NCBI RefSeq assembly: GCF_028464145.1
Contig: NZ_JAQPCG010000005.1
Coordinates: 1 to 64,000 of the forward strand
Direction of reading: 5' to 3'
Source of the DNA: Maribacter sp. PR1
GTDB taxonomy: Bacteria > Bacteroidota > Bacteroidia > Flavobacteriales > Flavobacteriaceae
Length of the DNA stretch: 64,000 nucleotides
Shown here: positions 1 through 64,000 of the stretch, in pieces
Position numbering within the stretch: the stretch's first letter is position 1
Layout: every line of letters starts with the position of its first letter
Notes under the pieces: generated by a model
What the model saw: the letters and a program-made list of their open reading frames with translations, nothing else
Database searches by the model: none
Told to the model about the DNA's origin: nothing
Made by a program: the position numbers and the translations under genes

Positions 1-105
1 AGTGTAAAGTTCTGATATAACGAACCGCCGTGTACGAGACCCGTACGCACGGTGGTGTGAGAGGCGCAGTCCGTTCCTAACTAGGGGCGGACCCGTCTAC
101 TCGAT
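1..105 (+). mobile_element. 3' end of a group II intron (domains V and VI)
   Basis: The first bases fold like the catalytic domain V of a bacterial group II intron. Positions 24-32 pair with 48-56 (nine base pairs, one G-U), then comes a two-base bulge at 46-47, an inner helix 33-36/42-45 and a short loop. A second hairpin, 69-79 with 82-92, fits domain VI. The stretch then ends ctactcgat at 97-105, consistent with the usual AY 3' terminus of such introns. The reverse transcriptase and domains I-IV would lie to the left of the window. The intron is on the plus strand and its end touches the stop codon of the convergent HAD gene. The exact 3' splice position is inferred from motif only. Confidence 0.72.
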
Positions 106-770
106 TACCTGCAGTTATTTACGAACATTGACTTATCAACCTCTGAAAATGAACTAATTATTTGGTGATTCCATTCATCATAGTTACCGTCGGTTGATTT
201 CACTATTATTATTTTTTTTGCATTAGAATTTTCCGCCGCCTTTATTCCAGAAGTAGAATCTTCAAAAATCAATGTTTGATTGGCATTGATTTTTAAAATG
301 TCCATTGCCTTCAAAAATATTTCGGGATTTGGCTTGCTTTTTATTTTTCCGTTGCTATAAACAATTTTTGACATATCGAAATACCTGGCTAAGTTCAAAT
401 GTTCGAAGTAAAATTCCAAGTTGTAAAAGTCAGAGGCAGTTGCAATTGTAAAAGGAATTTCTTTACTGAGTAAATATTCCAAAAAGTCTTCCGCTCCTTG
501 TGCTAGTTTCATATCTTGTTTTAAACAAAGCGATTGATATATATCTTCTTTTTCAATACTTAGTCTTTCGATGTCTCCTAAAGACAATTTCTTTGAAAAT
601 AGATTTGATAGTATTTCAGCATTATTTTTTCCGTGAATATTTTTGTTTTTTTCATCATAACTCAATTCCATTGAATGTTGCTTGAGAAAAATATCCCATG
701 CTTGATTATGCAAATGTGTATCAAAAAATAGGGTTCCATTAAAATCAAATATTACTCCTTTTATATCCAT
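105..770 (-). CDS. HAD-superfamily hydrolase, beta-phosphoglucomutase-like
   Basis: This 221-residue cytoplasmic protein has the four haloacid dehalogenase motifs. Motif I is DFNGT near residue 9, motif II is IATAS near 110, motif III is the Lys of KSKPNP near 145, and motif IV is FEDSTSG near 169. The helical cap lies between motifs I and II, as in the subfamily I phosphatases and phosphoglucomutases. The second Asp of the usual DxD motif I is Asn here (DFN); in phosphatases that Asp acts as general acid/base, so activity may be altered or directed to phosphate transfer. The substrate cannot be told. The ATG at 770 gives a normal length. The stop codon overlaps the inferred end of the group II intron, so the last residues may differ from the ancestral protein. 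No operon partner is visible. Confidence 0.8.
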   Translation of the reverse strand: MDIKGVIFDFNGTLFFDTHLHNQAWDIFLKQHSMELSYDEKNKNIHGKNNAEILSNLFSKKLSLGDIERLSIEKEDIYQSLCLKQDMKLAQGAEDFLEYLLSKEIPFTIATASDFYNLEFYFEHLNLARYFDMSKIVYSNGKIKSKPNPEIFLKAMDILKINANQTLIFEDSTSGIKAAENSNAKKIIIVKSTDGNYDEWNHQIISSFSEVDKSMFVNNCR

Positions 771-931
771 GGTTTGTTGATTCTTGTCTATTTGCAGGTA
801 ACAATTGTATAAACGTATCTAGGTAAGTTTATTTCTTTTATAGAGGTAACAAGATAGGGAATCTTTAATGCTTTTGAAGGAAGATTGGAAACATGGGTGT
901 AACCATTTCTATTTTAAAATTATTGGGAATG

Positions 932-969
932 CCATAAAAAAAACCTCGATACATGGCGAGATCGAGGTT
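932..969 (-). terminator. Rho-independent terminator of the XRE gene
   Basis: The arms aacctcgat (942-950) and atcgaggtt (961-969) form a nine-base stem with a ten-base loop. Read on the minus strand the stem is followed by a run of T (complement of the A-run 936-943). It lies just downstream of the stop of the minus-strand regulator gene. Confidence 0.75.
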
Positions 970-992
970 CGTTTAAATTAAAAAAGAAGTGT

Positions 993-1376
993 TTATTTAT
1001 TTTTCAATAGCCCTTCTAAATAACTGACCTTGTCTTTTTCTGCTTTGACAAGACGCTCGTAAAGTTCGATTATTTTCTCTATCGGATTTATGGTACAGAG
1101 ATAATTGTTATTGTTAGAACTATTATCCTTAAAAGTATTATTGATAATATTAAATACAGCTTCTTCTGAGAAATTCTCTATCCCTTCTTTGGTTACACCT
1201 AATACTGACGCAATCTCTTCCAACTTGGCATCATCCACCATTTCACTGTTCTCGATATTGGAAACGGCCTGTTGGCTTATGCCCAGTTCCTCGGCAAGGG
1301 TCTCCTGTTTCATGCCCCGTAGTTCGCGGATGCGGCCTATCTTTCTTCCTATGTGGTTCTTCGTCTTGGTCTCCAT
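993..1376 (-). CDS. XRE-family helix-turn-helix regulator
   Basis: A 127-residue DNA-binding protein. Residues about 9-66 form a Cro/C1-type HTH (IGRIRELRGMKQETLAEELG, then ISQQAVSNIEN as recognition helix). The C-terminal half is an Asn-rich linker followed by a helical segment (about 95-127) that may dimerise. Small regulators of this form are common beside mobile and toxin-antitoxin loci in Bacteroidota. It is divergent from the HEPN gene starting 144 bases away, so it could control that promoter; this is inferred from position. The ATG at 1376 is the only reasonable start and a terminator follows the stop. Confidence 0.85.
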   Translation of the reverse strand: METKTKNHIGRKIGRIRELRGMKQETLAEELGISQQAVSNIENSEMVDDAKLEEIASVLGVTKEGIENFSEEAVFNIINNTFKDNSSNNNNYLCTINPIEKIIELYERLVKAEKDKVSYLEGLLKNK

Positions 1377-1520
1377 ACCTCAAATATAGGGTGTTTCGCA
1401 CAATAATCCGATGGTAAAATACAAAACTGGTTCAATAAAATACAAACGTCCATGGTGGGGTACTTGGAAATGTGGCCTTAATATGATCGTTGATTATCGA
1501 ACCCTTTAAAACACGTTCCC

Positions 1521-2732
1521 ATGACACATTACACAAACATACCGGAAAACTTTGAAAGAGCGGAAGATCTGTCCGAACTGCTCAACGGCATCCTGAACAT
1601 AATTACCATAGACAGAGCCTTTCTGTCCGGAAAACAAAATGAGGGAAACACCGAATATTATTTCCTGACCCTTTTCGTGGATGTCAACAATGATCCGTTG
1701 CCCAACGAGATCCGTTCACTGGTGGCAAAGAAAGCAAAGAAGTGCCCCGATTTCAGGATAAGGGTCTACACTGAGAGCCAATCCGAAACGGGCCTTGAAA
1801 GGGGCTCGCTGTATTTCCTGGAACATTGCTGTCTCGGGGAAAACATCTTCGCCCATCCCGAAGGGGAGAACATTATGGATTTTTCCACAATGGCATACCG
1901 GAACCTTATGAAGAGGGCTTCCCGCTATCATAGATCGGAACTGGCAAAAGTGAATGCATTTGCCAATATAGCGGACATACTTATCAAGGAAGGGGATTAT
2001 GCAATTGCCACCTTCAACATGCACCAGGCCTTTGAACTTTCGTTCCGATTCATCGAACAGATGTGCATAGGTAGGAGTATGGTGACCCATAGTATCATCA
2101 GCCACATCAATTACTGTAAACACTACTTTCCCACCCTCCAACCCTTTGTGGAACCTTCCGGGACGGAAGGCAATGAACTTTTGCTCCTATTGGAACATGC
2201 CTATAGCGTTGCCCGTTATGGTACCGAGTTCGAGATTACAAAGTTACAGGCCAAGGCCATCCAAAAACAAATGAAGGATTTCATCAAAGAAATAGAGTCC
2301 ATTTTCCAAAGGCACCTTGATGAGTGCAAGGCCCAAATCGATGGAATCGAAAAGGATTTTGAAAAGGCATTCCCAAAAGTAATCAAGGATGCGGGTAGCG
2401 GCAACGAAACATCCCTGTTCGACCAATTGAAGGAACTGGAAAAAATGCATTTCCATGCCCTGAAGCCATATATCCCCGAAAGAGGACTCTATAGCACCGC
2501 ACTCATAACGGAGGGATATGAAGAGAACTCCTTCATGACCTCCAATTTGATCAAGGTCTGTATCGTGGCATTGGAAACCGAGAATTTCCGGACACGTGCC
2601 GTTCCTCAGCCCCATAGAAATATCGGCAAGGTCCTGGCGTATGTACTGGACCTGATACCCCATGAGGAAATGAAATTCCTTGACAAGGTCAGGCAATTGT
2701 TGTCAGAAAACAATACAGCCCCGACACGATAA
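1521..2732 (+). CDS. HEPN-domain protein with N-terminal nucleotidyltransferase-like region
   Basis: A 403-residue cytoplasmic protein. Residues about 15-112 are alpha/beta and resemble the degenerate nucleotidyltransferase (MNT) modules that accompany HEPN domains. Residues about 140-265 form a helical HEPN domain, with the alert pattern NMHQAFELSFRFIEQ and an R-x4-H motif, RSMVTH, at residues 185-190. In HEPN ribonucleases this motif is the active site, so RNA cleavage is plausible. The C-terminal part (265-403) is helical and unassigned. MNT and HEPN usually occur as separate antitoxin and toxin proteins; here both appear in one chain. It is divergent from the XRE regulator. The functional assignment rests on motif recognition only. 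Confidence 0.6.
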   Translation: MTHYTNIPENFERAEDLSELLNGILNIITIDRAFLSGKQNEGNTEYYFLTLFVDVNNDPLPNEIRSLVAKKAKKCPDFRIRVYTESQSETGLERGSLYFLEHCCLGENIFAHPEGENIMDFSTMAYRNLMKRASRYHRSELAKVNAFANIADILIKEGDYAIATFNMHQAFELSFRFIEQMCIGRSMVTHSIISHINYCKHYFPTLQPFVEPSGTEGNELLLLLEHAYSVARYGTEFEITKLQAKAIQKQMKDFIKEIESIFQRHLDECKAQIDGIEKDFEKAFPKVIKDAGSGNETSLFDQLKELEKMHFHALKPYIPERGLYSTALITEGYEENSFMTSNLIKVCIVALETENFRTRAVPQPHRNIGKVLAYVLDLIPHEEMKFLDKVRQLLSENNTAPTR

Positions 2733-3157
2733 ATCCATTCACATATAACAAAAGAAATAAGGTAGTAGTTTAGTTACTTAAAAATTAGTAAAAGAGATGC
2801 AAATTCTGGGTGTGAGCCGAGCGCGACACTCAATGAAAGTAGGTGCAATGTGAATTTTATTTTGCTCAGGTCATTTATTCAACATTGCAAGCATGTAGTC
2901 GATTCCAGACATAAAACCAAACCTCCGAAAATATACATGCATCGGGTTATGAAGTCGGATCTTAAATTTATTTATGGGGCTTCCCAGAGATTCAAATTGT
3001 AAATTTCGTAAAAGTCGTATTTGCCAGCGTATGCCATGATATACTTAAAATTTCAAACGGAAAAAACACATTTCATACTAAATGATGAAATTTCATCCAT
3101 TTACATCTATTTTTTTCAAGAATGAAAATGATCTCAATGGATGAGGTGAAATAATAT
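2733..3157. other. Gene-free interval
   Basis: This 425-base A+T-rich stretch lies between the HEPN gene and the 3' end of the convergent sigma-factor gene. No plausible gene, RNA or strong hairpin was seen. It marks the transition from the mobile left end to the uptake locus. Confidence 0.5.
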
Positions 3158-3664
3158 CTAAAGTATGGAGAACAAAAGAATAAAAATATAAAGTAAATCT
3201 TCCGTGGCTTCAGACCTTAAAAAGTGGTAGGCCCTTTTCATTTGTGTTTTTACAGTATTTATTGAAACTCCGTAATTTTCCGCTATCTCTGCATAGCTTT
3301 GCCCATTAATTACATAAGAAACAAAAATCTTCCTCCTCTTTTCCGGTAATTTATTCAGGAGTTCTTCAAGTTTTTCATTTCGTTTGGAAGGCTGAAAATT
3401 AATATGATCTTCATTTTCAAAAGGAAAAAATTCTTTTAGTGCCTTCTGCTCCTTTTCTGCCTGTCTTAATTTTTGGATACTTATGTTTTTTACGGACCTT
3501 ATGGCATATGCCTTAAAAGAAACACTTAAGTTTATATATTCTCGATTTTTCCAAAAGGAAAGAAAAAAATCCTGTACCACGTCTTTAGCGGTAGATTTAT
3601 CTTTCAGAATGCTTAAAGAGACCAAGCATAGAAAATCAAAATGTTCCTTGAACAACGATTCCAT
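3158..3664 (-). CDS. ECF RNA polymerase sigma factor, FecI-like
   Basis: With the ATG at 3664 the protein is 168 residues. Region 2 (about 1-75) contains the core-binding pattern DVVQDFFLSFW. Region 4 (about 95-150) contains LPEKRRKIF and the HTH AEIAENYGVSINTVKTQMKRA, which reads the -35 element. A short hydrophobic tail follows, as often seen in the Bacteroidota expansion family of these factors. The reading frame extends 23 codons upstream to a TTG at 3733, but the ATG starts right before the conserved region and is preferred. It should drive the SusC/SusD locus when released by FecR. It is unusual in being transcribed away from the FecR gene rather than ahead of it on the same strand. Confidence 0.88.
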   Translation of the reverse strand: MESLFKEHFDFLCLVSLSILKDKSTAKDVVQDFFLSFWKNREYINLSVSFKAYAIRSVKNISIQKLRQAEKEQKALKEFFPFENEDHINFQPSKRNEKLEELLNKLPEKRRKIFVSYVINGQSYAEIAENYGVSINTVKTQMKRAYHFLRSEATEDLLYIFILLFSIL

Positions 3665-3838
3665 TTCATCAACTTCCCTACGTAGTTTACTTTTCAAATG
3701 CCTATTAATTTTAGGATTTACAAATTCTACCAATAAAATGAGATATTACCTATTTAATAAGGTGTGTTGTATAAATATGCCCTAAAAGTCTAAATATAAT
3801 TATCAAATTAACAAAAAAATCAAATTTCGTGTCACCCT

Positions 3839-5014
3839 ATGTGGTCCTTTTTACAACATATAGAAAAGAAACATCTCCAAATGGTTAAGAAAGAGCGTCT
3901 AAAATCAATATTGCTTAGGACCAAGAAAATTGGGAATATCAATGAAGAAATTCTCGAAGACCTTTCAAATGAAGAAAGGGAACTGGTAATTGAACTCAAT
4001 AAGGAAGGCTTGATCGATGAAGCTATTCAACTAATAGAAAATATGGATACGGAAAAAGAGTGGGATTTATTTAAGTCTAGGATTTCCGTTGAACCAACCA
4101 AAGTAATTCCTCTATGGAAAACTGTATTAAAGTATGCTGCCTTGTTAGTAGGGATAGGCTTAATAGCATACTTTTCCTTAAATCGTTTTGAGCCGGAAAT
4201 TGATGCTACTCAAACGAGCGGTACTATAAAATTGAAAACGGGAAATGATGCTGTTAAAATTCTCAAAGAAAATATTAGTCAAAAACTAGTGTCTTCATCG
4301 GGAGAGGTTTTGGGGGAACAGAAAGGAAATAAGATAAGTTATAAATCCACCTCAGAAATAGATGAATTAGTTTATAGCGAATTGGAAATTCCTTATGGTA
4401 AAATTTTTGATTTGGAGTTTTCCGACGGGACCATTGTTCATCTAAATTCCGGAACCAAAATAAGGTATCCCGTAAAATTTTTGAAGGGTTTGGATAGAGA
4501 GGTTTTTATTGAAGGTGAGGCTTATTTCAAAGTATCCAAAGATAAGAACCACCCCTTTATTGTTCATGCGGATGAAGTAGATGTCAAAGTTCTGGGAACA
4601 GAATTTAATATTACTTCATATAAGGAGGATAATGATATCAAAACAGTTTTAGTAGAAGGTTCTGTAAGTATGTCCAATTCCAATAAAAATAATGTTGTAC
4701 TAAATCCTGGTGAAAAGGGTACATGGAGTAGGGGAGCGAGTTCAACTTCCGTTGAACAAGTAGATGTTGGTCTTTACACAAGTTGGATTAAGGGAGAATT
4801 GTTGTTTAGGAATGAGTCCTTTAAAAATATGGCAAAAAAACTTGAAAGGAAGTACATGGTCCAAATTCAAAATAATAACCTGCTATTGTCCGATAAAAAA
4901 TTTAATGCTCGGTTTAATGTAAATATTGAAAGTATTGAAGATGTAATTAAATCAATTAGTGAAATACAAAAATTTGAATATCAAATAACCTCAGACAAGG
5001 TTATTATTCAATAA
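3839..5014 (+). CDS. FecR-family anti-sigma factor
   Basis: A 391-residue inner-membrane protein. A cytoplasmic helical N-terminal part (about 1-95) would hold the sigma factor. One membrane segment follows at about 97-115 (VLKYAALLVGIGLIAYFSL), then a periplasmic FecR domain (about 180-290, with DGTIVHLNSGTKIRYP and GEAYFKV). The C-terminal DUF4974 domain (about 315-391) contacts the STN domain of the receptor in this signalling type. An internal ATG at 3881 is an alternative start, 14 codons in. It is followed 146 bases later by the SusC gene and is divergent from its sigma factor across about 170 bases that must hold both promoters. Confidence 0.9.
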   Translation: MWSFLQHIEKKHLQMVKKERLKSILLRTKKIGNINEEILEDLSNEERELVIELNKEGLIDEAIQLIENMDTEKEWDLFKSRISVEPTKVIPLWKTVLKYAALLVGIGLIAYFSLNRFEPEIDATQTSGTIKLKTGNDAVKILKENISQKLVSSSGEVLGEQKGNKISYKSTSEIDELVYSELEIPYGKIFDLEFSDGTIVHLNSGTKIRYPVKFLKGLDREVFIEGEAYFKVSKDKNHPFIVHADEVDVKVLGTEFNITSYKEDNDIKTVLVEGSVSMSNSNKNNVVLNPGEKGTWSRGASSTSVEQVDVGLYTSWIKGELLFRNESFKNMAKKLERKYMVQIQNNNLLLSDKKFNARFNVNIESIEDVIKSISEIQKFEYQITSDKVIIQ

Positions 5015-5160
5015 AGACTTTAACTAGACCAATAACTAAATAAACGAATGCTTATGACAAAATAACCAATAAAAAAATCGGGAAATGCTTGAGACCATTA
5101 TCCCGATTTGAATTCGAATTAAATAATCTTATCCAAAAATCATTTAATCATTTCAAAATT

Positions 5161-8100
5161 ATGAAAAAATACCTTAATAGTAGGCTGCCTCGACTGTGGT
5201 TTCCTAAAATGGATTTGAAAATGAAATTAACAACTTTTCTTCTACTCGTTTCGTTATTTCAGGTTCAAGCTAGTTCTTACGCACAAAAAGCCAAACTAAG
5301 TTTAAGTCATGAAAATGAAACCGTTGAAAATATTTTTAACAATATTGAGGAGGTCTCTGAATTTCGTTTTTTGTTCGAGACCGGACAAATAAATTTAGAC
5401 CGACGAGTTTCGTTGAATGTTGAAAAAGAAAATATTAATAAAATATTGAAATTGCTTTTTCAGAATACGGATATAAATTATTCCGTGCGAGGACGTCAAA
5501 TTGTATTAGTAAGGAAAAAAAAGCCATTACTCATTGATAACTCTTCTAACCAAGTAATTGAAGCTGTTAGTAAAAAAATAGAGCAGGAACGGGTATCTGG
5601 AACAATTTTAGATTCAAATGGAGATCCTCTGCCAGGAGCAAATGTCCTTGAGAAAGGTACCACGAATGGAACACAAACCGATTTTGACGGTAATTATTCC
5701 ATTAGTCTTTCTACTGAAAACGCTGTTTTAATTATTTCATATATCGGTTTTGCGACAAAGGAAGTAACTGTAGATGGCCAAAGTACGATTAATATAACCC
5801 TAGAAGAAAGTACTGCTGGGTTGGATGAAGTTGTAGTGGTAGGTTATGGAACCCAGAAAAAATTAAATCTTACAGGAGCCGTAAGTTCTGTGGATAGTGA
5901 AGATTTGGAGAATAGGCCTATTACTAGTTCCAGCCAAGCTTTACAAGGTGTTCAAGGCGTATATATAAACCAGATCGGAGGGCAACCCGGAAATGATGCC
6001 GCCACTATCAGAATAAGGGGCGTTGGAACCTTGAATAATAATAATCCATTAGTGTTGGTCAATGGTATTGAATTTTCAATAAATGATTTAAATCCAAATG
6101 ATATTGAAAGTATCACCGTTTTAAAGGATGCTGCATCCGCTGCTATTTATGGTTCTAGGGCGGCTAACGGAGTTGTTTTAGTTACGACCAAAAAAGGTTC
6201 GGAACAATCAGAGATATCCTACAGTAATTCTGTTGGAGTACAAGAAGTAATTTCACTTCCAAGAGTAGTTAAAGACCCTGTTCGCTGGATGGAATTATAT
6301 TCCCAGGCACAATTAAATTTTGGAACTAGTGAAGATGCACTGGTATTTCCGCAAAGCTTAATAGATGAGTATCGTCAGGGCATGCAAACCGACCCTTTTA
6401 CATATCCAAACAATGATTGGTATGATATCATGTTTGACCCTGCTATTATCCAACAGCACAATCTTAGATTTACAGGAGGAAGTGCAAAATCAACGTATGC
6501 CCTATCTCTAGGAATACTGGACCAAAATGGGGTATTGCGAAGTACTGATTCTGAACGTTACAATACCAATTTTACGGTAAATTCCGAATTAAATAAACAT
6601 ATCACCATTGGTGGTACTTTTAATTTCTCCTATAAGACAAGGAATGAACCTGTTGTAGGAATACAGGAAGTCATGGAAATGATTTTCAAGGCCCAATCCT
6701 ATCATCCTACCAAATTGGAGGATGGGAATTACGGAATGAATTTTTTTGATATACCTGGCCACAGAAGATTTCGTAATCCCTTAGCCTTAACTGATGAGGG
6801 TGATACAGATATCAGAAATTTGAAATTGTTCCTTAATACGTTTGCTGAGGTAAAGTTGCCTTTTAATATTGTTTACAAATTGAATATTGGTTTAACGAGT
6901 GAAAATGAAAGACGCAAAATTTTTACTCCACAAATTACTCTATATGATGCCAAAACAAAAGAACCGACCCAAATTCAGGCAGGAGGTAACCCTTATGTAA
7001 CGTTTGCAGGGCAACAAAGAGGTGTGGATCAAAGAAATGATGAAGCACTCAACTGGACCGTTTTTAATACTTTGAAATGGGATAAATCATTTTCAGATAG
7101 AACAGATCTTGCAATTCTATTGGGTACCAGCTATGAAAAATTTGACGATAGTTTCTTTACAGCCTCAAATGAGGGCTACTTAAGTAATGACCTTTACGAA
7201 CTTAATGCAGGTAGTACCAATCCAATCGTAAGTGGAACTTCTAGGGAGTCTAGTTTAATCTCCTACTTTGGTAGGGCAAACTATGTTCTGAATAATAAAT
7301 ACCTTTTAGAAGCTAATTTTCGATATGACGGTTCCTCTCGTTTTGCACCGGGAAATAAGTGGGGATTTTTTCCTTCCATGTCAGCTGGTTGGAGAATTAA
7401 CGAGGAGAACTTTCTGAAGGAAGTGGACTGGTTAAGCCAATTGAAAATTAGGGCCTCATGGGGTCAATTAGGTAATGAAAGGATAGGTTTCTTTAGATAT
7501 TTGGATCTTATTTCTCCTGGTCAGGATTATACTTTTGGGAACACTATAAACCCAGGTACGGCTGTTTTAGTTGATAATGATGATGAAATTTCTTGGGAAA
7601 CCACTACCATTTCCAATATTGGGGTGGATGCTACTTTCTTTGGAGGCAAACTAACCACTAGCTTTGAATATTTTGATAAAACAACAGAGGACGTTTTAAG
7701 GCCAGTTGGAATCCCTTCCCAAGTGGGTTCTCTCGGAGGCCCGATTAGGAATATCGGAACCATCGAGAACGATGGTGTTGAAATTTCCATCGGGCATAGA
7801 AACTATCTTGGAGATTTTAGATACGACATATCCGGAAATTTGACATACATCACGAACAAGGTAGTTGACCTGAATGGGGAAATAATTCTGGAAGATAATT
7901 CTACGGATGGGAGAGGTCCTCTTAATATCACGCAAGAAGGAAAACCTATAAATCAATTCTTGCTATATCAAGCGGATGGACTATTTCAATCTCAAGAGGA
8001 AATTGACGCTCATGCTTTTCAAGGTACAGATACACAACCTGGTTATATTAAATATAAGGATTTAGATAATAATGGTGTTATCGATTTAAATGATAGACAG

Positions 8101-8604
8101 GCTGAAGGAAGTACTATCCCAAAATACACCTATTCCTTTAATATCAATTTTGGGTACAAAAACTTTTCCCTGAACACTTTTTGGCAAGGTGTAGAAGGGG
8201 TACAAACTTATAATAAACATGTATCCGGGGTACCATTCTGGTTCGGAACTTCATTACCTGTAGGTTGGGCCAATGATTCTTGGACTCCTGAGAATAGTGA
8301 TGCAAGTTTTCCACTATTGACTCGATATCAGGATACTCAGGCAACATTGTTTAGGCCAAGTGACTTTTGGTTACTTGATGCTTCCTATTTAAGATTAAAA
8401 AATATTCAACTGGCCTATGATTTTAGTGCCGCCTTATTGGAAAATTTGGGTATGACCAAGCTATCAATATTTTGCAATGCCCAAAACCTTTTAACATTTA
8501 CTCCTTTAAAAGACTTTGACCCTGAAACCGATTTAATCGGAAACAACTTTTTTGATTACCCATCGACCAAAATTTACACGATTGGTCTTAACGTATCATT
8601 TTAA
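5161..8604 (+). CDS. SusC/RagA-family TonB-dependent receptor with STN domain
   Basis: An outer-membrane transporter of 1147 residues from the ATG at 5161, whose product begins MKKYLN and carries a signal sequence ending near SSYAQ. The open frame reaches back to a TTG at 5089, but that extension lacks a signal peptide. Domains in order: STN (about 45-105), a signalling module that talks to FecR; a carboxypeptidase-like regulatory domain (about 147-222, GTILDSNGDPLPGANV); TonB plug (about 225-340, with VVVVGYGTQKK and the SusC-type AASAAIYGSRAANGVVLVTT pattern); and a 22-strand barrel ending in Phe. It imports a glycan fragment together with the SusD lipoprotein that follows 10 bases later. 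The sulfatase further down suggests a sulfated polysaccharide. Confidence 0.95.
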   Translation: MKKYLNSRLPRLWFPKMDLKMKLTTFLLLVSLFQVQASSYAQKAKLSLSHENETVENIFNNIEEVSEFRFLFETGQINLDRRVSLNVEKENINKILKLLFQNTDINYSVRGRQIVLVRKKKPLLIDNSSNQVIEAVSKKIEQERVSGTILDSNGDPLPGANVLEKGTTNGTQTDFDGNYSISLSTENAVLIISYIGFATKEVTVDGQSTINITLEESTAGLDEVVVVGYGTQKKLNLTGAVSSVDSEDLENRPITSSSQALQGVQGVYINQIGGQPGNDAATIRIRGVGTLNNNNPLVLVNGIEFSINDLNPNDIESITVLKDAASAAIYGSRAANGVVLVTTKKGSEQSEISYSNSVGVQEVISLPRVVKDPVRWMELYSQAQLNFGTSEDALVFPQSLIDEYRQGMQTDPFTYPNNDWYDIMFDPAIIQQHNLRFTGGSAKSTYALSLGILDQNGVLRSTDSERYNTNFTVNSELNKHITIGGTFNFSYKTRNEPVVGIQEVMEMIFKAQSYHPTKLEDGNYGMNFFDIPGHRRFRNPLALTDEGDTDIRNLKLFLNTFAEVKLPFNIVYKLNIGLTSENERRKIFTPQITLYDAKTKEPTQIQAGGNPYVTFAGQQRGVDQRNDEALNWTVFNTLKWDKSFSDRTDLAILLGTSYEKFDDSFFTASNEGYLSNDLYELNAGSTNPIVSGTSRESSLISYFGRANYVLNNKYLLEANFRYDGSSRFAPGNKWGFFPSMSAGWRINEENFLKEVDWLSQLKIRASWGQLGNERIGFFRYLDLISPGQDYTFGNTINPGTAVLVDNDDEISWETTTISNIGVDATFFGGKLTTSFEYFDKTTEDVLRPVGIPSQVGSLGGPIRNIGTIENDGVEISIGHRNYLGDFRYDISGNLTYITNKVVDLNGEIILEDNSTDGRGPLNITQEGKPINQFLLYQADGLFQSQEEIDAHAFQGTDTQPGYIKYKDLDNNGVIDLNDRQAEGSTIPKYTYSFNINFGYKNFSLNTFWQGVEGVQTYNKHVSGVPFWFGTSLPVGWANDSWTPENSDASFPLLTRYQDTQATLFRPSDFWLLDASYLRLKNIQLAYDFSAALLENLGMTKLSIFCNAQNLLTFTPLKDFDPETDLIGNNFFDYPSTKIYTIGLNVSF

Positions 8605-8614
8605 TAAAAATATC

Positions 8615-10129
8615 ATGAAAAAATCCATATACATATATATATCATTTTTCTGTATTTCAATTTTAGTGAGTTGTTCAAAAGAACTCCTAGAACTTGAACC
8701 TGCGGATCAGAGTTCAGTTGAATCTTATTGGACCTCTGAAGATAATGCCCAAGCGGCTCTAACAGGTTGCTACGAACCTCTATTGGGTCCTTACAATGGC
8801 GAAGGATCCTGGTTGCTAAAGTTGGAAGATATAACCCCTAATGCATTTGAAATTGATGATTCCAGTGGTGCTTCATCTATAGCTCGTGGGGACAATAATC
8901 CTACCTTACCTTTGATCAATACTCGGTATCAGATTGCTTATGAGGGAATTGGAAGAACCAATACATTTTTAGCAAATATAGATGCGGTACCAATGGATCA
9001 AAACTTAAAGGCTAGGTATATAGGAGAAGCACGATTTTTAAGGGCGTTTTACTATCATAATCTAATTGAGTATTATGGGGGTGTGCCTTTAATTTTAGAC
9101 CCGCCTAATAATAATACGCAAGGTCAATTGCCTAGAAATTCAAAACAGGAAATTCTAGAGGTTATTTATGTGGACCTGGATGCAGCAGCCAACATTTTAC
9201 CGGTATCGTATACCAGTACTGACCAAGGAAGGGCCACAAAGGGTGCCGCGTTGGCCTTAAAGGCAAGGTCTGCCTTATATAATGAAAGGTGGTCAGAGGC
9301 ACTTACGTCTGCGCAAGCTGTAGTTGATTTGAACGAATACAGCCTTTTTCCAGATTATCGTGGACTGTTTTTGTTGGAAAATGAGCGAAATAGTGAGGTG
9401 ATTTTTGATGTAGGCTTTCAGTTTCCTGAAATTACGAATAATTATCATGAATTATTTCAACAGGGTAATGTCTTTAAAAGCTTAGTCGACGCCTATTTAA
9501 TGACGGATGGTCAAAGTATAGAAGAATCAGCCCTATATGATTCGTCAACCCCTTTTGAAAATAGGGATCCGCGTTTAAATCAAACCCTTATCACTATTGG
9601 TTCCATGTTTAATGGGCAGTTGGTAACTGGGGATGAACTCTTTGCGGATTTGACCGGTTATGCTTATAAAAAGTACACGTACTTCACCGATAATGAGGTT
9701 CGAACGGCGCCACAACCAAATCAATCAGAAATCAATCCAATTTTATTTAGATATGCTGAAATATTGTTGACAATTGCAGAGGCAGAGAACGAACTGAATG
9801 GACCAACTTCAAGAGCTTACGATGCCATAAATGAAGTAAGAAATAGACCATCAGTTAATATGCCTGATGTTATGGCCGGATTATCACAATCAGAATTTAG
9901 GGATGCCTTGCGTTTGGAACGAAGAGTTGAGTTTGCAGGGGAGGGGCTTTATTACAAGGATATTATCAGATGGCGTACTGCTGAGATTGTAATGAACCAA
10001 GATGGTCTTGATCAAAATGGAAATGTGATCGAGAGTAGAAGTTTTAATCCTGATAGGGATTACCTATGGCCATTACCGGATAGGGATATCTTGTTAAACT
10101 CCAATTTGGAACAGAACCCAGGATATTAG
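8615..10129 (+). CDS. SusD/RagB-family nutrient-binding lipoprotein
   Basis: A 504-residue surface lipoprotein. The chosen ATG at 8615 starts a lipoprotein signal (hydrophobic run then LVSC) with Cys about residue 20. The in-frame extension back to 8552 overlaps SusC and is rejected. The N-terminal part has the SusD-like TPR architecture (ALTGCYEPLL, ARFLRAFYYHNLIEYYGGVPL). The C-terminal SusD domain has RYAEILLTIAEAENEL and ends NPGY. It caps the SusC barrel and binds the incoming glycan. Spacing to SusC (10 bases) and to the sulfatase (21 bases) indicates one transcript. Confidence 0.95.
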   Translation: MKKSIYIYISFFCISILVSCSKELLELEPADQSSVESYWTSEDNAQAALTGCYEPLLGPYNGEGSWLLKLEDITPNAFEIDDSSGASSIARGDNNPTLPLINTRYQIAYEGIGRTNTFLANIDAVPMDQNLKARYIGEARFLRAFYYHNLIEYYGGVPLILDPPNNNTQGQLPRNSKQEILEVIYVDLDAAANILPVSYTSTDQGRATKGAALALKARSALYNERWSEALTSAQAVVDLNEYSLFPDYRGLFLLENERNSEVIFDVGFQFPEITNNYHELFQQGNVFKSLVDAYLMTDGQSIEESALYDSSTPFENRDPRLNQTLITIGSMFNGQLVTGDELFADLTGYAYKKYTYFTDNEVRTAPQPNQSEINPILFRYAEILLTIAEAENELNGPTSRAYDAINEVRNRPSVNMPDVMAGLSQSEFRDALRLERRVEFAGEGLYYKDIIRWRTAEIVMNQDGLDQNGNVIESRSFNPDRDYLWPLPDRDILLNSNLEQNPGY

Positions 10130-10150
10130 AATATTATAAACAGAGTAAAT

Positions 10151-11542
10151 ATGAAAATTAGAAGCAAACCCTTGATCCTTTTAAGCTTCCTTATTTCTGG
10201 TATTTTTGGTTGGTCACAGCAAAAAACCAAGGATAAGCCCAACGTAATTGTAATCCTTACGGACGACCAGGGTTCGGTAGATATGAATGCATACGGTGCA
10301 ACGGATTTATACACACCAAATATGGATAGGCTGGCCAGTGAAGGAGTTCGGTTTACCCAGTTTTATGCGGGTGCCCCTGTGTGCTCACCATCCAGGGCCA
10401 TACTACTTACTGGAAAAACCAATTTAAGGGCCGGACTTCCAAATAATGTTCCTATTCCAGAAAGGGCTGAGGAAACAGGTCAATACGGACTTCCAACTGA
10501 ACAGGTTACCATGGCAGAAATGCTGAAGGATAACGGGTACAATACCGCCTTAATTGGAAAATGGCATTTAGGTCATCGACCACAAAATCTACCCAATGGA
10601 CAAGGTTTTGATTATTTCTTTGGGCATCAGCGTGGATGTATTGACAATTACTCGCATTTTTTCTTTTGGGATGGACCCAATAAACATGATCTTTACCGAA
10701 ATGAAAAGGAAGTCTATTATCCAGGAGACCATTTTTCAGCCCTGATGGTTGATGAGATTAAGGGATTTGTAGATGACCAGAAAGAAAACCCATTTTTTAT
10801 CTATTGGGCTTTCAATGCGCCACATTATCCTTATCAAGGTACCCCAAAATGGTTGGAGCACTATAAGGACCTACCCACACCTAGAAAGGAATATGCATCA
10901 TTTTTATCAAATACGGATGAACAGATTGGTAAGATATTGGATTATCTGGATGAAAAAGGTCTGACCGATAATACCATTGTCATTTTTCAATCCGATCACG
11001 GTCATTCTAGGGAAGCGAGGGCTTTCTATGGCGGAGGAAATGCAGGTCCCTATAGAGGCAGTAAGTTTAGCATGTTCGAAGGCGGCATCCGTGTTCCGGC
11101 TATTATTAGATATCCTAAAGAAATTCCGGCTAATGAGGTTCGAGGTCAACTGGCTATGGAGACCGATTGGTTCAGTACGGTTGCGGATTTGGCGAATATT
11201 GATATTACTGGTCTAAAAGTGGATGGGAAGAGTTTAATGCCCATTATCAAAAGTGCTGAAACGGATTCACAGCATGACGCGGTATATTGGCAATTGGGAG
11301 GTTATGATGATAAAACAGCCCAATGGGTCGTACGTAAAGGACCTTGGAAACTTATAGGAAATGTGATTGAACCATTAGGGGAAGAGAAACAGAAAGAAAT
11401 GCCTAGACTCTTTTTAGTGAATTTGGATGATGACATAGGTGAGCAAAATAATCTTGCCAATTCAAATCCTAATATGTTGAAAGAACTTTTGCAGTTACAC
11501 AAGTCCTGGCTTGCATCGGTAAAACGGGAAATAAAAAATTAG
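10151..11542 (+). CDS. Secreted sulfatase, formylglycine type (S1 family)
   Basis: A 463-residue exported enzyme with signal peptide (about 1-22, ending GWSQQ). The active-site signature C-S-P-S-R lies at residues 78-82; the Cys is oxidised to formylglycine in this family. The metal-binding DDQG is at 38-41, GKWHLGHRP near 136, and the late catalytic region has FQSDHGHSREA. The family removes sulfate esters from carbohydrates or aryl compounds; the exact substrate is not readable. It closes the SusC/SusD operon and is the only carbohydrate-active enzyme in it, so glycoside hydrolases for the same glycan must be elsewhere. A terminator follows. Confidence 0.92.
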   Translation: MKIRSKPLILLSFLISGIFGWSQQKTKDKPNVIVILTDDQGSVDMNAYGATDLYTPNMDRLASEGVRFTQFYAGAPVCSPSRAILLTGKTNLRAGLPNNVPIPERAEETGQYGLPTEQVTMAEMLKDNGYNTALIGKWHLGHRPQNLPNGQGFDYFFGHQRGCIDNYSHFFFWDGPNKHDLYRNEKEVYYPGDHFSALMVDEIKGFVDDQKENPFFIYWAFNAPHYPYQGTPKWLEHYKDLPTPRKEYASFLSNTDEQIGKILDYLDEKGLTDNTIVIFQSDHGHSREARAFYGGGNAGPYRGSKFSMFEGGIRVPAIIRYPKEIPANEVRGQLAMETDWFSTVADLANIDITGLKVDGKSLMPIIKSAETDSQHDAVYWQLGGYDDKTAQWVVRKGPWKLIGNVIEPLGEEKQKEMPRLFLVNLDDDIGEQNNLANSNPNMLKELLQLHKSWLASVKREIKN

Positions 11543-11577
11543 ATGTTGAGGAATTATTTGAGTTGTTAGTTTGGTTG

Positions 11578-11606
11578 AAACAAGGACGGAAAACCCGTCC
11601 TTGTTT
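11578..11606 (+). terminator. Rho-independent terminator of the uptake operon
   Basis: Arms aaacaaggacgg (11578-11589) and ccgtccttgttt (11595-11606) form a perfect twelve-base stem with a five-base loop, followed by T-rich sequence. It lies 36 bases after the sulfatase stop and closes the operon. Confidence 0.85.
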
Positions 11607-12253
11607 ATTTTAATTTTAACACGTAGTAGTCAAGAGAATCTGAACTTTTTAGAAACTACCCCAAAATCTCTTCACCAATATCCTTTTTTACTTAAACTAC
11701 CTTTTTCTTTTAAATTAACTATACTCCATATAGCCTACTCTAAAAATTTGCTCGTGTAGTACAATGATGAACAAATCTTAGTTAAAAAAGTTTCTCATCA
11801 TATGGAACAACCAAAAAATGCACTTAATTCATTATCTTTAGAAAGTGTCTTAGAACACTATCGTACGGCAGTAATTATTTGATTTGACTTTCCTAAACTA
11901 AAGTCCGTACAGACAACATAAAATTACAGTGGTAGCTGATTTCAAAATCAGCTTGTATTTATTCGGTCCCGCTTGCGGGACGAAAGAATAGCAAGAGGAT
12001 AGCACGCTAGCGCGGTGCTATATATTCATTTTCCTCCGGCAAAGCCCAGTTTTAGAGTGTTTTTTGATAATATTGGTTGATGGCTTTCATAGCATTATTA
12101 ACTTAAAAATAAGTTTAGCCCAATAAAACCGAGGAATTTTTAGCGTAAAAATCAAGATTCGCTTGCCATTTTTCGATAAATGCCCTGCGAACGCCCATTT
12201 TTAGTGGAGGATTTGCGTCAAATCCATTAAAAAGTAGATTTCAACCAATCAAT
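11607..12253. other. Gene-free junction with clustered small hairpins
   Basis: About 650 bases between the uptake operon and the accessory island carry no convincing gene. They contain three closely spaced hairpins: 11934-11940 with 11947-11953, 11966-11970 with 11977-11981, and 12000-12005 with 12015-12020. Runs that resemble decayed coding sequence on either strand are also present. I see a probable scar of past insertion but cannot name the element. Confidence 0.4.
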
Positions 12254-12676
12254 TTGCATAGCAAAGCGGTTCAATATTTTAGAGGAGATGACATAAAAAA
12301 TCATGCCCATTTTAACCAAGCCTCGGAGGTTAAACAACACTTTTTGGAGAATTATCAACTAGATACTTCACCACCGTGCAAGTTTGATAAAAAGCTTGGA
12401 ATCCCTATCAACGGACTGACTTATTGGCGGCCAGAATTATCAAATCCCTTGGAAGGGGCATCGATAAGGCCAGGGGCTATTGAACTTCAACAAGTAGGTT
12501 GCGCCCTTTCGGGTTTTTGCTTTACGCTTATCTACCGGAACACTACAAAAACCCGACAGGATCCATGCGCAAAAGTTGGGGTAAGATTTGGGGGTCTTAT
12601 CGTTCTGCTTTTAAACAGTTCGGTTTTAAGGGAAGCTTACAAAGAAACTAAATTAAGTGTTTTATTAAACAGATAG
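12254..12676 (+). other. Uncertain open frame, possibly a decayed gene
   Basis: A 140-codon frame opens with TTG. Its first 55 residues (to about the LTYWRPE stretch) have protein-like composition, while the remainder looks random. It runs 40 bases into the 3' end of the convergent thymidylate synthase-family gene. No family is recognised. It may be the tail of a lost gene; it is listed only so that the interval is documented. Confidence 0.2.
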
Positions 12677-13596
12677 TCTTTCGGGCATAATTGTAGCACT
12701 TCTTTATAATATGATTGCTTAATTACTTTTCTTTTACTATCATTAGAAACCTTATTAGATCTTAGGAGTAATATATTTAGCATTTCTCCCCAATAACCAT
12801 CTAAATTATGATGGATTGAATCACTTTTTCTAATCTGTTCTTCGAAATTTACAAAAGATTCAATGTTATGGATATTGTCCATTTTGGGCATTCCGATGTC
12901 GTAATAAATAGGATTTTTAAGAATATTTTCTAGGAGTTCAAAATGCCTTTCGTAAACGTGGAGTGAACCAACATTGTGATAATAAACCCCTAATTCCACA
13001 TTTAGGATTATTGCAAGCCACTCTTGGAGAATTGTAGTAAAGAAAATATCATTTGGAAGTCCCCAGACAATATCATTACTTCGCATATTAACAATACAAT
13101 CAAGTTTGTTATTTCTAATTAAGAATTGAATAGTTGAGGTACAAGCAACATCTCTAACATTTTTTCCTAAAGTTTTTTTAGAATCAAGAAGACTTATAAC
13201 GGCCCTTCGAGAATTTGGGTAATTGAGTAGCTCAGTTATAAGTCCATTCCAAACTTTATTGTTATTTGAAAATATCTGGTATCCATAACAGCTATTTCTG
13301 ATTTCATCTTCATTATCTTCCAGGGCAACTTTCCAATTTTTAGAATAATAAGATATAAAATCAAAATCCTTTGAACCACTTAAATGCCAAGCAACCTCAC
13401 CAATAGCAAAAGGAAGATTCCACCTCCTATTCACTAAGGTAGTAAGTCTTTTTCGAGGATTATCCAGTTTAATATAAACAGGATATAATTCCACAGTAGA
13501 GGAACCTCTAACATTTACTTTACATCCACCTTTTAATAGATTTTTATAAAGTTCAAGTTGAATATGATTTATGTTTTCTCCAACAATATTAATCAT
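12637..13596 (-). CDS. Thymidylate synthase-family enzyme, probable (d)CMP hydroxymethylase type
   Basis: A 319-residue protein with the thymidylate synthase fold. It shows the RRWNLPFAIGEVAWHLSG segment (57-74), phosphate-binding Arg pair SRR at 129-131, nucleophile Cys152 (DVACTST), R-S-x-D at 172-175, GLP at 179-181, and the His213-x-Tyr215 pair (SLHVYERH). The residue aligned with E. coli Asn177, which reads the uracil base, is Asp183 (GLPND). In this family Asn marks dUMP enzymes and Asp marks dCMP-specific ones such as the T4 dCMP hydroxymethylase, and the His after the Cys is Thr. I therefore infer action on (d)CMP rather than dUMP. Its ATG overlaps the stop of the upstream dUTPase-like gene by four bases (ATGA), so the two are translated together. 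Confidence 0.7.
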   Translation of the reverse strand: MINIVGENINHIQLELYKNLLKGGCKVNVRGSSTVELYPVYIKLDNPRKRLTTLVNRRWNLPFAIGEVAWHLSGSKDFDFISYYSKNWKVALEDNEDEIRNSCYGYQIFSNNNKVWNGLITELLNYPNSRRAVISLLDSKKTLGKNVRDVACTSTIQFLIRNNKLDCIVNMRSNDIVWGLPNDIFFTTILQEWLAIILNVELGVYYHNVGSLHVYERHFELLENILKNPIYYDIGMPKMDNIHNIESFVNFEEQIRKSDSIHHNLDGYWGEMLNILLLRSNKVSNDSKRKVIKQSYYKEVLQLCPKDYLFNKTLNLVSL

Positions 13597-14426
13597 TTGC
13601 TCTTGTTTATTATACTATCTAACTTAGTCGAAATTTGCTCCAATTCCTTATATAAATATACATCCATTTCATCCAAACTATTTAAAGTTCTGTTAAATCT
13701 CGCCTTATTTGTATTGTCTAAAAAAAAAGTTTCTTGCATTTTAATTACCTCATTTTTTAACTCAAGAATTTCATCATTCTGTACAGAAACTATATATGAA
13801 CGCAAACCGAGAGTAATTGCTGCAAAAAGTAAGCCTAATCCAGTTACCCAACCTCTAATATTTCTCCAAAATCTCCTTTGTGATTCCTTATGACTTTTAT
13901 CAACAGTATTCTTAATCCGAAGCGCTTCTTCTTTTATATTAATGAAATTCTCATCTAAGTATTTCATTGTTTTATTTTTAATCATTGAAACATAATGCTC
14001 CTTGCTTAACATTTTAAATCCTAAGGGTTTATTCTTAGTAGGTTTATTAAACTTTGAGATTGTTATTCTTAGGAAATCTCCATCTTCACATATTAAATGT
14101 TTGTTTTTTCCAAAATTGGTCAATACTGTAGATAAATATCCATTGTATTGAGGGTCAATAATTCCAATATTATTAGCCATTATTCCCCTTTGAGATAGTC
14201 TAGTTTTAATAAAAGCATATCCTATTCTATCAGGGGGTAATTTAATTTTCTCTTTAGAAATAACAAAAACCATTGAATTGGGTTCCATTTCATGTGATGT
14301 TTTTTCTTCACCATCTACTGTTATTATTTTAGAAATACGCAAATCATAAGATGCATTGTCATAATTACCTTCAATTGCATTTTTGATTAATTTTTCTTGC
14401 TTTAACTCCTCATGATTTAGTATCAT
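13593..14426 (-). CDS. dUTPase/dCTP deaminase-like domain with membrane anchor and coiled coil
   Basis: A 277-residue protein. Residues 1-about 145 match the trimeric dUTPase/dCTP deaminase fold: NASYDLRIS near 24-32, KTRLSQRG at 74-81, and IDPQYNG with Asp91 in the motif III position. The Glu that is catalytic in dCTP deaminases falls on a Val by my alignment (YLSTVLTN), while the dUTPase-type Asp is kept. dUTP hydrolysis or plain nucleotide binding is therefore more likely than deamination. A charged linker leads to one membrane segment (about 190-208) and then a helical, coiled-coil-like tail to 277. Housekeeping enzymes of this fold are soluble and about 150-190 residues, so the anchor is exceptional. 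It is first gene of a two-gene operon with the thymidylate synthase-family enzyme. Confidence 0.65.
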   Translation of the reverse strand: MILNHEELKQEKLIKNAIEGNYDNASYDLRISKIITVDGEEKTSHEMEPNSMVFVISKEKIKLPPDRIGYAFIKTRLSQRGIMANNIGIIDPQYNGYLSTVLTNFGKNKHLICEDGDFLRITISKFNKPTKNKPLGFKMLSKEHYVSMIKNKTMKYLDENFINIKEEALRIKNTVDKSHKESQRRFWRNIRGWVTGLGLLFAAITLGLRSYIVSVQNDEILELKNEVIKMQETFFLDNTNKARFNRTLNSLDEMDVYLYKELEQISTKLDSIINKSK

Positions 14427-14522
14427 AGTAGATTGTTTTGTATTAAAAATAGACTATTTTAACCTTTTATGTATAATGGATTTCTTGCATACAGCGAGAT
14501 TTTTAAAAAATAGGAAATTATA

Positions 14523-14921
14523 ATGCAAGGCAAGCGTGATATTAGCATAGATTGGAAAAGACTCTCGAAACTTGCTTGGAATGCTAGAGAGAATGCAGTC
14601 GCAGAAAATACTAAAGTTGGTTCATCGGTAATATCTTCTTCTGGTAATTATTATAGTGGTTGTAATATTGAACAGTTATATAGAAATAAGGATTTACATG
14701 CTGAAGTCTGTGCTATATCAATGATGATAAGTGATGGTGAAAAAAAATTAGTGGCTATACTTGTAGTGGCGGAAAGGGTCAGATTTACACCCTGTGGAAC
14801 ATGTATGGACTGGATTTTTCAATTTGGCGGGCATGAATGCATCGTTGGTTATCAACCGCAAAAAAATGGGGAAATTATTAAATTCCTAGCCAAAGAACTA
14901 ATGCCTTATTATCCGAAATAA
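14523..14921 (+). CDS. Cytidine deaminase-family protein
   Basis: A 132-residue zinc deaminase. The zinc ligands and catalytic Glu are present in H59-A-E61 and P-C91-G-T-C94, with the substrate-contacting N48-x-E50 (GCNIEQ). Length and motif spacing match free (deoxy)cytidine deaminases, which convert the nucleoside to (deoxy)uridine. It starts 96 bases from the divergent dUTPase-like/thymidylate synthase-like operon and probably shares its control region. All three genes act on pyrimidine nucleotides, which suggests a joint role. Free-nucleoside salvage is the conservative alternative. Confidence 0.85.
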   Translation: MQGKRDISIDWKRLSKLAWNARENAVAENTKVGSSVISSSGNYYSGCNIEQLYRNKDLHAEVCAISMMISDGEKKLVAILVVAERVRFTPCGTCMDWIFQFGGHECIVGYQPQKNGEIIKFLAKELMPYYPK

Positions 14922-15092
14922 TTTTTTAACTTATGGGTCATGGGCATATCTCGGGGATAATCGAAAGCTATTAAATGAACTGTCTGGGCTTAAAGGGAAT
15001 TTAATCAGGATTGAGGGACAGACAAATCTTCAAGTGTTTTATAGAATCCTTTTGCCTATACTGTGCTTTATCAGAAGTACCAATGTTGGTTG

Positions 15093-15974
15093 TTAAAAAT
15101 CAAACCCTTGATAGCTCACTGTAAGATAGAAATCTCTATATCCATCAGGTGTAAAAACCCTAATTATAATTTCTTGCTCTCCTTGGTATCTGTAATCAAT
15201 TCCTTCCAAAGGACCAGGTTTATGTGAAGTATTTGGAGATAAGTATAAAAGGATAGTTGTATACGATTTTGGATAAAGTATCTCTTGCATTTTTTGGCAC
15301 ATGTGCAAGTTTCTTCCATCAGGTAATTTGATTGTTTTGATGCCTTCCACAGTGCCACTTCCATGTGTGAGTCCAACATAATTTGAATCAGTGATAATAC
15401 CAAGCCTGTAGTCTTCCGGATAATAAATATCAAAAGAATTATTGAATATTGTTATGAGCGGAGATGGACCATGGGATTTATCTGCAGCATACCTAACTCC
15501 ATGATTAGCCAGCGAATTTTTTTCTAAAAACAGTTCAATATCTACATCCAACTTTTTTTCACTGTCAGTTGGATTATCACGAAACCATGAAATTCTTGCA
15601 GTTAGATCTTCCTTAAGCTTGCCAATTTTTTTGCCATAAACTATGTGGGGATAGTGTTTCAAGTCGAAAGGGATATCTTCAACGTTTTGTGTTATTAAAA
15701 TTGTTCGTTTGCCCAAAGCATGTGCATATCCAACTTCATAAAAAACGTTGGGATTGCGATCGGTCATGTCAGCAACAATGAAATCAGCTTTTGAAATTTG
15801 ATTGTAGACACGCTCCATGATTGATTCAGTAAATATTTGTTCGTCCACTCTTTCACAATAGGCACCGGCATCTATGCAGCTTTGCTTTATACCGAGTTGG
15901 TAGATGTCATCAAAGTCATCTGTGAAAGGCATTAGGACAAAGCAAAATTGCTTTGGCTTGGTTGACTTGTCCAT
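15093..15974 (-). CDS. Nucleoside 2-deoxyribosyltransferase-like protein with beta-rich C-terminal domain
   Basis: A 293-residue protein. Residues about 8-130 match the nucleoside 2-deoxyribosyltransferase-like fold, related to TIR: FVLMPF (12-17), the DFIVADMTDRNPNVFYEVGYAHALGK block (64-89), and the likely catalytic Glu80. Such domains act on nucleotides or NAD-like substrates and recur in bacterial conflict systems. Residues about 165-293 form a beta-rich domain of no recognised family, perhaps a sensor. It shares a 113-base divergent promoter region with the next gene. The function as an immune effector is inferred from domain and neighbours. Confidence 0.65.
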   Translation of the reverse strand: MDKSTKPKQFCFVLMPFTDDFDDIYQLGIKQSCIDAGAYCERVDEQIFTESIMERVYNQISKADFIVADMTDRNPNVFYEVGYAHALGKRTILITQNVEDIPFDLKHYPHIVYGKKIGKLKEDLTARISWFRDNPTDSEKKLDVDIELFLEKNSLANHGVRYAADKSHGPSPLITIFNNSFDIYYPEDYRLGIITDSNYVGLTHGSGTVEGIKTIKLPDGRNLHMCQKMQEILYPKSYTTILLYLSPNTSHKPGPLEGIDYRYQGEQEIIIRVFTPDGYRDFYLTVSYQGFDF

Positions 15975-16087
15975 GAGTTTAAAATCTATTTAACGTTAAA
16001 AACATTACACTGGAAACTAACTTTTAAGAAATGGAAACCACTTTAAATATAACTGTTTATTATATTGATTGATATTAATGATGCAAC

Positions 16088-16915
16088 ATGGGTTCTGATA
16101 AACTGGATTTACAAGATAAACTAATTGCGTTTAAGTCAATATTAACTGTTATTGGTGCTCCAGTGGCTACGGCATTAACAGGGGACCCATTTGTAGCAAC
16201 TGGTGTCACAAATTTGTTTTTGGAAACCTTTTTTGGAATTCAATCTGAAGTCAAGATGAAAAGGGTCAGTTCTTTTCTAGAAAAGCTTGAAGAAGGAATC
16301 AGGGAAATTGAGCCAGAGTTTGATTTGGAGAACACCCAGAGGATTGAGCTTAGGGATTTAATTGAAACCGCAATTATCAAAGCTTCCAGGGCCAACTCAG
16401 AAAATAAAATTGAGAGATTGAAAAAAATCCTTATAGGCCAGATTAAAGAACCCGAAGAATACGATTATGTGTCTAGGTATTTGGATTTGGCTTCTTTACT
16501 TAATGATAATCAAGTATTGATTCTATCTTCTTTTGTGAATACTGAGGTAGAATTTGTTGCTCATCAAGATGCTCTACGAGAACTCAACAAAGAACTCGAA
16601 GAAAACAGGTTGAAGAAAGGGGAATTAAGTGGAAATCATGTTTCCGTGGACCTCTTGAACAAGTTGGCCAATGAAAAGGAAGAAATAAGCTCAAGAATTA
16701 GGGAAAAGCAAAAGGATTTTAATCGGGTTTATCAAAAACGGAAGCACCAATTAGAAATCTTGGGTAAAGAGGAGTATAATTTCTTGCTGAATGAATTGAG
16801 GGTTTTTGGGCTAATTTACAACCCCTATGAAGGAATGTTTGGAAATGAGGGTGAATATGCAGATTACCGGTGTACAATTCTGGCCAAAGGATTTATGAAG
16901 TATTTGACAATGTAG
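16088..16915 (+). CDS. Conserved-looking protein of unknown function
   Basis: A 275-residue protein of no family I recognise. Residues about 15-50 are apolar (ILTVIGAPVATALTG and GVTNLFLETFFG) and could associate with a membrane. Residues about 60-125 and 165-225 are highly charged and helical, the second suited to a coiled coil. The C-terminal end (about 235-275) is a compact region with LLNELRVFGL. The composition and even codon use indicate a real gene. It is divergent from the deoxyribosyltransferase-like gene and convergent with the SIR2-like gene, so it may belong to either. Confidence 0.55.
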   Translation: MGSDKLDLQDKLIAFKSILTVIGAPVATALTGDPFVATGVTNLFLETFFGIQSEVKMKRVSSFLEKLEEGIREIEPEFDLENTQRIELRDLIETAIIKASRANSENKIERLKKILIGQIKEPEEYDYVSRYLDLASLLNDNQVLILSSFVNTEVEFVAHQDALRELNKELEENRLKKGELSGNHVSVDLLNKLANEKEEISSRIREKQKDFNRVYQKRKHQLEILGKEEYNFLLNELRVFGLIYNPYEGMFGNEGEYADYRCTILAKGFMKYLTM

Positions 16916-17067
16916 TAATTAAGGACAAGCAAGTGTAGCCTTACCCCTTTCTAAGTAACATTCCAAAATCCTCACATTCTAGTATTTCTTCCGGTTTCAT
17001 TTTATAAATGTATCGCTTTTGACCACGGCTAATTAATTAACTTGGAACGTATCAGAAATTTACGAAC

Positions 17068-18336
17068 TCAAAAATCAAAGAAATTGTCTACACTCCCATC
17101 TGGAATTATAAAGTGTCCTTTTAATGCTTTCAAAACCTTTTCTTTATTATGGCATGCATCCAAAAATCCTGAATACCAAACATGTAAAGGGTTCTCATAA
17201 TTGTCACTGAATTCAAATGTTTTAGTGTTTTTGTATTCTCTTACCGTATCTGGACGATAAATTAAATTAGTTGATCCATTTCCCATTTGAAAATATGGGG
17301 AATAAACAGTGCTGGTAATTTGATGCCCCCACCGGCTGCCTCCTTCAGAAATGGAGGGTGAATCGTCATCTTGGTAGTCGATTGCAACTATATTTCTTCT
17401 CTTACTGGTATCCATCGCATGAGTTCTAATTAACTTGTTTAAATAAGAATCATTAAACCCATAACCAATGAATAAAATAGCATCGGACTCATAAATTCTA
17501 CGGTCTAATTGAAAAAAGTATTGTCTAAATGGTTCCCGATATATTTGATTGATTTTGTCCAAGCCAGTAATGATAGTTGACATAGGGTGATTCGCACCTT
17601 CCTCGGTTACAAAACTTCTCCTATTTGATGACCCCACACTAAATTTGGCTCCTAAATCTTCATTCCAGAATATTCTTTCGTCAGATCGCATATCGAAATG
17701 AACTGAACCATGAAGATGATAGCAAAATTTCCAAGCGCTATCATACATCGCTTTTAATTTGAATTCTCCAGTTGCTTTATCAAAACCAGTATTTAAATCA
17801 GGCATTGCGGAAACCAGAACATTGTCATAATTCAAATTGATAAATCCTAATTGAAAATAATTGGATATGTATTCTAAAAAATCCGCTACTTGCTTAATTT
17901 CAGATTTAAAATTTAAAGTCAATTCAGAACTCTTTTTTCTAAAATAGTTTGTAAGTTCTTGGTTTAGCAGTGCATTCAACTTTACAAAATCACTTGAATC
18001 AGCTATTTTTTCAACTCCGGAAGCCCATTGGATTTTAGGGAAGGGGTTTTTGTTGTCTAAACTAAAAATATCTGGTAAATGACTGTCCTTCCTTGAACTC
18101 AATGAACCTATTATTTGAATTATATGAAGGGTTTCTTCAAAATTAAAACTGTCATCCTTTGATAATGGAAAATTGTTTTTAACCCAATTATAAAGGTTAT
18201 CATTAATTTTACTTGAATCAATAATGGAAAAATGTCTATAAGACCATTTATTTAACAGTATATCGACCTCCTTGACAAGAGGCATACCAAACTCAACTGA
18301 GGATCCAGCCCCCATTATTACAAGAAGTTTTTTCAT
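17068..18336 (-). CDS. SIR2-family protein, probable NADase-type effector
   Basis: A 422-residue protein. The SIR2-like Rossmann fold is seen in GAGSSVEFG (9-17), NLNYDN near 167-172, the catalytic-type His in HLHGS near 207-211, and FIGYGFNDSYLNKL near 305. The zinc-binding cysteines of protein deacylases are missing, as in the SIR2 domains of prokaryotic immune proteins that degrade NAD. The C-terminal 80 residues are not assigned. It stands alone on its strand, in an island with other nucleotide-acting proteins. Fold assignment is good; anti-phage NAD hydrolysis is inferred from the family. Confidence 0.72.
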   Translation of the reverse strand: MKKLLVIMGAGSSVEFGMPLVKEVDILLNKWSYRHFSIIDSSKINDNLYNWVKNNFPLSKDDSFNFEETLHIIQIIGSLSSRKDSHLPDIFSLDNKNPFPKIQWASGVEKIADSSDFVKLNALLNQELTNYFRKKSSELTLNFKSEIKQVADFLEYISNYFQLGFINLNYDNVLVSAMPDLNTGFDKATGEFKLKAMYDSAWKFCYHLHGSVHFDMRSDERIFWNEDLGAKFSVGSSNRRSFVTEEGANHPMSTIITGLDKINQIYREPFRQYFFQLDRRIYESDAILFIGYGFNDSYLNKLIRTHAMDTSKRRNIVAIDYQDDDSPSISEGGSRWGHQITSTVYSPYFQMGNGSTNLIYRPDTVREYKNTKTFEFSDNYENPLHVWYSGFLDACHNKEKVLKALKGHFIIPDGSVDNFFDF

Positions 18337-18475
18337 GAAAATTTAGAACTTGAAACGAGTAACAAGATTCAATTTCTAAAAAAAATTCTAAAAAGTTCAA
18401 TACTCATTTAATTGTTTTGATAATAGTAACAATCAAATCAAACTAATTTTGATTTTTTTCAGTTGTTGACTAAAA

Positions 18476-18512
18476 AAACCTCAACTTACTTCTTGTTAGG
18501 TAATTGAGGTTT
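18476..18512 (-). terminator. Minus-strand terminator beside a tRNA-like fragment
   Basis: Arms aaacctcaa (18476-18484) and ttgaggttt (18504-18512) pair perfectly around a 19-base loop. On the minus strand the stem is followed by a T-run (A-run 18472-18478). No gene on that strand ends here, but a tRNA-like 3' end lies directly upstream of it. Confidence 0.6.
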
Positions 18513-18518
18513 GTTAAA

Positions 18519-18531
18519 GTGGGGCCGGAGG
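18519..18531 (-). pseudogene. Possible tRNA 3'-end fragment (attachment-site remnant)
   Basis: On the minus strand the sequence reads cctccggccccac followed by TTT. This suits the 3' half of a T-stem (cctcc) plus an acceptor strand and discriminator (ggccccac). No T-loop or rest of a tRNA lies upstream, and a terminator follows at once. Such a piece is what integration into the end of a tRNA gene leaves behind. The tRNA type is not assigned. Confidence 0.3.
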
Positions 18532-18895
18532 TTCCACAGTTTAAATGTAATCAGCATTTTTACCAGGTTTGGAAACATAAAAATCGCGTTTAAAAGTTGT
18601 TGGATTTCCATGTCCTAAATTTTATTGCTTCAAGGAGTGAATTTTAATAATTGACGTACAATTATATGTAGGTTTTTCGAAGCTTCGGGCATTCTTAAGA
18701 CCATTACTTAAAGATCCGACCAATAGGCCTATCATTAAATTGTTTCTACAATTTTTTGTATCTTAATGGAACTAAATGAGAGCAAATTATATCTCCGAAG
18801 TTCTTTTGATGTTTTTGTTGTGCAATCAGGTGTGCAAAATTTTACAATTGAATATAAAATACTGAATAACAGTATATTGTGGATGTTCGGCTAAG

Positions 18896-18909
18896 TCTGC
18901 CACCCCGAC
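18896..18909 (+). pseudogene. Possible tRNA-Pro 3'-end fragment (attachment-site remnant)
   Basis: The 14 bases tctgccaccccgac resemble the T-stem and acceptor end of flavobacterial tRNA-Pro as I remember it (ending ctgccaccccgac). The preceding bases do not make a seven-base T-loop, so the tRNA is not intact. A strong terminator follows directly, as after a real tRNA gene. I read it as an att remnant of an element lying to the left. Confidence 0.35.
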
Positions 18910-18910
18910 A

Positions 18911-18944
18911 AAAAAATCCAACCATGAAAGTGGTTGGATTTTTT
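18911..18944 (+). terminator. Plus-strand terminator after the tRNA-like fragment
   Basis: Arms aatccaacca (18915-18924) and tggttggatt (18931-18940) form a perfect ten-base stem, extended by A-T pairs, with a six-base loop and a T-run after it. It follows the tRNA-Pro-like end by one base and no plus-strand protein gene. Confidence 0.8.
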
Positions 18945-19347
18945 GTTTTTAATCTTTTTTTGGAAAGTTTTTTATTTGCAAAAAAATCACACCTCTAGGT
19001 CAATAAATCTACCAACAAACTACTTTTATTTTCTTAATCTTCGGTAAGCATGGGGGCGGAATTAGGTTCATTGTGGAACAAAGAGTTGAATCAAATAATC
19101 ACCTATTGCAAAAGCTTAATCTAAATTGATTTCATTTTTCAATAAAGATATTTTTTCTTCACTTAATAGGAGCTGAGTAACATATAAGTCGAAAAGTAGT
19201 CAGTAGTTGACAAAGAATGGATTATCACTTTCTATCACAAAAAACTTTAATTACATTTATTTTTGAATTCCCATCTAGGTGTGATAAAAATTGAACCAAT
19301 TTGGGTCTAGACCTTTTAATGACCTTTTCTTGATTTAAATTAATTGA

Positions 19348-20358
19348 ATGCCAACATTAAAACAAATTGCAAAAGACCTAAATATTTCGGTAAGTACAGT
19401 TTCTAGAATTCTTAACGGAAAGGGCAAGAAATCAAGAATAAGTAATGCAACAGCTGAAACTGTACTCAAGTATGCCGAGGAGGTTGGTTACGCCCCTAAC
19501 CTTATTGCCAAGGGTCTGCAGGCTACTCAAACCTTTACTTTAGGTTTAATGGTTCCCAACATAGCGAATCCGTTTTTTGCTATTATGGCAAAAAATATCG
19601 AAAGATGGGCTTCAAGGGAGCATTACTCGATAATTCTTGTTGACTCTGGTGAAGATGTCGAAAAAGAGAAAATACAGGTAAAGACCATGATGGGTAGAAA
19701 AGTTGATGGACTCATTGTAGCCCCTGTAGGGGACGCTTACCAACATTTTAATAAAATTAGAAAACAAAAAATTCCTTTGGTATTTGTTGACAGATACTTT
19801 AGTGATTCGGGCATCCCTTATATGACCTCAGAAAATTATAAAGGGGCGTTTAATGCTACCAGTGAACTAATTAGAAATGGACACCGTAGAATTAGCCTTA
19901 TTAGCGGTAGCCCTTTGAACGAGTTGGTTCAAGAAAGAACTAAGGGATACCTGGACGCCCTAAAGCAAGCCAATATTGAAGTAGCCGAAGAGTTGATCGT
20001 TGGGACAGCATTCAGTGTTCAAAATGGATTTGAAAGTACTAAATGTGTCTTGCAATTGAAAAAGCCCCCAACAGCTATTTTGGCCATGAATAATTTAATT
20101 GGTTTTGGAGTTTTAAAAGCTGTAAAGGAGCTTGGTCTTACTATACCCGATGCAGTTTCACTCATTATTTTTGACGATAATCCTTATTTGTCCCTCTTAA
20201 ACCCTACAATATCGACAGTAAGACAGAATTCAGAAAAAATTGGCGAACTTGCTGTAAAAGCTATACTTACTGAAATAAAAAAGGATTTCAATATCACATC
20301 AATGAAAATTCCGACAGAACTCATTATAAGGGAATCGGTACGCTATATAAGCTCTTAA
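19348..20358 (+). CDS. LacI-family transcriptional regulator of the ribose/nucleoside operon
   Basis: A 336-residue repressor. The N-terminal HTH (residues 3-25, LKQIAKDLNISVSTVSRILN) and hinge helix are followed by a periplasmic-binding-like sensor domain (about 62-336, LGLMVPNIANPFFAIMAKNI). It sits 95 bases upstream of the transporter gene, with a LacI-type palindrome between them, so it very likely represses that operon and responds to ribose or a derivative. The ligand is inferred from the genes it precedes. Confidence 0.92.
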   Translation: MPTLKQIAKDLNISVSTVSRILNGKGKKSRISNATAETVLKYAEEVGYAPNLIAKGLQATQTFTLGLMVPNIANPFFAIMAKNIERWASREHYSIILVDSGEDVEKEKIQVKTMMGRKVDGLIVAPVGDAYQHFNKIRKQKIPLVFVDRYFSDSGIPYMTSENYKGAFNATSELIRNGHRRISLISGSPLNELVQERTKGYLDALKQANIEVAEELIVGTAFSVQNGFESTKCVLQLKKPPTAILAMNNLIGFGVLKAVKELGLTIPDAVSLIIFDDNPYLSLLNPTISTVRQNSEKIGELAVKAILTEIKKDFNITSMKIPTELIIRESVRYISS

Positions 20359-20393
20359 GTTGAGAACTTTATTATCATTTAATTAAATTTTAA

Positions 20394-20419
20394 TATGTTT
20401 GCGCAAACGTTTGTGCAAA
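20394..20419 (+). promoter_or_regulatory. LacI operator overlapping a -7 box
   Basis: Positions 20398-20419 form the near-perfect palindrome tttgcgcaaacgtttgtgcaaa, with the central CG typical of LacI/PurR-type operators. The sequence tatgtttg (20394-20401) matches the Bacteroidota -7 consensus TAnnTTTG and overlaps its left end, so bound repressor would block polymerase. No clear -33 box was seen. The transporter start is 35 bases downstream. Confidence 0.75.
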
Positions 20420-20453
20420 ATTAATCAACCTAAAGTCGATCAAATCCATTCCT

Positions 20454-21458
20454 ATGTACGTTATCGAGAACTATTCCGTTGCTGTTTTTCTATGCTTAAT
20501 TACGATGCTATGCTGGGGGTCTTGGGCCAATACTCAAAAACTTTCCAGCCAAAAATGGCCCTTCCAGCTATTCTATTGGGATTATTCCTTCGGAATTCTA
20601 ATTATTACAGTGCTTCTGGCATTTACCATGGGTTCTAACGGGGAAATGGGAAGAAGTTTTCTGGTGGATCTTAATCAATCGGAAACAAAGTACCTGGGTT
20701 ACGCCCTTTTGGGAGGCATCATCTTCAATTTTGCCAATATATTGCTCGTCATTGCCATTGACTTGGCCGGTATGGCGATTGCATTTCCAGTGGGTATTGG
20801 CATTGCTTTGGTTTTAGGGGTAATCACCAATTTTATGTACAATCCGGAAGGTGATCCTTTTATCCTGTTTACTGGTGTATTCTTCGTTATGGTAGCCATA
20901 ATTCTAGATGCATTGGCATATAAGTACATTCTTAAAAAACAAGAAAAGACTCCACTTAAGGGTATTTTGATTTCTTTGCTAGCAGGTATAGCCATGGGCT
21001 TCTTTTATAAATACGTGGCTCAATCAATGTCCTCAGATTTTGTAACACCAGAGATTGGAAAATTAACACCCTATACAGCCTTGGTTGTTTTTGCAATTGG
21101 AATATTAATTTCCAACGTATTATTCAATACCATAAACATGTACAAGCCCATTGCAGGTAAACCTGTAGCGTATAAAGATTATTTTTCTATGGGAACTCCC
21201 AAATTACATCTTATTGGTATTCTCGGAGGGGCAATATGGGGTTTGGGAATGTCATTTAGTATTATTGCTTCTGAACAGGCAGGGCCAGCTATTGCCTATG
21301 GACTTGGACAAGGCGCCACTATGGTAGCAGCACTGTGGGGTGTCTTTATTTGGAAAGAATTAAAGGAATTGCCAAAATCAAAAAATTGGTTAATAGCAAC
21401 CATGTTCATCTGTTTTCTTGTTGGTCTTGGATTAATTATATATTCTAAAGTAGCTTGA
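20454..21458 (+). CDS. GRP-family sugar permease, probable ribose importer
   Basis: A 334-residue inner-membrane protein with about ten hydrophobic segments, in the drug/metabolite transporter superfamily. Features such as LCWGSWANTQKL near 20-31 and the repeated pattern of the glucose/ribose porter (RbsU-like) branch are visible. Such porters bring free sugar across the inner membrane by proton symport. The ribokinase gene begins one base after its stop, so ribose is the likely substrate. It is first gene behind the LacI operator. Specificity is inferred from context. Confidence 0.8.
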   Translation: MYVIENYSVAVFLCLITMLCWGSWANTQKLSSQKWPFQLFYWDYSFGILIITVLLAFTMGSNGEMGRSFLVDLNQSETKYLGYALLGGIIFNFANILLVIAIDLAGMAIAFPVGIGIALVLGVITNFMYNPEGDPFILFTGVFFVMVAIILDALAYKYILKKQEKTPLKGILISLLAGIAMGFFYKYVAQSMSSDFVTPEIGKLTPYTALVVFAIGILISNVLFNTINMYKPIAGKPVAYKDYFSMGTPKLHLIGILGGAIWGLGMSFSIIASEQAGPAIAYGLGQGATMVAALWGVFIWKELKELPKSKNWLIATMFICFLVGLGLIIYSKVA

Positions 21459-21459
21459 T

Positions 21460-22380
21460 ATGAAACTAGTCGTCGTAGGAAGTTCGAATATGGATTTGGT
21501 CATCTCCTTGGCAAGAATTCCTGCAATTGGGGAAACTGTTTTAGGGGGGTCGTCAAGTATGGTATTCGGTGGAAAGGGTGCCAACCAAGCTGTAGCGGCG
21601 ATTCGTTGTGGAGGTAATGTTTCATTTATAGCCAAAGTAGGTAATGACCTTTTCGGTGAGAACATGAAAAAGCACTTTGAAAAGGAAGGTTTTAATTCAG
21701 ACCACATCTTAACCGATGCAAATACAGCCACAGGAATCGCTCAAATATTTGTATCGGACAAAGGCGAAAATTCCATTGCTGTAGCACCTGGAGCCAACAT
21801 GAAGTTAATGCCCAAGGATTTTGTGCCGTTCCATAATTTGATAAAAAATGCTCAGGTAGTTCTTTTGCAGTTGGAAACCCCTTTGGAAACGGTTGAATTT
21901 ATTGCGGATATAGCCTTTCAAAACGAGGTAAAACTCATATTAAACCCCGCACCGGCAAAGCAGTTAACTGAAAGCTTATTAAAGAAAATATGGTTATTAA
22001 CACCCAATGAAACCGAGGCAAGTCTACTGACGGGTATAGATGTAATTGATCAAACATCAGCTCAAAAAGCAGCTGAGCATCTTTTAGATATGGGCGTCAA
22101 GAACGTAATTGTTACCTTAGGTGTAAGCGGTAGTCTTTTATGCACAGCCAAGGGTGTGAAATACTTCAAAGCCTTTCAAGTAAAAGCAAAAGACACCACG
22201 GCCGCAGGAGATGTGTTTAATGGCACCTTGGCCGTTGCCATAACAAATGGCATAGCATTGCAGGATGCTATAACTTTTGCTTCTGCAGCAGCGGCAATAT
22301 CGGTTACTAAAGAAGGTGCACAGCCTTCAGTGCCTTTTAGGGTCGAAATAGATAAATTTCTAAATTCAAATACAAAATAA
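21460..22380 (+). CDS. rbsK: Ribokinase
   Basis: A 306-residue cytoplasmic PfkB-family kinase. The N-terminal signature is VVVGSSNMDLV and GGKGANQAVAA (about 37-47). The catalytic ATP site DTTAAGDVFNGTL is near residue 247, where the Asp before VFNG is the general base. The protein converts ribose to ribose 5-phosphate with ATP. The C-terminal part has the usual ribokinase length. It follows the permease by one base and precedes the glycohydrolase by five, confirming a common transcript. Confidence 0.9.
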   Translation: MKLVVVGSSNMDLVISLARIPAIGETVLGGSSSMVFGGKGANQAVAAIRCGGNVSFIAKVGNDLFGENMKKHFEKEGFNSDHILTDANTATGIAQIFVSDKGENSIAVAPGANMKLMPKDFVPFHNLIKNAQVVLLQLETPLETVEFIADIAFQNEVKLILNPAPAKQLTESLLKKIWLLTPNETEASLLTGIDVIDQTSAQKAAEHLLDMGVKNVIVTLGVSGSLLCTAKGVKYFKAFQVKAKDTTAAGDVFNGTLAVAITNGIALQDAITFASAAAAISVTKEGAQPSVPFRVEIDKFLNSNTK

Positions 22381-22385
22381 AGGAC

Positions 22386-23801
22386 ATGAAATATAGAATC
22401 ATAACCACCTTACTCTTGGTTTCTTGTCTGGGCATATCTTGCAAGGACACTAAAAATACAAAACAAAATGAGTCCATAAATGCTTTGCAAGATTCCAGTC
22501 TTACCTATACGGACTATTCGCCTAAACCTACGGACCATGCAATTCCCCGTTCGGAATATGCCAATAAATTGTACGGATTTTGGCTTGCCGAATGTATTGC
22601 AAATTGGACCGGATTGGTGACCGAAATGGACAAGATCGGTAATATTGGGGAAATTAAAACTGGGGATTTCTATACTAGGGAGGATTGGGGAACTTCAGAC
22701 CTACCGAACATTTGGTCCGGTGATACTCCAAGTGATTTGTCAGAAACAATAGATTTTGTTTTTCGAGGGGAAGATGAAGTCTGGGGCGCCGATGATGATA
22801 CCGACCTCGAATATATGTACCAGCACTTATTGTATACCAATAAAACTTCCGTGCTAACTGGAAAGCAAATTCAGGAAGGGTGGCTAAAACACATGAAACA
22901 TGAAGAGGAAAACTACCTGTGGGTAGCCAACCAAAGGGCCCTGGAATTAATGTTAACCGGCATAGTTCCACCAGAAACAAGTGATCCTGAAATTTCAAAA
23001 GACAGTATATACGACAATTATTATGAAATGATAGATGCCCAATTGACTACGGAAATTTTCGGACTATTTGCTCCTTCCCGCCCCGATGTAGCCTTAGAAA
23101 TGGCACAAATGCCCATTCTGACCACAGCTAGGGAAAATGCCAAATGGATATCTGAATTCTATGTAATCATGTATTCTTTGGCCTCCGCCGTTGACCAAGA
23201 TCTATCAAAAAAAGAACAGACGCAATGGATGGCGGCCGAAGCCCGTAAACGACTGCCCAACGATTCCTATTCCGCAAAAATGTACGATTTTGTAAAAAGC
23301 AGGTATGATGCAAATGTACCCTGGGAGCAAGCACGTGATGATGTCTATACGCGCTATCAGGTAAACCAAGAAGATGGATATGACATTACTTCAAAAAATA
23401 TATTCTGCAACGGCTGTTTTGTTGGCGGAATTAATTTCGCCGCAAGTATCGTTAGTCTTTTATACGGGGAAGGCGACCTAAAGGAAACGATTAAAATCGG
23501 AGTATTGTCTGGATGGGATTCTGATAATCCTACCGCAACTTGGGGCGGTCTTTTGGGCTTTATGTATGGTAAAGAGGGCGTGGAAAATACTTTTGGACGT
23601 AAATTTTCAGAAAAATTCAACATCCATAGAACAAGGGTCAATTTTCCAAATGATGGGATGGATAATTTTGATGACATGGCAAAAAAAGGAGTATATATTA
23701 TTGACCGAGTAGTGCAGGAAGAGATGGGTGGTGGAATTGATCTTACAAAAGATGTATGGTATATACCAACGATTGATATGAATATAAAACCAGGCAATTA
23801 A
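22386..23801 (+). CDS. ADP-ribosylglycohydrolase-family lipoprotein
   Basis: A 471-residue protein with a lipoprotein signal (LLLVSCLGISC, Cys near 20), so it acts at the periplasm or surface. The fold is that of the ADP-ribosylglycohydrolases: KLYGFWLAECIANWTG near 60-75 and the late magnesium-site pattern GWDSDNPTATWGGLLGF near 382. Family members cleave the N- or O-glycosidic bond of ADP-ribose adducts. An exported form inside a ribose operon suggests release of ribose-containing products from external NAD or nucleotides. The true substrate is inferred. It overlaps no neighbour but is separated by only 5 and 11 bases. Confidence 0.8.
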   Translation: MKYRIITTLLLVSCLGISCKDTKNTKQNESINALQDSSLTYTDYSPKPTDHAIPRSEYANKLYGFWLAECIANWTGLVTEMDKIGNIGEIKTGDFYTREDWGTSDLPNIWSGDTPSDLSETIDFVFRGEDEVWGADDDTDLEYMYQHLLYTNKTSVLTGKQIQEGWLKHMKHEEENYLWVANQRALELMLTGIVPPETSDPEISKDSIYDNYYEMIDAQLTTEIFGLFAPSRPDVALEMAQMPILTTARENAKWISEFYVIMYSLASAVDQDLSKKEQTQWMAAEARKRLPNDSYSAKMYDFVKSRYDANVPWEQARDDVYTRYQVNQEDGYDITSKNIFCNGCFVGGINFAASIVSLLYGEGDLKETIKIGVLSGWDSDNPTATWGGLLGFMYGKEGVENTFGRKFSEKFNIHRTRVNFPNDGMDNFDDMAKKGVYIIDRVVQEEMGGGIDLTKDVWYIPTIDMNIKPGN

Positions 23802-23812
23802 AAATTTAAACC

Positions 23813-25711
23813 ATGAGAATGTCATTTTCCATACGATTGATTTTAGGGATAATTATAACCTTGGGAAGCATTGAGCTAAAGGGTCAAACGGTATCAAAAC
23901 CCCAAAAGCTGAATGTCATCTTTGATACCGATGCTAACAATGAATTGGACGACCAGCATGCATTGGCCTACCTGTTTTCCAATCAGGATTATTTCGATAT
24001 CAAAGCCATTACCGTAAATGCGACACGAAATGGAGGCGATATTCAGGGACATTATGATGAGGCTGCACGTATTATGCAACTATTTAATGTGAGGCAGGAT
24101 ATTCCTTTGTTAAAAGGGGCCAACAATTCTTATTTAGATATAAAGGGTGATTTGGGAAATCCAACATTTGATGGATATAAAGCAGTGGATTTTATTATTT
24201 CAGAAGCCCAAAAATCGACGGACCAAAAACTGGTAGTCATTGCCGTGGGAAAACTTACAAATTTGGCTTTGGCCTTAGAAAAAGAACCAGCCATTGCCAA
24301 TAAAATTAGGCTCGTATGGTTAGGGTCCAATTATCCAGACCCAGGCGAGTATAATTTGGAAGATGACATTCCTTCCATGAACTTTGTATTGGCAACGGAG
24401 ATTGAATTTGAAATGGTAACTGTACGTTATGGAAAACCTTCAGGCACTGACGCGGTTAAAGTTACCCAAGAGGAAGTAAATACAAAAATGCCAGGACTGG
24501 GTCTTAAAATAGCTACTCCCATTATTGGAAGACATGGGGGCAGTTTCAATAATTTTGGAGATTATGCAGTGAATCTATTTTCAAAAATTGAACTTCACGG
24601 CAACCCTCCCGCCAGATCGCTTTTTGACATGGCAGCAGTCGCTATTGTAAAAAACCCGGAGTGGGCAGAATCATCCGTCATTCCCTGTCCCATCATGGTT
24701 GAAGAAGAATGGGAAGAACAACCCAACAATGATCGGAAAATAGTAATCTGGGAGGATTTTGACAAAGAGGCAATCATGACCGACTTCTATACAAGTTTAA
24801 AACAGGTCCATGCAGAGCCACTTTGGCAGGGTAGGGGTAGAATCGCCATAAGCTCAGATGGAAATGAACACGACAACGATGATTGGTCGGCCACCGCACT
24901 TTCTTTGGCTATCCTCGGGGCAAAAGGCATACAGGACAATGTTGTGCTTTATACGTACAGTGACCATGTTTGGGGAAGTAACTTGGAATGGCCCAAAAAA
25001 GAGGGTGTACTTAGTGCTTACGAACAAATGAAGAAAAGTACTTTGGAAGGCAAGGAGTATTTTGGTTTTAACAAAACAAATTTTATATGCGCTGTTGATC
25101 ATCCTGAAAAAGCATATAATGAAATGGCAAAGGCCATAAACGAATCTTCGGAGGACAATCCACTTTTTATTGTTGCTGCAGGACCAATGCAGGTAGTTGG
25201 TGAAGGAATAAATAGGGCAAAGGTCGATAAACGAAAATATGTTACATTGATAACCCACTCCAGTTGGAACAATGAACACGCTGACCGACCCTACGTTAGT
25301 GGGGAACAAACGTATGTAGAAAGCAAGCATACCGGATGGACGTTTGATGAAATAAGAACTGCTTTTGAACCAAAAGACAAAGGAGCCATAAACCTAGTAT
25401 ACATTGCAGATCAAAATGGAGGTGAAGAATACGAAGGATTGAGAGCCCCAATCGAAAATTTTGACTGGATTAAAACCTCTAAAGCAAGAAATGACAAACA
25501 CTATAAAAAAGGCGCATGGGATTGGCTTTACAGCAGATTAGAAACCTGTATTAAAGATAATAATTTAGACTGGTATGGCGATCCAAACTGGAATAAGGTA
25601 AAATCCAAATCTTTTGATGCCTCCGATGCAGGTATGATTGTTTTTCTTCTTACAGGTGTAGAAAAAACAAATCCTGAATTGGTGAAGGAGATTATGGAAA
25701 ATCCAAAATAA
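23813..25711 (+). CDS. Exported nucleoside hydrolase with a second, related C-terminal domain
   Basis: A 632-residue secreted protein (signal peptide about 1-25). Residues about 32-330 are an inosine/uridine nucleoside hydrolase domain with the calcium motif DTDANNELDDQHAL. It would hydrolyse nucleosides to base and ribose. Residues about 345-632 form a further alpha/beta domain starting GRIAISSDGNEHDNDDWSATALSLAI, whose Asp-rich loop looks like a diverged copy of the same fold. Such a double unit is about twice the usual family length of 310. As last gene of the LacI operon it would supply ribose to the permease and kinase. Confidence 0.82.
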   Translation: MRMSFSIRLILGIIITLGSIELKGQTVSKPQKLNVIFDTDANNELDDQHALAYLFSNQDYFDIKAITVNATRNGGDIQGHYDEAARIMQLFNVRQDIPLLKGANNSYLDIKGDLGNPTFDGYKAVDFIISEAQKSTDQKLVVIAVGKLTNLALALEKEPAIANKIRLVWLGSNYPDPGEYNLEDDIPSMNFVLATEIEFEMVTVRYGKPSGTDAVKVTQEEVNTKMPGLGLKIATPIIGRHGGSFNNFGDYAVNLFSKIELHGNPPARSLFDMAAVAIVKNPEWAESSVIPCPIMVEEEWEEQPNNDRKIVIWEDFDKEAIMTDFYTSLKQVHAEPLWQGRGRIAISSDGNEHDNDDWSATALSLAILGAKGIQDNVVLYTYSDHVWGSNLEWPKKEGVLSAYEQMKKSTLEGKEYFGFNKTNFICAVDHPEKAYNEMAKAINESSEDNPLFIVAAGPMQVVGEGINRAKVDKRKYVTLITHSSWNNEHADRPYVSGEQTYVESKHTGWTFDEIRTAFEPKDKGAINLVYIADQNGGEEYEGLRAPIENFDWIKTSKARNDKHYKKGAWDWLYSRLETCIKDNNLDWYGDPNWNKVKSKSFDASDAGMIVFLLTGVEKTNPELVKEIMENPK

Positions 25712-26222
25712 AACGAAACTATTGCCAGCCCATAATCTGCTTTCAATTATCAAAGGCAATTGATTTGATAATTAGCTTATTCATAGATAATAACCTTGAA
25801 TTCCTTTGAATCGTCCTACTCGACAAAATGAGTAAATTAGGGGAACCTTTTCAAAAGGCCGCACTTAAGGTAAATCCAATAAATCAAACCATTCTTAGCT
25901 CTTTCAACAGGCTCTTTTCAACACCTGCCCCCAAAAAGAATGTAAATTTAACTGGATTCAATGACCAGAAAATAAGTTACGGAAGAAACCTGAAATTTAA
26001 AACCTCACCAATATTTTAGAATATGGTAATTCTTTAATTATCAAAAATAGTGTTCTAGATATTTTTTTTAAATATCATTTCATGAATTAAAATTACCTCA
26101 ATAGTCAACAAATCGGTGTTTTTGAATTTTTTATTCCTAGTAGGTACTCTATCAAAAAATTCCATAAACATACTTTTAATTCCTTTATTCCCTTGATAAT
26201 TAGATAATTCTTAAATTTATGG
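25712..26222. other. Gene-free interval before the hybrid regulator
   Basis: About 510 A+T-rich bases separate the ribose operon from the next regulator gene. A 63-codon frame at 25828-26019 lacks any recognisable feature and I do not call it. No strong terminator or operator was seen. Confidence 0.45.
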
Positions 26223-29159
26223 ATGACCCGACTGCTAATTGTCATAGTAACGCTATTATCCTTTAAAGTCTCGCCTCAATCAAAGATTGATAGCCTTGAG
26301 CAAGTACTACAAATTGAGAAAATTGATTCCAATAAGGTCAACATTTTACTTGAATTGGTAGACGAGTATCGCTATAAAGATCCAAAAAAGGCAGAGAGGA
26401 ATGTTATCAGTGCCTTAAAGGTGTCAGCCCAAATGGAAGAGGAAAAATTTGAAGTTCTGGCATTGGTGTCACGTGCAGAACTTTTAACGGACCGATCAAG
26501 TTACGACTCAGCCTTTACCTTTTTTCAAAATGCCCTTTCCATTGCCGAAAATATAAACTTCGATGATGGTAAGAGTACTGCGCTAATAGGTTTGGGAAAC
26601 GCCCACACTAGAAAAGGTAATCTAAATAAGGGAGAGGAATACCTTCAATTAAATATTGATTTTGCCAAGGAAATCAGGGATTTTGAAGGTGTTGCCAGTT
26701 CCTACAATAACTTGGGAAATGTATTCAACGAACGAGGAGAATATAAAAAGGCAATGGAAGCCTATACAGAGGCATCAAAAGTAAATACCCAAATAGGAAA
26801 TGAAAAAAACGCAGGGATAAATATGGCCAATATTGGGTTGATACATCAGAAGTTGGCCAATTACAATGAAGCAATTTTCTATTTTACCAAAAGTGATAGT
26901 CTTTTCAGAAAATTTGATTTTTTACCCGGGCAAGCCTTTTTGATGAAGAACATGGGCATTGTTTTGAGAAACCAAGGCAAGCCCGAAGAAGCACTTTTAC
27001 GGTATCAAAAAGCACTTGAAAGTTATAACAAAATGGGAAGCAAAAGAGAGATTTCCCAAGTATATCAAAATATAGGAAACATCTATTCCGATGAAAAGCA
27101 ATCAGGCGAAGCAGTTGAAAATTACCGTCGGTCATTATTCATTGCCGAAGAAATTGGGGATTCTATCAACATGGCGATGGCAAGCCAAGCCCTAGGGCAA
27201 GAATATTTCTATTTTACAAAACTTGATAGCTCCGAAATATTTTCAAGTAAAGCGGTTAGAATTGCCCAGAACATAGGTGCTGATTTGACGGAGATGGATG
27301 GATACAAAACACTGTCTCAAGTTTATTACACCAAAGGAAATCTTAGAAAGGCCTTTGATTTTAGAATATTATACGAGAATCGAAAGGATAGTCTCTATAC
27401 CTTGGAAAAGCGAGACCTTGCCGAAGAAATAGAGGCTAAATATCAAAACGAACAAAAAACCAAGGAAATAGCGCTATTGGCCTCAGAAAAAAAATTACAA
27501 ACTCTACAATTGGGTAAAAGAAAGAATGAGCGCAACGCTATTATAGCATTTGCTTTATTGATTCTTTTGTTGGCTGTACTCTTATACAATCAATACCGTA
27601 TAAAACAAAAGTCTAATAAGGAATTGCAAGAATTGAACATTTTAAAATCGAATTTTTTCGCTAATATTTCCCACGAATTCAGAACTCCTCTGACCTTGAT
27701 TCAAGGCCCTATAGAACATTTGGAACAAAACCCGGAGGATAAGCTCGACAAGGAAGACATTAAAATGATACGTCGCAATACGAATAAGGTTTTGGGTCTG
27801 GTTAACCAATTACTCGACCTTTCCAGAATCGATGAAGGTAAGTTACACTTAAGAGCTACCGAGGGTGATGTTTTTAAATGTTTGAGGACCGCTGCAGGAT
27901 CTTTCAATTCTTATGCCGCACAGCGCAATATGGACTATAGAGTAGAAGTGCCGGATGAGTCTCTTTGGGCTTCCTTTGATCGTGATAAACTAGAAAAGGT
28001 TTTCTATAACTTAATCAGTAACGCATTCAAGTTCTGCGAAGATGGAGAGCAGGTCGCCGTCCAGGTTTCTTTTGTGGAAGATGAATTGGTCATTCAAGTT
28101 TCCGATTCTGGGCGGGGCATTTCCGAAGATAAACTTCCCTATATTTTTGACCGTTTTTATCAAGTGGATAGCAGTAGCACAAGAGACCAAGAAGGGTCCG
28201 GTATTGGTTTGTCACTTTCAAAGGATTTAGTAAAATTAATGGATGGAACTATTACCGTTTCAAGCGAGGAGGGCATGGGTACGTATTTTACGGTTCAGAT
28301 TCCCATAGAAAGAATCAAGGTGCCGGAATCCAAAATGGACCTACTTCAACCTAAGGTTTTAGGCAAAAGGGTACAGCCAAAACCATTTGAGCTTACTAAA
28401 GAAGATGTACGAAAGCTACCCAGATTGCTCGTTATCGAGGATAATGAGGATATGCGGCAGTTCATTAAAAACCAACTTTTGGAAAAGTATCGGGTAATGC
28501 TGGCCAAAAACGGAAAAGAGGGCTTAAAAACAGCAGTTTCACATATGCCCGATTTGATCATCACTGATCTGATGATGCCCAGAATGGACGGTATGGAACT
28601 CTGTGAGAAATTAAAGACCAATTTATCGACAAGCCATATTCCCATTATCATGCTGACTGCCCGAGCAGGGGAAGAAAACAAGATTCAAGGTCTGGAAACC
28701 GGAGCCGATGAGTACATTACAAAGCCTTTTAGTGCAAAAGAGCTATCCGCAAGGGTTAAAAACCTTATTGTTCAGCGACAAAGGTTACGACAGCACTATA
28801 TGGACAACAGGCATGCTGTTGACCCTAAAAAAATAACCACTACATCACTGGATAAAAAGTTTTTAGAACAGGTATTGAACCTATTGGAAGAAAAATATTC
28901 CGATTTTAATTTTAACGTACCACAAATGCAAAGCGAACTCGCCATAAGTAAAACCCAACTTAATAGAAAGTTAAAGGCATTGACCGGCGAATCTCCTCGA
29001 GACTTACTACGTAATTTCCGATTAAAGCGTGCAGCTCAATTATTGGGACAAAAGGCGGATACAGTAACTCAAATTGCGTATCAAGTCGGCTTTAGCAATC
29101 TTTCTTATTTCGCCAAATGCTTTAAGGAACGGTACGGTGTCTCTCCTTCATCTTATTGA
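26223..29159 (+). CDS. Hybrid two-component regulator: TPR sensor, histidine kinase, receiver, AraC output
   Basis: A 978-residue single-chain signalling protein. A signal peptide (about 1-20) precedes TPR repeats (about 80-400) in the periplasm, a membrane segment (about 438-456), the HisKA domain with phospho-accepting His in ISHEFRTPLTLI near 483, and the ATPase domain (SGRGISEDKLPYIFDRF, GSGIGLSLSKDLV). Next are a receiver with phospho-acceptor Asp in IITDLMMPRMDG near 781, and a C-terminal AraC HTH (about 870-978). This is the hybrid type known from polysaccharide loci, but with TPRs instead of the usual beta-propeller sensor. The following genes on the same strand are probable targets. 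Confidence 0.93.
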   Translation: MTRLLIVIVTLLSFKVSPQSKIDSLEQVLQIEKIDSNKVNILLELVDEYRYKDPKKAERNVISALKVSAQMEEEKFEVLALVSRAELLTDRSSYDSAFTFFQNALSIAENINFDDGKSTALIGLGNAHTRKGNLNKGEEYLQLNIDFAKEIRDFEGVASSYNNLGNVFNERGEYKKAMEAYTEASKVNTQIGNEKNAGINMANIGLIHQKLANYNEAIFYFTKSDSLFRKFDFLPGQAFLMKNMGIVLRNQGKPEEALLRYQKALESYNKMGSKREISQVYQNIGNIYSDEKQSGEAVENYRRSLFIAEEIGDSINMAMASQALGQEYFYFTKLDSSEIFSSKAVRIAQNIGADLTEMDGYKTLSQVYYTKGNLRKAFDFRILYENRKDSLYTLEKRDLAEEIEAKYQNEQKTKEIALLASEKKLQTLQLGKRKNERNAIIAFALLILLLAVLLYNQYRIKQKSNKELQELNILKSNFFANISHEFRTPLTLIQGPIEHLEQNPEDKLDKEDIKMIRRNTNKVLGLVNQLLDLSRIDEGKLHLRATEGDVFKCLRTAAGSFNSYAAQRNMDYRVEVPDESLWASFDRDKLEKVFYNLISNAFKFCEDGEQVAVQVSFVEDELVIQVSDSGRGISEDKLPYIFDRFYQVDSSSTRDQEGSGIGLSLSKDLVKLMDGTITVSSEEGMGTYFTVQIPIERIKVPESKMDLLQPKVLGKRVQPKPFELTKEDVRKLPRLLVIEDNEDMRQFIKNQLLEKYRVMLAKNGKEGLKTAVSHMPDLIITDLMMPRMDGMELCEKLKTNLSTSHIPIIMLTARAGEENKIQGLETGADEYITKPFSAKELSARVKNLIVQRQRLRQHYMDNRHAVDPKKITTTSLDKKFLEQVLNLLEEKYSDFNFNVPQMQSELAISKTQLNRKLKALTGESPRDLLRNFRLKRAAQLLGQKADTVTQIAYQVGFSNLSYFAKCFKERYGVSPSSY

Positions 29160-29299
29160 TTCCTAACGTTTTTTATTAATATTTGGTTCGTTGGTGTTAC
29201 TTTTTGGTTCTGGATCGTCAGCCTTTAAACGTGTTGAAATATACTTTTATAGGCGACTAAAAGTTCCCCCGTAATTTTTAAGATAAAAATCTATCAATT

Positions 29300-31408
29300 A
29301 TGAAGAATCCAATCATAGAGTCGGGCAAGACTGTTTTTGAAAACCTTTTGACAGGTCTTCTTTTACTTTTAGTATTAGGTTGTAGCAAGGATGGGAACAA
29401 TGAACCTATTACAGATGATGAACCAATCAATTTGAGACCTACCATTACATCAATAGCTCCGACCAGTGGGGTGGTCGGAACCGAATTAACCATAACAGGC
29501 ACCAATTTTAGTGGTACCAATACCCAGAACGAGGTTGAAATTAATGGAACCGTGGCTACCGTTACATCAGCTTCGACGACCGAATTGGTTGTCGAGGTAC
29601 CTGAGAATGCGACTACAGGTTCTGTTTCGGTAACTGTTGATGGGGAAAGTGTAACTGGACCTAACTTTACCGTCATTGATGCAACAGCCTCATTATGTGA
29701 TCAATTCGAAATTATTGAAAACACGACATGGGAGGATATCGAACCGGGAGATGCTATCGACTATGTAATACAGTGTGCCATATCGGTAAAAGCCAATGCG
29801 TTATTAACAATTCAACCAGGGGTCAATATTGCCTTCGAAGGAGAGGAAAGCGGAATCTTTACGAGTGAAGGTGGTGGAATAAAAGCGGTTGGTTCATCAG
29901 ATAACCCCATTAAATTTTTGGGAGCTTCTGAGAACAAAGGTATCTGGAAAGGTATCTATTTTGGTTCTACCCACCCTGAAAATCGATTGGAACATGTTAC
30001 GGTCATGCATGCAGGGCGTACTGCTTCCGGCCAATCCGGAGAGAAGGGAGCTGTTCAATTATCAAGGGATGAGGACTCGTCGGCAGCAATTGTCAACTGC
30101 ACGATTATAAACAATGATGGATATGGCCTTTTCATTACTGATGAAAGTGATTTGGAAGAATTTGCGGGAAATACTATCTCGGACAATGAGGAAGCCCCTG
30201 TTGCTCTCTACTTCAATCAGATGGGAGACTTGGATACATCATCGGATTATCAGGGAAATGGAAAAAACTACATTGAAGTGCGGGAGAATGAAATTGAGAG
30301 TGATATCGTAAATATGCCATTTTTGGATGTTCCTTATCGATTTACGGAAAGTAAAAAATACAATATTAAAAATGCCTTGAACATTGCTGCCGGAAATACT
30401 TTAGAGTTTACCAACGGTGCAGGATTTCGACTGGGAGAACAGGCTTCTGATTGTGCAGATACTTCAGGTTCTTTAAACGCCACAGGAACTTTGGACAGTC
30501 CGATTACGTTCAAAGGGGTAACCTCCGGAAAGGGAACTTGGTTGGGACTTGGCTTCAACTCGTCGAGCCCAAACAATAAATTGATTTACTGTAATATATC
30601 CGGTGGCGGTAGCGACGAAATCTACAACGCTTCAGACTTTGCCGCAAACATCACATTACAATGCAATAGTAGGGTAACCATCCAAAATTCCTCTATTACG
30701 GATAGCGGTGAATTTGGAATCTATATGCTAGACGATGATGCCGAACTGGAAAACTTTGAACAAAATACAATCGTTAACAACGAGTTGGCCCCGCTGTGGA
30801 TGCACTTGCCACAAGTGGATCAATTGGACGCTGCCACCTCCTATGCGGAAGGTAATGGAAGACCCTATGTCCAGGTCGAAGGGGATGCCATGACCGATGC
30901 CGACCTTACCATCAAAAAACTGGAAGTTCCCTACCGTATCGAAACGGAGGAGTCCGGTCGGGAGACCTATGTGGAAACGGCGATTACCATTGAAGCAGGA
31001 ACCATTTTGGAGTTCGAAACTGGCGCTGGTTTCGTCTTGGGTAGTCCCGGGGTCGATTGTATTCCCAACACTGGATCTTTAAACGCACAGGGGACCACTG
31101 AAGAACCCATCATTTTCAGGGGTGCTATGGAAGGTCAAGGCACGTGGTTAGGTCTAGGAATCAATTCAAGTACTTCTGCAAACCGCTTGATTTATTGTGA
31201 AATTTCTGGTGGCGGCTCAAAGCAAATGTACAATGCTGGAGGGCAGGGCAATATAGTAATACACTGCAGTGGAAGCCTGACCATTGAGAATAGCACAATT
31301 AGAGAAAGTGGGGGTTGGGGTATCGATTTTGTTCAGGGCGGAAATTCCTTATCCGAATCCGGAAATTCATTTTCAAACAATACTTCGGGCGATATTGCCC
31401 CAAACTAG
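29300..31408 (+). CDS. Lipoprotein with IPT/TIG domain and beta-helix repeats
   Basis: A 702-residue exported lipoprotein (signal ending LVLGC near 28). Residues about 48-130 are an IPT/TIG immunoglobulin-like domain (TSIAPTSGVVGTELTITG). The rest is three repeats of about 170-180 residues, each with a right-handed beta-helix look: a GTWLGLG or GIWKGIYFG turn, a cluster such as LIYCNISGGGS, and a VPYR segment between repeats. Only the last repeat lacks the VPYR end. Such proteins bind or cleave polysaccharides, but no catalytic motif is visible. It follows the hybrid regulator by 140 bases. Confidence 0.72.
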   Translation: MKNPIIESGKTVFENLLTGLLLLLVLGCSKDGNNEPITDDEPINLRPTITSIAPTSGVVGTELTITGTNFSGTNTQNEVEINGTVATVTSASTTELVVEVPENATTGSVSVTVDGESVTGPNFTVIDATASLCDQFEIIENTTWEDIEPGDAIDYVIQCAISVKANALLTIQPGVNIAFEGEESGIFTSEGGGIKAVGSSDNPIKFLGASENKGIWKGIYFGSTHPENRLEHVTVMHAGRTASGQSGEKGAVQLSRDEDSSAAIVNCTIINNDGYGLFITDESDLEEFAGNTISDNEEAPVALYFNQMGDLDTSSDYQGNGKNYIEVRENEIESDIVNMPFLDVPYRFTESKKYNIKNALNIAAGNTLEFTNGAGFRLGEQASDCADTSGSLNATGTLDSPITFKGVTSGKGTWLGLGFNSSSPNNKLIYCNISGGGSDEIYNASDFAANITLQCNSRVTIQNSSITDSGEFGIYMLDDDAELENFEQNTIVNNELAPLWMHLPQVDQLDAATSYAEGNGRPYVQVEGDAMTDADLTIKKLEVPYRIETEESGRETYVETAITIEAGTILEFETGAGFVLGSPGVDCIPNTGSLNAQGTTEEPIIFRGAMEGQGTWLGLGINSSTSANRLIYCEISGGGSKQMYNAGGQGNIVIHCSGSLTIENSTIRESGGWGIDFVQGGNSLSESGNSFSNNTSGDIAPN

Positions 31409-31441
31409 ATTCAGATTTATACTTGACCGTTACAAACGGAA

Positions 31442-32167
31442 ATGGTAAGAAAACAAATGAGAATGAAATTTAGTTCTGAACATATTTTTTTCAGGAGTTC
31501 TGCTATTTGGTATGTTCTAATAGTATTCTGGGGATTTGCACCTTCATTTTACTTATTAAAATTATATAAAGATGCAGATCCCCTTCCACTGCCGTTGGTA
31601 GTGCACGGTATTGTTTTTACCATTTGGATTCTATTATATGGGATACAGGTTTTTTTAATCCAGTACCAAAACTATCGTTTGCATAAAACCTTGGGAATCT
31701 TTGGTCTGGTGGTTATGGTTTTAATGGTGCCCTCGGGTATGTTCCCAGTAGTTTACAAAGCCCATGCCGGACTCATTGGTGTAGATGATGCCGGGCACAA
31801 CGTGTTTCGATTATTCTCAGGGTATTTTCTGTTTACGTTGGCCTTCATTTACAGAAAAAAAGGATTTCTCCACAAGCGTTTTATGTTGGGTTGTATGGTC
31901 ATGCTCATGAGTGCAGCGATTTTTCGAATATCTTTTGATTTAGGAATGCAAAACAGTCAAATCTTTAATAAAGGACTTCAGATACTACCTGCTATGTGCC
32001 TGTTTACCGTTGATATGGTCAATTATAAAAAGCCCGTTTGGATAGATTTAGTTTCAGTCATAGCCGTTTTCGCAATTTTCTTTTTCGCAGACTACTTTTG
32101 GCTTTCTGATTTGGGCAGTAGGATTATGGATCTATTGGCTTCGGTTTTTGTTATACCTTTTATGTGA
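31442..32167 (+). CDS. Integral membrane protein of unknown function
   Basis: A 241-residue protein with about seven predicted membrane helices. His residues occur near helix ends (VVHGIVFTIW, HKTLGIFG, GHNVFRLFSGYFL, HKRF), a spacing seen in small haem- or quinone-linked membrane families such as DUF2306, but I do not assign one firmly. It lies 33 bases after the beta-helix lipoprotein and 24 bases before the amidohydrolase, so it seems part of the same transcript. An internal Met at residue 6 or 8 could also be the start. Confidence 0.6.
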   Translation: MVRKQMRMKFSSEHIFFRSSAIWYVLIVFWGFAPSFYLLKLYKDADPLPLPLVVHGIVFTIWILLYGIQVFLIQYQNYRLHKTLGIFGLVVMVLMVPSGMFPVVYKAHAGLIGVDDAGHNVFRLFSGYFLFTLAFIYRKKGFLHKRFMLGCMVMLMSAAIFRISFDLGMQNSQIFNKGLQILPAMCLFTVDMVNYKKPVWIDLVSVIAVFAIFFFADYFWLSDLGSRIMDLLASVFVIPFM

Positions 32168-32191
32168 AAATGAGAATATTAAATTATAATA

Positions 32192-33535
32192 ATGAATAAA
32201 ATAATGTTTTTAATTACTGTAGTGTTTTTATTCGGATGTAACTCGGATAGAAATGTTGAGTATGATCTGTTGATTTCTAATGTCAACCTTATCGATGGTA
32301 CCGGAAATGCTATTCAAAAAGAAGTATCCGTTGGGCTTACAAATGGCAAAATAATGGCCATTGGGAAAGGTTCCATAGGAATGGGGAAAGAAATGATTGA
32401 TGGAACCGAAAAATACCTTATACCCGGCCTGTTCGATTGCCACATTCACACTTCGGATTACGAAAGGGATTTTCCAATATACGTCCATTATGGAGTCACA
32501 TCGGTATTTGTGACTGGGGGAAGCTTGTGTACCGATGAATACTATGCCGAGATGCGGCAACGAGGCAATCAAGATAGTATTCCGGCACCTCATGTTTTTC
32601 ATACAAGCCAACACTTTTCAATGGAGGGCAGGCATCCTGTAAAAACTTATAAAGGCAATTGGGTCGATGGAGAAACTGTATTCTTACTTAAAGATACCCT
32701 TCAAATTGAAGAATTGGTAAAAAGTGTTAGCAAGAATCCCATCGTAGGCATTAAGCTTACCATTGAAGATGGGCCGCATCCGCCCATGGTAGAGCGCATG
32801 CCTCAGGCTTTTATAAATAAAGTGCAAGAGGAAGCTACCAAAAACGGAACAGATGTTTTTGCCCATGTAAGTGATAATGTAGAATTGGAAATGGCATTGG
32901 ATGCGGGTATTCAAAACTTTGTGCACTGGACGGGCATTGACATTGACTTTCAAAAGGATACCCTGCTCTTGAAAAAGTTATACGCAATTGAACCCTCGTT
33001 CATCACCACGTTGACGATTGACAAAGGCTTTTTATATCCCCTGTTTCCAGAGTGGGTGGAGGCTGTTCGTCAAGAAGGAATCTTTGATGAGGCCGATTTG
33101 GAAAAGGCAAATGATTCTGGTTACATCGCCCGTTCAAATGACAACATCAAGTTTTGGAGATATTATCTTCAAAAAGAGGATATCGGTCTTACCGACATTG
33201 CTTCCTTTCAAGTGGATGACATTAAGAAATTACAAAAAAAAGCTATAAACTTCGCCTTGGGTACGGATACTGGAACGTTTGTTTTGCCGGGCTATAGCTT
33301 ACATGAAGAAATGCTGTTGTTCGAATTGGGAGGAATGGATAGGATGGAGATCATAAAAATGGCAACCTTGAACGCCGCTAAAATGATGAAAGCACAAGAT
33401 AGTTTGGGCTCCATTGAAATAGGTAAGATGGCCGATATGGTCCTATTGGACAATAATCCTTTAGAAAACATTGAGAATACTTTGCACATCCATACGGTAA
33501 TCAAAAATGGAGTCGTACAAAAAAGATTAGATTGA
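32192..33535 (+). CDS. Amidohydrolase-family lipoprotein
   Basis: A 447-residue protein with a lipoprotein signal (FLFGC, Cys near 16). The metal-dependent amidohydrolase barrel shows FDCHIHTSD near 82-90 (first metal ligands), the KLT Lys position near 190, DVFAHVSDN near 228, and the late Asp in FALGTDTGTFVLPGYSLHEE. The closing composite sheet includes IGKMADMVLLDNNP. Relatives hydrolyse C-N bonds of dipeptides, imides or xenobiotics; the substrate is not readable. It is 12 bases upstream of the beta-lactamase-like gene, suggesting a paired hydrolytic function in the envelope. Confidence 0.85.
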   Translation: MNKIMFLITVVFLFGCNSDRNVEYDLLISNVNLIDGTGNAIQKEVSVGLTNGKIMAIGKGSIGMGKEMIDGTEKYLIPGLFDCHIHTSDYERDFPIYVHYGVTSVFVTGGSLCTDEYYAEMRQRGNQDSIPAPHVFHTSQHFSMEGRHPVKTYKGNWVDGETVFLLKDTLQIEELVKSVSKNPIVGIKLTIEDGPHPPMVERMPQAFINKVQEEATKNGTDVFAHVSDNVELEMALDAGIQNFVHWTGIDIDFQKDTLLLKKLYAIEPSFITTLTIDKGFLYPLFPEWVEAVRQEGIFDEADLEKANDSGYIARSNDNIKFWRYYLQKEDIGLTDIASFQVDDIKKLQKKAINFALGTDTGTFVLPGYSLHEEMLLFELGGMDRMEIIKMATLNAAKMMKAQDSLGSIEIGKMADMVLLDNNPLENIENTLHIHTVIKNGVVQKRLD

Positions 33536-33547
33536 TAGTTAAAAGTT

Positions 33548-34957
33548 ATGGGTGGTTTAAAAAGCTTGATGTGCATCTTTATACTTTATTTTTTGTGTTG
33601 CCTAACAACATGCGCTCAGATAGATTCCCCTCTTAATATAAATCAAGAATCCCTCGATTCCTTGGGTATGGAAATATTGAGTGAAGGAAGTATTATGGGC
33701 TTCTCCGTGGCGATAACATCCGGAAAAAGAGTTTTGTACAATAGTGGATTTGGTCATATCGATGTTGAAAAGACCCAGCCCGTAGCCAATGAAACACGAT
33801 TTGATATTGCTTCTGTTTCAAAACTTGTAGGGGTTACCGTAATTATGAAATTGATAGAGGAAGGTAGACTTAGCCTTGATACATCCCTTGAGCAACTCAT
33901 GCCTGAATTTCCGGAAGAAGCCTTGGCCGAAAAAATAAAACTAAGGCATATGCTTTCCCATACTTCGGGATTGATGGATTATGCTTTGGAAATGGATAGG
34001 GTCTTTATGGAGAACGGAGTACTGCCTACTAAAAAAGATTTACTTGCCTTTTTCAAAGGAAAAGACTTGCGTTTTGAACCTGGTACCAACTATCAATATT
34101 GCAATTCGGGTTTTATGCTCATGGCGTTCATAGCAGAAAATATAACTGGCAGACCCTGGCAGCAGCTCATTGAAGATTATATCAACCAACGGTCAAATCT
34201 GGATTTCCAACTATTAAAGTATGCTGTCGAAAGCCCGGAAACTTCGCCTATTTTCAACTATGGCAAAGAGAGGTTTGACAAAGTACCTACATGGAGTTAT
34301 GTTATGGGGGACGGGGGTTTGACGACCACTACAGAAATGCTCGCACTTTACCCTCAATTCTGGTCAAAAGGTAAAATCATTGAACCATCTGCATATGAAA
34401 AAATGGTCAAACCTACGGAGCTCAGTAATTCCTTATCCACCGGTTATGGCTATGGGGTTAGAAACGGCGAATTTTTAGGTGAACGTATAATTGGTCATAC
34501 CGGAGGTTGGAAAACCACGTATGCAATCATGGCTTTTTTCCCGGATAGGAATGTAACGTTTGCCGGACTAATGAACACAGATGGCACGCCACTCGACATG
34601 AATCAAATTTTTACCAAATACATGTCGGTCGCACTGGGCAGAAAAATCCCTGATTACTCAAGTGGTTTCAAAGAAATTACAAACCTTTATCAATATGTCG
34701 GGGACTATCATGGATTCGACACCGAGTTTGATCATCAAGGTAAAACTGTAACGGTCAATTTACAGGATGGCCAACTACAATATTGCATTAATGCGAATTG
34801 TGAAAAACTTTGGCCTATGGGCAAAAATAAGTTTTGGTTGAAAAGTTTTCCTTATGACTTTATTGAATTTCAGACCAACGACCAGGGTAAGGCTTTAGCC
34901 ATCAAGGAATATTATTATGGTTTTTTTCAGGTGTTACGGAAAAGGGTAATTGAATAG
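33548..34957 (+). CDS. Serine beta-lactamase-family hydrolase (class C-like)
   Basis: A 469-residue exported protein with signal peptide (about 1-23). It has the catalytic S-x-x-K at residues 89-92 (ASVSK), Y-x-N in QYCNSGF, and H-T-G-G near 318. These are the marks of class C beta-lactamases, DD-peptidases and esterases. A C-terminal extension (about 385-469) is a small beta domain found in many such hydrolases. Most environmental members are esterases or peptidases rather than antibiotic-resistance enzymes. It ends the operon that begins after the hybrid regulator. Confidence 0.87.
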   Translation: MGGLKSLMCIFILYFLCCLTTCAQIDSPLNINQESLDSLGMEILSEGSIMGFSVAITSGKRVLYNSGFGHIDVEKTQPVANETRFDIASVSKLVGVTVIMKLIEEGRLSLDTSLEQLMPEFPEEALAEKIKLRHMLSHTSGLMDYALEMDRVFMENGVLPTKKDLLAFFKGKDLRFEPGTNYQYCNSGFMLMAFIAENITGRPWQQLIEDYINQRSNLDFQLLKYAVESPETSPIFNYGKERFDKVPTWSYVMGDGGLTTTTEMLALYPQFWSKGKIIEPSAYEKMVKPTELSNSLSTGYGYGVRNGEFLGERIIGHTGGWKTTYAIMAFFPDRNVTFAGLMNTDGTPLDMNQIFTKYMSVALGRKIPDYSSGFKEITNLYQYVGDYHGFDTEFDHQGKTVTVNLQDGQLQYCINANCEKLWPMGKNKFWLKSFPYDFIEFQTNDQGKALAIKEYYYGFFQVLRKRVIE

Positions 34958-35402
34958 GATTGAAGTCCCTTGATTCCGACAAAAACAGGAGTTTTGAGTC
35001 TCTTTGGATTCTTTTTGCAACATAAACAATTATGGCTTCTGCATGGAAATAAATCTAAAAGTTTGTTGAGTTTGGTTTTTTCTATCAATCCGGCAAAACT
35101 TTTAAAGAATAAAACACTGCTTTGCAAAACCTCCGAAACCTCCGAAACCTCAGCTCTACCAATATACCTTTATCCAACCAACTTCTAAATTAAAAGCAAA
35201 TCAATTGCTCAAAGAACTTACACAATTTCAATATGCCTATTAATCATTTTAGTGGCTTAAAACCAGATTAAACTTTATGGGCATCTTGGTATTCATAACG
35301 GCTTTAAAAAGCAAGAATCCTTGACATCGATGAAGAGGTTAGTGAATGGAATGTGGACCTGGAGGATTGAGAAAATATTTTGAGAATTGACATCCCAAAA
35401 AA
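34958..35402. other. Gene-free convergent interval
   Basis: These 445 bases lie between two converging genes. A short tandem run of the nine-base unit cctccgaaa occurs near 35130-35150. Frames within the interval show no family features, and I saw no clear terminator. Confidence 0.4.
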
Positions 35403-37334
35403 CTAGGCTACATTTCTTTCACCTGAAAAAGTAACGGTAATGGTAGTACCTTTTTCTTCTTTACTTTCAACCTGTATTTTGCCATCGTTTCTTTTCACGA
35501 ATTCGGAGCTAAGTACTAGGCCAAGTCCACTACCTTTTTCACCTTCGGTACCAGGAATTCCCTTAGATTTTTGAATGGAGAACAGATTATCCCTATACTC
35601 GGGAGTCATTCCAACACCGGTATCGGAAACGACTATTTTAATATGATTGGAAGTTTGCGTAACAGATACGTTAACCATACCCTTTCTCGGCGTAAACTTT
35701 ATGGCATTGTTGATTAAGTTTCTAATGATAAACTCAACCTGATCTTTATCCCCCATAAATTTTGGGGCACCCATTATGGAAGTGACGAGACTTACCTCTT
35801 TGTTGATGGCGATTTCTTTGAAAACCTGAACAACTTCGATAACTACTTGCTTTAAATTAATAAGTTCCTTTTTGTCCTCGATTACATTCATTTGACTTTT
35901 GGCCCAAACAATCAAGTTATCGGCCATCTTAAGGGTGTTATCTACCGATATATCTAGTTTTTTACCCATGTTTAGAATTTCATCCTTGCTCAACAAGTCT
36001 ATATGGTCGACCAATACAGAACTAAATGATTTAAGAGAGGCCAAAGGACTTCTCAAATCATGGGCAACGATACTAAAGAATTTATTTTTTGTGGCATTGA
36101 GTTCCTGTAATTTGGATTTTTGTTTATGTATAGTTTCATTTTGGGAGATTAGTTCTTTATTGATTCGCCTAAGTTTTCTCAACACTATAAAAAGCCCGAT
36201 TAAGAAAAGAGCCGTGATGAATAAACTGATATTACGATAAAAAATAGTTGAAGCTTGCGCCGCATTTTCTTTCTCAAGTGCTGCGGTTGTTGTATTCAAT
36301 TGATGAATGGAAGCCATACTTTCTGTAAGCCTGTTACGATCTTCTAATTGAACCCTATGGACCGCATTGGAAAGTTCATTGTATGCATTGAGATAATATG
36401 TTGCCTTCTCGGTATTGTTAAAATCTAAATAGAATTTTTGCAATTTATGATATACCTGGAGCAGCGACTGATTCAAATTAAACTTTTCACAAAATGCTTT
36501 AGTTTGCTCAAGGTATTCGTATTGAAGGTTATAGTTTTTATTCGCTTTTGCGATTGTAGCTAACTGCATCAAAGCTTCAACCGTGGCCACCTTTTGTGCG
36601 TTTTCTCCAAGTTCATCGGATATCTGGAGAACTTTTTTAAAATAATAATTTGCAGAGTCTATTTGGTTTTCATTCTCCTTGATTAGACCTATTACTTTAT
36701 AACAACTTGAAAGTACCGGAAGATTCAGGATAGAATCATTTATTCGTATGGCCAACCGAGTTAGGTTTTCTGCTTTTTTGAACTCTTTATTGTTATAATA
36801 GCTTTCTCCAAGATTATGGGACGATACCCCGATTCGCTCTGTTATATTAAGCCTATTAAAGATTTCGAAGGATTTTTTATGGAAGTTTATTTCTTGCGAA
36901 CGATTATTCAAACTGCGATAAATATGGCCCAAGGAAATATAACAATTCGCTATTCCTTCCTCATCGTTACGTTTTTCAAAAATATCCAATGCTTTGTGGA
37001 TATATTCCATGCTCATGAAATAATTATCGTTAATGGCGTAGATGCTGGAAAGTATTCTATAACTGTATGCAATACCATCAATGTCTTGTATCTCTATGGC
37101 TAGATGCAAAGCTTCTTCAGCGTACTTAAGAGACTTTATATTGTCTACATAGGTTAATTCTCTGCTTAGGGTATATAAAATATCGATACGCTCTCTTGTT
37201 GTTAGCTCTGGTTGAGACAGTAAAAATTCAAGTTCCTGAACATTCTGTGCGTTAGTCACGAAGAAGTTCATAAGAACAATGACAAAAAAACATATGGTCT
37301 TTAATGGTTTTCTACCAATAATTGAAATCTGCAT
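35403..37334 (-). CDS. TPR-containing sensor histidine kinase
   Basis: A 643-residue kinase. It has a signal peptide (about 1-29, ending VTNAQ), TPR-type helical repeats (about 40-320), a membrane helix (about 363-385), a HisKA domain with phospho-accepting His in VAHDLRSPLASLKSFS near 423, and an ATPase domain with NLINNAIKFTP and GTEGEKGSGLGLVLSSEFV. No receiver or response-regulator gene lies beside it, so its partner is elsewhere. The sensor part resembles that of the larger hybrid regulator at 26-29 kb. A DUF1593 gene precedes it on the same strand with a 245-base gap, so separate transcription is likely. Confidence 0.92.
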   Translation of the reverse strand: MQISIIGRKPLKTICFFVIVLMNFFVTNAQNVQELEFLLSQPELTTRERIDILYTLSRELTYVDNIKSLKYAEEALHLAIEIQDIDGIAYSYRILSSIYAINDNYFMSMEYIHKALDIFEKRNDEEGIANCYISLGHIYRSLNNRSQEINFHKKSFEIFNRLNITERIGVSSHNLGESYYNNKEFKKAENLTRLAIRINDSILNLPVLSSCYKVIGLIKENENQIDSANYYFKKVLQISDELGENAQKVATVEALMQLATIAKANKNYNLQYEYLEQTKAFCEKFNLNQSLLQVYHKLQKFYLDFNNTEKATYYLNAYNELSNAVHRVQLEDRNRLTESMASIHQLNTTTAALEKENAAQASTIFYRNISLFITALFLIGLFIVLRKLRRINKELISQNETIHKQKSKLQELNATKNKFFSIVAHDLRSPLASLKSFSSVLVDHIDLLSKDEILNMGKKLDISVDNTLKMADNLIVWAKSQMNVIEDKKELINLKQVVIEVVQVFKEIAINKEVSLVTSIMGAPKFMGDKDQVEFIIRNLINNAIKFTPRKGMVNVSVTQTSNHIKIVVSDTGVGMTPEYRDNLFSIQKSKGIPGTEGEKGSGLGLVLSSEFVKRNDGKIQVESKEEKGTTITVTFSGERNVA

Positions 37335-37579
37335 ACTTCCGGGGGGTTTGTAGGAAATTATATATAAAAACGATATTGAGTGTGATTTAGTACATGTTTA
37401 ATCTTTGTTTATTTAGGTTTCCCTTTCTTAGAATTTGTATACTACTAAATTACAGTGTATTGGGTTTTTAATTTAATATTTGAAATCGATTCATATTCAA
37501 TAAAAATCAATTTTCCCAGATGCCTATTAGCATAAAAAAAAGGGAACTATTTAGAATACGAGTGTTCTTATTTAGGATA

Positions 37580-39073
37580 CTATTTTACAGTAATAATGAC
37601 TCTTTGATACCTTGTCAATGCAGGGAAACCTGTATCGGTTCCTTCAACGATGATATGAAATTGGCTTCCACTTTTGGTAGTCATTGGTATTTTTATCGTC
37701 GCACTGTTTTGTTTGGTTTCCACTTCTACTTTTCCGCTACCAGCTTCTTCATAGCACCAAATGTTCAAGGCTACAGGATGATTATCTACATCAAATGTAG
37801 AAACGTTAAGGGTAATGGTTTCCCCAGGCACGGCATTAATTTTTGAACCTTCTGATATTTTAATCTCCGGGGAATGATTGGCTTCCTCAAATGTTTTGAT
37901 ACACCAATCCGCCCGTGCGGCAAAATCCAGCTGCATTGGCTTTATCCAGCGGGTTTGTGGATAACTGGTATCCAATTCACCGGTTTCCGGATTTAAGTCA
38001 GCCGCCCTATTCCCATCTTCATATCGAAATGGGTTTTCTTCGGAAAGTACAAAACGACCGCTCCATCCTCCTCTGGAAGGGGATTTATAATTATCCAGTC
38101 CAACATCCACCAAATGAAGAAAGGCGGGGCTATCCCCTTCGGATATGAAGTCATATTTAGAAAAATCACCTCGCTCCGTATTAATTATTTTCGAGATATC
38201 ACCTTCAAAATGGTTCGGGTCTCCTTCTTGTTGCTGTCCATCACCGTAGGAATAATATTTCTTTAGTAATGGACCATGGTTGTTTATGATATTCGGCCCC
38301 ATAAAGCTACCTTCTAAATAGGGTTGCTGGCTTTTTGGAACCACTTGTTTCCAAGGGTAAGCAAAACACCAGAATTGATTTGAATTATAAAATACTCTTA
38401 TTTCCGGCCAATTTGGACCAATATAATTTTTGTACGTGGCATCCTGGTCCATAATGGTATAGATAATTGCCTTCTTCGATACTTTATCCTTTATAACTTC
38501 CCAATCCTTGGTGCCAGAATAATCTTCTTCTATTGATTTAAGGGCACGGGCAATGGTATTTGTACCTCCCCAAGCCTGTAAAAAAAGTTCTCTATGGTCA
38601 TCGTCCAATAATTTTTCCCTAATCAATTTAGATCCTTCTGTCCGTTTTGCCATTTCCCCTTCAAAATCAATATTGCCAATTCGTACCATGCCCAATAACT
38701 TTTCTGCTGTAGGATAGTTTTTGTCATGTAGGATTAGATTTGGGTATACCTTTTTGTATGCTGATAAAAGCTCTTCCATCCATTGGGTACCTGGCCATCT
38801 TAAGTCGGTCAAGTTTTCTCCATAAATTCTTTGGGTCATTTCCATTTCACTGGTAAATGTGGTTCCTTGTCCATCTCCCTTCCAGTGCCACATGGAGCTG
38901 GAGTAGACCAAGCCTTGGGTTTCGAATTCATTGGTATACAATAAAAACCGAATAAAAGTATCTACATCATCTATTTCACCATCGGTAGTGACGATGGTTC
39001 TTTTCACATCATCTTGGGCAAAGCAGAATGAAAATGTAATTACAAGATAAAAGAAGGATAAAAGTTTTTTCAT
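37580..39073 (-). CDS. DUF1593 protein: nucleoside hydrolase-like domain plus C-terminal beta domain
   Basis: A 497-residue exported protein from the ATG at 39073 (MKKLLSFFYL signal peptide, cleavage near FCFAQ). An upstream in-frame start at 39127 would bury the signal and is rejected. The N-terminal two thirds match DUF1593, a nucleoside hydrolase-like fold with TTDGEIDDVDTFIRFLLY as metal-binding loop and WGGTNTIARAL near the middle. The end (about 400-497) is an immunoglobulin-like beta domain ending TRYQRVIITVK. Relatives are found with plant and algal polysaccharide degradation, but the reaction is uncertain. A paralogue lies at 61567-62994. Confidence 0.85.
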   Translation of the reverse strand: MKKLLSFFYLVITFSFCFAQDDVKRTIVTTDGEIDDVDTFIRFLLYTNEFETQGLVYSSSMWHWKGDGQGTTFTSEMEMTQRIYGENLTDLRWPGTQWMEELLSAYKKVYPNLILHDKNYPTAEKLLGMVRIGNIDFEGEMAKRTEGSKLIREKLLDDDHRELFLQAWGGTNTIARALKSIEEDYSGTKDWEVIKDKVSKKAIIYTIMDQDATYKNYIGPNWPEIRVFYNSNQFWCFAYPWKQVVPKSQQPYLEGSFMGPNIINNHGPLLKKYYSYGDGQQQEGDPNHFEGDISKIINTERGDFSKYDFISEGDSPAFLHLVDVGLDNYKSPSRGGWSGRFVLSEENPFRYEDGNRAADLNPETGELDTSYPQTRWIKPMQLDFAARADWCIKTFEEANHSPEIKISEGSKINAVPGETITLNVSTFDVDNHPVALNIWCYEEAGSGKVEVETKQNSATIKIPMTTKSGSQFHIIVEGTDTGFPALTRYQRVIITVK

Positions 39074-39259
39074 GGTTAAATAGTATATCAATAAGTCCGT
39101 GGATAATAAACTTTTTAGGACATTCACGTAATATTAGAAAGTCAAGTATATGAATAAACTTTCAAATATTTAATTTTTCAATCATGCCCGTTCTTTTCCG
39201 GTCATTAAATTTTTAAGTCAGGTTTATCCAATATCGTATCTTAGTTTAAAAATAGATAC

Positions 39260-39847
39260 ATGCCTACTTCGGATAAATTATACAGGGCTTTTGAACTTTT
39301 CGATGAAGCAAACAAAAAAGACCCCAATAAGGAAACCTATCTTGGTAAGGAATATCCCAAGGAAGTTTTATATGCGATTCGCATGACCGAAAAACTGAAC
39401 GAGTTTGCCCCTGAAGCTTCTGAAGCTTTAAAATTAACGGCCAGGGCACAACACATCTGTAGATGGGAAATTCCAAGGGATTCTTATGAAAATAATCGAG
39501 TTGGGTATTTAAAATGGCGACAGGACCTTAAAAAATTTCATGCGAAGAAGGCCTCAGAAATCTTAAAGGAGGTGGGTTATGGACAGGATGTCGTTGAAAA
39601 AGTAGAATTCCTACTCGAAAAAAAACAACTTAAACGTGACCCGGAGACCCAAACTTTAGAAGACGTAATATGTTTGGTATTTTTAGAATATTATTTTGAA
39701 TCTTTTATGTCGGAGCATCCGGAAGAAAAAATACTGGATATCTTGCAAAAAACATGGCGGAAAATGTCAAAAGAGGGTCAGGCGGCTGCTTTAAAGCTTC
39801 CTTTATCACAAAAATCCAAGAGGCTAGTGGAAAAGGCATTGACGTAA
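39260..39847 (+). CDS. DUF4202 protein
   Basis: A 195-residue cytoplasmic, mainly helical protein matching DUF4202. It has conserved AQHICRWEIPRDSY near 67-80 and GYLKWRQDLKKFHA near 85-100; the scattered His and Asp (for example EDVICLVFLEYYFE) suggest an HD-like metal site. In Bacteroidota this family is often met near sulfate and siroheme genes, and here the siroheme enzyme is next. The reaction is not known to me. It is followed by a repeat-containing spacer before the next gene. Confidence 0.8.
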   Translation: MPTSDKLYRAFELFDEANKKDPNKETYLGKEYPKEVLYAIRMTEKLNEFAPEASEALKLTARAQHICRWEIPRDSYENNRVGYLKWRQDLKKFHAKKASEILKEVGYGQDVVEKVEFLLEKKQLKRDPETQTLEDVICLVFLEYYFESFMSEHPEEKILDILQKTWRKMSKEGQAAALKLPLSQKSKRLVEKALT

Positions 39848-39880
39848 AATGAAATTTAACTTTTGTTAAAAAAAATGTTA

Positions 39881-39921
39881 GGTCGAGCCGTCATATCGAG
39901 CGCAGTCGAGATGCGAGACCT
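39881..39921 (+). repeat. Dispersed palindromic repeat, copy 1
   Basis: Starts ggtcgagccgtcatatcgag and continues with the family core tcgagcgcagtcgaga, ending gcgagacct. The same 40-base form recurs at 44047-44092 and near 55675-55720. It lies between the DUF4202 and siroheme genes. Confidence 0.85.
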
Positions 39922-40032
39922 AAATTTGTTTTTTTCAATTCTACAACCTCTCGATTCCGCCCAAGGAGACAGAAAAGTTGGATTGAAATCAACATTAAAA
40001 ATGGATACAGAAAATCGAACAACATAGAGCAC

Positions 40033-40617
40033 ATGGAGCGAAATGAACTATACCCTATTTTTTTGAAGGTTTCCAATTTGAATATTTTAGTTGTGGGCGG
40101 AGGAAATGTAGCTTTGGAGAAACTCACCTTTCTTTTAAAATCAAGCCCCAATGCAAAGGTAGAGATGGTTTCCCCTATGTTTCGTGAGGAAACGGTTCAA
40201 TTGGCTAAAAGTGCAAATGTCATTATGCATAAGGACAAGTATAATACCTCCTTTTTAGAGGGAAAACACATGGTCGTAGCCACTACAGATGATGTTCCCG
40301 TAAACGAGCAGGTATATCACGACTGTAGAAAGCGAAGTATTTTAGTGAATGTGGCGGACAACCCTCCATTTTGTGATTTTTACATGGGCGGTATCGTCAC
40401 CAAGGGTAATGTAAAAGTGGCAATTTCCACCAATGGAAAATCCCCCACGACCGCCAAAAGACTCCGACAGTTTTTTGAGGACGTCATCCCCGAAAATATT
40501 GATGATTTGGTCAAAAATTTGAATGAATTCAGAAAAACGATTAAGGGTGATTTTGAGGAGAAAGTGGAGACCCTGAACGAGTTTACGAAAGGTTTGGTGG
40601 AAAAGAAGAATAAATGA
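40033..40617 (+). CDS. Precorrin-2 dehydrogenase / sirohydrochlorin ferrochelatase (siroheme N-domain)
   Basis: A 194-residue protein equal to the N-terminal half of siroheme synthase (Met8p/CysG-B type). It has the NAD-binding GGGNVA at about 17-22, VSPMF, the VVATTDD turn, NVADNPPFCDFY near 110-121 with the catalytic-type Asp, and ISTNGKSPTTAKRLRQ near 137-152. It oxidises precorrin-2 and inserts iron to make siroheme for sulfite or nitrite reductase. The methyltransferase half is not attached and must be coded elsewhere. Start ATG at 40033 directly precedes the conserved LYPIF segment. Confidence 0.92.
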   Translation: MERNELYPIFLKVSNLNILVVGGGNVALEKLTFLLKSSPNAKVEMVSPMFREETVQLAKSANVIMHKDKYNTSFLEGKHMVVATTDDVPVNEQVYHDCRKRSILVNVADNPPFCDFYMGGIVTKGNVKVAISTNGKSPTTAKRLRQFFEDVIPENIDDLVKNLNEFRKTIKGDFEEKVETLNEFTKGLVEKKNK

Positions 40618-40668
40618 AGTTTTGCTAAAGAATTTAACAGTATCTGGTCACTAAATATAACTTATTGT

Positions 40669-40735
40669 CACCTCGAGCGCAGTCGAGAGGTCTTGAAGCC
40701 ATTATGCACAAATTAGGTCTCGACTGCGCTCGACC
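40669..40735. repeat. Dispersed repeat, inverted pair
   Basis: A copy of the core tcgagcgcagtcgaga (40673-40688) faces an inverted copy tctcgactgcgctcga (40718-40733). Together they can form a long hairpin in the gap after the siroheme gene, a possible convergent or transcript-ending structure. Confidence 0.85.
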
Positions 40736-40789
40736 GAACAAATAAACATTATAAGGCTTCATCTGGCGAATTTAATGTATTAAACAAAA

Positions 40790-41164
40790 ATGAAAATTAG
40801 AATCAAAGGAAATACGGTACGCTACCGACTCACAAAAAGTGAAGTCGAAACTTTGGCTCAAACGGGATATTACAAAGAGGAGACACCCTTTGTCGGAAAG
40901 ACCTTTATGTATGCGATTAAAGCAGACCCGGACACACCGGAATTGAATGTGGACTTTGTAAACGATACCATTACCATGTACCTGAACGAGCATAAAGCTG
41001 TGGCCTGGGCAAACAATGAGATAATAGGTTATAACTTGGAAATAAAAATGGCAAAGGGCACCACTTTGTCGCTTTTGCTGGAAAAGGATTTTGTATGTAT
41101 GGATAATAGGGCAGAAGACCAATCGGATAATTACCCGAATCCAAAACTTGAAAACAACACCTAG
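40790..41164 (+). CDS. DUF7009-family small protein
   Basis: A 124-residue cytoplasmic protein. It begins MKIRIKGNTVRYRLTKSEV and contains YNLEIKMAKGTTLSLLLEKDFVC, the pattern of a small beta-rich family of unknown role that is frequent in Bacteroidota. It lies three bases before the acyl-CoA dehydrogenase and is likely cotranscribed. No active-site pattern is visible. Confidence 0.7.
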   Translation: MKIRIKGNTVRYRLTKSEVETLAQTGYYKEETPFVGKTFMYAIKADPDTPELNVDFVNDTITMYLNEHKAVAWANNEIIGYNLEIKMAKGTTLSLLLEKDFVCMDNRAEDQSDNYPNPKLENNT

Positions 41165-41167
41165 GCC

Positions 41168-42949
41168 ATGAAATTGTACTCAAGGGAAAACTTGGATTTT
41201 ATTTTGTTCGATGTCTTGTCCGTTCAAACGTTGAACACATTGTCATTTTTTGGGGAGTACGATAAAGAAAGCCTAGGAATGATATTGGATACGGCTTCTG
41301 AGTTGGCCGATAGAATAAAGCCCGAGCATATTGCGGAATCCGATAGAAATGAGCCCGAACTAAAGAAGGGTAGTGTACAGGTGCATCCGTCGGTTCATGA
41401 GTTTGTAAAGCACTATGCCGAGGCCGGTTTTGTGGGAGCTACATTACCGGAAGCCTTAGGCGGCTTTCAGATTCCCAAAACGATTGTCGCGGCGATTGAT
41501 TTTATACTCTGTTCAAAGTCCAACAGCTTTATCATGTATACCGATTTGGCCAAGGGGGTGGCCAATGTCATTGCCACCTTTGGGACCGAAGCACAAAAAC
41601 AGCGCTTTTTGCCCAATCTGTTATCCGGGAAATGGTTGGGAACGATGTGCCTCACAGAAACGGAATCGGGCAGTTCCTTGGCGAACATTACAACGAAAGC
41701 CATTCCCCAATCCGACGGTAGTTACCATATAAAAGGTCAAAAAATATTCATCTCCGCGGGAGATCATGATGTCACTGAAAATATAATGCATCTCGTCTTG
41801 GCAAGAATAGAGGGAGCTCCAAATGGCACGAAGGGAATTTCATTGTTCTTGGTGCCCACCCGTTTGGAAAATGGCGAGGACAATGACGTAAACTCCATCG
41901 GGATATATCATAAAATGGGACAGAAAGCTACGCCTGCCATGCATTTGGAATTTGGGGCCAACGATATGTGTGTGGGATATCTTGTGGGCGAAGCCCATAA
42001 AGGGCTCTCCCACATGTTTTTAATGATGGACAATGCACGATTAAGTGTGGGTTCCATGGGAGCGGGCATCGCTTCGGCCGCCTATTACCATGCGCTTAGG
42101 TATGCTAAGGAACGCAAACAAGGAAAACACTTGGATGAATCCAAGGATGCCTCGGAATCTGTGGCCATCATCAACCATCCGGATGTTAGGCGTATGTTGT
42201 TATCGCAAAAGGCATTTTTGGAAGGAACCTTAGGTTTCATTTTACAATGCTATAGTTACTTGGACCTTCAAAAATATAGTCCTAATGAGGATGAAGTGGA
42301 TAAGTATACTCGTTTGTTGAACTTGTTGACCCCAGTCGCCAAGACTTACGGCGCGGAACATGGGGTGAGCTCCGTAAATAAGGCGCTACAAGTTTTTGGC
42401 GGATACGGATATACGGCCGATTTCCCCTTGGAGCAATTGGCAAGGGATGTCCGGATTCTTCCCATATATGAGGGCACTACCGGTATTCATGCTTTGGGAT
42501 TATTGGGTAGACAGGTACTAAGAGATCAGGGCAAGGCTTTGGCTATTTGGCGAAATGAGGTGATGAAGGATGTCAATCAAGCTCTTGAAATCAAGGAAAT
42601 TGAGGTATTTGCGTCTAGCTTGTCCTTGGAAATTGATCATTTTTTCGAAATCACCCAGCATTTGGCCGAACTCACAAAAAAGAATACGGCCGACATCTAC
42701 CTTGCCGATGCCAATTTGTATATGGAGTTTTTCGGTACGTTGAACGTAGGTTGGCAATGGATAAAACAAGCCACCATAGCCTGCAAAAAAATGGAGGAAA
42801 AACCCGATACTGTTTTCTTGAAATCTAAAGTTAAGACCATGCAGTTTTTCTTTGCCTACGAAATTCCCAATTTGAAGGGACTAAAAGAACGCTTGTTAAG
42901 TTCGGAGCGAACTACGGTGAAGACGGATGATGATGAAATTTTGATGTAG
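41168..42949 (+). CDS. Acyl-CoA dehydrogenase
   Basis: A 593-residue FAD enzyme. It shows MCLTETESGSSLANITTKA near 160 (flavin and substrate loop), the GQKIFISAGDHD region, RLSVGSMGAGIASAAYYHAL near 290, and the C-terminal QVFGGYGYTADFPLEQLARDVRILPIYEGTTGIHALGL, which carries the catalytic Glu (YEGT). The extra C-terminal helical domain (about 460-593) is typical of the longer family branch. It oxidises an acyl-CoA to the enoyl-CoA. Placed before hydroxycinnamate genes it may dehydrogenate dihydrocinnamoyl-CoA; the substrate is inferred. Confidence 0.9.
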   Translation: MKLYSRENLDFILFDVLSVQTLNTLSFFGEYDKESLGMILDTASELADRIKPEHIAESDRNEPELKKGSVQVHPSVHEFVKHYAEAGFVGATLPEALGGFQIPKTIVAAIDFILCSKSNSFIMYTDLAKGVANVIATFGTEAQKQRFLPNLLSGKWLGTMCLTETESGSSLANITTKAIPQSDGSYHIKGQKIFISAGDHDVTENIMHLVLARIEGAPNGTKGISLFLVPTRLENGEDNDVNSIGIYHKMGQKATPAMHLEFGANDMCVGYLVGEAHKGLSHMFLMMDNARLSVGSMGAGIASAAYYHALRYAKERKQGKHLDESKDASESVAIINHPDVRRMLLSQKAFLEGTLGFILQCYSYLDLQKYSPNEDEVDKYTRLLNLLTPVAKTYGAEHGVSSVNKALQVFGGYGYTADFPLEQLARDVRILPIYEGTTGIHALGLLGRQVLRDQGKALAIWRNEVMKDVNQALEIKEIEVFASSLSLEIDHFFEITQHLAELTKKNTADIYLADANLYMEFFGTLNVGWQWIKQATIACKKMEEKPDTVFLKSKVKTMQFFFAYEIPNLKGLKERLLSSERTTVKTDDDEILM

Positions 42950-42953
42950 AACA

Positions 42954-43868
42954 ATGGCCGATTCAAAGGACTATTCCAAAATACCCAGCCTCAGCACCTC
43001 CCAGTTCGATGAGTTTTTGTTTCCAGAATGGAAACCACCCAATTATCCCTCTTATCATAAATTTCATATTACTAGAATAGAGGAATATGCCCAACACCTG
43101 AAGGTACCCGTTTTGCCCCATCGGCGAACTGTAAATTTTTTCATATTCTTGACCCAAGGCAAAGCCATACGGAGCAAGGGATTGAATAGCTACGAAATTT
43201 TACCGGGCTATTTTTACTTTCTTCCGGCCGATCAGATTACGTCCTTGGAATATGTGAGTGAGGATGTTACCGGGTTTTACTGCCATTTTAGTTCCGAGGT
43301 ATTTCAGGAGACTCTATTAAAGATTAATTTGGAAAAGGATTTTGCCTTTTTTAGGTTCAACGCCACGCCTTTGGTGAAGATCAAGGAAATGGGGACTATC
43401 CCTGATATCCTAAAAATCTTGGAAGATGAATATAGGAAGGGGGACACGAATCGATTCGATTTAATTCCCATGTATTTGGCCACTTTGCTAAAGGAAGTGC
43501 ACAAGCAGGTCGATACCTCTGCTATAGAATCAAAACCGCACTTGGCAGCCCTCAAGATTACGGAACAGTATAAGGACGCGTTACAGCGCTTTATTAGGGA
43601 GAAGAAAACCGTGGCCGAATATGCCGATTATTTATCCATTTCCAAAAACCATTTGCACAAATGTGTGAAGTCGGTAACCGGGAAATCCGCACATTCCTTG
43701 CTGGCCAATATGCGGATTTTGGAATCGAAGGTATTATTGCGTCAGACCGATTTATCCATTGCTGAGGTAGCCTTCAACGTGGGCAAAGTGGATCAGAGCG
43801 ATTTTACACGGTTTTTCAAAACGCATACCGGAATGACACCCCGTAACTACAGGAATATTTTAAAATGA
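42954..43868 (+). CDS. AraC-family transcriptional regulator
   Basis: A 304-residue regulator. The N-terminal half (about 35-160) is a cupin-like ligand pocket (FFIFLTQGKAI, GYFYFLPADQI). The C-terminal 100 residues are the double HTH of AraC proteins (AEYADYLSISKNHLHKCVKSVTG, then SIAEVAFNVGKVDQSDFTRFFKTHTGMTPRNYR). It starts four bases after the acyl-CoA dehydrogenase stop, so it is cotranscribed with it, and it precedes the hydroxycinnamate genes. It is the likely local activator, an inference from position. Confidence 0.9.
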   Translation: MADSKDYSKIPSLSTSQFDEFLFPEWKPPNYPSYHKFHITRIEEYAQHLKVPVLPHRRTVNFFIFLTQGKAIRSKGLNSYEILPGYFYFLPADQITSLEYVSEDVTGFYCHFSSEVFQETLLKINLEKDFAFFRFNATPLVKIKEMGTIPDILKILEDEYRKGDTNRFDLIPMYLATLLKEVHKQVDTSAIESKPHLAALKITEQYKDALQRFIREKKTVAEYADYLSISKNHLHKCVKSVTGKSAHSLLANMRILESKVLLRQTDLSIAEVAFNVGKVDQSDFTRFFKTHTGMTPRNYRNILK

Positions 43869-44245
43869 TTGATTTTGCACAAAAATCCTTGAGTTTTAGC
43901 TAAAATAAACGCTTTTCTTTGTTTTACTTTACCGTAATTTTAGAGGGTAAAATCTATCAATACCTCAAAAAATAATATGTATTCTATTGAAATAGTCAAA
44001 TTTTACCTAATAAAAGCGGTAATCCATTATTAATAACAATTTAGAGGTCAGGTCGAGCTGTCACATCGAGCGCAGTCGAGATGCGAGACCTAAGGTTAGA
44101 TTTGTAAAGTCACATAACCTCTGGACTTTAGTTTATCTTGAGTGAAGGCAAAAGGCTAAATGGAAAGGTTGAAATTATGAAAACAACTCGTTTTTTAGGG
44201 CTTAAAGAGGCTTTCTTTTTTTAAAAAAACGAATGATACTATTGA
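43869..44245. other. Intergenic region with one repeat copy, probable catabolic promoter
   Basis: The 377 bases between the AraC gene and the SDR gene are A+T-rich and hold the repeat copy at 44047-44092. They should contain the promoter of the catabolic genes downstream. I saw no unambiguous -33/-7 pair. Confidence 0.4.
44047..44092 (+). repeat. Dispersed palindromic repeat
   Basis: A full copy of the form ggtcgagctgtcacatcgag plus core cgcagtcgag and ending gcgagacct. It stands alone between the regulator and the first catabolic gene. Confidence 0.85.
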
Positions 44246-45013
44246 ATGAACATAAAGGATAAAACATTTTTAATCACGGGCGGAGCTTCCGGATTGGGTG
44301 CCGCTGTTGCAAAGATGATTGTGGATCATGGTGGGCATGTTCTTCTTATTGACCTAAAAGAAAAGGAGGGGAACAGTTTGGCCAAGAAATTGGGACCGTC
44401 CGCAATATTTAAAAAAGCGGATGTTACGGATGAGGATAGTGTCCGTAGTGCGATAAGCGAAGGGGTTAAGAAGTTCGGTGCCCTTCATGGAACGGTAAGC
44501 TGTGCGGGAATAGGACCTGCCCAACGCGTTTTGGGAAAAGAGGGCCTGCATGAACTCGATAGTTTTACCAAAGTGATACAGGTCAATTTAATTGGAACTT
44601 TTAACGTATTACGATTGGCGGCTGATGTTATTCAAAACAACGAACCTGGTGAAAGTGGGGAGCGTGGCATTATAGTTAACACGGCTTCCGTTGCGGCCTT
44701 TGATGGTCAAATAGGTCAAGCGGCATATTCGGCCTCCAAAGGCGGGATAGTGGCCATGACCTTGCCCATTGCTAGGGAGTTTGCCCGCTTCGGGATTCGG
44801 GTAATGACCATAGCCCCTGGAATTTTTGAAACACCTATGCTAGAAGGCTTACCGGAAGACGCCAAGATGTCCTTGGGACAACAAATACCCTTTCCTTCCC
44901 GATTGGGAAAACCTGAGGAATACGCGTCCTTGGTGAAACAAATTATCGAAAATCAAATGCTTAATGGTGAGGTGATTCGTTTGGACGGGGCCATACGCAT
45001 GACGGCTAAATAA
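44246..45013 (+). CDS. SDR-family 3-hydroxyacyl-CoA dehydrogenase
   Basis: A 255-residue short-chain dehydrogenase. NAD binding is in TGGASGLG (residues 12-19), with Asp of LLIDLK preferring NAD. The catalytic Ser region is VNTASVAAF and Tyr-x3-Lys is in YSASKGG. Strong likeness to type II 3-hydroxyacyl-CoA dehydrogenases ([25 protein letters not shown]). In this cluster it would oxidise the beta-hydroxy form of the phenylpropanoid-CoA to the beta-keto form. It is eight bases before the enoyl-CoA hydratase. Confidence 0.88.
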
Positions 45014-45020
45014 ATGGAAT

Positions 45021-45800
45021 ATGGGTACAGACTATAAAAATATTAAAACGGAACTCAAGGGTAAGGTTTTCTTGGTTGGCTTGAACCGACCTGAGAAACG
45101 CAATGCCGTAAATACGGAAACGATTGTTGAAATCGAGGATGTATTTTCCAATTTTCCGAAAGAGGCGAAATGTATTTTAATCTATGGGGAGGGCAAGCAT
45201 TTTTGTGCAGGTCTTGATCTATCGGATTTAAAGGAAAGTTCCGCCATTGAAGGTATGTTGCATTCCCGTAAATGGCACAGTGCCATGGATAAAATTCAAT
45301 TCAGTACCGTGCCGGTGGTTGCCTTGTTGCACGGTGCCTGTGTTGGTGGTGGACTGGAGCTTGCAAGTGCCTGTCACATCCGGGTGGCCGATGAATCCAC
45401 TTTCTATGCCCTTCCGGAAGGGCAGCGCGGTATTTTTGTTGGGGGAGGGGGCTCTGTGAGGCTTCCCAAACTTATCGGTGTTTCAAGAATGACGGATATG
45501 ATGCTCACAGGACGCGTATATAAGGCGGAGGAAGGCTATCAAATAGGATTGTCCCAGTACATCGAGGAAACGGGAAAAGGCATGGAAAAAGCGGAGGAAC
45601 TGGCGGAAAAAATCAGTGAAAACGCCCCGATGACCAATTTTGCGCTTACCAATATTCTGCCACGGATCGTGGATGGTGGTCATGATGTTGGTTTGATGAT
45701 GGAGTCTATGGCCGGTGCCATAGCTCAAGATGCCCCGGAGGCCAAACAACGTTTGAGGGACTTTTTGGAAGGCAGGGCAAAAAAAGTAGGGGAAAACTAA
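45021..45800 (+). CDS. Enoyl-CoA hydratase/crotonase-family protein
   Basis: A 259-residue crotonase. The oxyanion-hole stretches are HFCAGLDLSDL near 64-74 and HGACVGGGLELASACHIRVAD near 105-125. The protein has the usual length, and a Glu follows in YALPEGQRGIFVGGG. It would hydrate the side-chain double bond of coumaroyl- or feruloyl-CoA. In the aldehyde-forming route the same family also does retro-aldol cleavage; the neighbouring dehydrogenase and ketoacyl-CoA hydrolase argue for the non-aldehyde route here. Confidence 0.88.
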   Translation: MGTDYKNIKTELKGKVFLVGLNRPEKRNAVNTETIVEIEDVFSNFPKEAKCILIYGEGKHFCAGLDLSDLKESSAIEGMLHSRKWHSAMDKIQFSTVPVVALLHGACVGGGLELASACHIRVADESTFYALPEGQRGIFVGGGGSVRLPKLIGVSRMTDMMLTGRVYKAEEGYQIGLSQYIEETGKGMEKAEELAEKISENAPMTNFALTNILPRIVDGGHDVGLMMESMAGAIAQDAPEAKQRLRDFLEGRAKKVGEN

Positions 45801-45837
45801 TAAGTAAACAGATTGCCCGTAATTTTTCTTAATACGC

Positions 45838-45913
45838 TGTCACCTCGAGCGCAGTCGAGAGGTCATTAAATATAAAGTGTTTGAAATGAGGTCTCGACTG
45901 CGCTCGACCTGAC
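45838..45913. repeat. Dispersed repeat, inverted pair
   Basis: A core copy (tcgagcgcagtcgaga from 45845) faces its inverse (tctcgactgcgctcga from 45892) over a 31-base spacer. It sits between the hydratase and the DUF3237 gene, the same arrangement as at 40669-40735. Confidence 0.85.
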
Positions 45914-45966
45914 AGTAAGATAGTTTTGTTATAAATTACGGATACTCAATAACTAAAAGGAAGGAT

Positions 45967-46500
45967 ATGAAAATGGGAATACGCGTTTTTTTGATAGCAA
46001 TAGTCTTAGGGGCATGGGTACAAGTAAATGCACAATCAAAAATTCCTGAACCCACTTTGGAATTTCTTTTTGAGGAAAATGTGCTTTTGGAACCGGCCCA
46101 AGAATTGGGTGTGACAACCTATGGTAACCGACGTATCATCAATATCGTGGGAGGCACTTTTGAAGGGCCCAAACTAAAAGGAAAGATTTTAAGGGGTGGA
46201 GCGGATTGGCAAACGGTACGAGAAGATGGTACGGCCGACCTTGTAGCCCAATATACCCTCCAAACCGATGATGGCGCGTTGATTTATATCGTAAACAAGG
46301 GGGTAAGACATGCCTCTCCAGAAGTTTTGCAACGCATGAAAAACGGCGAGGATGTGGACCCTAGTGCCTATTATATGCGCACGGCCGCCACTTTTGAAAC
46401 CTCCCATGAAAAATATAAATGGCTCAATAAGGTTATCGCCGTAGCCAGCGGTGCCCGTTTGGCGGACGAGGTCATTATACGTTTTTATCAAGTTAACTAG
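45967..46500 (+). CDS. Exported DUF3237 protein
   Basis: A 177-residue protein with a signal peptide (about 1-25, ending VNAQS) and a DUF3237 domain, a small beta-barrel fold (GGTFEGPKLKGKILRGGADWQ near 62-82, YYMRTAATFETSHEKYKWLNK near 137-157). The family recurs in aromatic-compound clusters but its function is unknown to me; exported versions may bind an aromatic ligand. It ends five bases before the CoA ligase start, so the two are coupled. Confidence 0.8.
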   Translation: MKMGIRVFLIAIVLGAWVQVNAQSKIPEPTLEFLFEENVLLEPAQELGVTTYGNRRIINIVGGTFEGPKLKGKILRGGADWQTVREDGTADLVAQYTLQTDDGALIYIVNKGVRHASPEVLQRMKNGEDVDPSAYYMRTAATFETSHEKYKWLNKVIAVASGARLADEVIIRFYQVN

Positions 46501-46504
46501 GGAT

Positions 46505-48370
46505 ATGTCGAAAAACACAGCGTCTGTGAAGGAAATAGCGTATCTGGAAGTACCGACGCTTCCGATAGACATACAAAAAAGTGTGGATGCCCAAGGGGTC
46601 ATCTACCTAAAATCGAACATTGCATTGGAACCCTGTCCGGCGACCATAACGGAACGGTTACGGTACTGGGCAAAGCATACGCCCAATACGGTTTTTTTGG
46701 CACAGCGAGGTCCACAGGACGAATGGATAAAACTGACCTATACCCAGGTATGGGAAAAGGTGCAGCATCTGGCCCAGTTTTTATTGGAAAGTGATGCATC
46801 CGTAGAAAAACCTATTGCCATACTTTCCGGGAATGGTCTGGAGCATGGGCTTTTGGCACTGGCGGCCATGCATGTGGGAATTCCCTATGCACCGATTAGT
46901 CCGGCGTATAGCTTAAGGTCGGATAAATATGAAAAACTGATCCATTGTTTCTCCCTATTGACTCCTGGTTTGGTATTTGTTGACGACAAGTCTGTTTTTC
47001 AAAAGGCCTTGGGTGCCACCGCTCCAAATATTCCTGTATTGACAGTAACGAATGGTAGCACATCGGACTATTCCTTTGAAAATGCCTTAAAAACTCCGGT
47101 AACCGAAGCGGTTCAAAATCGGAATAAACAAGTCGATTCAAAAACCATCGCCAAAATATTGTTTACTTCTGGGTCGACGGGACTGCCCAAAGGGGTCATC
47201 AATACGCACGGCAATATGACCACCAATTGGCAACAGATTACGCAGACCTTTCCCTTTTTTAAGGACGGAGGTTTAAAATTGATGGATTGGTTGCCTTGGA
47301 ACCATACGTTTGGGGGTAACCACAATTTTGGGCTCGCGCTGTACAATGGCGGTACCCTGTATATCGATGAAGGCAACCCAACACCTCATGGAATTCTCAA
47401 AACGATAAAGAATCTAAAAGATTTTGCCCCAACGGTTTACTTTAATGTACCTAAAGGCTTCGAGGAGTTGATTCCTTTTCTAAAAAAGGATGATGAACTA
47501 CGGGAACTGTTTTTCTCGCGCCTAAAAATGTTTTTCTATGCAGGGGCCAGTATGTCGCAACATGTCTGGAACGGATTGGAGAATTTGGCGTTAGAGACCA
47601 TTGGCAAGAAAATTTTAATTTCCTCCGGATTGGGCATGACCGAGGCGAGTCCGTCCGCCATGTTCAATACCCGGTATGGAAGTACCTCAGGAGTTTTGGG
47701 GGTGCCGGTACCCGGACTGGAGGTCAAATTGATTCCCGATGGCGATAAATTGGAAGCACGGTTCAAGGGCAATAACCTTACTCCGGGCTATTGGAGAAAT
47801 CCAAAAGCGACTTCAACTGCCTTTGATGAAGAGGGTTTCTACAAAACAGGGGATGCCCTAAAATTTATAGATGAAGAGGACCCCAATGCCGGAATGGTGT
47901 TCGATGGTCGGATTGCGGAAGACTTTAAGCTTAGTTCTGGTACCTGGGTGAGTGTGGGCGTTTTAAGGGCCAAATTGATTGCCCATGCCGATGGGGTCGT
48001 ACGCGATGTCGTAATCACCGGGCATGACCGTGATTATTTGGGCGCGATACTGATTCCAGATGCCAACCGCTGTAAGGAATTGATTGCGGATGCGAAAGCA
48101 AATGCTATGGAACTGCCCGAAATGATGCAGTGTGCCGAGTTGAAAGAGTTTCTTCAAAACCTATTGGACGCCATGGCAAAAAAGGCTACGGGCAGCTCCA
48201 CCAAAGTGAAACGGGCCATGTTTGCCGATTTTGAACTGAGCATCGACAAAGGGGAAATAACGGACAAGGGGTCCATCAACCAACGTTCCTTCCTTAAACA
48301 CAGGAATGATATTGTGGAAAGAATCTATAATCAAACCTTACACCCGGGAATATTGGAAACCAAACACTAG
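46505..48370 (+). CDS. Feruloyl-CoA synthase-like AMP-binding ligase
   Basis: A 621-residue adenylating enzyme from the ATG at 46505; an extension to 46451 would overlap the DUF3237 gene. The phosphate loop is LFTSGSTGLPKG near 217-228. The segment DWLPWNHTFGGNHNFG and the late GLGMTEASP and FKTGDALKFIDEEDP-like pattern mark the feruloyl-CoA synthase branch. It joins hydroxycinnamates such as ferulate or p-coumarate to CoA with ATP. It is the entry enzyme of the cluster and lies between DUF3237 and the transporter, with a three-base gap after it. Confidence 0.85.
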   Translation: MSKNTASVKEIAYLEVPTLPIDIQKSVDAQGVIYLKSNIALEPCPATITERLRYWAKHTPNTVFLAQRGPQDEWIKLTYTQVWEKVQHLAQFLLESDASVEKPIAILSGNGLEHGLLALAAMHVGIPYAPISPAYSLRSDKYEKLIHCFSLLTPGLVFVDDKSVFQKALGATAPNIPVLTVTNGSTSDYSFENALKTPVTEAVQNRNKQVDSKTIAKILFTSGSTGLPKGVINTHGNMTTNWQQITQTFPFFKDGGLKLMDWLPWNHTFGGNHNFGLALYNGGTLYIDEGNPTPHGILKTIKNLKDFAPTVYFNVPKGFEELIPFLKKDDELRELFFSRLKMFFYAGASMSQHVWNGLENLALETIGKKILISSGLGMTEASPSAMFNTRYGSTSGVLGVPVPGLEVKLIPDGDKLEARFKGNNLTPGYWRNPKATSTAFDEEGFYKTGDALKFIDEEDPNAGMVFDGRIAEDFKLSSGTWVSVGVLRAKLIAHADGVVRDVVITGHDRDYLGAILIPDANRCKELIADAKANAMELPEMMQCAELKEFLQNLLDAMAKKATGSSTKVKRAMFADFELSIDKGEITDKGSINQRSFLKHRNDIVERIYNQTLHPGILETKH

Positions 48371-48373
48371 ATT

Positions 48374-49672
48374 ATGAAGCAGAATATACAGCAGCTTATA
48401 GATTCATCATCCATGTCCAAATTGCAGTACGGCACCATTTTGGTCTGCTTCTTAATGAATATTTTGGACGGTATGGACGTTCTGGTCATTTCCTATTGTG
48501 CCCCGGCTATTGCCAAATCATGGAACGTGGGTCCGGAGGCCTTGGGTATCGTTTTTAGTGCAGGACTAGCCGGGATGACCTTGGGAGCCTTGTTTTTGGC
48601 ACCTTTTGCCGACCAGATGGGACGTAAAAAAATGATTATACTAAGTGCCTTGCTCATGGGGACAAGTATCATGTTAACGGCGTGGACCAACGATGTTACC
48701 CAGCTTATTGCACTGCGTTTTATCAGTGGTATCGGTATAGGAAGTATGCTGGCCAGTACGGCGGCACTTACGGCCGAATATACCCCGAACAAATCCCGGG
48801 ATTTTTGGGTGAGCTTTGTCATATCCGGGTATCCGGTAGGGGCCGTGTTATCCGGTTTGGTGTCGGCTTCCGTAGTTCCAGCCAGTGGATGGCAGGCCAT
48901 GTTTAAACTGGCGGGTCTGGCCTCCTTCGTGACCATTCCCTTAATTCTGATTTTTCTGTCGGAATCCATCGATTTTTATTTTAACAAGCAACCTAAAAAC
49001 GGACTGGCCAAGGCGAATAGGACCATTGTAAAAATGGGTTTTGAACCTATCGACGCATATCCGCAAGCAGAAACTAAAACCAGTGGCATTCCTGTAAAAA
49101 AATTATTGAACGATGAGTTTAGAATACCGACCATCCAATTGTGGATTGCGCTGTTCCTGGCCTTTGGATGTTTGTATTTTTTAACGAGTTGGATTCCCAA
49201 AATGGCCGAGACTACAGGACTTTCCCTCTCCCTCGCCATCTATGCGGGTACGGTATTTAATGTCGGGGCCTGGGGAGGCATTATCCTTCAAGGTTACTTT
49301 TCCTCCAAATTTGGGTTAAAGAAAACCATTGCGGTGTACCTTATTTTGACCGCGGTGCTTATGATGGTGTTTCGGTGGTTCATTGGTTCGGATTGGCTGC
49401 TCTTTGTCTTTGGCCTTTTAGGATTTACCCTGCAAGGAGGATTTGTAGGCCTGTATGCGGTAGCGGCAAGAATGTATCCCACCAACTTCAGGACTACGGG
49501 ACTGGGCTGGGCGATTGGTATCGGACGTTTGGGAGGAGTAATCGGACCCGCGGTAGGTGGGGTGTTGATCGGTATGGGTTTTATGATGGCTTCCACCTTT
49601 ATGATATTTGCCGTGCCGATATTTTTGGCCGGCATTGTCACTTTTTATCTTTCTTCGAAAAGGATATCTTGA
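48374..49672 (+). CDS. MFS transporter, aromatic acid:H+ symporter type
   Basis: A 432-residue protein with twelve membrane segments. Signature features of the aromatic acid symporters are the Asp-containing NILDGMDVLVISYCAPAIAKSW near 24-45 and the loop DQMGRKKMI after helix 2, repeated as KFGLKKTIA in the second half. It imports aromatic acids such as hydroxycinnamates or hydroxybenzoates across the inner membrane. It is immediately after the CoA ligase and completes the uptake and activation pair. Confidence 0.9.
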   Translation: MKQNIQQLIDSSSMSKLQYGTILVCFLMNILDGMDVLVISYCAPAIAKSWNVGPEALGIVFSAGLAGMTLGALFLAPFADQMGRKKMIILSALLMGTSIMLTAWTNDVTQLIALRFISGIGIGSMLASTAALTAEYTPNKSRDFWVSFVISGYPVGAVLSGLVSASVVPASGWQAMFKLAGLASFVTIPLILIFLSESIDFYFNKQPKNGLAKANRTIVKMGFEPIDAYPQAETKTSGIPVKKLLNDEFRIPTIQLWIALFLAFGCLYFLTSWIPKMAETTGLSLSLAIYAGTVFNVGAWGGIILQGYFSSKFGLKKTIAVYLILTAVLMMVFRWFIGSDWLLFVFGLLGFTLQGGFVGLYAVAARMYPTNFRTTGLGWAIGIGRLGGVIGPAVGGVLIGMGFMMASTFMIFAVPIFLAGIVTFYLSSKRIS

Positions 49673-49749
49673 GAGTTCATCGTTAAGAGTAAAAAGTGAA
49701 TAGTAAAAAGTTAAAGTAATTAGCCAACAGCCAACAACGAACAAAAAAC

Positions 49750-50622
49750 ATGATAGACATAGAAAACATAAGGGCCATTGACGTACATACGCATGCGGAG
49801 CGTTCCTGTACCCAGCCGCACGATGCGTATAGGCCGGAGTTTGATGAAGCCTTTGCCAAGTATTTTAAATCGGACGAGCGCCCCACCATCCAGGAGACGG
49901 CGGATTATTACAGATCGCTAAACATGGCATTTGTAATGTTCTGTATCGATTCGGAGCATGAGGTAGGAAAAAAACGGATTCCCAACGAGGAAGTCGCCGA
50001 AGGTGCCATGGCCAATCCGGATGTGATGATTGCCTTTGCCAGTATCGACCCGCATAAAGGGCGTATGGGGGCGAGGGAGGCCAGAAATCTTATCGAGAAT
50101 TACGGTGTAAAAGGATTTAAATTCCATCCGACCGTACAAGGGTTCTACCCCTACGATAGAATGGCCTACCCTTTATATGAGGTGATTGCGGAATACAATT
50201 TGCCCATGCTGTTCCATTCCGGACATTCCGGTTATGGTTCAGGGGTACGGGGTGGTGGCGGACTGCGTTTGGAGTATTCCAACCCCATGCATTTAGATCA
50301 GGTGGCCATCGATTTTCCCGATGCTCCGATTATCATTGCCCACCCCAGTTGGCCGTGGCAGGACGAAGCGTTATCGGTGGCTATGCACAAACCCAATGTG
50401 TATATCGATTTGAGCGGGTGGTCCCCCAAATATTTTCCAAAACAATTGGTGCAATATGCCAATACCTTGCTCAAAAAGAGAATGTTATTTGGTACGGACT
50501 TCCCACTGATTACTCCGGAACGCTGGTTGAAGGACTTTGAGGAAGCAGGATTCAAGGATGAGGTTAAACCCTTGATTTTAAAGGAAAACGCTATTGAAAT
50601 GTTAGGATTAAACAAAAAGTAA
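49750..50622 (+). CDS. Amidohydrolase_2-family hydrolase, probable beta-ketoacyl-CoA hydrolase of hydroxycinnamate catabolism
   Basis: A 290-residue TIM-barrel metal hydrolase without signal peptide. Metal ligands are seen in IDVHTHAE near 11-18, GFKFHPTVQGF near 120, LFHSGHSG near 156, IIIAHPSWPW near 198 and GTDFPLITP near 250. Homologues in p-hydroxycinnamate clusters hydrolyse the 4-hydroxyphenyl-beta-ketoacyl-CoA to the hydroxybenzoate and acetyl-CoA. With the ligase, hydratase and dehydrogenase of this operon all steps of that non-aldehyde route are present. A decarboxylase-type activity of the same superfamily is the alternative. Confidence 0.72.
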   Translation: MIDIENIRAIDVHTHAERSCTQPHDAYRPEFDEAFAKYFKSDERPTIQETADYYRSLNMAFVMFCIDSEHEVGKKRIPNEEVAEGAMANPDVMIAFASIDPHKGRMGAREARNLIENYGVKGFKFHPTVQGFYPYDRMAYPLYEVIAEYNLPMLFHSGHSGYGSGVRGGGGLRLEYSNPMHLDQVAIDFPDAPIIIAHPSWPWQDEALSVAMHKPNVYIDLSGWSPKYFPKQLVQYANTLLKKRMLFGTDFPLITPERWLKDFEEAGFKDEVKPLILKENAIEMLGLNKK

Positions 50623-50633
50623 AATTATTGTCC

Positions 50634-50905
50634 GGTCGAGCTGTCACATCGAGTCTTTCGGCGGCGCTCAAGATAAACTAAAGTCGAGATGCGAGACCTC
50701 AAGAACAAAATGAAAACCAATTATGTCACGTCGAGCGCAGTCGAGACCTAAAAATAAACTAGGGTCCATAAATGTCAGGTCGAGCGCAGTCGAGACCTAA
50801 AAATAAACTAGGGTCCATAAATGTCAGGTCGAGCGCAGTCGAGACCTCAAAAAAAGATAAGAATTCAATGTATGTCAGGTCGAGCGCAGTCGAGACCTCA
50901 AAAAT
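50634..50905 (+). repeat. Repeat block with four tandem core copies, left flank of GIY-YIG gene
   Basis: The block begins with the long repeat form (ggtcgagctgtcacatcgag) interrupted by about 40 bases. It then carries four direct copies of tcgagcgcagtcgagacct with cores at 50731, 50780, 50829 and 50880. The middle two units are nearly identical over their full 49 bases, a sign of recent tandem duplication. The last copy ends 10 bases before the start of the nuclease gene. Confidence 0.9.
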
Positions 50906-50915
50906 TGAAAGGAGT

Positions 50916-51230
50916 ATGAAAGCCTATTATGTCTATATTCTTGAATGCAATGATGGGATGCTGTATACCGGAGTCACCAATGATGTAACGCGTCGGGTGG
51001 ATGAACATCAAAAAGGACTGAACAAAACCTGTTTCACCTATAAACGACGCCCGGTTAAGTTACTATGGCATGAAATGTTCAATGATATAGAACAAGCTAT
51101 TTTCTTTGAAAAGAAAATAAAAAAATGGAGTAAAGCAAAAAAGCAAGCCTTAGCGCATGGAGATGAAAAGATGTTAAGAATATTGGCGGAATGCAGAAAT
51201 GCAAGCCATTATGATTTTAGACCTGAGTGA
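50916..51230 (+). CDS. Small GIY-YIG nuclease, UPF0213/YhbQ-like
   Basis: A 104-residue protein from the ATG at 50916, preceded by a good ribosome-binding site (aaaggag). The frame stays open back to 50772, but that part merely translates the repeats (VRSSAVETS twice). The GIY-YIG core is VYILECNDGMLYTGVTND at residues 6-23. The catalytic-type Arg is in VTRRVDEH and the late Glu in AIFFEKKIKKWSKAKK. Single-domain proteins of this kind nick or cut DNA. The gene is enclosed by inverted copies of the dispersed repeat and unrelated to the aromatic genes around it, so it is likely a mobile passenger or the driver of the repeats. Confidence 0.85.
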   Translation: MKAYYVYILECNDGMLYTGVTNDVTRRVDEHQKGLNKTCFTYKRRPVKLLWHEMFNDIEQAIFFEKKIKKWSKAKKQALAHGDEKMLRILAECRNASHYDFRPE

Positions 51231-51309
51231 GGTCTCGACTGCGCTCGACCGGACAAAACTCGACTGTCCTTCAACTGCGCTCAAGACAAGCTTCTCGATG
51301 TGACAACCC
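51229..51309 (-). repeat. Inverted repeat copy, right flank of GIY-YIG gene
   Basis: Directly at the nuclease stop codon the sequence ggtctcgactgcgctcgacc appears, the exact inverse of the left flank core. A diverged inverse copy follows (cttcaactgcgctcaagaca), then ctcgatgtgacaa near 51294-51306, inverse of the outer left end. The gene is thus framed by nested inverted repeats. Confidence 0.85.
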
Positions 51310-51372
51310 GTACTGAGGTATCGAAAAAAAATAGAATTGAAGGATAAAAATGAAACTAATTAAAATATCAAA

Positions 51373-52485
51373 ATGAGAATACTTTTATTGCTTTTATTTG
51401 TTGTGGGTTCCATTACGGCCCAAACCCCCGTAAAGACCGAAAGCGGCGAATTAAATGGTGCCGGGTTTAAAATATTCGTTCCCGAGGACTGGAACGGAAA
51501 CTTGGTGATGTATGCCCATGGCTATGCCTTTATGGGCACGCCCTTGCAAAGCGAAGATCCCAATTTTCAGGATAGAATGAGCCTGTTTTTGGGCAAAGGT
51601 TTTGCCGTTGCGGCCTCGGACTATGCCTACCAAGGTTTTGCCCTGCCGCAAGGGGTGGACGATACGGAGGCCTTACGCAACTATTTTACCGAAAAATATG
51701 GAGAGCCCAAACAAACGATAATGGCGGGCCATTCCATGGGGGGTGGGGTGACCTTGGCGATGCTGGAAAATTTTGGGGCGCATTATGATGGTGGATTGGC
51801 ACTCTGTCCCTTATCCAGCCGACCCTATTTACAATGCAGGAAGGAGTTCGATATGTACGCTACGTTCAACGGTTTGTTCCCCGGAGTGGTCACCAGCCTG
51901 ACGGATATTTTTGATTTGGAGAAACCCTACGAGGCCCAGGACCCACGAAAAATGGTGCCGAGGGCACAGGAAATTACCAAGGCAATTATAGAAAAGGATT
52001 CGGCTTTGGGAGCGGCCTTTGCACAGCGTTTCGACCTTAAATTTCAGGACTTGCCCTTTTCCCTGTTCTTTAACGAAAATGTATTGCGGGATTTGGCCCA
52101 AAAGTCCGGTGGAAATCCTTTTGACAATACCAATACGGTATATTCGGGATTCCCTAATGATTGGGAAGTCAATCAAAAAGCGGAGCGTTTGGCGGCTACG
52201 GTAGACCCGGGCGTCATTTTCAGCAAGTATGACCGTACGGGCAATATCAATACCCCTGTGGTGTTGATGCATACCATTTATGATCAGTTGATTCCACCTA
52301 ACTACGGCGTCACCAATTTTGAGAATATGGTCATTGATCAAGGTAAAACCGAATTTTTATCGGTGTATTATACCCAAGGTCAGGGACACTGTCAGTTTTC
52401 ACCGGAAGAGACGAAAATGGCCTTTGAAAGTTTGTTGGGTTGGTTGGAAACCGGGAAAAAACCCATTCCCGGACCCGTAGAATAA
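51373..52485 (+). CDS. Secreted alpha/beta hydrolase (esterase-like)
   Basis: A 370-residue exported protein (signal peptide 1-16, ending SITAQ). It has the alpha/beta-hydrolase fold with nucleophile elbow GHSMGGG near 115-121, an oxyanion region MYAHGYAF near 36-43, a late Asp region VVLMHTIYDQLIPP near 298-311, and the terminal His in GQGHCQFSP. In a hydroxycinnamate cluster it is a good candidate for releasing ferulate or coumarate from esters on plant or algal material; this substrate is inferred. It stands between repeat blocks and is probably transcribed on its own. Confidence 0.75.
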   Translation: MRILLLLLFVVGSITAQTPVKTESGELNGAGFKIFVPEDWNGNLVMYAHGYAFMGTPLQSEDPNFQDRMSLFLGKGFAVAASDYAYQGFALPQGVDDTEALRNYFTEKYGEPKQTIMAGHSMGGGVTLAMLENFGAHYDGGLALCPLSSRPYLQCRKEFDMYATFNGLFPGVVTSLTDIFDLEKPYEAQDPRKMVPRAQEITKAIIEKDSALGAAFAQRFDLKFQDLPFSLFFNENVLRDLAQKSGGNPFDNTNTVYSGFPNDWEVNQKAERLAATVDPGVIFSKYDRTGNINTPVVLMHTIYDQLIPPNYGVTNFENMVIDQGKTEFLSVYYTQGQGHCQFSPEETKMAFESLLGWLETGKKPIPGPVE

Positions 52486-52562
52486 AAAGTTTATTTTTAA
52501 AATTATCGAAGCTAGAATGAAATTGTATGTACATCCGTAACTATCCCGCTAATGGATTTCTA

Positions 52563-52633
52563 TGTCACATCGAGCGGAGTCGAGATGTTTTTGCCGACCT
52601 TTCGACCGCCCTTCGACTGCGCTCAGGACAGGC
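52563..52633 (+). repeat. Dispersed repeat, diverged pair
   Basis: A copy with one change (atcgagcggagtcgagat at 52569-52586) is followed by an inverted diverged copy (cttcgactgcgctcaggaca, about 52611-52630). It lies in the gap after the esterase-like gene. Confidence 0.75.
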
Positions 52634-52739
52634 AGCTCAAGGGGACAAAAACGGGTTTTGTTATTATTTTTATAGATAGGTATCTTAAGATAGAATCAGT
52701 AGCATTTAAATAAAATCAAATGTCAGCTCAGAAAACAGA

Positions 52740-52930
52740 CACACACTTTAATCCGCCCTCGTAGCATTTCCGTGGCCAAACAAGGAGGGATTCGGACGAA
52801 ATGGGAGTTGGAGTTTCCAAAGAGCCAAGCGGTCTGGAAACGCCGGAGCGAATACATCCGTAGTTTTGTAGGAAAGGGTGCGAAGGCTAGATTTTTTTGG
52901 TTCTTTTTTCATCCATGGAAAAAAGAAAAC
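52740..52930. other. Structured G+C-rich noncoding block
   Basis: In the 553-base gap before the Rieske oxygenase, about 190 bases are distinctly richer in G+C than the rest. They end in an inverted repeat, ttcttttttc (52901-52910) with gaaaaaagaa (52918-52927). Frames on both strands give odd, unfamiliar proteins. I recall similar blocks scattered in flavobacterial genomes and suspect a dispersed noncoding element. Confidence 0.35.
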
Positions 52931-53038
52931 AAACAATATGCTTTGAAACTGGGCCTATGTTTTAAAATAAAGTAATAATAAAAGAAGTGACCCAATATCA
53001 AAAAAGTCATCAAAATATAAACGTATAAAAGAAAGGAT

Positions 53039-54103
53039 ATGTCCGTAAAAACAACCTTTACCATGAATGAATCTTTTCCCATGAATGCCTGGTACGCCAC
53101 GGCATGGGATGTGGAACTGAAGCATGAACTGTTGGCACGTACCGTCTGCAATAAGAAACTGGTCATGTTCCGGAAGAAAGATGGTACCCCCGTAGTGTTG
53201 GAGGATGCCTGCTGGCATCGGTTATTGCCGTTGTCCAAAGGAAGTCTAAGGGACGATACCGTCGTCTGCGGCTACCACGGATTGGAATACAACAGCGATG
53301 GCCGCTGTTCCTATATGCCCTCCCAAGAAACCATAAACCCCTCCGCCTGTGTGCGCTCCTATCCCGCGGTACAGAAATATCGGTTTATCTGGGTGTGGAT
53401 GGGCGACCCTGCCCTGGCCGATGAAGCCAAAATTCCCGATATGCATTGGAACGACGACCCGGAATGGGCCGGGGATGGCAAGATGATCGAGGTAAAATGT
53501 AATTACCGATTGGTGGTGGATAACTTGATGGACCTTACCCACGAAACCTTTGTACATGCAGGAAGTATTGGCGACCGCAATGTGGCCGAAGCGCCTTTTG
53601 ATGTACATTACGATGAACATACGGCCACGGTGACCCGATGGATGAAGGGCATTGACCCGCCACCATTTTGGAAAAGCCAACTGAACAAGAAAATAAAATA
53701 CGACGGACGCGTAGACCGTTGGCAGGTCATCAAGTTTCAGGCGCCCTGTACGGTGAATATTGATGTTGGGGTGGCCATTGCCGATACGGGAGCCCCGGAG
53801 GGCGACCGCTCACAAGGGGTGAATGGCTATGTGCTGAATACCATGACCCCGTCCACCAACCAGACCTGCTACTACTTTTGGGCCTTTGCCCGTAATTATA
53901 ACCTACAGGACCAGAGCAACACGATTGAATTGCGGGAAGGAGTCGCCAAAATTTTTCAGCAGGACGAGGATATTTTGGAAGCGCAGCAACAGGCCATTAA
54001 TGCCAACCCGGAACGGGAATTCTATAACCTGAACATCGATGCCGGGGCCATGTGGTCGCGCAGGATAACGGATAAGATGGTGGAAAAGGAACAACAAGCG
54101 TGA
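53039..54103 (+). CDS. Rieske oxygenase, vanillate O-demethylase oxygenase-like
   Basis: A 354-residue cytoplasmic protein. The Rieske 2Fe-2S cluster ligands are C58-x-H60 and C77-x2-H80. The mononuclear iron site is in DNLMDLTHETFVHAG near 161-175. The start FPMNAWYATAWD is the typical opening of VanA-type enzymes. It would remove the O-methyl of vanillate (as formaldehyde) to give protocatechuate, using electrons from the reductase at 54458. Other methoxylated aromatics are possible substrates. A later ATG at 53063 could also be the start, but the ribosome-binding site aaaggat favours 53039. Confidence 0.85.
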   Translation: MSVKTTFTMNESFPMNAWYATAWDVELKHELLARTVCNKKLVMFRKKDGTPVVLEDACWHRLLPLSKGSLRDDTVVCGYHGLEYNSDGRCSYMPSQETINPSACVRSYPAVQKYRFIWVWMGDPALADEAKIPDMHWNDDPEWAGDGKMIEVKCNYRLVVDNLMDLTHETFVHAGSIGDRNVAEAPFDVHYDEHTATVTRWMKGIDPPPFWKSQLNKKIKYDGRVDRWQVIKFQAPCTVNIDVGVAIADTGAPEGDRSQGVNGYVLNTMTPSTNQTCYYFWAFARNYNLQDQSNTIELREGVAKIFQQDEDILEAQQQAINANPEREFYNLNIDAGAMWSRRITDKMVEKEQQA

Positions 54104-54136
54104 GTTCTAACGATGATAAAATATTGAATTAAAAGT

Positions 54137-54366
54137 GTCAGGTCGAGCTGTCACATCGAGCCTTTCGTATTGCTCCGCAAGGTGCGTTCAAAGAAAACAC
54201 GTTTTCTTTTCACCCAATGCTCAAGATAAACTAAAGTCGAGATGCGAGGCCTCAAAAGGATAGAATACAAAAAAATGTCAGGTCGAGCGCAGTCGAGACC
54301 TCGTTCAAGATACGATTGTCGAATAACCCCTCGACTCCCTTCGACTGCGCTCAGGGCAGGCCGCTC
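54137..54366 (+). repeat. Dispersed repeat block between oxygenase and reductase
   Basis: Holds a long-form copy interrupted by about 60 bases (54139-54252), a core copy (54281-54300), and an inverted diverged copy (tcgactgcgctcagggca near 54341-54358). The block separates two genes that must work together. Confidence 0.85.
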
Positions 54367-54457
54367 AGTGGCCGTGTAGAGGACGGGTATTTTAGGAAGA
54401 CAGTATTTTGCAATAAAAAATAAAGGATATAAAAATCGAACTCCGAAAGTAAGAATA

Positions 54458-55438
54458 ATGCGATACAGAAATACATGGGAAGAGGCCACCATCGAGGCCG
54501 CCGAACAGGTGGCCGTGAATGTGATGCAATTCAAGATCAGGCCCAAAAACGGAACCCAAAAGTTTACGGTAGGCGCCCATTTGGATGTCTCCGTATTGAT
54601 CAACGATATTCCCGAAATTCGGAGTTATTCCCTCGTGGGGAGCTATGCACCCCATGCCCCCTATACCATTGCCGTAAAGCGCTTGCGACAAAGTAGGGGA
54701 GGTTCCCAATACATGTGGAGTCTGAAAGCAGGAAGTAAAATAAAGATATCCCAGCCTACCAACCATTTTGAACTGGGCTTTGGTGCGACGGACTATCTTT
54801 TGATTGCCGGTGGTATCGGGATTACACCCGTTGTGGGCATGGCGCAGCAGTTGGCGGACCGACCGGGGAAAAACGTACGCATGCTCTATTTGGGGCAATC
54901 CCAGGCCGAAATGCCCTTTATCGAAACCCTGCAGGAGGTATTGGGGGGCCGACTCACCCTACATTATAGTGATGACGAAGGTTTTTACGATACGGCCCAG
55001 ATTTTGGAATTGACGAATGAAAAGACACAGGTGTATCTCTGCGGGCCTATAGGGTTGATGAACGCCGTACGCAAAACCTGGGAGGAAAGTCCCTTTGAAA
55101 CCACAAACCTACGGTATGAAACCTTTGGAGCTTCCGGACTGTTCGCTCCACAGAAGTTTATCGTGACCATCCCCCGGTTTAAAAAGCAAATCGAGGTACA
55201 GGAAAATGAGACGTTGCTGCATGCCTTGGAAGCTGCGGATATTGATGTGATGTACGATTGCAAAAAAGGGGAATGTGGCCTCTGCCAAGTGGATATTCTG
55301 GAGTATTCTGGGGACATAGACCATCGGGATTTCTTTTTTAGCGAGGCCGAAAAAGGGGAAAACAAAAAAATGTGCGCCTGTGTCAGTAGGGTCGCCAACG
55401 GCAACATCACCATTGACACCGCTTATCGCGGAAAGTAG
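54458..55438 (+). CDS. Ferredoxin reductase, vanillate O-demethylase reductase-like
   Basis: A 326-residue electron-transfer protein of the phthalate dioxygenase reductase type. An FMN/FAD-binding barrel (about 1-100, IRSYSLVGSYAP) is followed by an NAD-binding domain (about 105-215, LLIAGGIGITPVVGMAQQL, VYLCGPIGLMNAV). The C-terminal plant-type 2Fe-2S domain (about 235-326) has the ligands CKKGECGLC and a later Cys in KMCACVS. It passes electrons from NAD(P)H to the Rieske oxygenase upstream. The pair forms a two-component demethylase, although a 354-base repeat-filled gap separates them. Confidence 0.88.
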   Translation: MRYRNTWEEATIEAAEQVAVNVMQFKIRPKNGTQKFTVGAHLDVSVLINDIPEIRSYSLVGSYAPHAPYTIAVKRLRQSRGGSQYMWSLKAGSKIKISQPTNHFELGFGATDYLLIAGGIGITPVVGMAQQLADRPGKNVRMLYLGQSQAEMPFIETLQEVLGGRLTLHYSDDEGFYDTAQILELTNEKTQVYLCGPIGLMNAVRKTWEESPFETTNLRYETFGASGLFAPQKFIVTIPRFKKQIEVQENETLLHALEAADIDVMYDCKKGECGLCQVDILEYSGDIDHRDFFFSEAEKGENKKMCACVSRVANGNITIDTAYRGK

Positions 55439-55476
55439 CGATGTATTTTTTATGTAAGCGGAATACAAAAAGGTGT

Positions 55477-55720
55477 TGTCACTTCGAGCGCAGTCGAGAA
55501 GTGCTTTAACAACGTAATGTCGAAGGGAGTCGAAGTGTATTGTCACGAAACTGAGCAGCCTGTTCTGAGCATAGCCGAAGCAGGACCTCAAAACGACCTG
55601 AAACCAAAAATGTCAGGTCGAGAAGCCTGTGCTGAGCGTGGACACTGAGCGTAGCCGAAGTGAAGTCGAAAAATGTCAGGTCGAGCTGTCACATCGAGCG
55701 CAGTCGAGATGCGAGACCTC
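55477..55720 (+). repeat. Dispersed repeat block at the edge of the catabolic cluster
   Basis: At least three copies, some diverged, occupy 55477-55500, 55590-55670 and 55675-55720, the last in the full 40-base form. It is the rightmost set seen. After it come 275 A+T-rich, gene-free bases leading to the defence-like island. Confidence 0.8.
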
Positions 55721-55994
55721 ATTTAACATTCGCTAAATCATCTAGCCTCTCGACAAAGCTCGTGGTGAGAGTTCTTTATAATTGATTGAGAATATGCATT
55801 TTATAACTTTATGTATTTCTGTAAGAAAAGTCCCTAGATAATTTTTATATTGCAAGTAGCTAGCGATAATCACCTTCCCCTACTATTCTAGTGTTATTGA
55901 CATTAGGCCTTTAAAAAGAAAGATATATACTTTAATATTCGTTAGATGTATAATCAACAATGCACAGATACAATTGTTGGGCATACTTTAAAGC

Positions 55995-56723
55995 ATGAAT
56001 AGAAAACTTGGAACATACAAGACATCTCCTAATTTAAGCTCAGAAACTTTATTTCATTTTACTGGAAACTTCGAAACTTTGAGGTTAATAATGAAAAACG
56101 GGTTTCAAGCTCGTTGGGTTTATGAAAAATTACCGGGTAGAAAATTAGCATATTTCACAAAAACAGTTTGCTTTTGTGATATCCCACTAGGGCTAATTAA
56201 AGAGCATGTTAATTGGTACGGTACATACGGTATTGGAATCAATAGACCAATCGCAAGAACCCATGGCTTGTCTCCAATCATGTACTTTCATTCAAAATCC
56301 CCAAAATTTCCAAATGGCAGTTCTAAACGAACAGTTGATTGGTTTAACGAATTTAAGTTTACTAGTTACCTAAAGCAAATAAGAGGAAAGCAAATGTTCT
56401 TTAATGATTTGTATGAACCATTTTGGAAATGGAAAACATTTTATAATGAGAGAGAATGGAGATATTTCCCTACTTACAATAAAACCAATGTTATCAAATA
56501 CAAGAAAGAAACAGAGCTTGAAGAAAGGAGAAATGAGTTGAATAATAACAACGAATTGCCATATTTTTCATTTGAACCAGAATGGATAGAATACCTCTTG
56601 ATTAATGACCCGAAAGAGATTGAAGGACTAATCAAAATTTTGAAAACAAAAAAGTATGAGCCTCACTTTGATAATCTTTTGACTAAAGTGATGACATTTA
56701 AGCAAATAAGAAAAGATTTTTGA
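55995..56723 (+). CDS. AbiGi-family protein (abortive-infection antitoxin type)
   Basis: A 242-residue cytoplasmic protein matching the AbiGi family. It has LFHFTGNFETLRLIMKNGFQARW near 20-42, the strongly conserved TVCFCDIPLGLIKEHVNWYGTYGIGINR near 62-89, and the late EREWRYFP near 155. In the lactococcal AbiG system AbiGi pairs with a nucleotidyltransferase toxin AbiGii. No AbiGii-like gene lies next to it, so it is an orphan or serves another toxin. It opens the right-hand defence-like island. Confidence 0.78.
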   Translation: MNRKLGTYKTSPNLSSETLFHFTGNFETLRLIMKNGFQARWVYEKLPGRKLAYFTKTVCFCDIPLGLIKEHVNWYGTYGIGINRPIARTHGLSPIMYFHSKSPKFPNGSSKRTVDWFNEFKFTSYLKQIRGKQMFFNDLYEPFWKWKTFYNEREWRYFPTYNKTNVIKYKKETELEERRNELNNNNELPYFSFEPEWIEYLLINDPKEIEGLIKILKTKKYEPHFDNLLTKVMTFKQIRKDF

Positions 56724-56841
56724 AATAGAACCTAATGCCCAAGAATACCTATGCGTAATTTCCTTATGGCCAATGGTCATAATTAAAACGATGTATGTAA
56801 GTAGACAAAACATTTACGTTATTTAGAATTCGTAGCAAAAA

Positions 56842-57684
56842 ATGGATTGGAAAGATTATGAAAATATAACCAAGTATATCTATGAAGAATTAGGGAGGAA
56901 AACAGGTGTAAAGATAATGGGATTTGGAAATTCTTTTAAATTGAAAGGGAAATCTGGTGTATCACACCAAATAGATATTTTGTCAAGTCATTCTGATGGA
57001 CTTCATGATTACCTGACAGCAATCGAATGTAAATATTGGAATAAAAAAATAAACAAAGACATTGTCATGAAAATCGTCTCGATTGTTGAGGACACAAACA
57101 TTCAGAAGGGTGTAATAGTTTCAAAAAGAGGATATACGGAAGACGGAATATCATTTGCTAAGCATAAAAACATAGGTCTTGTTGAGCTAAGAGAGCTCGA
57201 GGTTGGAGAGCAAAAAGAAAACGATAAGGAAACCGGCTTCCCAATAGGTGATTTGATTATAAATTATAAAATAAAAAGAAAAAGACCAAAAATATTAAAT
57301 ATGCAATTTGATTCTGTAAACAGAAATCAGAAATTAGATATAATAGAAACAAATCAAATGACCATTAGACTCGAAAATGGAAATGAAGTCGCCCTAAATG
57401 AGTATATATTTTCTTTTAAGGAAGAATTAAATAAACAGGAAATCAATAAAAGAATAAAGAAATACTATGAATTAGAAAATGCGAATCTCATTAACAAGTT
57501 GAGTAAAGAAATAACAAGAATAAATGGGCTAACATTTACTGGTATACTGGAAGAGAAGAATATGGATAATACTCTTCATTTTAATATTGTTGACAAAGTT
57601 TGGTTAATTATGAAATCGATTTTTGAAAATGATTCATACAATATTTCAAAATTAGGAATCATAAAAAAAAATAAAAATTACTAG
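56842..57684 (+). CDS. Mrr-like restriction endonuclease-fold protein
   Basis: A 280-residue protein. The N-terminal domain (about 1-125) has the PD-(D/E)xK layout of Mrr-type enzymes: Asp45 in SHQIDIL and E62-x-K64 in AIECKYW, with VIVSKRGYTEDGISFAKHKNIGLVELREL after it. Such domains cut DNA, often modified or foreign. The C-terminal half (about 130-280) is charged and of unknown type, perhaps for target recognition. It lies 118 bases after the AbiGi gene on the same strand. No methyltransferase partner is present. Confidence 0.7.
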   Translation: MDWKDYENITKYIYEELGRKTGVKIMGFGNSFKLKGKSGVSHQIDILSSHSDGLHDYLTAIECKYWNKKINKDIVMKIVSIVEDTNIQKGVIVSKRGYTEDGISFAKHKNIGLVELRELEVGEQKENDKETGFPIGDLIINYKIKRKRPKILNMQFDSVNRNQKLDIIETNQMTIRLENGNEVALNEYIFSFKEELNKQEINKRIKKYYELENANLINKLSKEITRINGLTFTGILEEKNMDNTLHFNIVDKVWLIMKSIFENDSYNISKLGIIKKNKNY

Positions 57685-57835
57685 GCAAGCTGCTTGTAAA
57701 CAACTACGAAATGTAAACTACATGAAACGCATCGTATACAGGACATAATAATCAAGTTAAAAAAGCCAACGAGCAAATAGCACATGTGATTTTTTGCCAA
57801 CACATAAGCCAACGCTAGATAAGTATTAATTGAAT

Positions 57836-58801
57836 ATGATAAAACTAACCGAAATTGGATTGACATTTACAGATGGCGACGAATGGGAAGCTTTTTGTCA
57901 AAGTTGCTTAAAGATAAAACACCAAAATCATAATTTTAAGTCTGTGCCAGCGGATTCAGGTGGTGATTACGGACTTGATGGTTATAATTCAATCGGTGAC
58001 GCTTACCAATGTTATTGTCCAGAAAAAGAATATACTGATAAAGAACTTTATGAGCATCAAAGAGATAAAATAACTACGGACGTTCAAAAATTATTCGATT
58101 ATCAAGTTAAATTAAGAAAAATACTCAATGGTAATAAAATAAAAATTTGGCATTTCACTACACCTTTGATTAAATCCAAGGAATTGATTTTGCACTGTAA
58201 TACAAAAGAAAATCTAGTTAAAAGTTGGAATTTGGACTTTATAGATGATGACTTTGAAATTGGTTTAAAAGATTATGAATATTTTCTGCCAGAAATTCCT
58301 AGCGTAATTGATACAGAAAGACTATTAAAACCAATTACATATCAAGAAATAGACTTCACTAGTACTGAACCGACTAATCAAAAAATAGAAGACTTTAAGT
58401 CTGTATATGAAAACAACACCTTTGTCGAAAATGGTTTAAGAAAAAATGCAAAACTTTTTCCTGATAATCCTAAAAAAAATTATGCTCAAAACATAGTTGG
58501 TCTTACCGATTCACAGATTAAAGACTTCCTAGTAGGGGAAGATATTTTAGAGAAATGGTCAAATTTTAATAACAAGCTTTATGAAAAATTTGTTCGGGTA
58601 AGAAATACACTGGGAAAGAGAGTAGCAAAAGAAAGTCTTATTCCTGTTAATGATAACAGAGAAAAGCTTAAAGAAATAGACAGTACTGTAAAAGCACTTA
58701 TCAATAAAGAATTTCATTTTTTATCAGAATCTAATAAGGAAGAATTAACAGCGTATTTGGTTTCTTTTTGGATTTTAGAATGTTCATTAGATTTTAGTTA
58801 A
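57836..58801 (+). CDS. Nuclease-like effector component of a three-gene ABC system
   Basis: A 321-residue protein from the ATG at 57836 (a TTG two codons earlier is less likely). Residues about 12-80 resemble a restriction-nuclease fold: DGDEWEAFCQSCL, the GGDYGLDGY turn with candidate catalytic Asp, and AYQCYCPE in place of the E-x-K element. The rest is helical, ending with FLSESNKEELTAYLVSFWILECSLDF. Its stop abuts the start of the next gene, and the third gene overlaps the second, so all three form one transcript. By position it is the effector of an ABC three-component system. Confidence 0.6.
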   Translation: MIKLTEIGLTFTDGDEWEAFCQSCLKIKHQNHNFKSVPADSGGDYGLDGYNSIGDAYQCYCPEKEYTDKELYEHQRDKITTDVQKLFDYQVKLRKILNGNKIKIWHFTTPLIKSKELILHCNTKENLVKSWNLDFIDDDFEIGLKDYEYFLPEIPSVIDTERLLKPITYQEIDFTSTEPTNQKIEDFKSVYENNTFVENGLRKNAKLFPDNPKKNYAQNIVGLTDSQIKDFLVGEDILEKWSNFNNKLYEKFVRVRNTLGKRVAKESLIPVNDNREKLKEIDSTVKALINKEFHFLSESNKEELTAYLVSFWILECSLDFS

Positions 58802-59263
58802 ATGCAGGAAAACAAATACATATCATTCACAGAAAGAGAAATGCCTTTATACGTTAACTACAGACCTATGTATAAGGTTTCCCAAATTCTTTTAATACTT
58901 TATTTCAATGGTTATGCAGGTAAAGCGAGCTTGCTAAAGCTTCATATGTTTTCTTGGGCTTTAAAATCATACGAAAACTTGAATATTCTTAAAGATTTTG
59001 TAACCTCAAATTATCAAAAAAAACTTCAGTTTTTCGGTATTGAATCAACCTTAAATAGAGCATTAAATTTAGCCTACGCTGAAAAATTAGTTGACTTTGA
59101 TAAAGGTAATTATAAGCTTTTAGAGAAGGGACGAAAGTTTGTAGAACAAATAATTGAAGATGACGCTTTGTTTGTAGATGAAAAACAGGTTTTAAAATTA
59201 ATCGGAAAGAAGATTCCGGAAAAAATTATTAACGGATTAATAAATCAATGGAAGAATGCTTAA
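58802..59263 (+). CDS. Small middle component of a three-gene ABC system
   Basis: A 153-residue helical protein with winged-helix character (KASLLKLHMFSWALKS near 40-56, then LNLAYAEKLVDFDKGNYKLLEKGRKFVEQI near 93-122). Proteins of this size and pattern occur between the effector and the SMC-like ATPase in three-component ABC defence loci. It starts immediately after its upstream partner and overlaps the ATPase gene by eight bases. The role, probably linking ATPase and nuclease, is inferred. Confidence 0.62.
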   Translation: MQENKYISFTEREMPLYVNYRPMYKVSQILLILYFNGYAGKASLLKLHMFSWALKSYENLNILKDFVTSNYQKKLQFFGIESTLNRALNLAYAEKLVDFDKGNYKLLEKGRKFVEQIIEDDALFVDEKQVLKLIGKKIPEKIINGLINQWKNA

Positions 59264-61280
59264 AATAAGAGCCTTAAAAATAACAATCAATACTGACAAA
59301 GGTATTTATGGAACACCACTTCTTCAGTTTAGTGATAGTTTAACAATAATAAAAGGTTTCAATTCAACAGGAAAAAGTACGCTGTTTCAGTCAATTTTAT
59401 TTTGTCTAGGTTTAGAAGAACTTATTGGAGGTAAAAACGAGAAAACAATGCAATCTGTTCTTAAAAGCGAAATACTTAATAACGAGAATAAGATTGAAGC
59501 AAATGTAATTGAATCAAATATTCTTTTAGAAATTGAGGGTAATACTATCGTTACAGTAAAAAGATATATCTCTAGTGAATCAAAAAATTCAGGATTAGTC
59601 GAAGTTTTTAATGGACCACTTTTAACAGAGCCTAAACAATATGACTATGTCCCTATGTATGTTCACGACAAAGGAGCAGCTGATAGTAAAAATGCTTTTG
59701 GCTTCCATTCTTTTCTTGAGAATCTTATGGGTTGGGAATTACCGCAAGTGCAATACAAAGATGGAAGCTTTAGAAAATTATATCTTCAAAATATTTTCCC
59801 TAGCTTCATTATTGAGCAAAAAGCAGGTTGGACAGACTTTCTAGCAACGATTCCGTACTATGCATTATTAGATAAAGAAACAAGAGCATTAGAATTTCTT
59901 CTGAATCTAGATTCTTGGAAAATACAACAACGTAAATCAAAATTAAAACAAGACAAGAATGATTTAATATTTGATTGGAGAAACAAATACAATGAATTTA
60001 AATCACTTGCTAACCAAATAGCTTGTCAAATAAGAGGTGTTGGAACTCAACCTGAAATTATAGACTCTACTAATTCAGTTTATTTAGTATATGAAACAGA
60101 GGAAAGAACATATAACATATCTGAATATATTTCCACACTTGAAGAAGAATATGAAGAATTGGTTGATTTAGAGGTTCCAAATGTTGGTGAAGCAGCAGAG
60201 GAGTCTGAATTACGAATTAATAGGCTAAATGAACAATTAAGTAATTATTCTATTAATCTCTCATCAACAATTAATCAAAAGAATTTAGCAATAAGTAAGT
60301 ATAAGTCTTTTGAAGAAAGGCTTTTAGAACTTGAAAATGACAAGGTTCAAAATGAGTATCATCTAAAAGTTAAAAAGAAAGGTGCTGAACAAGGTTTTGC
60401 AATCGCACACGACAATTGTCCGTATTGTAGTCAAGGTCTGAATGATTCATTACTTCCTAAAGATATTGAAATTGTTCCGATGCAGATAGAGGAAAATCTG
60501 GAATATCTAAAGGCGCAAATTAATCTAATCAAAATTTATATCTCAAATCACAAAAACGACATCTCTGATTTAGAAAAACGTATTGACCTTTTCAACATTA
60601 AAATTTCAGAAACAAGAAGTGATATCCGAACTCTTAAAACACAATTAACTAGCGACAACCGATTACCATCAATTGAACTAATAGAAAAGCGATTGAAGTT
60701 AAAAGCAAGACTCGATTTGTACCGTAGAAAATACGAAGAGTTAGCCTCATTTCAAGAAGATTTCAAGAGTTTATCGGACGAATGGTTACAAATATTAAGT
60801 GAAGAAAAGAAGTTGCCAAAATCACTTTCTGCATTCGATTACAAGAAAATATCGGAGTTGGAAAGAATATTTAAAGAACTACTTGGCGAATTTCATTACA
60901 GGAGTAAAACAATTGACAGTATAAGTATATCAAGAGATACCTTAATGCCTGTGGTAGACAGATATTCTTTAAAATTTGATTCATCAGCAAGTGATTTTAC
61001 CAGAGCAATTTGGAGTTATACTATTGCTTTAAAAGAAACTTCTGAAAAATTTGATTGTAATCATCCTAAACTTTTCATCCTTGACGAACCTGGACAACAA
61101 GAAGCTGGAGATAATGACCTTCAATTTTTGTTAAAAAGATTAGGTAATTATGATAGTACTCAATCAATTGTCTTTTCTTCATTTCATCAGTCTGAAGAGA
61201 CTTTTAGAGCCTGTACTAAAGATGTTGATTATGAACTTATCGATTTAGGTAAAGAAAAATTTATTAAAAAATATAATTAA
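59256..61280 (+). CDS. SMC/Rad50-like ATPase of a three-gene ABC system
   Basis: A 674-residue ATPase. Walker A is GFNSTGKST at 34-42. The arms are long charged coiled coils (about 210-385 and 400-545). The tip holds a Rad50-type zinc hook C-P-Y-C near 388-391. The C-terminal lobe has Walker B with LFILDEPGQQ near 606-615. Such proteins sense or tether DNA ends in conflict systems related to Lamassu. Its partners are the two genes directly upstream. No other repair gene is near, which supports defence over housekeeping. Confidence 0.8.
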   Translation: MLKIRALKITINTDKGIYGTPLLQFSDSLTIIKGFNSTGKSTLFQSILFCLGLEELIGGKNEKTMQSVLKSEILNNENKIEANVIESNILLEIEGNTIVTVKRYISSESKNSGLVEVFNGPLLTEPKQYDYVPMYVHDKGAADSKNAFGFHSFLENLMGWELPQVQYKDGSFRKLYLQNIFPSFIIEQKAGWTDFLATIPYYALLDKETRALEFLLNLDSWKIQQRKSKLKQDKNDLIFDWRNKYNEFKSLANQIACQIRGVGTQPEIIDSTNSVYLVYETEERTYNISEYISTLEEEYEELVDLEVPNVGEAAEESELRINRLNEQLSNYSINLSSTINQKNLAISKYKSFEERLLELENDKVQNEYHLKVKKKGAEQGFAIAHDNCPYCSQGLNDSLLPKDIEIVPMQIEENLEYLKAQINLIKIYISNHKNDISDLEKRIDLFNIKISETRSDIRTLKTQLTSDNRLPSIELIEKRLKLKARLDLYRRKYEELASFQEDFKSLSDEWLQILSEEKKLPKSLSAFDYKKISELERIFKELLGEFHYRSKTIDSISISRDTLMPVVDRYSLKFDSSASDFTRAIWSYTIALKETSEKFDCNHPKLFILDEPGQQEAGDNDLQFLLKRLGNYDSTQSIVFSSFHQSEETFRACTKDVDYELIDLGKEKFIKKYN

Positions 61281-61388
61281 AATATCAGCAAATTAAACCA
61301 TCTGAATTTAAAATTGGCGAAAGCTTTAACTAAATCGAAAACATATAACCATAATAATTAGGTGTGGCCTTTGGTGAAGTTATTCAAA

Positions 61389-61455
61389 AACCAAAATCTC
61401 TCTTTCCTAAATTCCCTGGCGCAACGTCAACAAGGTTTTTGAAGTAAGGAAATTG
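61389..61455 (-). pseudogene. Remnant of an AraC-family gene 3' end
   Basis: On the minus strand the sequence reads as YFKNLVDVAP followed by a shifted FRK-like end. It aligns base by base with the 3' end of the AraC gene at 63547 (shared blocks ctttcctaaa, ggcgc and ggttttt). One base is missing just before the ggcgc block, which breaks the frame. It lies in the gap after the ABC ATPase gene and has no upstream remainder, so it is the scar of a gene cut off by the island. Confidence 0.55.
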
Positions 61456-61566
61456 AAAGAATGTTAATTCGGTTTTGTTAACTTTAGCATCCATCGATAA
61501 GTCTTAATCAACATAAACAATGCTAAACGGTGTACATCTTCAGGCGCTGCACCTAACCTTATTTCT

Positions 61567-62994
61567 ATGAAGATATTTTTGTGGTTTATTTCTCTTTGTT
61601 TGCTCATCAGCAATTCATCGCTCGCCCAAACCCATCAAAAAAACAGGGTCATTATCCTAACGGATATTGAAGCCGATCCAGATGATACGCAGTCCTTGGT
61701 GCGTTTGCTGCTCTATTCCAATCAAATCGATATCAAGGGGCTGGTGGCCACCACCTCATGCTGGATGCAAAACAAAATAAATCCCGAGTCCATTGCCAGG
61801 GTAATCCGAGGGTATGGAAAAGTACAGCCCAACCTTCTCAAGCACGAATCTGGCTATCCTGAATCGGAAGCCTTGTTGTCCTTGATCAAAAAAGGACTTC
61901 CGGTGTACGGTATGGACGGTGTAGGCCACGGTAAAGATTCTGAGGGTTCCGATTGGATCATTAAGGTCTTGGAAGAAAAGGATGATCGTCCCTTATGGAT
62001 TTCGGTTTGGGGCGGGGTAAATACCCTGGCGCAATCCCTCCATAAAATAAAACAAACGAAAAGTAAGAGCGAAGCCCAACGGATGATCTCAAAACTGAGG
62101 GTGTATACCATTTCCGATCAGGATGACAGCGGCCTTTGGATACGCAATACGTTTCCCGAGCTTTTTTATATTGTTTCCCCTGGAGATCACTATGCCTCGG
62201 CGACTTGGACGGGAATCAATACGTATATCAACGGAATCGATAACCGTAGCATAAGCAATGCGTGGATTGCCGAAAATATTCAGCAGAACCATGGGCCTTT
62301 AGGTGCGGAATATCCCGATGTGGCTTGGGGCATGGAAGGGGATACCCCGGCGTTTTTGTCCCTGATACCCAACGGACTTAACACACCCAAACATCCGGAA
62401 TGGGGGGCATGGGGCGGTCGATATGCGCTCTACAAACCGGAATTTGACAAGACCAAAAAAGGAACTTCGGTGGTAACCATTGCTCCCGAGACCCGGGCTA
62501 TTTGGACGAATGTTGATGATACGTACACGCCTTATGTTCCCCAAGAATATGGGAGAACCGTAAAAAGAGATACCCTTACCTTCAAGAATAATAAGGCCAC
62601 CCTATGGCGGTGGCGGGATGATTTTCAAAATGATTTTGCCGCCCGTATGGACTGGTGTTTGATGACGTATAAGGAGGCGAATCATCCACCGGTGCCCGGT
62701 CTGACCCATCCTGAGGAGTTTACCGTAAAATCGGGCGAAGCTTTTAGTCTGGATGCTTTTAAATCCACCGACCCTGATGGGGATAACCTGAGTTATTTAT
62801 GGTTCCACTATCCGGAGGAAAGTACCTATCAAAAGGAAATCTATATGGGGGCGGAGAATGTTCATATCGTGAACCTTACGGCGCCTGAAGTGGATAAAAA
62901 GGAAACCCTTCATTTTATTTTGAAGCTCTCCGATAAAGGCAGCCCTTCCTTAACAAGATACAAACGCGTTATCGTTACCGTTGTACCTGAATAG
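61567..62994 (+). CDS. DUF1593 protein, paralogue of the gene at 37.6 kb
   Basis: A 475-residue exported protein (signal peptide 1-20, ending SSLAQ). The nucleoside hydrolase-like DUF1593 domain has the metal loop LTDIEADPDDTQSLVRLLLYS and SVWGGVNTLAQSL. The ending SDKGSPSLTRYKRVIVTVVP closes an Ig-like C-terminal domain, with a late segment HPPVPGLTHPEEFTVKSGEAFSLDA. Domain order and ending match the earlier paralogue, although overall identity is moderate. Composition is richer in G+C than the adjoining island, so it belongs to the resident chromosome. Confidence 0.85.
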   Translation: MKIFLWFISLCLLISNSSLAQTHQKNRVIILTDIEADPDDTQSLVRLLLYSNQIDIKGLVATTSCWMQNKINPESIARVIRGYGKVQPNLLKHESGYPESEALLSLIKKGLPVYGMDGVGHGKDSEGSDWIIKVLEEKDDRPLWISVWGGVNTLAQSLHKIKQTKSKSEAQRMISKLRVYTISDQDDSGLWIRNTFPELFYIVSPGDHYASATWTGINTYINGIDNRSISNAWIAENIQQNHGPLGAEYPDVAWGMEGDTPAFLSLIPNGLNTPKHPEWGAWGGRYALYKPEFDKTKKGTSVVTIAPETRAIWTNVDDTYTPYVPQEYGRTVKRDTLTFKNNKATLWRWRDDFQNDFAARMDWCLMTYKEANHPPVPGLTHPEEFTVKSGEAFSLDAFKSTDPDGDNLSYLWFHYPEESTYQKEIYMGAENVHIVNLTAPEVDKKETLHFILKLSDKGSPSLTRYKRVIVTVVPE

Positions 62995-63154
62995 CAGGTA
63001 TGGCCACATTTGCATTGGAGTAGTACCATAGTGCTGTAAATGCTATCCCTTTCTAATCATACCTATATGTCGGACTTGGTTGAAAAAACCGCTCGAGACA
63101 ACCTTTTTAAGCTATTTTGCGTCTATCCATATGAATAGTAGGTAATGCTATACA

Positions 63155-63523
63155 ATGGATAAATCTAAAATCGTCAAAATAGCAACCATCATCGGTTCCA
63201 TACTTCTTGTTATTATGGCCATTTTTCATATCAGTGGCATTGGATATGTAAACAACCTTGTGCAGCAATCAAATACTGAACTCATTGTAAAGACTATTTT
63301 TCCGGTGTTATTTGCACATCCGTCCGTTCAACTTTTTGGATTTGCTGGATTGGGGATTTGGACACTCTTTAGTGGAAATGGAATTAAAAATTCATTACTC
63401 TTTATAGCGGTTATGGTATGTATAGATGCTGCTTTTGCATTCTATTTAGGGGCTGCTGTCCCCGGTGTTCTCTTGATGTTTGCTGCTTTTACTTTTGGTA
63501 TTGGGGCAGTCAAGGCAAAATAA
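63155..63523 (+). CDS. Small membrane protein of unknown function
   Basis: A 122-residue protein with four likely membrane helices (about 9-28, 45-65, 66-85 and 95-118). There is a short N-terminal charged start and no other motif. Four-helix proteins of this size are common and varied in flavobacteria, and no family is assigned. It converges with the AraC gene 23 bases away. Confidence 0.6.
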   Translation: MDKSKIVKIATIIGSILLVIMAIFHISGIGYVNNLVQQSNTELIVKTIFPVLFAHPSVQLFGFAGLGIWTLFSGNGIKNSLLFIAVMVCIDAAFAFYLGAAVPGVLLMFAAFTFGIGAVKAK

Positions 63524-63546
63524 ATACCAGTTGTCAAAAAACAAAA

Positions 63547-64000
63547 TCACCCTTTCCTAAACTCCCCAGGCGCTACGCCCACCCGGTTTTTAAAAAGTCG
63601 GCTAAAATAGGCGGGGTCGTTAAAGTTGAGGAAGTAGGCCACCTCGGCAATGGAGTAGGAGGTGTTCAACAGGTATTTTTTGGCTTCGGCAATAGTAAAG
63701 TCTTGCACCACTTTTAAGGCAGAGGTTCCCGCCACGGTATGGCATACCCGGTTGAGGTGGGTCTGGGTAATACCGAGTTTTTTAGCAAAGGTTTTGATGC
63801 TGGGCAGGTCTTGGGCATGTTGCCGAATGAGTTCCTGAAACTGTTGAAAATAGGCCAGGTTGCGGTTGTTGGTGAATAAATCGGCCGTTCGGGTCCTAAA
63901 CTTTTCGCGATACAGTTCCAGGTAGAGCATTTCAAAATAGGTCTTGAGGGCCAAAAGTTTTTCGGGCGCATTGTCAAAAATCTCTTGCTGAATCTTGTCC
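63547..64000 (-). CDS. AraC-family regulator, cut by the window edge
   Basis: The frame is open through the right edge (residues DKIQQEIFDN precede the visible part), so the N-terminal sensor half is outside the window. The visible 151 codons hold the AraC double HTH: SIKTFAKKLGITQTHLNRVCH, then SIAEVAYFLNFNDPAYFSRLFKNRVG, and end VAPGEFRKG. An internal TTG at 63954 is not the true start. Its 3' end has a decayed duplicate at 61389-61455. Confidence 0.88.
   Translation of the reverse strand, partial: DKIQQEIFDNAPEKLLALKTYFEMLYLELYREKFRTRTADLFTNNRNLAYFQQFQELIRQHAQDLPSIKTFAKKLGITQTHLNRVCHTVAGTSALKVVQDFTIAEAKKYLLNTSYSIAEVAYFLNFNDPAYFSRLFKNRVGVAPGEFRKG

Follow-up and report, generated by a model that had tools for sequence, protein, structure and literature searches.

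The closest described counterparts of the locus reported here are two kinds of REP sequences. REP/REPIN systems carry a GTAG tag and possess a RAYT transposase (PMC3116915, PMC2817692), which in the portions of these works considered is a tyrosine (HUH) enzyme whose gene is bracketed by tagged hairpins, with inverted hairpin pairs as the gene-less forms. CGTC-tagged REPs are small dispersed hairpins in which HH dimers predominate, and they seem to have no transposase dedicated to them (Di Nocera et al., 2013, PMC3733652). The same work reports them from Bacteroidetes, with G. forsetii among the CGTC-positive species; it describes stems of 8-9 bp in which positions one and two are complementary A/T and loops of 4-5, and it equates the dRS3 repeat of Neisseria with CGTC-1 (PMC3733652). 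The unit of Maribacter sp. PR1 resembles the REPIN type in that tagged hairpins bracket a gene and inverted pairs occur as gene-less forms, and dispersed tagged hairpins, also as inverted pairs, were found both in the window (the whole 64-kb stretch of DNA analysed) and in the genome. It differs in encoding a GIY-YIG protein instead of a tyrosine transposase, and in carrying TGTC or a near variant at the place of the GTAG tag. With the CGTC-tagged REPs it shares the kind of unpaired end tag (CGTC or TGTC) and the dimers; such a tag also ends several homology blocks that were found without using any motif. The stem is built differently, with four covarying pairs, a bulged GA/TC step and a 6-nt loop instead of 8-9 bp and a loop of 4-5, and the hairpins bracket a GIY-YIG gene, whereas no transposase was found associated with the CGTC-tagged REPs. 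Ssn of Neisseria is likewise a small GIY-YIG nuclease linked to a genome-wide repeat: Chenal et al. in 2025 reportedly described it as a site-specific single-strand nuclease tied to such a repeat, and the meningococcal enzyme is said to cut its repeat on single-stranded DNA, thereby tuning natural transformation. Among the papers listed from the open-licence PMC literature, judged by titles, hit counts and the beginnings of abstracts, we found no work joining GIY-YIG nucleases with tagged REPs.

The gene (50916-51230, plus strand), bracketed by TGTC hairpins whose tags face outwards, encodes a UPF0213/YhbQ-like GIY-YIG nuclease of 104 aa, an assignment based on the open reading frame, PF01541, solved structures, an alignment and dN/dS. 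The listed open reading frame opens inside the repeats at 50772; the start codon is most likely at 50916, where homologues mostly begin with M-K. The protein matched PF01541 with 66.3 bits (E 3e-18, cut-off 22.6), and residues Y7, Y17, R27, H31 and E65, which we take to be the GIY-YIG active-site residues, were invariant in 15 aligned homologues, placing it in the GIY-YIG superfamily as a UPF0213-type member. Searching solved structures with the nuclease profile led to 1zg2 (6.3e-18) and 1ywl (3.1e-14), both UPF0213 and entered in the PDB as hypothetical proteins; PF01541 and 1zg2 establish the fold. A dN/dS of 0.17 was obtained against the homologue in the related genome G255, 0.06 against that in G261 and 0.05 between G255 and G261, with synonymous sites near or at saturation in the last two comparisons; with this range (0.05-0.17) the gene is under purifying selection.

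From the sequence alone, the original prediction had described direct repeat copies upstream of this gene with an exact inverse at its stop codon, inverse outer ends, and further copies, single or as inverted pairs, lacking a nuclease; all three observations were reproduced. Four direct copies of TCGAGCGCAGTCGAGACCT precede the gene, with unit starts at 50724, 50773, 50822 and 50873 and a spacing of 49-51 bp, and the exact inverse of TCGAGCGCAGTCGAGACCT starts at the TGA stop codon (51228-51230), where a 28-nt arm (51228-51255) shows 96% complementarity with two copies of the upstream set. The corresponding tagged hairpins lie on the plus strand at 50724-50749 (copy 1, with a mismatched outermost stem pair), 50773-50798 (copy 2), 50822-50847 (copy 3) and 50873-50898 (copy 4), the last being nearest to the start codon and forming the left end of the minimal unit; its right end is the inverse hairpin on the minus strand (51230-51255), which touches the stop codon. 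The outer ends (50637-50653 and 51294-51310) are mutually inverse over 17 nt at 88%. Their left part is better described as nested hairpins (50629-50698, plus strand), an outer GGTCGAGC...CGAGACC with a second tagged element of replaced loop inside, and the outer right end contains the remnant of a further element, inverse to TGTCACATCGAG (51294-51305, minus strand).

The tagged-element pattern detected 15 elements in the whole window, all between 39.9 and 55.7 kb and most of them intergenic. Four of them make up two inverted pairs without a nuclease and without an assigned strand, one REPIN-like (40666-40740) and one at 45838-45914; both are predicted to fold strongly (z -5.3 for 40664-40742 and z -9.5 for 45836-45916). 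Nested single elements were found at 39876-39920, 44046-44090 and 55674-55718, and simple single elements at 52563-52588 (core GAGCGGAGTCGA), 54276-54301 (in a 356-bp gap) and 55477-55502, all on the plus strand. At 52613 and 54341 (minus strand) the same core is present with a different left part (GCCTGTCCTGAGCGCAGTCGAAGGG or similar). When the repeat was counted in the whole 4.73-Mb genome, the 16-mer TCGAGCGCAGTCGAGA gave 31 exact copies and 45 at up to two mismatches; its reversed control gave none even at up to two mismatches, which excludes chance. A hairpin element also lies within a coding sequence: metG of the same genome (C1:686228, L007 position 1501) carries one in frame in a linker, read as the peptide RSSAVETS. 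When the corresponding linker was read by eye in the genus (L154-L183, 30 of 30 loci), other species showed A1 (two stems), A2-like and B elements (classes defined below) in frame, and the remaining species had remnants or none; the flanks differ too much to give exact borders.

The architecture of the hairpin was derived from 106 distinct 26-base elements, pooled from the fetched loci and defined by the tag GTC plus GAGCNNNGTCGA alone. Stem pairs 6-25, 7-24, 8-23 and 9-22 were Watson-Crick in 83, 97, 97 and 99 elements, respectively, compared to 49, 46, 71 and 71 in the best of 500 shuffles, which overstate independence because the elements stem from related genomes. The next outward pair was not conserved (32 of 106, below the shuffle mean), and shifting the partners by one or two positions left each of the four pairs at 71 or fewer. 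Tag, GAGC, GTCGA and the GA/TC step with its two-base bulge are the constant parts, by construction, since the search pattern required these letters. The hairpin can be described as four covarying pairs, a fixed GA/TC step bulged by GA and a 6-nt loop. Predicted DNA folds of two single hairpins (z +0.3 and +0.9), one nested element (z +2.1) and one element of class B (z -0.3) were no better than those of shuffles, unlike the strong predicted folds of the two inverted pairs. Nested hairpins are found repeatedly in the genus, the loop of one element holding a second, complete one at an identical position behind GGTCGAGC (18 distinct strings by pattern, from overlapping fetched loci and including one from another family). 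They hint at the loop as a breakage point, and they could also go back to one event that was later amplified.

As REP sequences served by a GIY-YIG nuclease in place of a RAYT had been proposed, genes of the same type were inspected for flanking repeats. The same-family search covered 249 genomes, with nuclease homologues in 158. From these, 90 loci were taken, namely 30 returned by the search (including that of the window) and 60 chosen manually in list order, where some were passed over because they lay on short contigs or adjoined one already taken; none was selected by its repeats. A tagged hairpin was present within 200 bp of the homologue on at least one side in 81 of the 90 loci and on both sides in 67, compared to 51 (2.6%) and 8 (0.4%) of 1982 control windows of the same size from the same loci, at least 900 bp away and mutually overlapping. 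Because the tag patterns had been written after inspection of these very flanks, a motif-free test and a second, named set of loci are the fairer tests. A motif-free score for inverse similarity between the flanks reached at least 12 in 59 of the 90 loci and in 0.8% of the 1982 controls. The named set, the best 80 relatives in a scan of named genomes, by title mostly Flavobacteriaceae in addition to Dyadobacter, Chitinophagales, Mucilaginibacter and others, overlaps partly with the first, as 8 of its loci share an identical gene stretch with a first-set locus and 72 do not. Here, 75 of 80 loci had a tagged hairpin on at least one side and 50 on both, compared to 1.0% and none of 2395 controls. 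No recognised hairpin was present in 9 of 90 and 5 of 80 loci, with variant elements visible by eye in at least three of the latter five. In 57 long loci, hairpin density was 8-9 per kb per locus up to 100 bp from the gene and below 0.3 beyond 600 bp. Loci from other families of the phylum passed the motif-free score in 9 of 20 cases (controls 16 of 499), many of the 20 showing other hairpins by eye. The pairing recurs around more than 100 related genes, and the partnership of nuclease and hairpin is shown statistically.

Three hairpin classes were distinguished: A1, T-CGAGCGNAGTCGAG-A; A2, C-TGAGCGNAGTCGAA-G, in which the two inner covarying pairs are swapped jointly; and B, CGAGTG...GTATCGAG, whose loop varies. 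Class B loops (loci L093-L118) differ between copies and often contain a second inverted repeat of their own, as seen by eye. When mapped onto a tree of 90 nuclease proteins, which is based on few columns and has many open forks, classes A1, A2 and B required 4 changes; with the unlabelled loci as a fourth class, 10 changes were needed compared to 45.4 after shuffling. L097 departs from the pattern as an A2 locus within the B clade, on a long branch; in addition, A1 hairpins occur outside the A1 clade at L077, L079 and L084, and A2 hairpins outside the A2 clade at L083, L085, L119 and L122. Four of the 90 loci have mixed labels and 10 have none. Up to nine nuclease homologues occur per genome. 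For seven genomes, genes of two or three clades had been fetched, 15 in total and fewer than these genomes hold: G207 (A1, A2, B), G138, G168 and G248 (A1, A2), G013 and G244 (A2, B) and G148 (A1, B). Each of the 15 genes has the hairpin of its own clade, which by our own arithmetic would occur in 1 of 384 random class assignments within the seven genomes. G106 and G005 were not included in this comparison, since one of the three genes fetched from G106 has no place on the tree and one of the two from G005 has no label. Hairpin class follows nuclease clade, also inside single genomes, and both partners have diversified together.

Across genomes, the number of repeat copies goes with the nuclease gene. 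The median copy number of the exact core GAGCGCAGTCGA was 16.5 where the homologue was close (E <= 1e-28; 48 genomes), 3 where it was middling (47 genomes), 1 where it was weak (63 genomes) and 0 where there was none (91 genomes), the reversed control giving 3 matches in all 249 genomes. Loop variants are left out of these core counts, and seven of the genomes with a close homologue have core A in fewer than five copies; in these, variant or degraded elements were seen by eye beside the gene. The expectation that nuclease and repeats would not occur apart at equal frequency held, since core A or B reached five or more copies in 100 of the 158 genomes that have a homologue, compared to 12 of the 91 that have none, a threshold chosen because the reversed control of pattern B gives 0-3 matches per genome. 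A profile search of these 12 genomes detected a relative in 5 and none in 7, so repeats can outlive or do without a recognisable nuclease. One of the seven is G080, with 43 exact hairpin cores in a 99%-complete assembly of 3 contigs and no nuclease homologue even by profile. Spread by plasmids or phages was considered and rejected, as only 5 of 72,556 plasmid records contained a match and none of 16 matching phage records covered more than 80% of the protein. Four of the five plasmid matches were read by eye. Inverse hairpins of other sequence adjoin the homologue or lie in its end on two alphaproteobacterial plasmids and one cyanobacterial plasmid (Methylobacterium, Sphingomonas and Planktothrix), and none were seen by eye at the Cupriavidus plasmid homologue. 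On plasmid p1 of Planktothrix agardhii (L350, 1501-1785), the GIY-YIG gene has an MmeI-type restriction gene on one side and DISARM drmA on the other, and other TGTC-tagged hairpins lie in its vicinity.

A unit, bounded on the left and on the right by tagged elements that are inverse to each other, could be delimited in 94 of 164 loci and has a median length of 393 bp. In 430 ordered pairs of non-syntenic units of at least 75% identity (62 further pairs are syntenic), homology stopped within 6 nt of the outer right tag in 313, beyond it in 52 and short of it in 65; for the left tag the numbers were 121, 110 and 199. The right boundary of the unit appears clearly marked, the left one less clearly. 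A classical IS was rejected because target-site duplications of at least 3 nt (5 of 93 units) were at the null level (mean 5.8).

Within the genus, 36 genomes were searched, with only eight candidate places per genome scored, and at least five genomes besides that of the window gave long DNA matches to the gene. G255 has the gene at the same place, G261 further along the same cluster behind a reductase gene, the place used in the window being 17 bp in G261 between two neighbouring matches; the unit is 82% identical between window and G261, the flanking genes 78%. The 356-bp gap around the element at 54276-54301 is absent in G255 and G261, where both genes abut, and the intergenic stretch matching 40666-40740 is much shorter in G255. 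Clean insertion of REP clusters was rejected for the comparison of window and G255, because the gaps reach beyond the hairpins.

In G254, G260 and G274 the gene is located at a second locus (full in G274 according to the locus search). From 30 loci fetched for this place, 21 had both flanks, and their states were read by eye: two contain the full unit (G254 and G260), 11 a single, often decayed hairpin with the gene missing, one a remnant and two were unclear. Empty sites, which had been suggested as something to look for, were seen in the remaining five. The tree of a neighbouring gene groups G260 with the empty-site genome G263 and apart from G254. Together with an identity of 87.6% between the units of G254 and G260, compared to 75.2% and 74.5% for their flanking genes, this suggests that the unit arrived later at the same spot or was transferred between G254 and G260; the tree alone would also allow ancestral presence with many losses. 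The empty, gene-less and full states, the shifted place in G261 and the G254-G260 units support the proposal that the unit may be mobile; no transposition was seen. The single copies may be its offspring, as also proposed, or older sites that the gene entered later.

Flank tests against controls, stem covariation, clade-specific classes and co-occurrence at genome level lend strong support to the part of the original prediction in which REP sequences are served by a GIY-YIG nuclease instead of a RAYT. Taken further, we consider it fairly probable that the locus is a selfish REP/RAYT-like unit composed of a TGTC-hairpin, the GIY-YIG nuclease gene and an inverse hairpin-GACA. The hairpins would be the recognition site of the nuclease, which would recognise them as a single strand and read the bulge, the TGTC(A) tag and the fixed GAGC...GTCGA loop region, nothing but pairing being required of the 4-bp stem. 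Recognition of a folded single strand rather than a duplex is suggested because the stem tolerates any pairing sequence and tag, loop region and bulge recur. The nuclease would probably nick in or beside the loop whenever the DNA is single-stranded, as may be the case in the lagging-strand template, during repair or in incoming DNA, and the cut would be repaired by copying from another element or unit. Such copy repair would spread the unit together with its gene-less derivatives, the inverted pairs and singles, and solo and paired hairpins are probably both substrates of the nuclease and derivatives of the unit. Hairpin cutting, with its site, strand and single-strand specificity, the copying step and the movement are what we infer here. 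GIY-YIG enzymes cut by hydrolysis, which is the reason for proposing hydrolytic cutting of transiently single-stranded hairpins plus copy repair. Speaking against the reading, they are not known to have a strand-transfer chemistry for the insertion step; the same holds for the unclean borders between window and G255, the single hairpins that fold no better than shuffles, the seven repeat-bearing genomes in which no nuclease was found by profile, the left ends of homology and the loci in which no hairpin was recognised.

A role as in Ssn appears unlikely to us. Single-strand cutting at the repeats would then tune natural transformation or repair and no element would move; the repeats would be kept as sites, and their bracketing of the gene would serve autoregulation or insulation from recombination. 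The common protein superfamily, genome-wide repeats and purifying selection are in line with such housekeeping. It is less easily reconciled with empty and gene-less sites, the other place in the G261 cluster, up to nine homologues per genome and units in G254 and G260 that are more alike than their flanks. Quite improbable is a passenger or homing gene for which older REP pairs, spread by another enzyme, are landing sites that it can cut. Solo hairpins at the same site as full units and repeats without nuclease in some genomes could be explained in this way, whereas in 313 of 430 ordered pairs of non-syntenic units the DNA similarity spans the gene and the hairpin up to the tag on the right, and hairpin class follows nuclease clade. 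Moreover, in classical homing the insertion destroys the recognition site, whereas the supposed sites are intact at both unit ends (hairpins on both sides in 67 of 90 loci). That the hairpins are mere bystanders, i.e. terminators or mRNA stabilisers in short gaps around small genes, would fit the intergenic position of most window elements and the strong predicted folds of the inverted pairs and is nevertheless, like chance, hardly credible in view of the genome copy count, the control windows (hairpins on both sides in only 0.4%), the covariation of the stem tied to tag and clade-specific loop, and the four other GIY-YIG matches of the same genome, none of which has a tagged hairpin within 200 bp.

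The recurrence of the same pairing at more than 100 related genes makes the enzyme a likely partner of a repeat class that had none, and with a clade-matched nuclease bracketed by such hairpins the CGTC repeats gain a candidate enzyme. If the work on Ssn already tied these nucleases to flanking repeats in Bacteroidota, the novelty would consist in the matching of classes and the evidence for mobility. A more tentative extension, possible in our view, is that small GIY-YIG nucleases are the missing mobilising enzymes of TGTC/CGTC-tagged hairpins across phyla, forming a class of its own of minimal, transposase-less mobile DNA of about 390 bp that would spread by hydrolytic cutting of single-stranded hairpins and copy repair; the hairpins beside plasmid homologues (three of four read) and in other families (9 of 20 compared to 16 of 499) would fit. 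With classes A1, A2 and B in one genome, G207 offers natural enzyme-substrate sets for a direct test of specificity. The pairing of nuclease and hairpin suggests a chemistry of mobile elements that needs no strand transferase.
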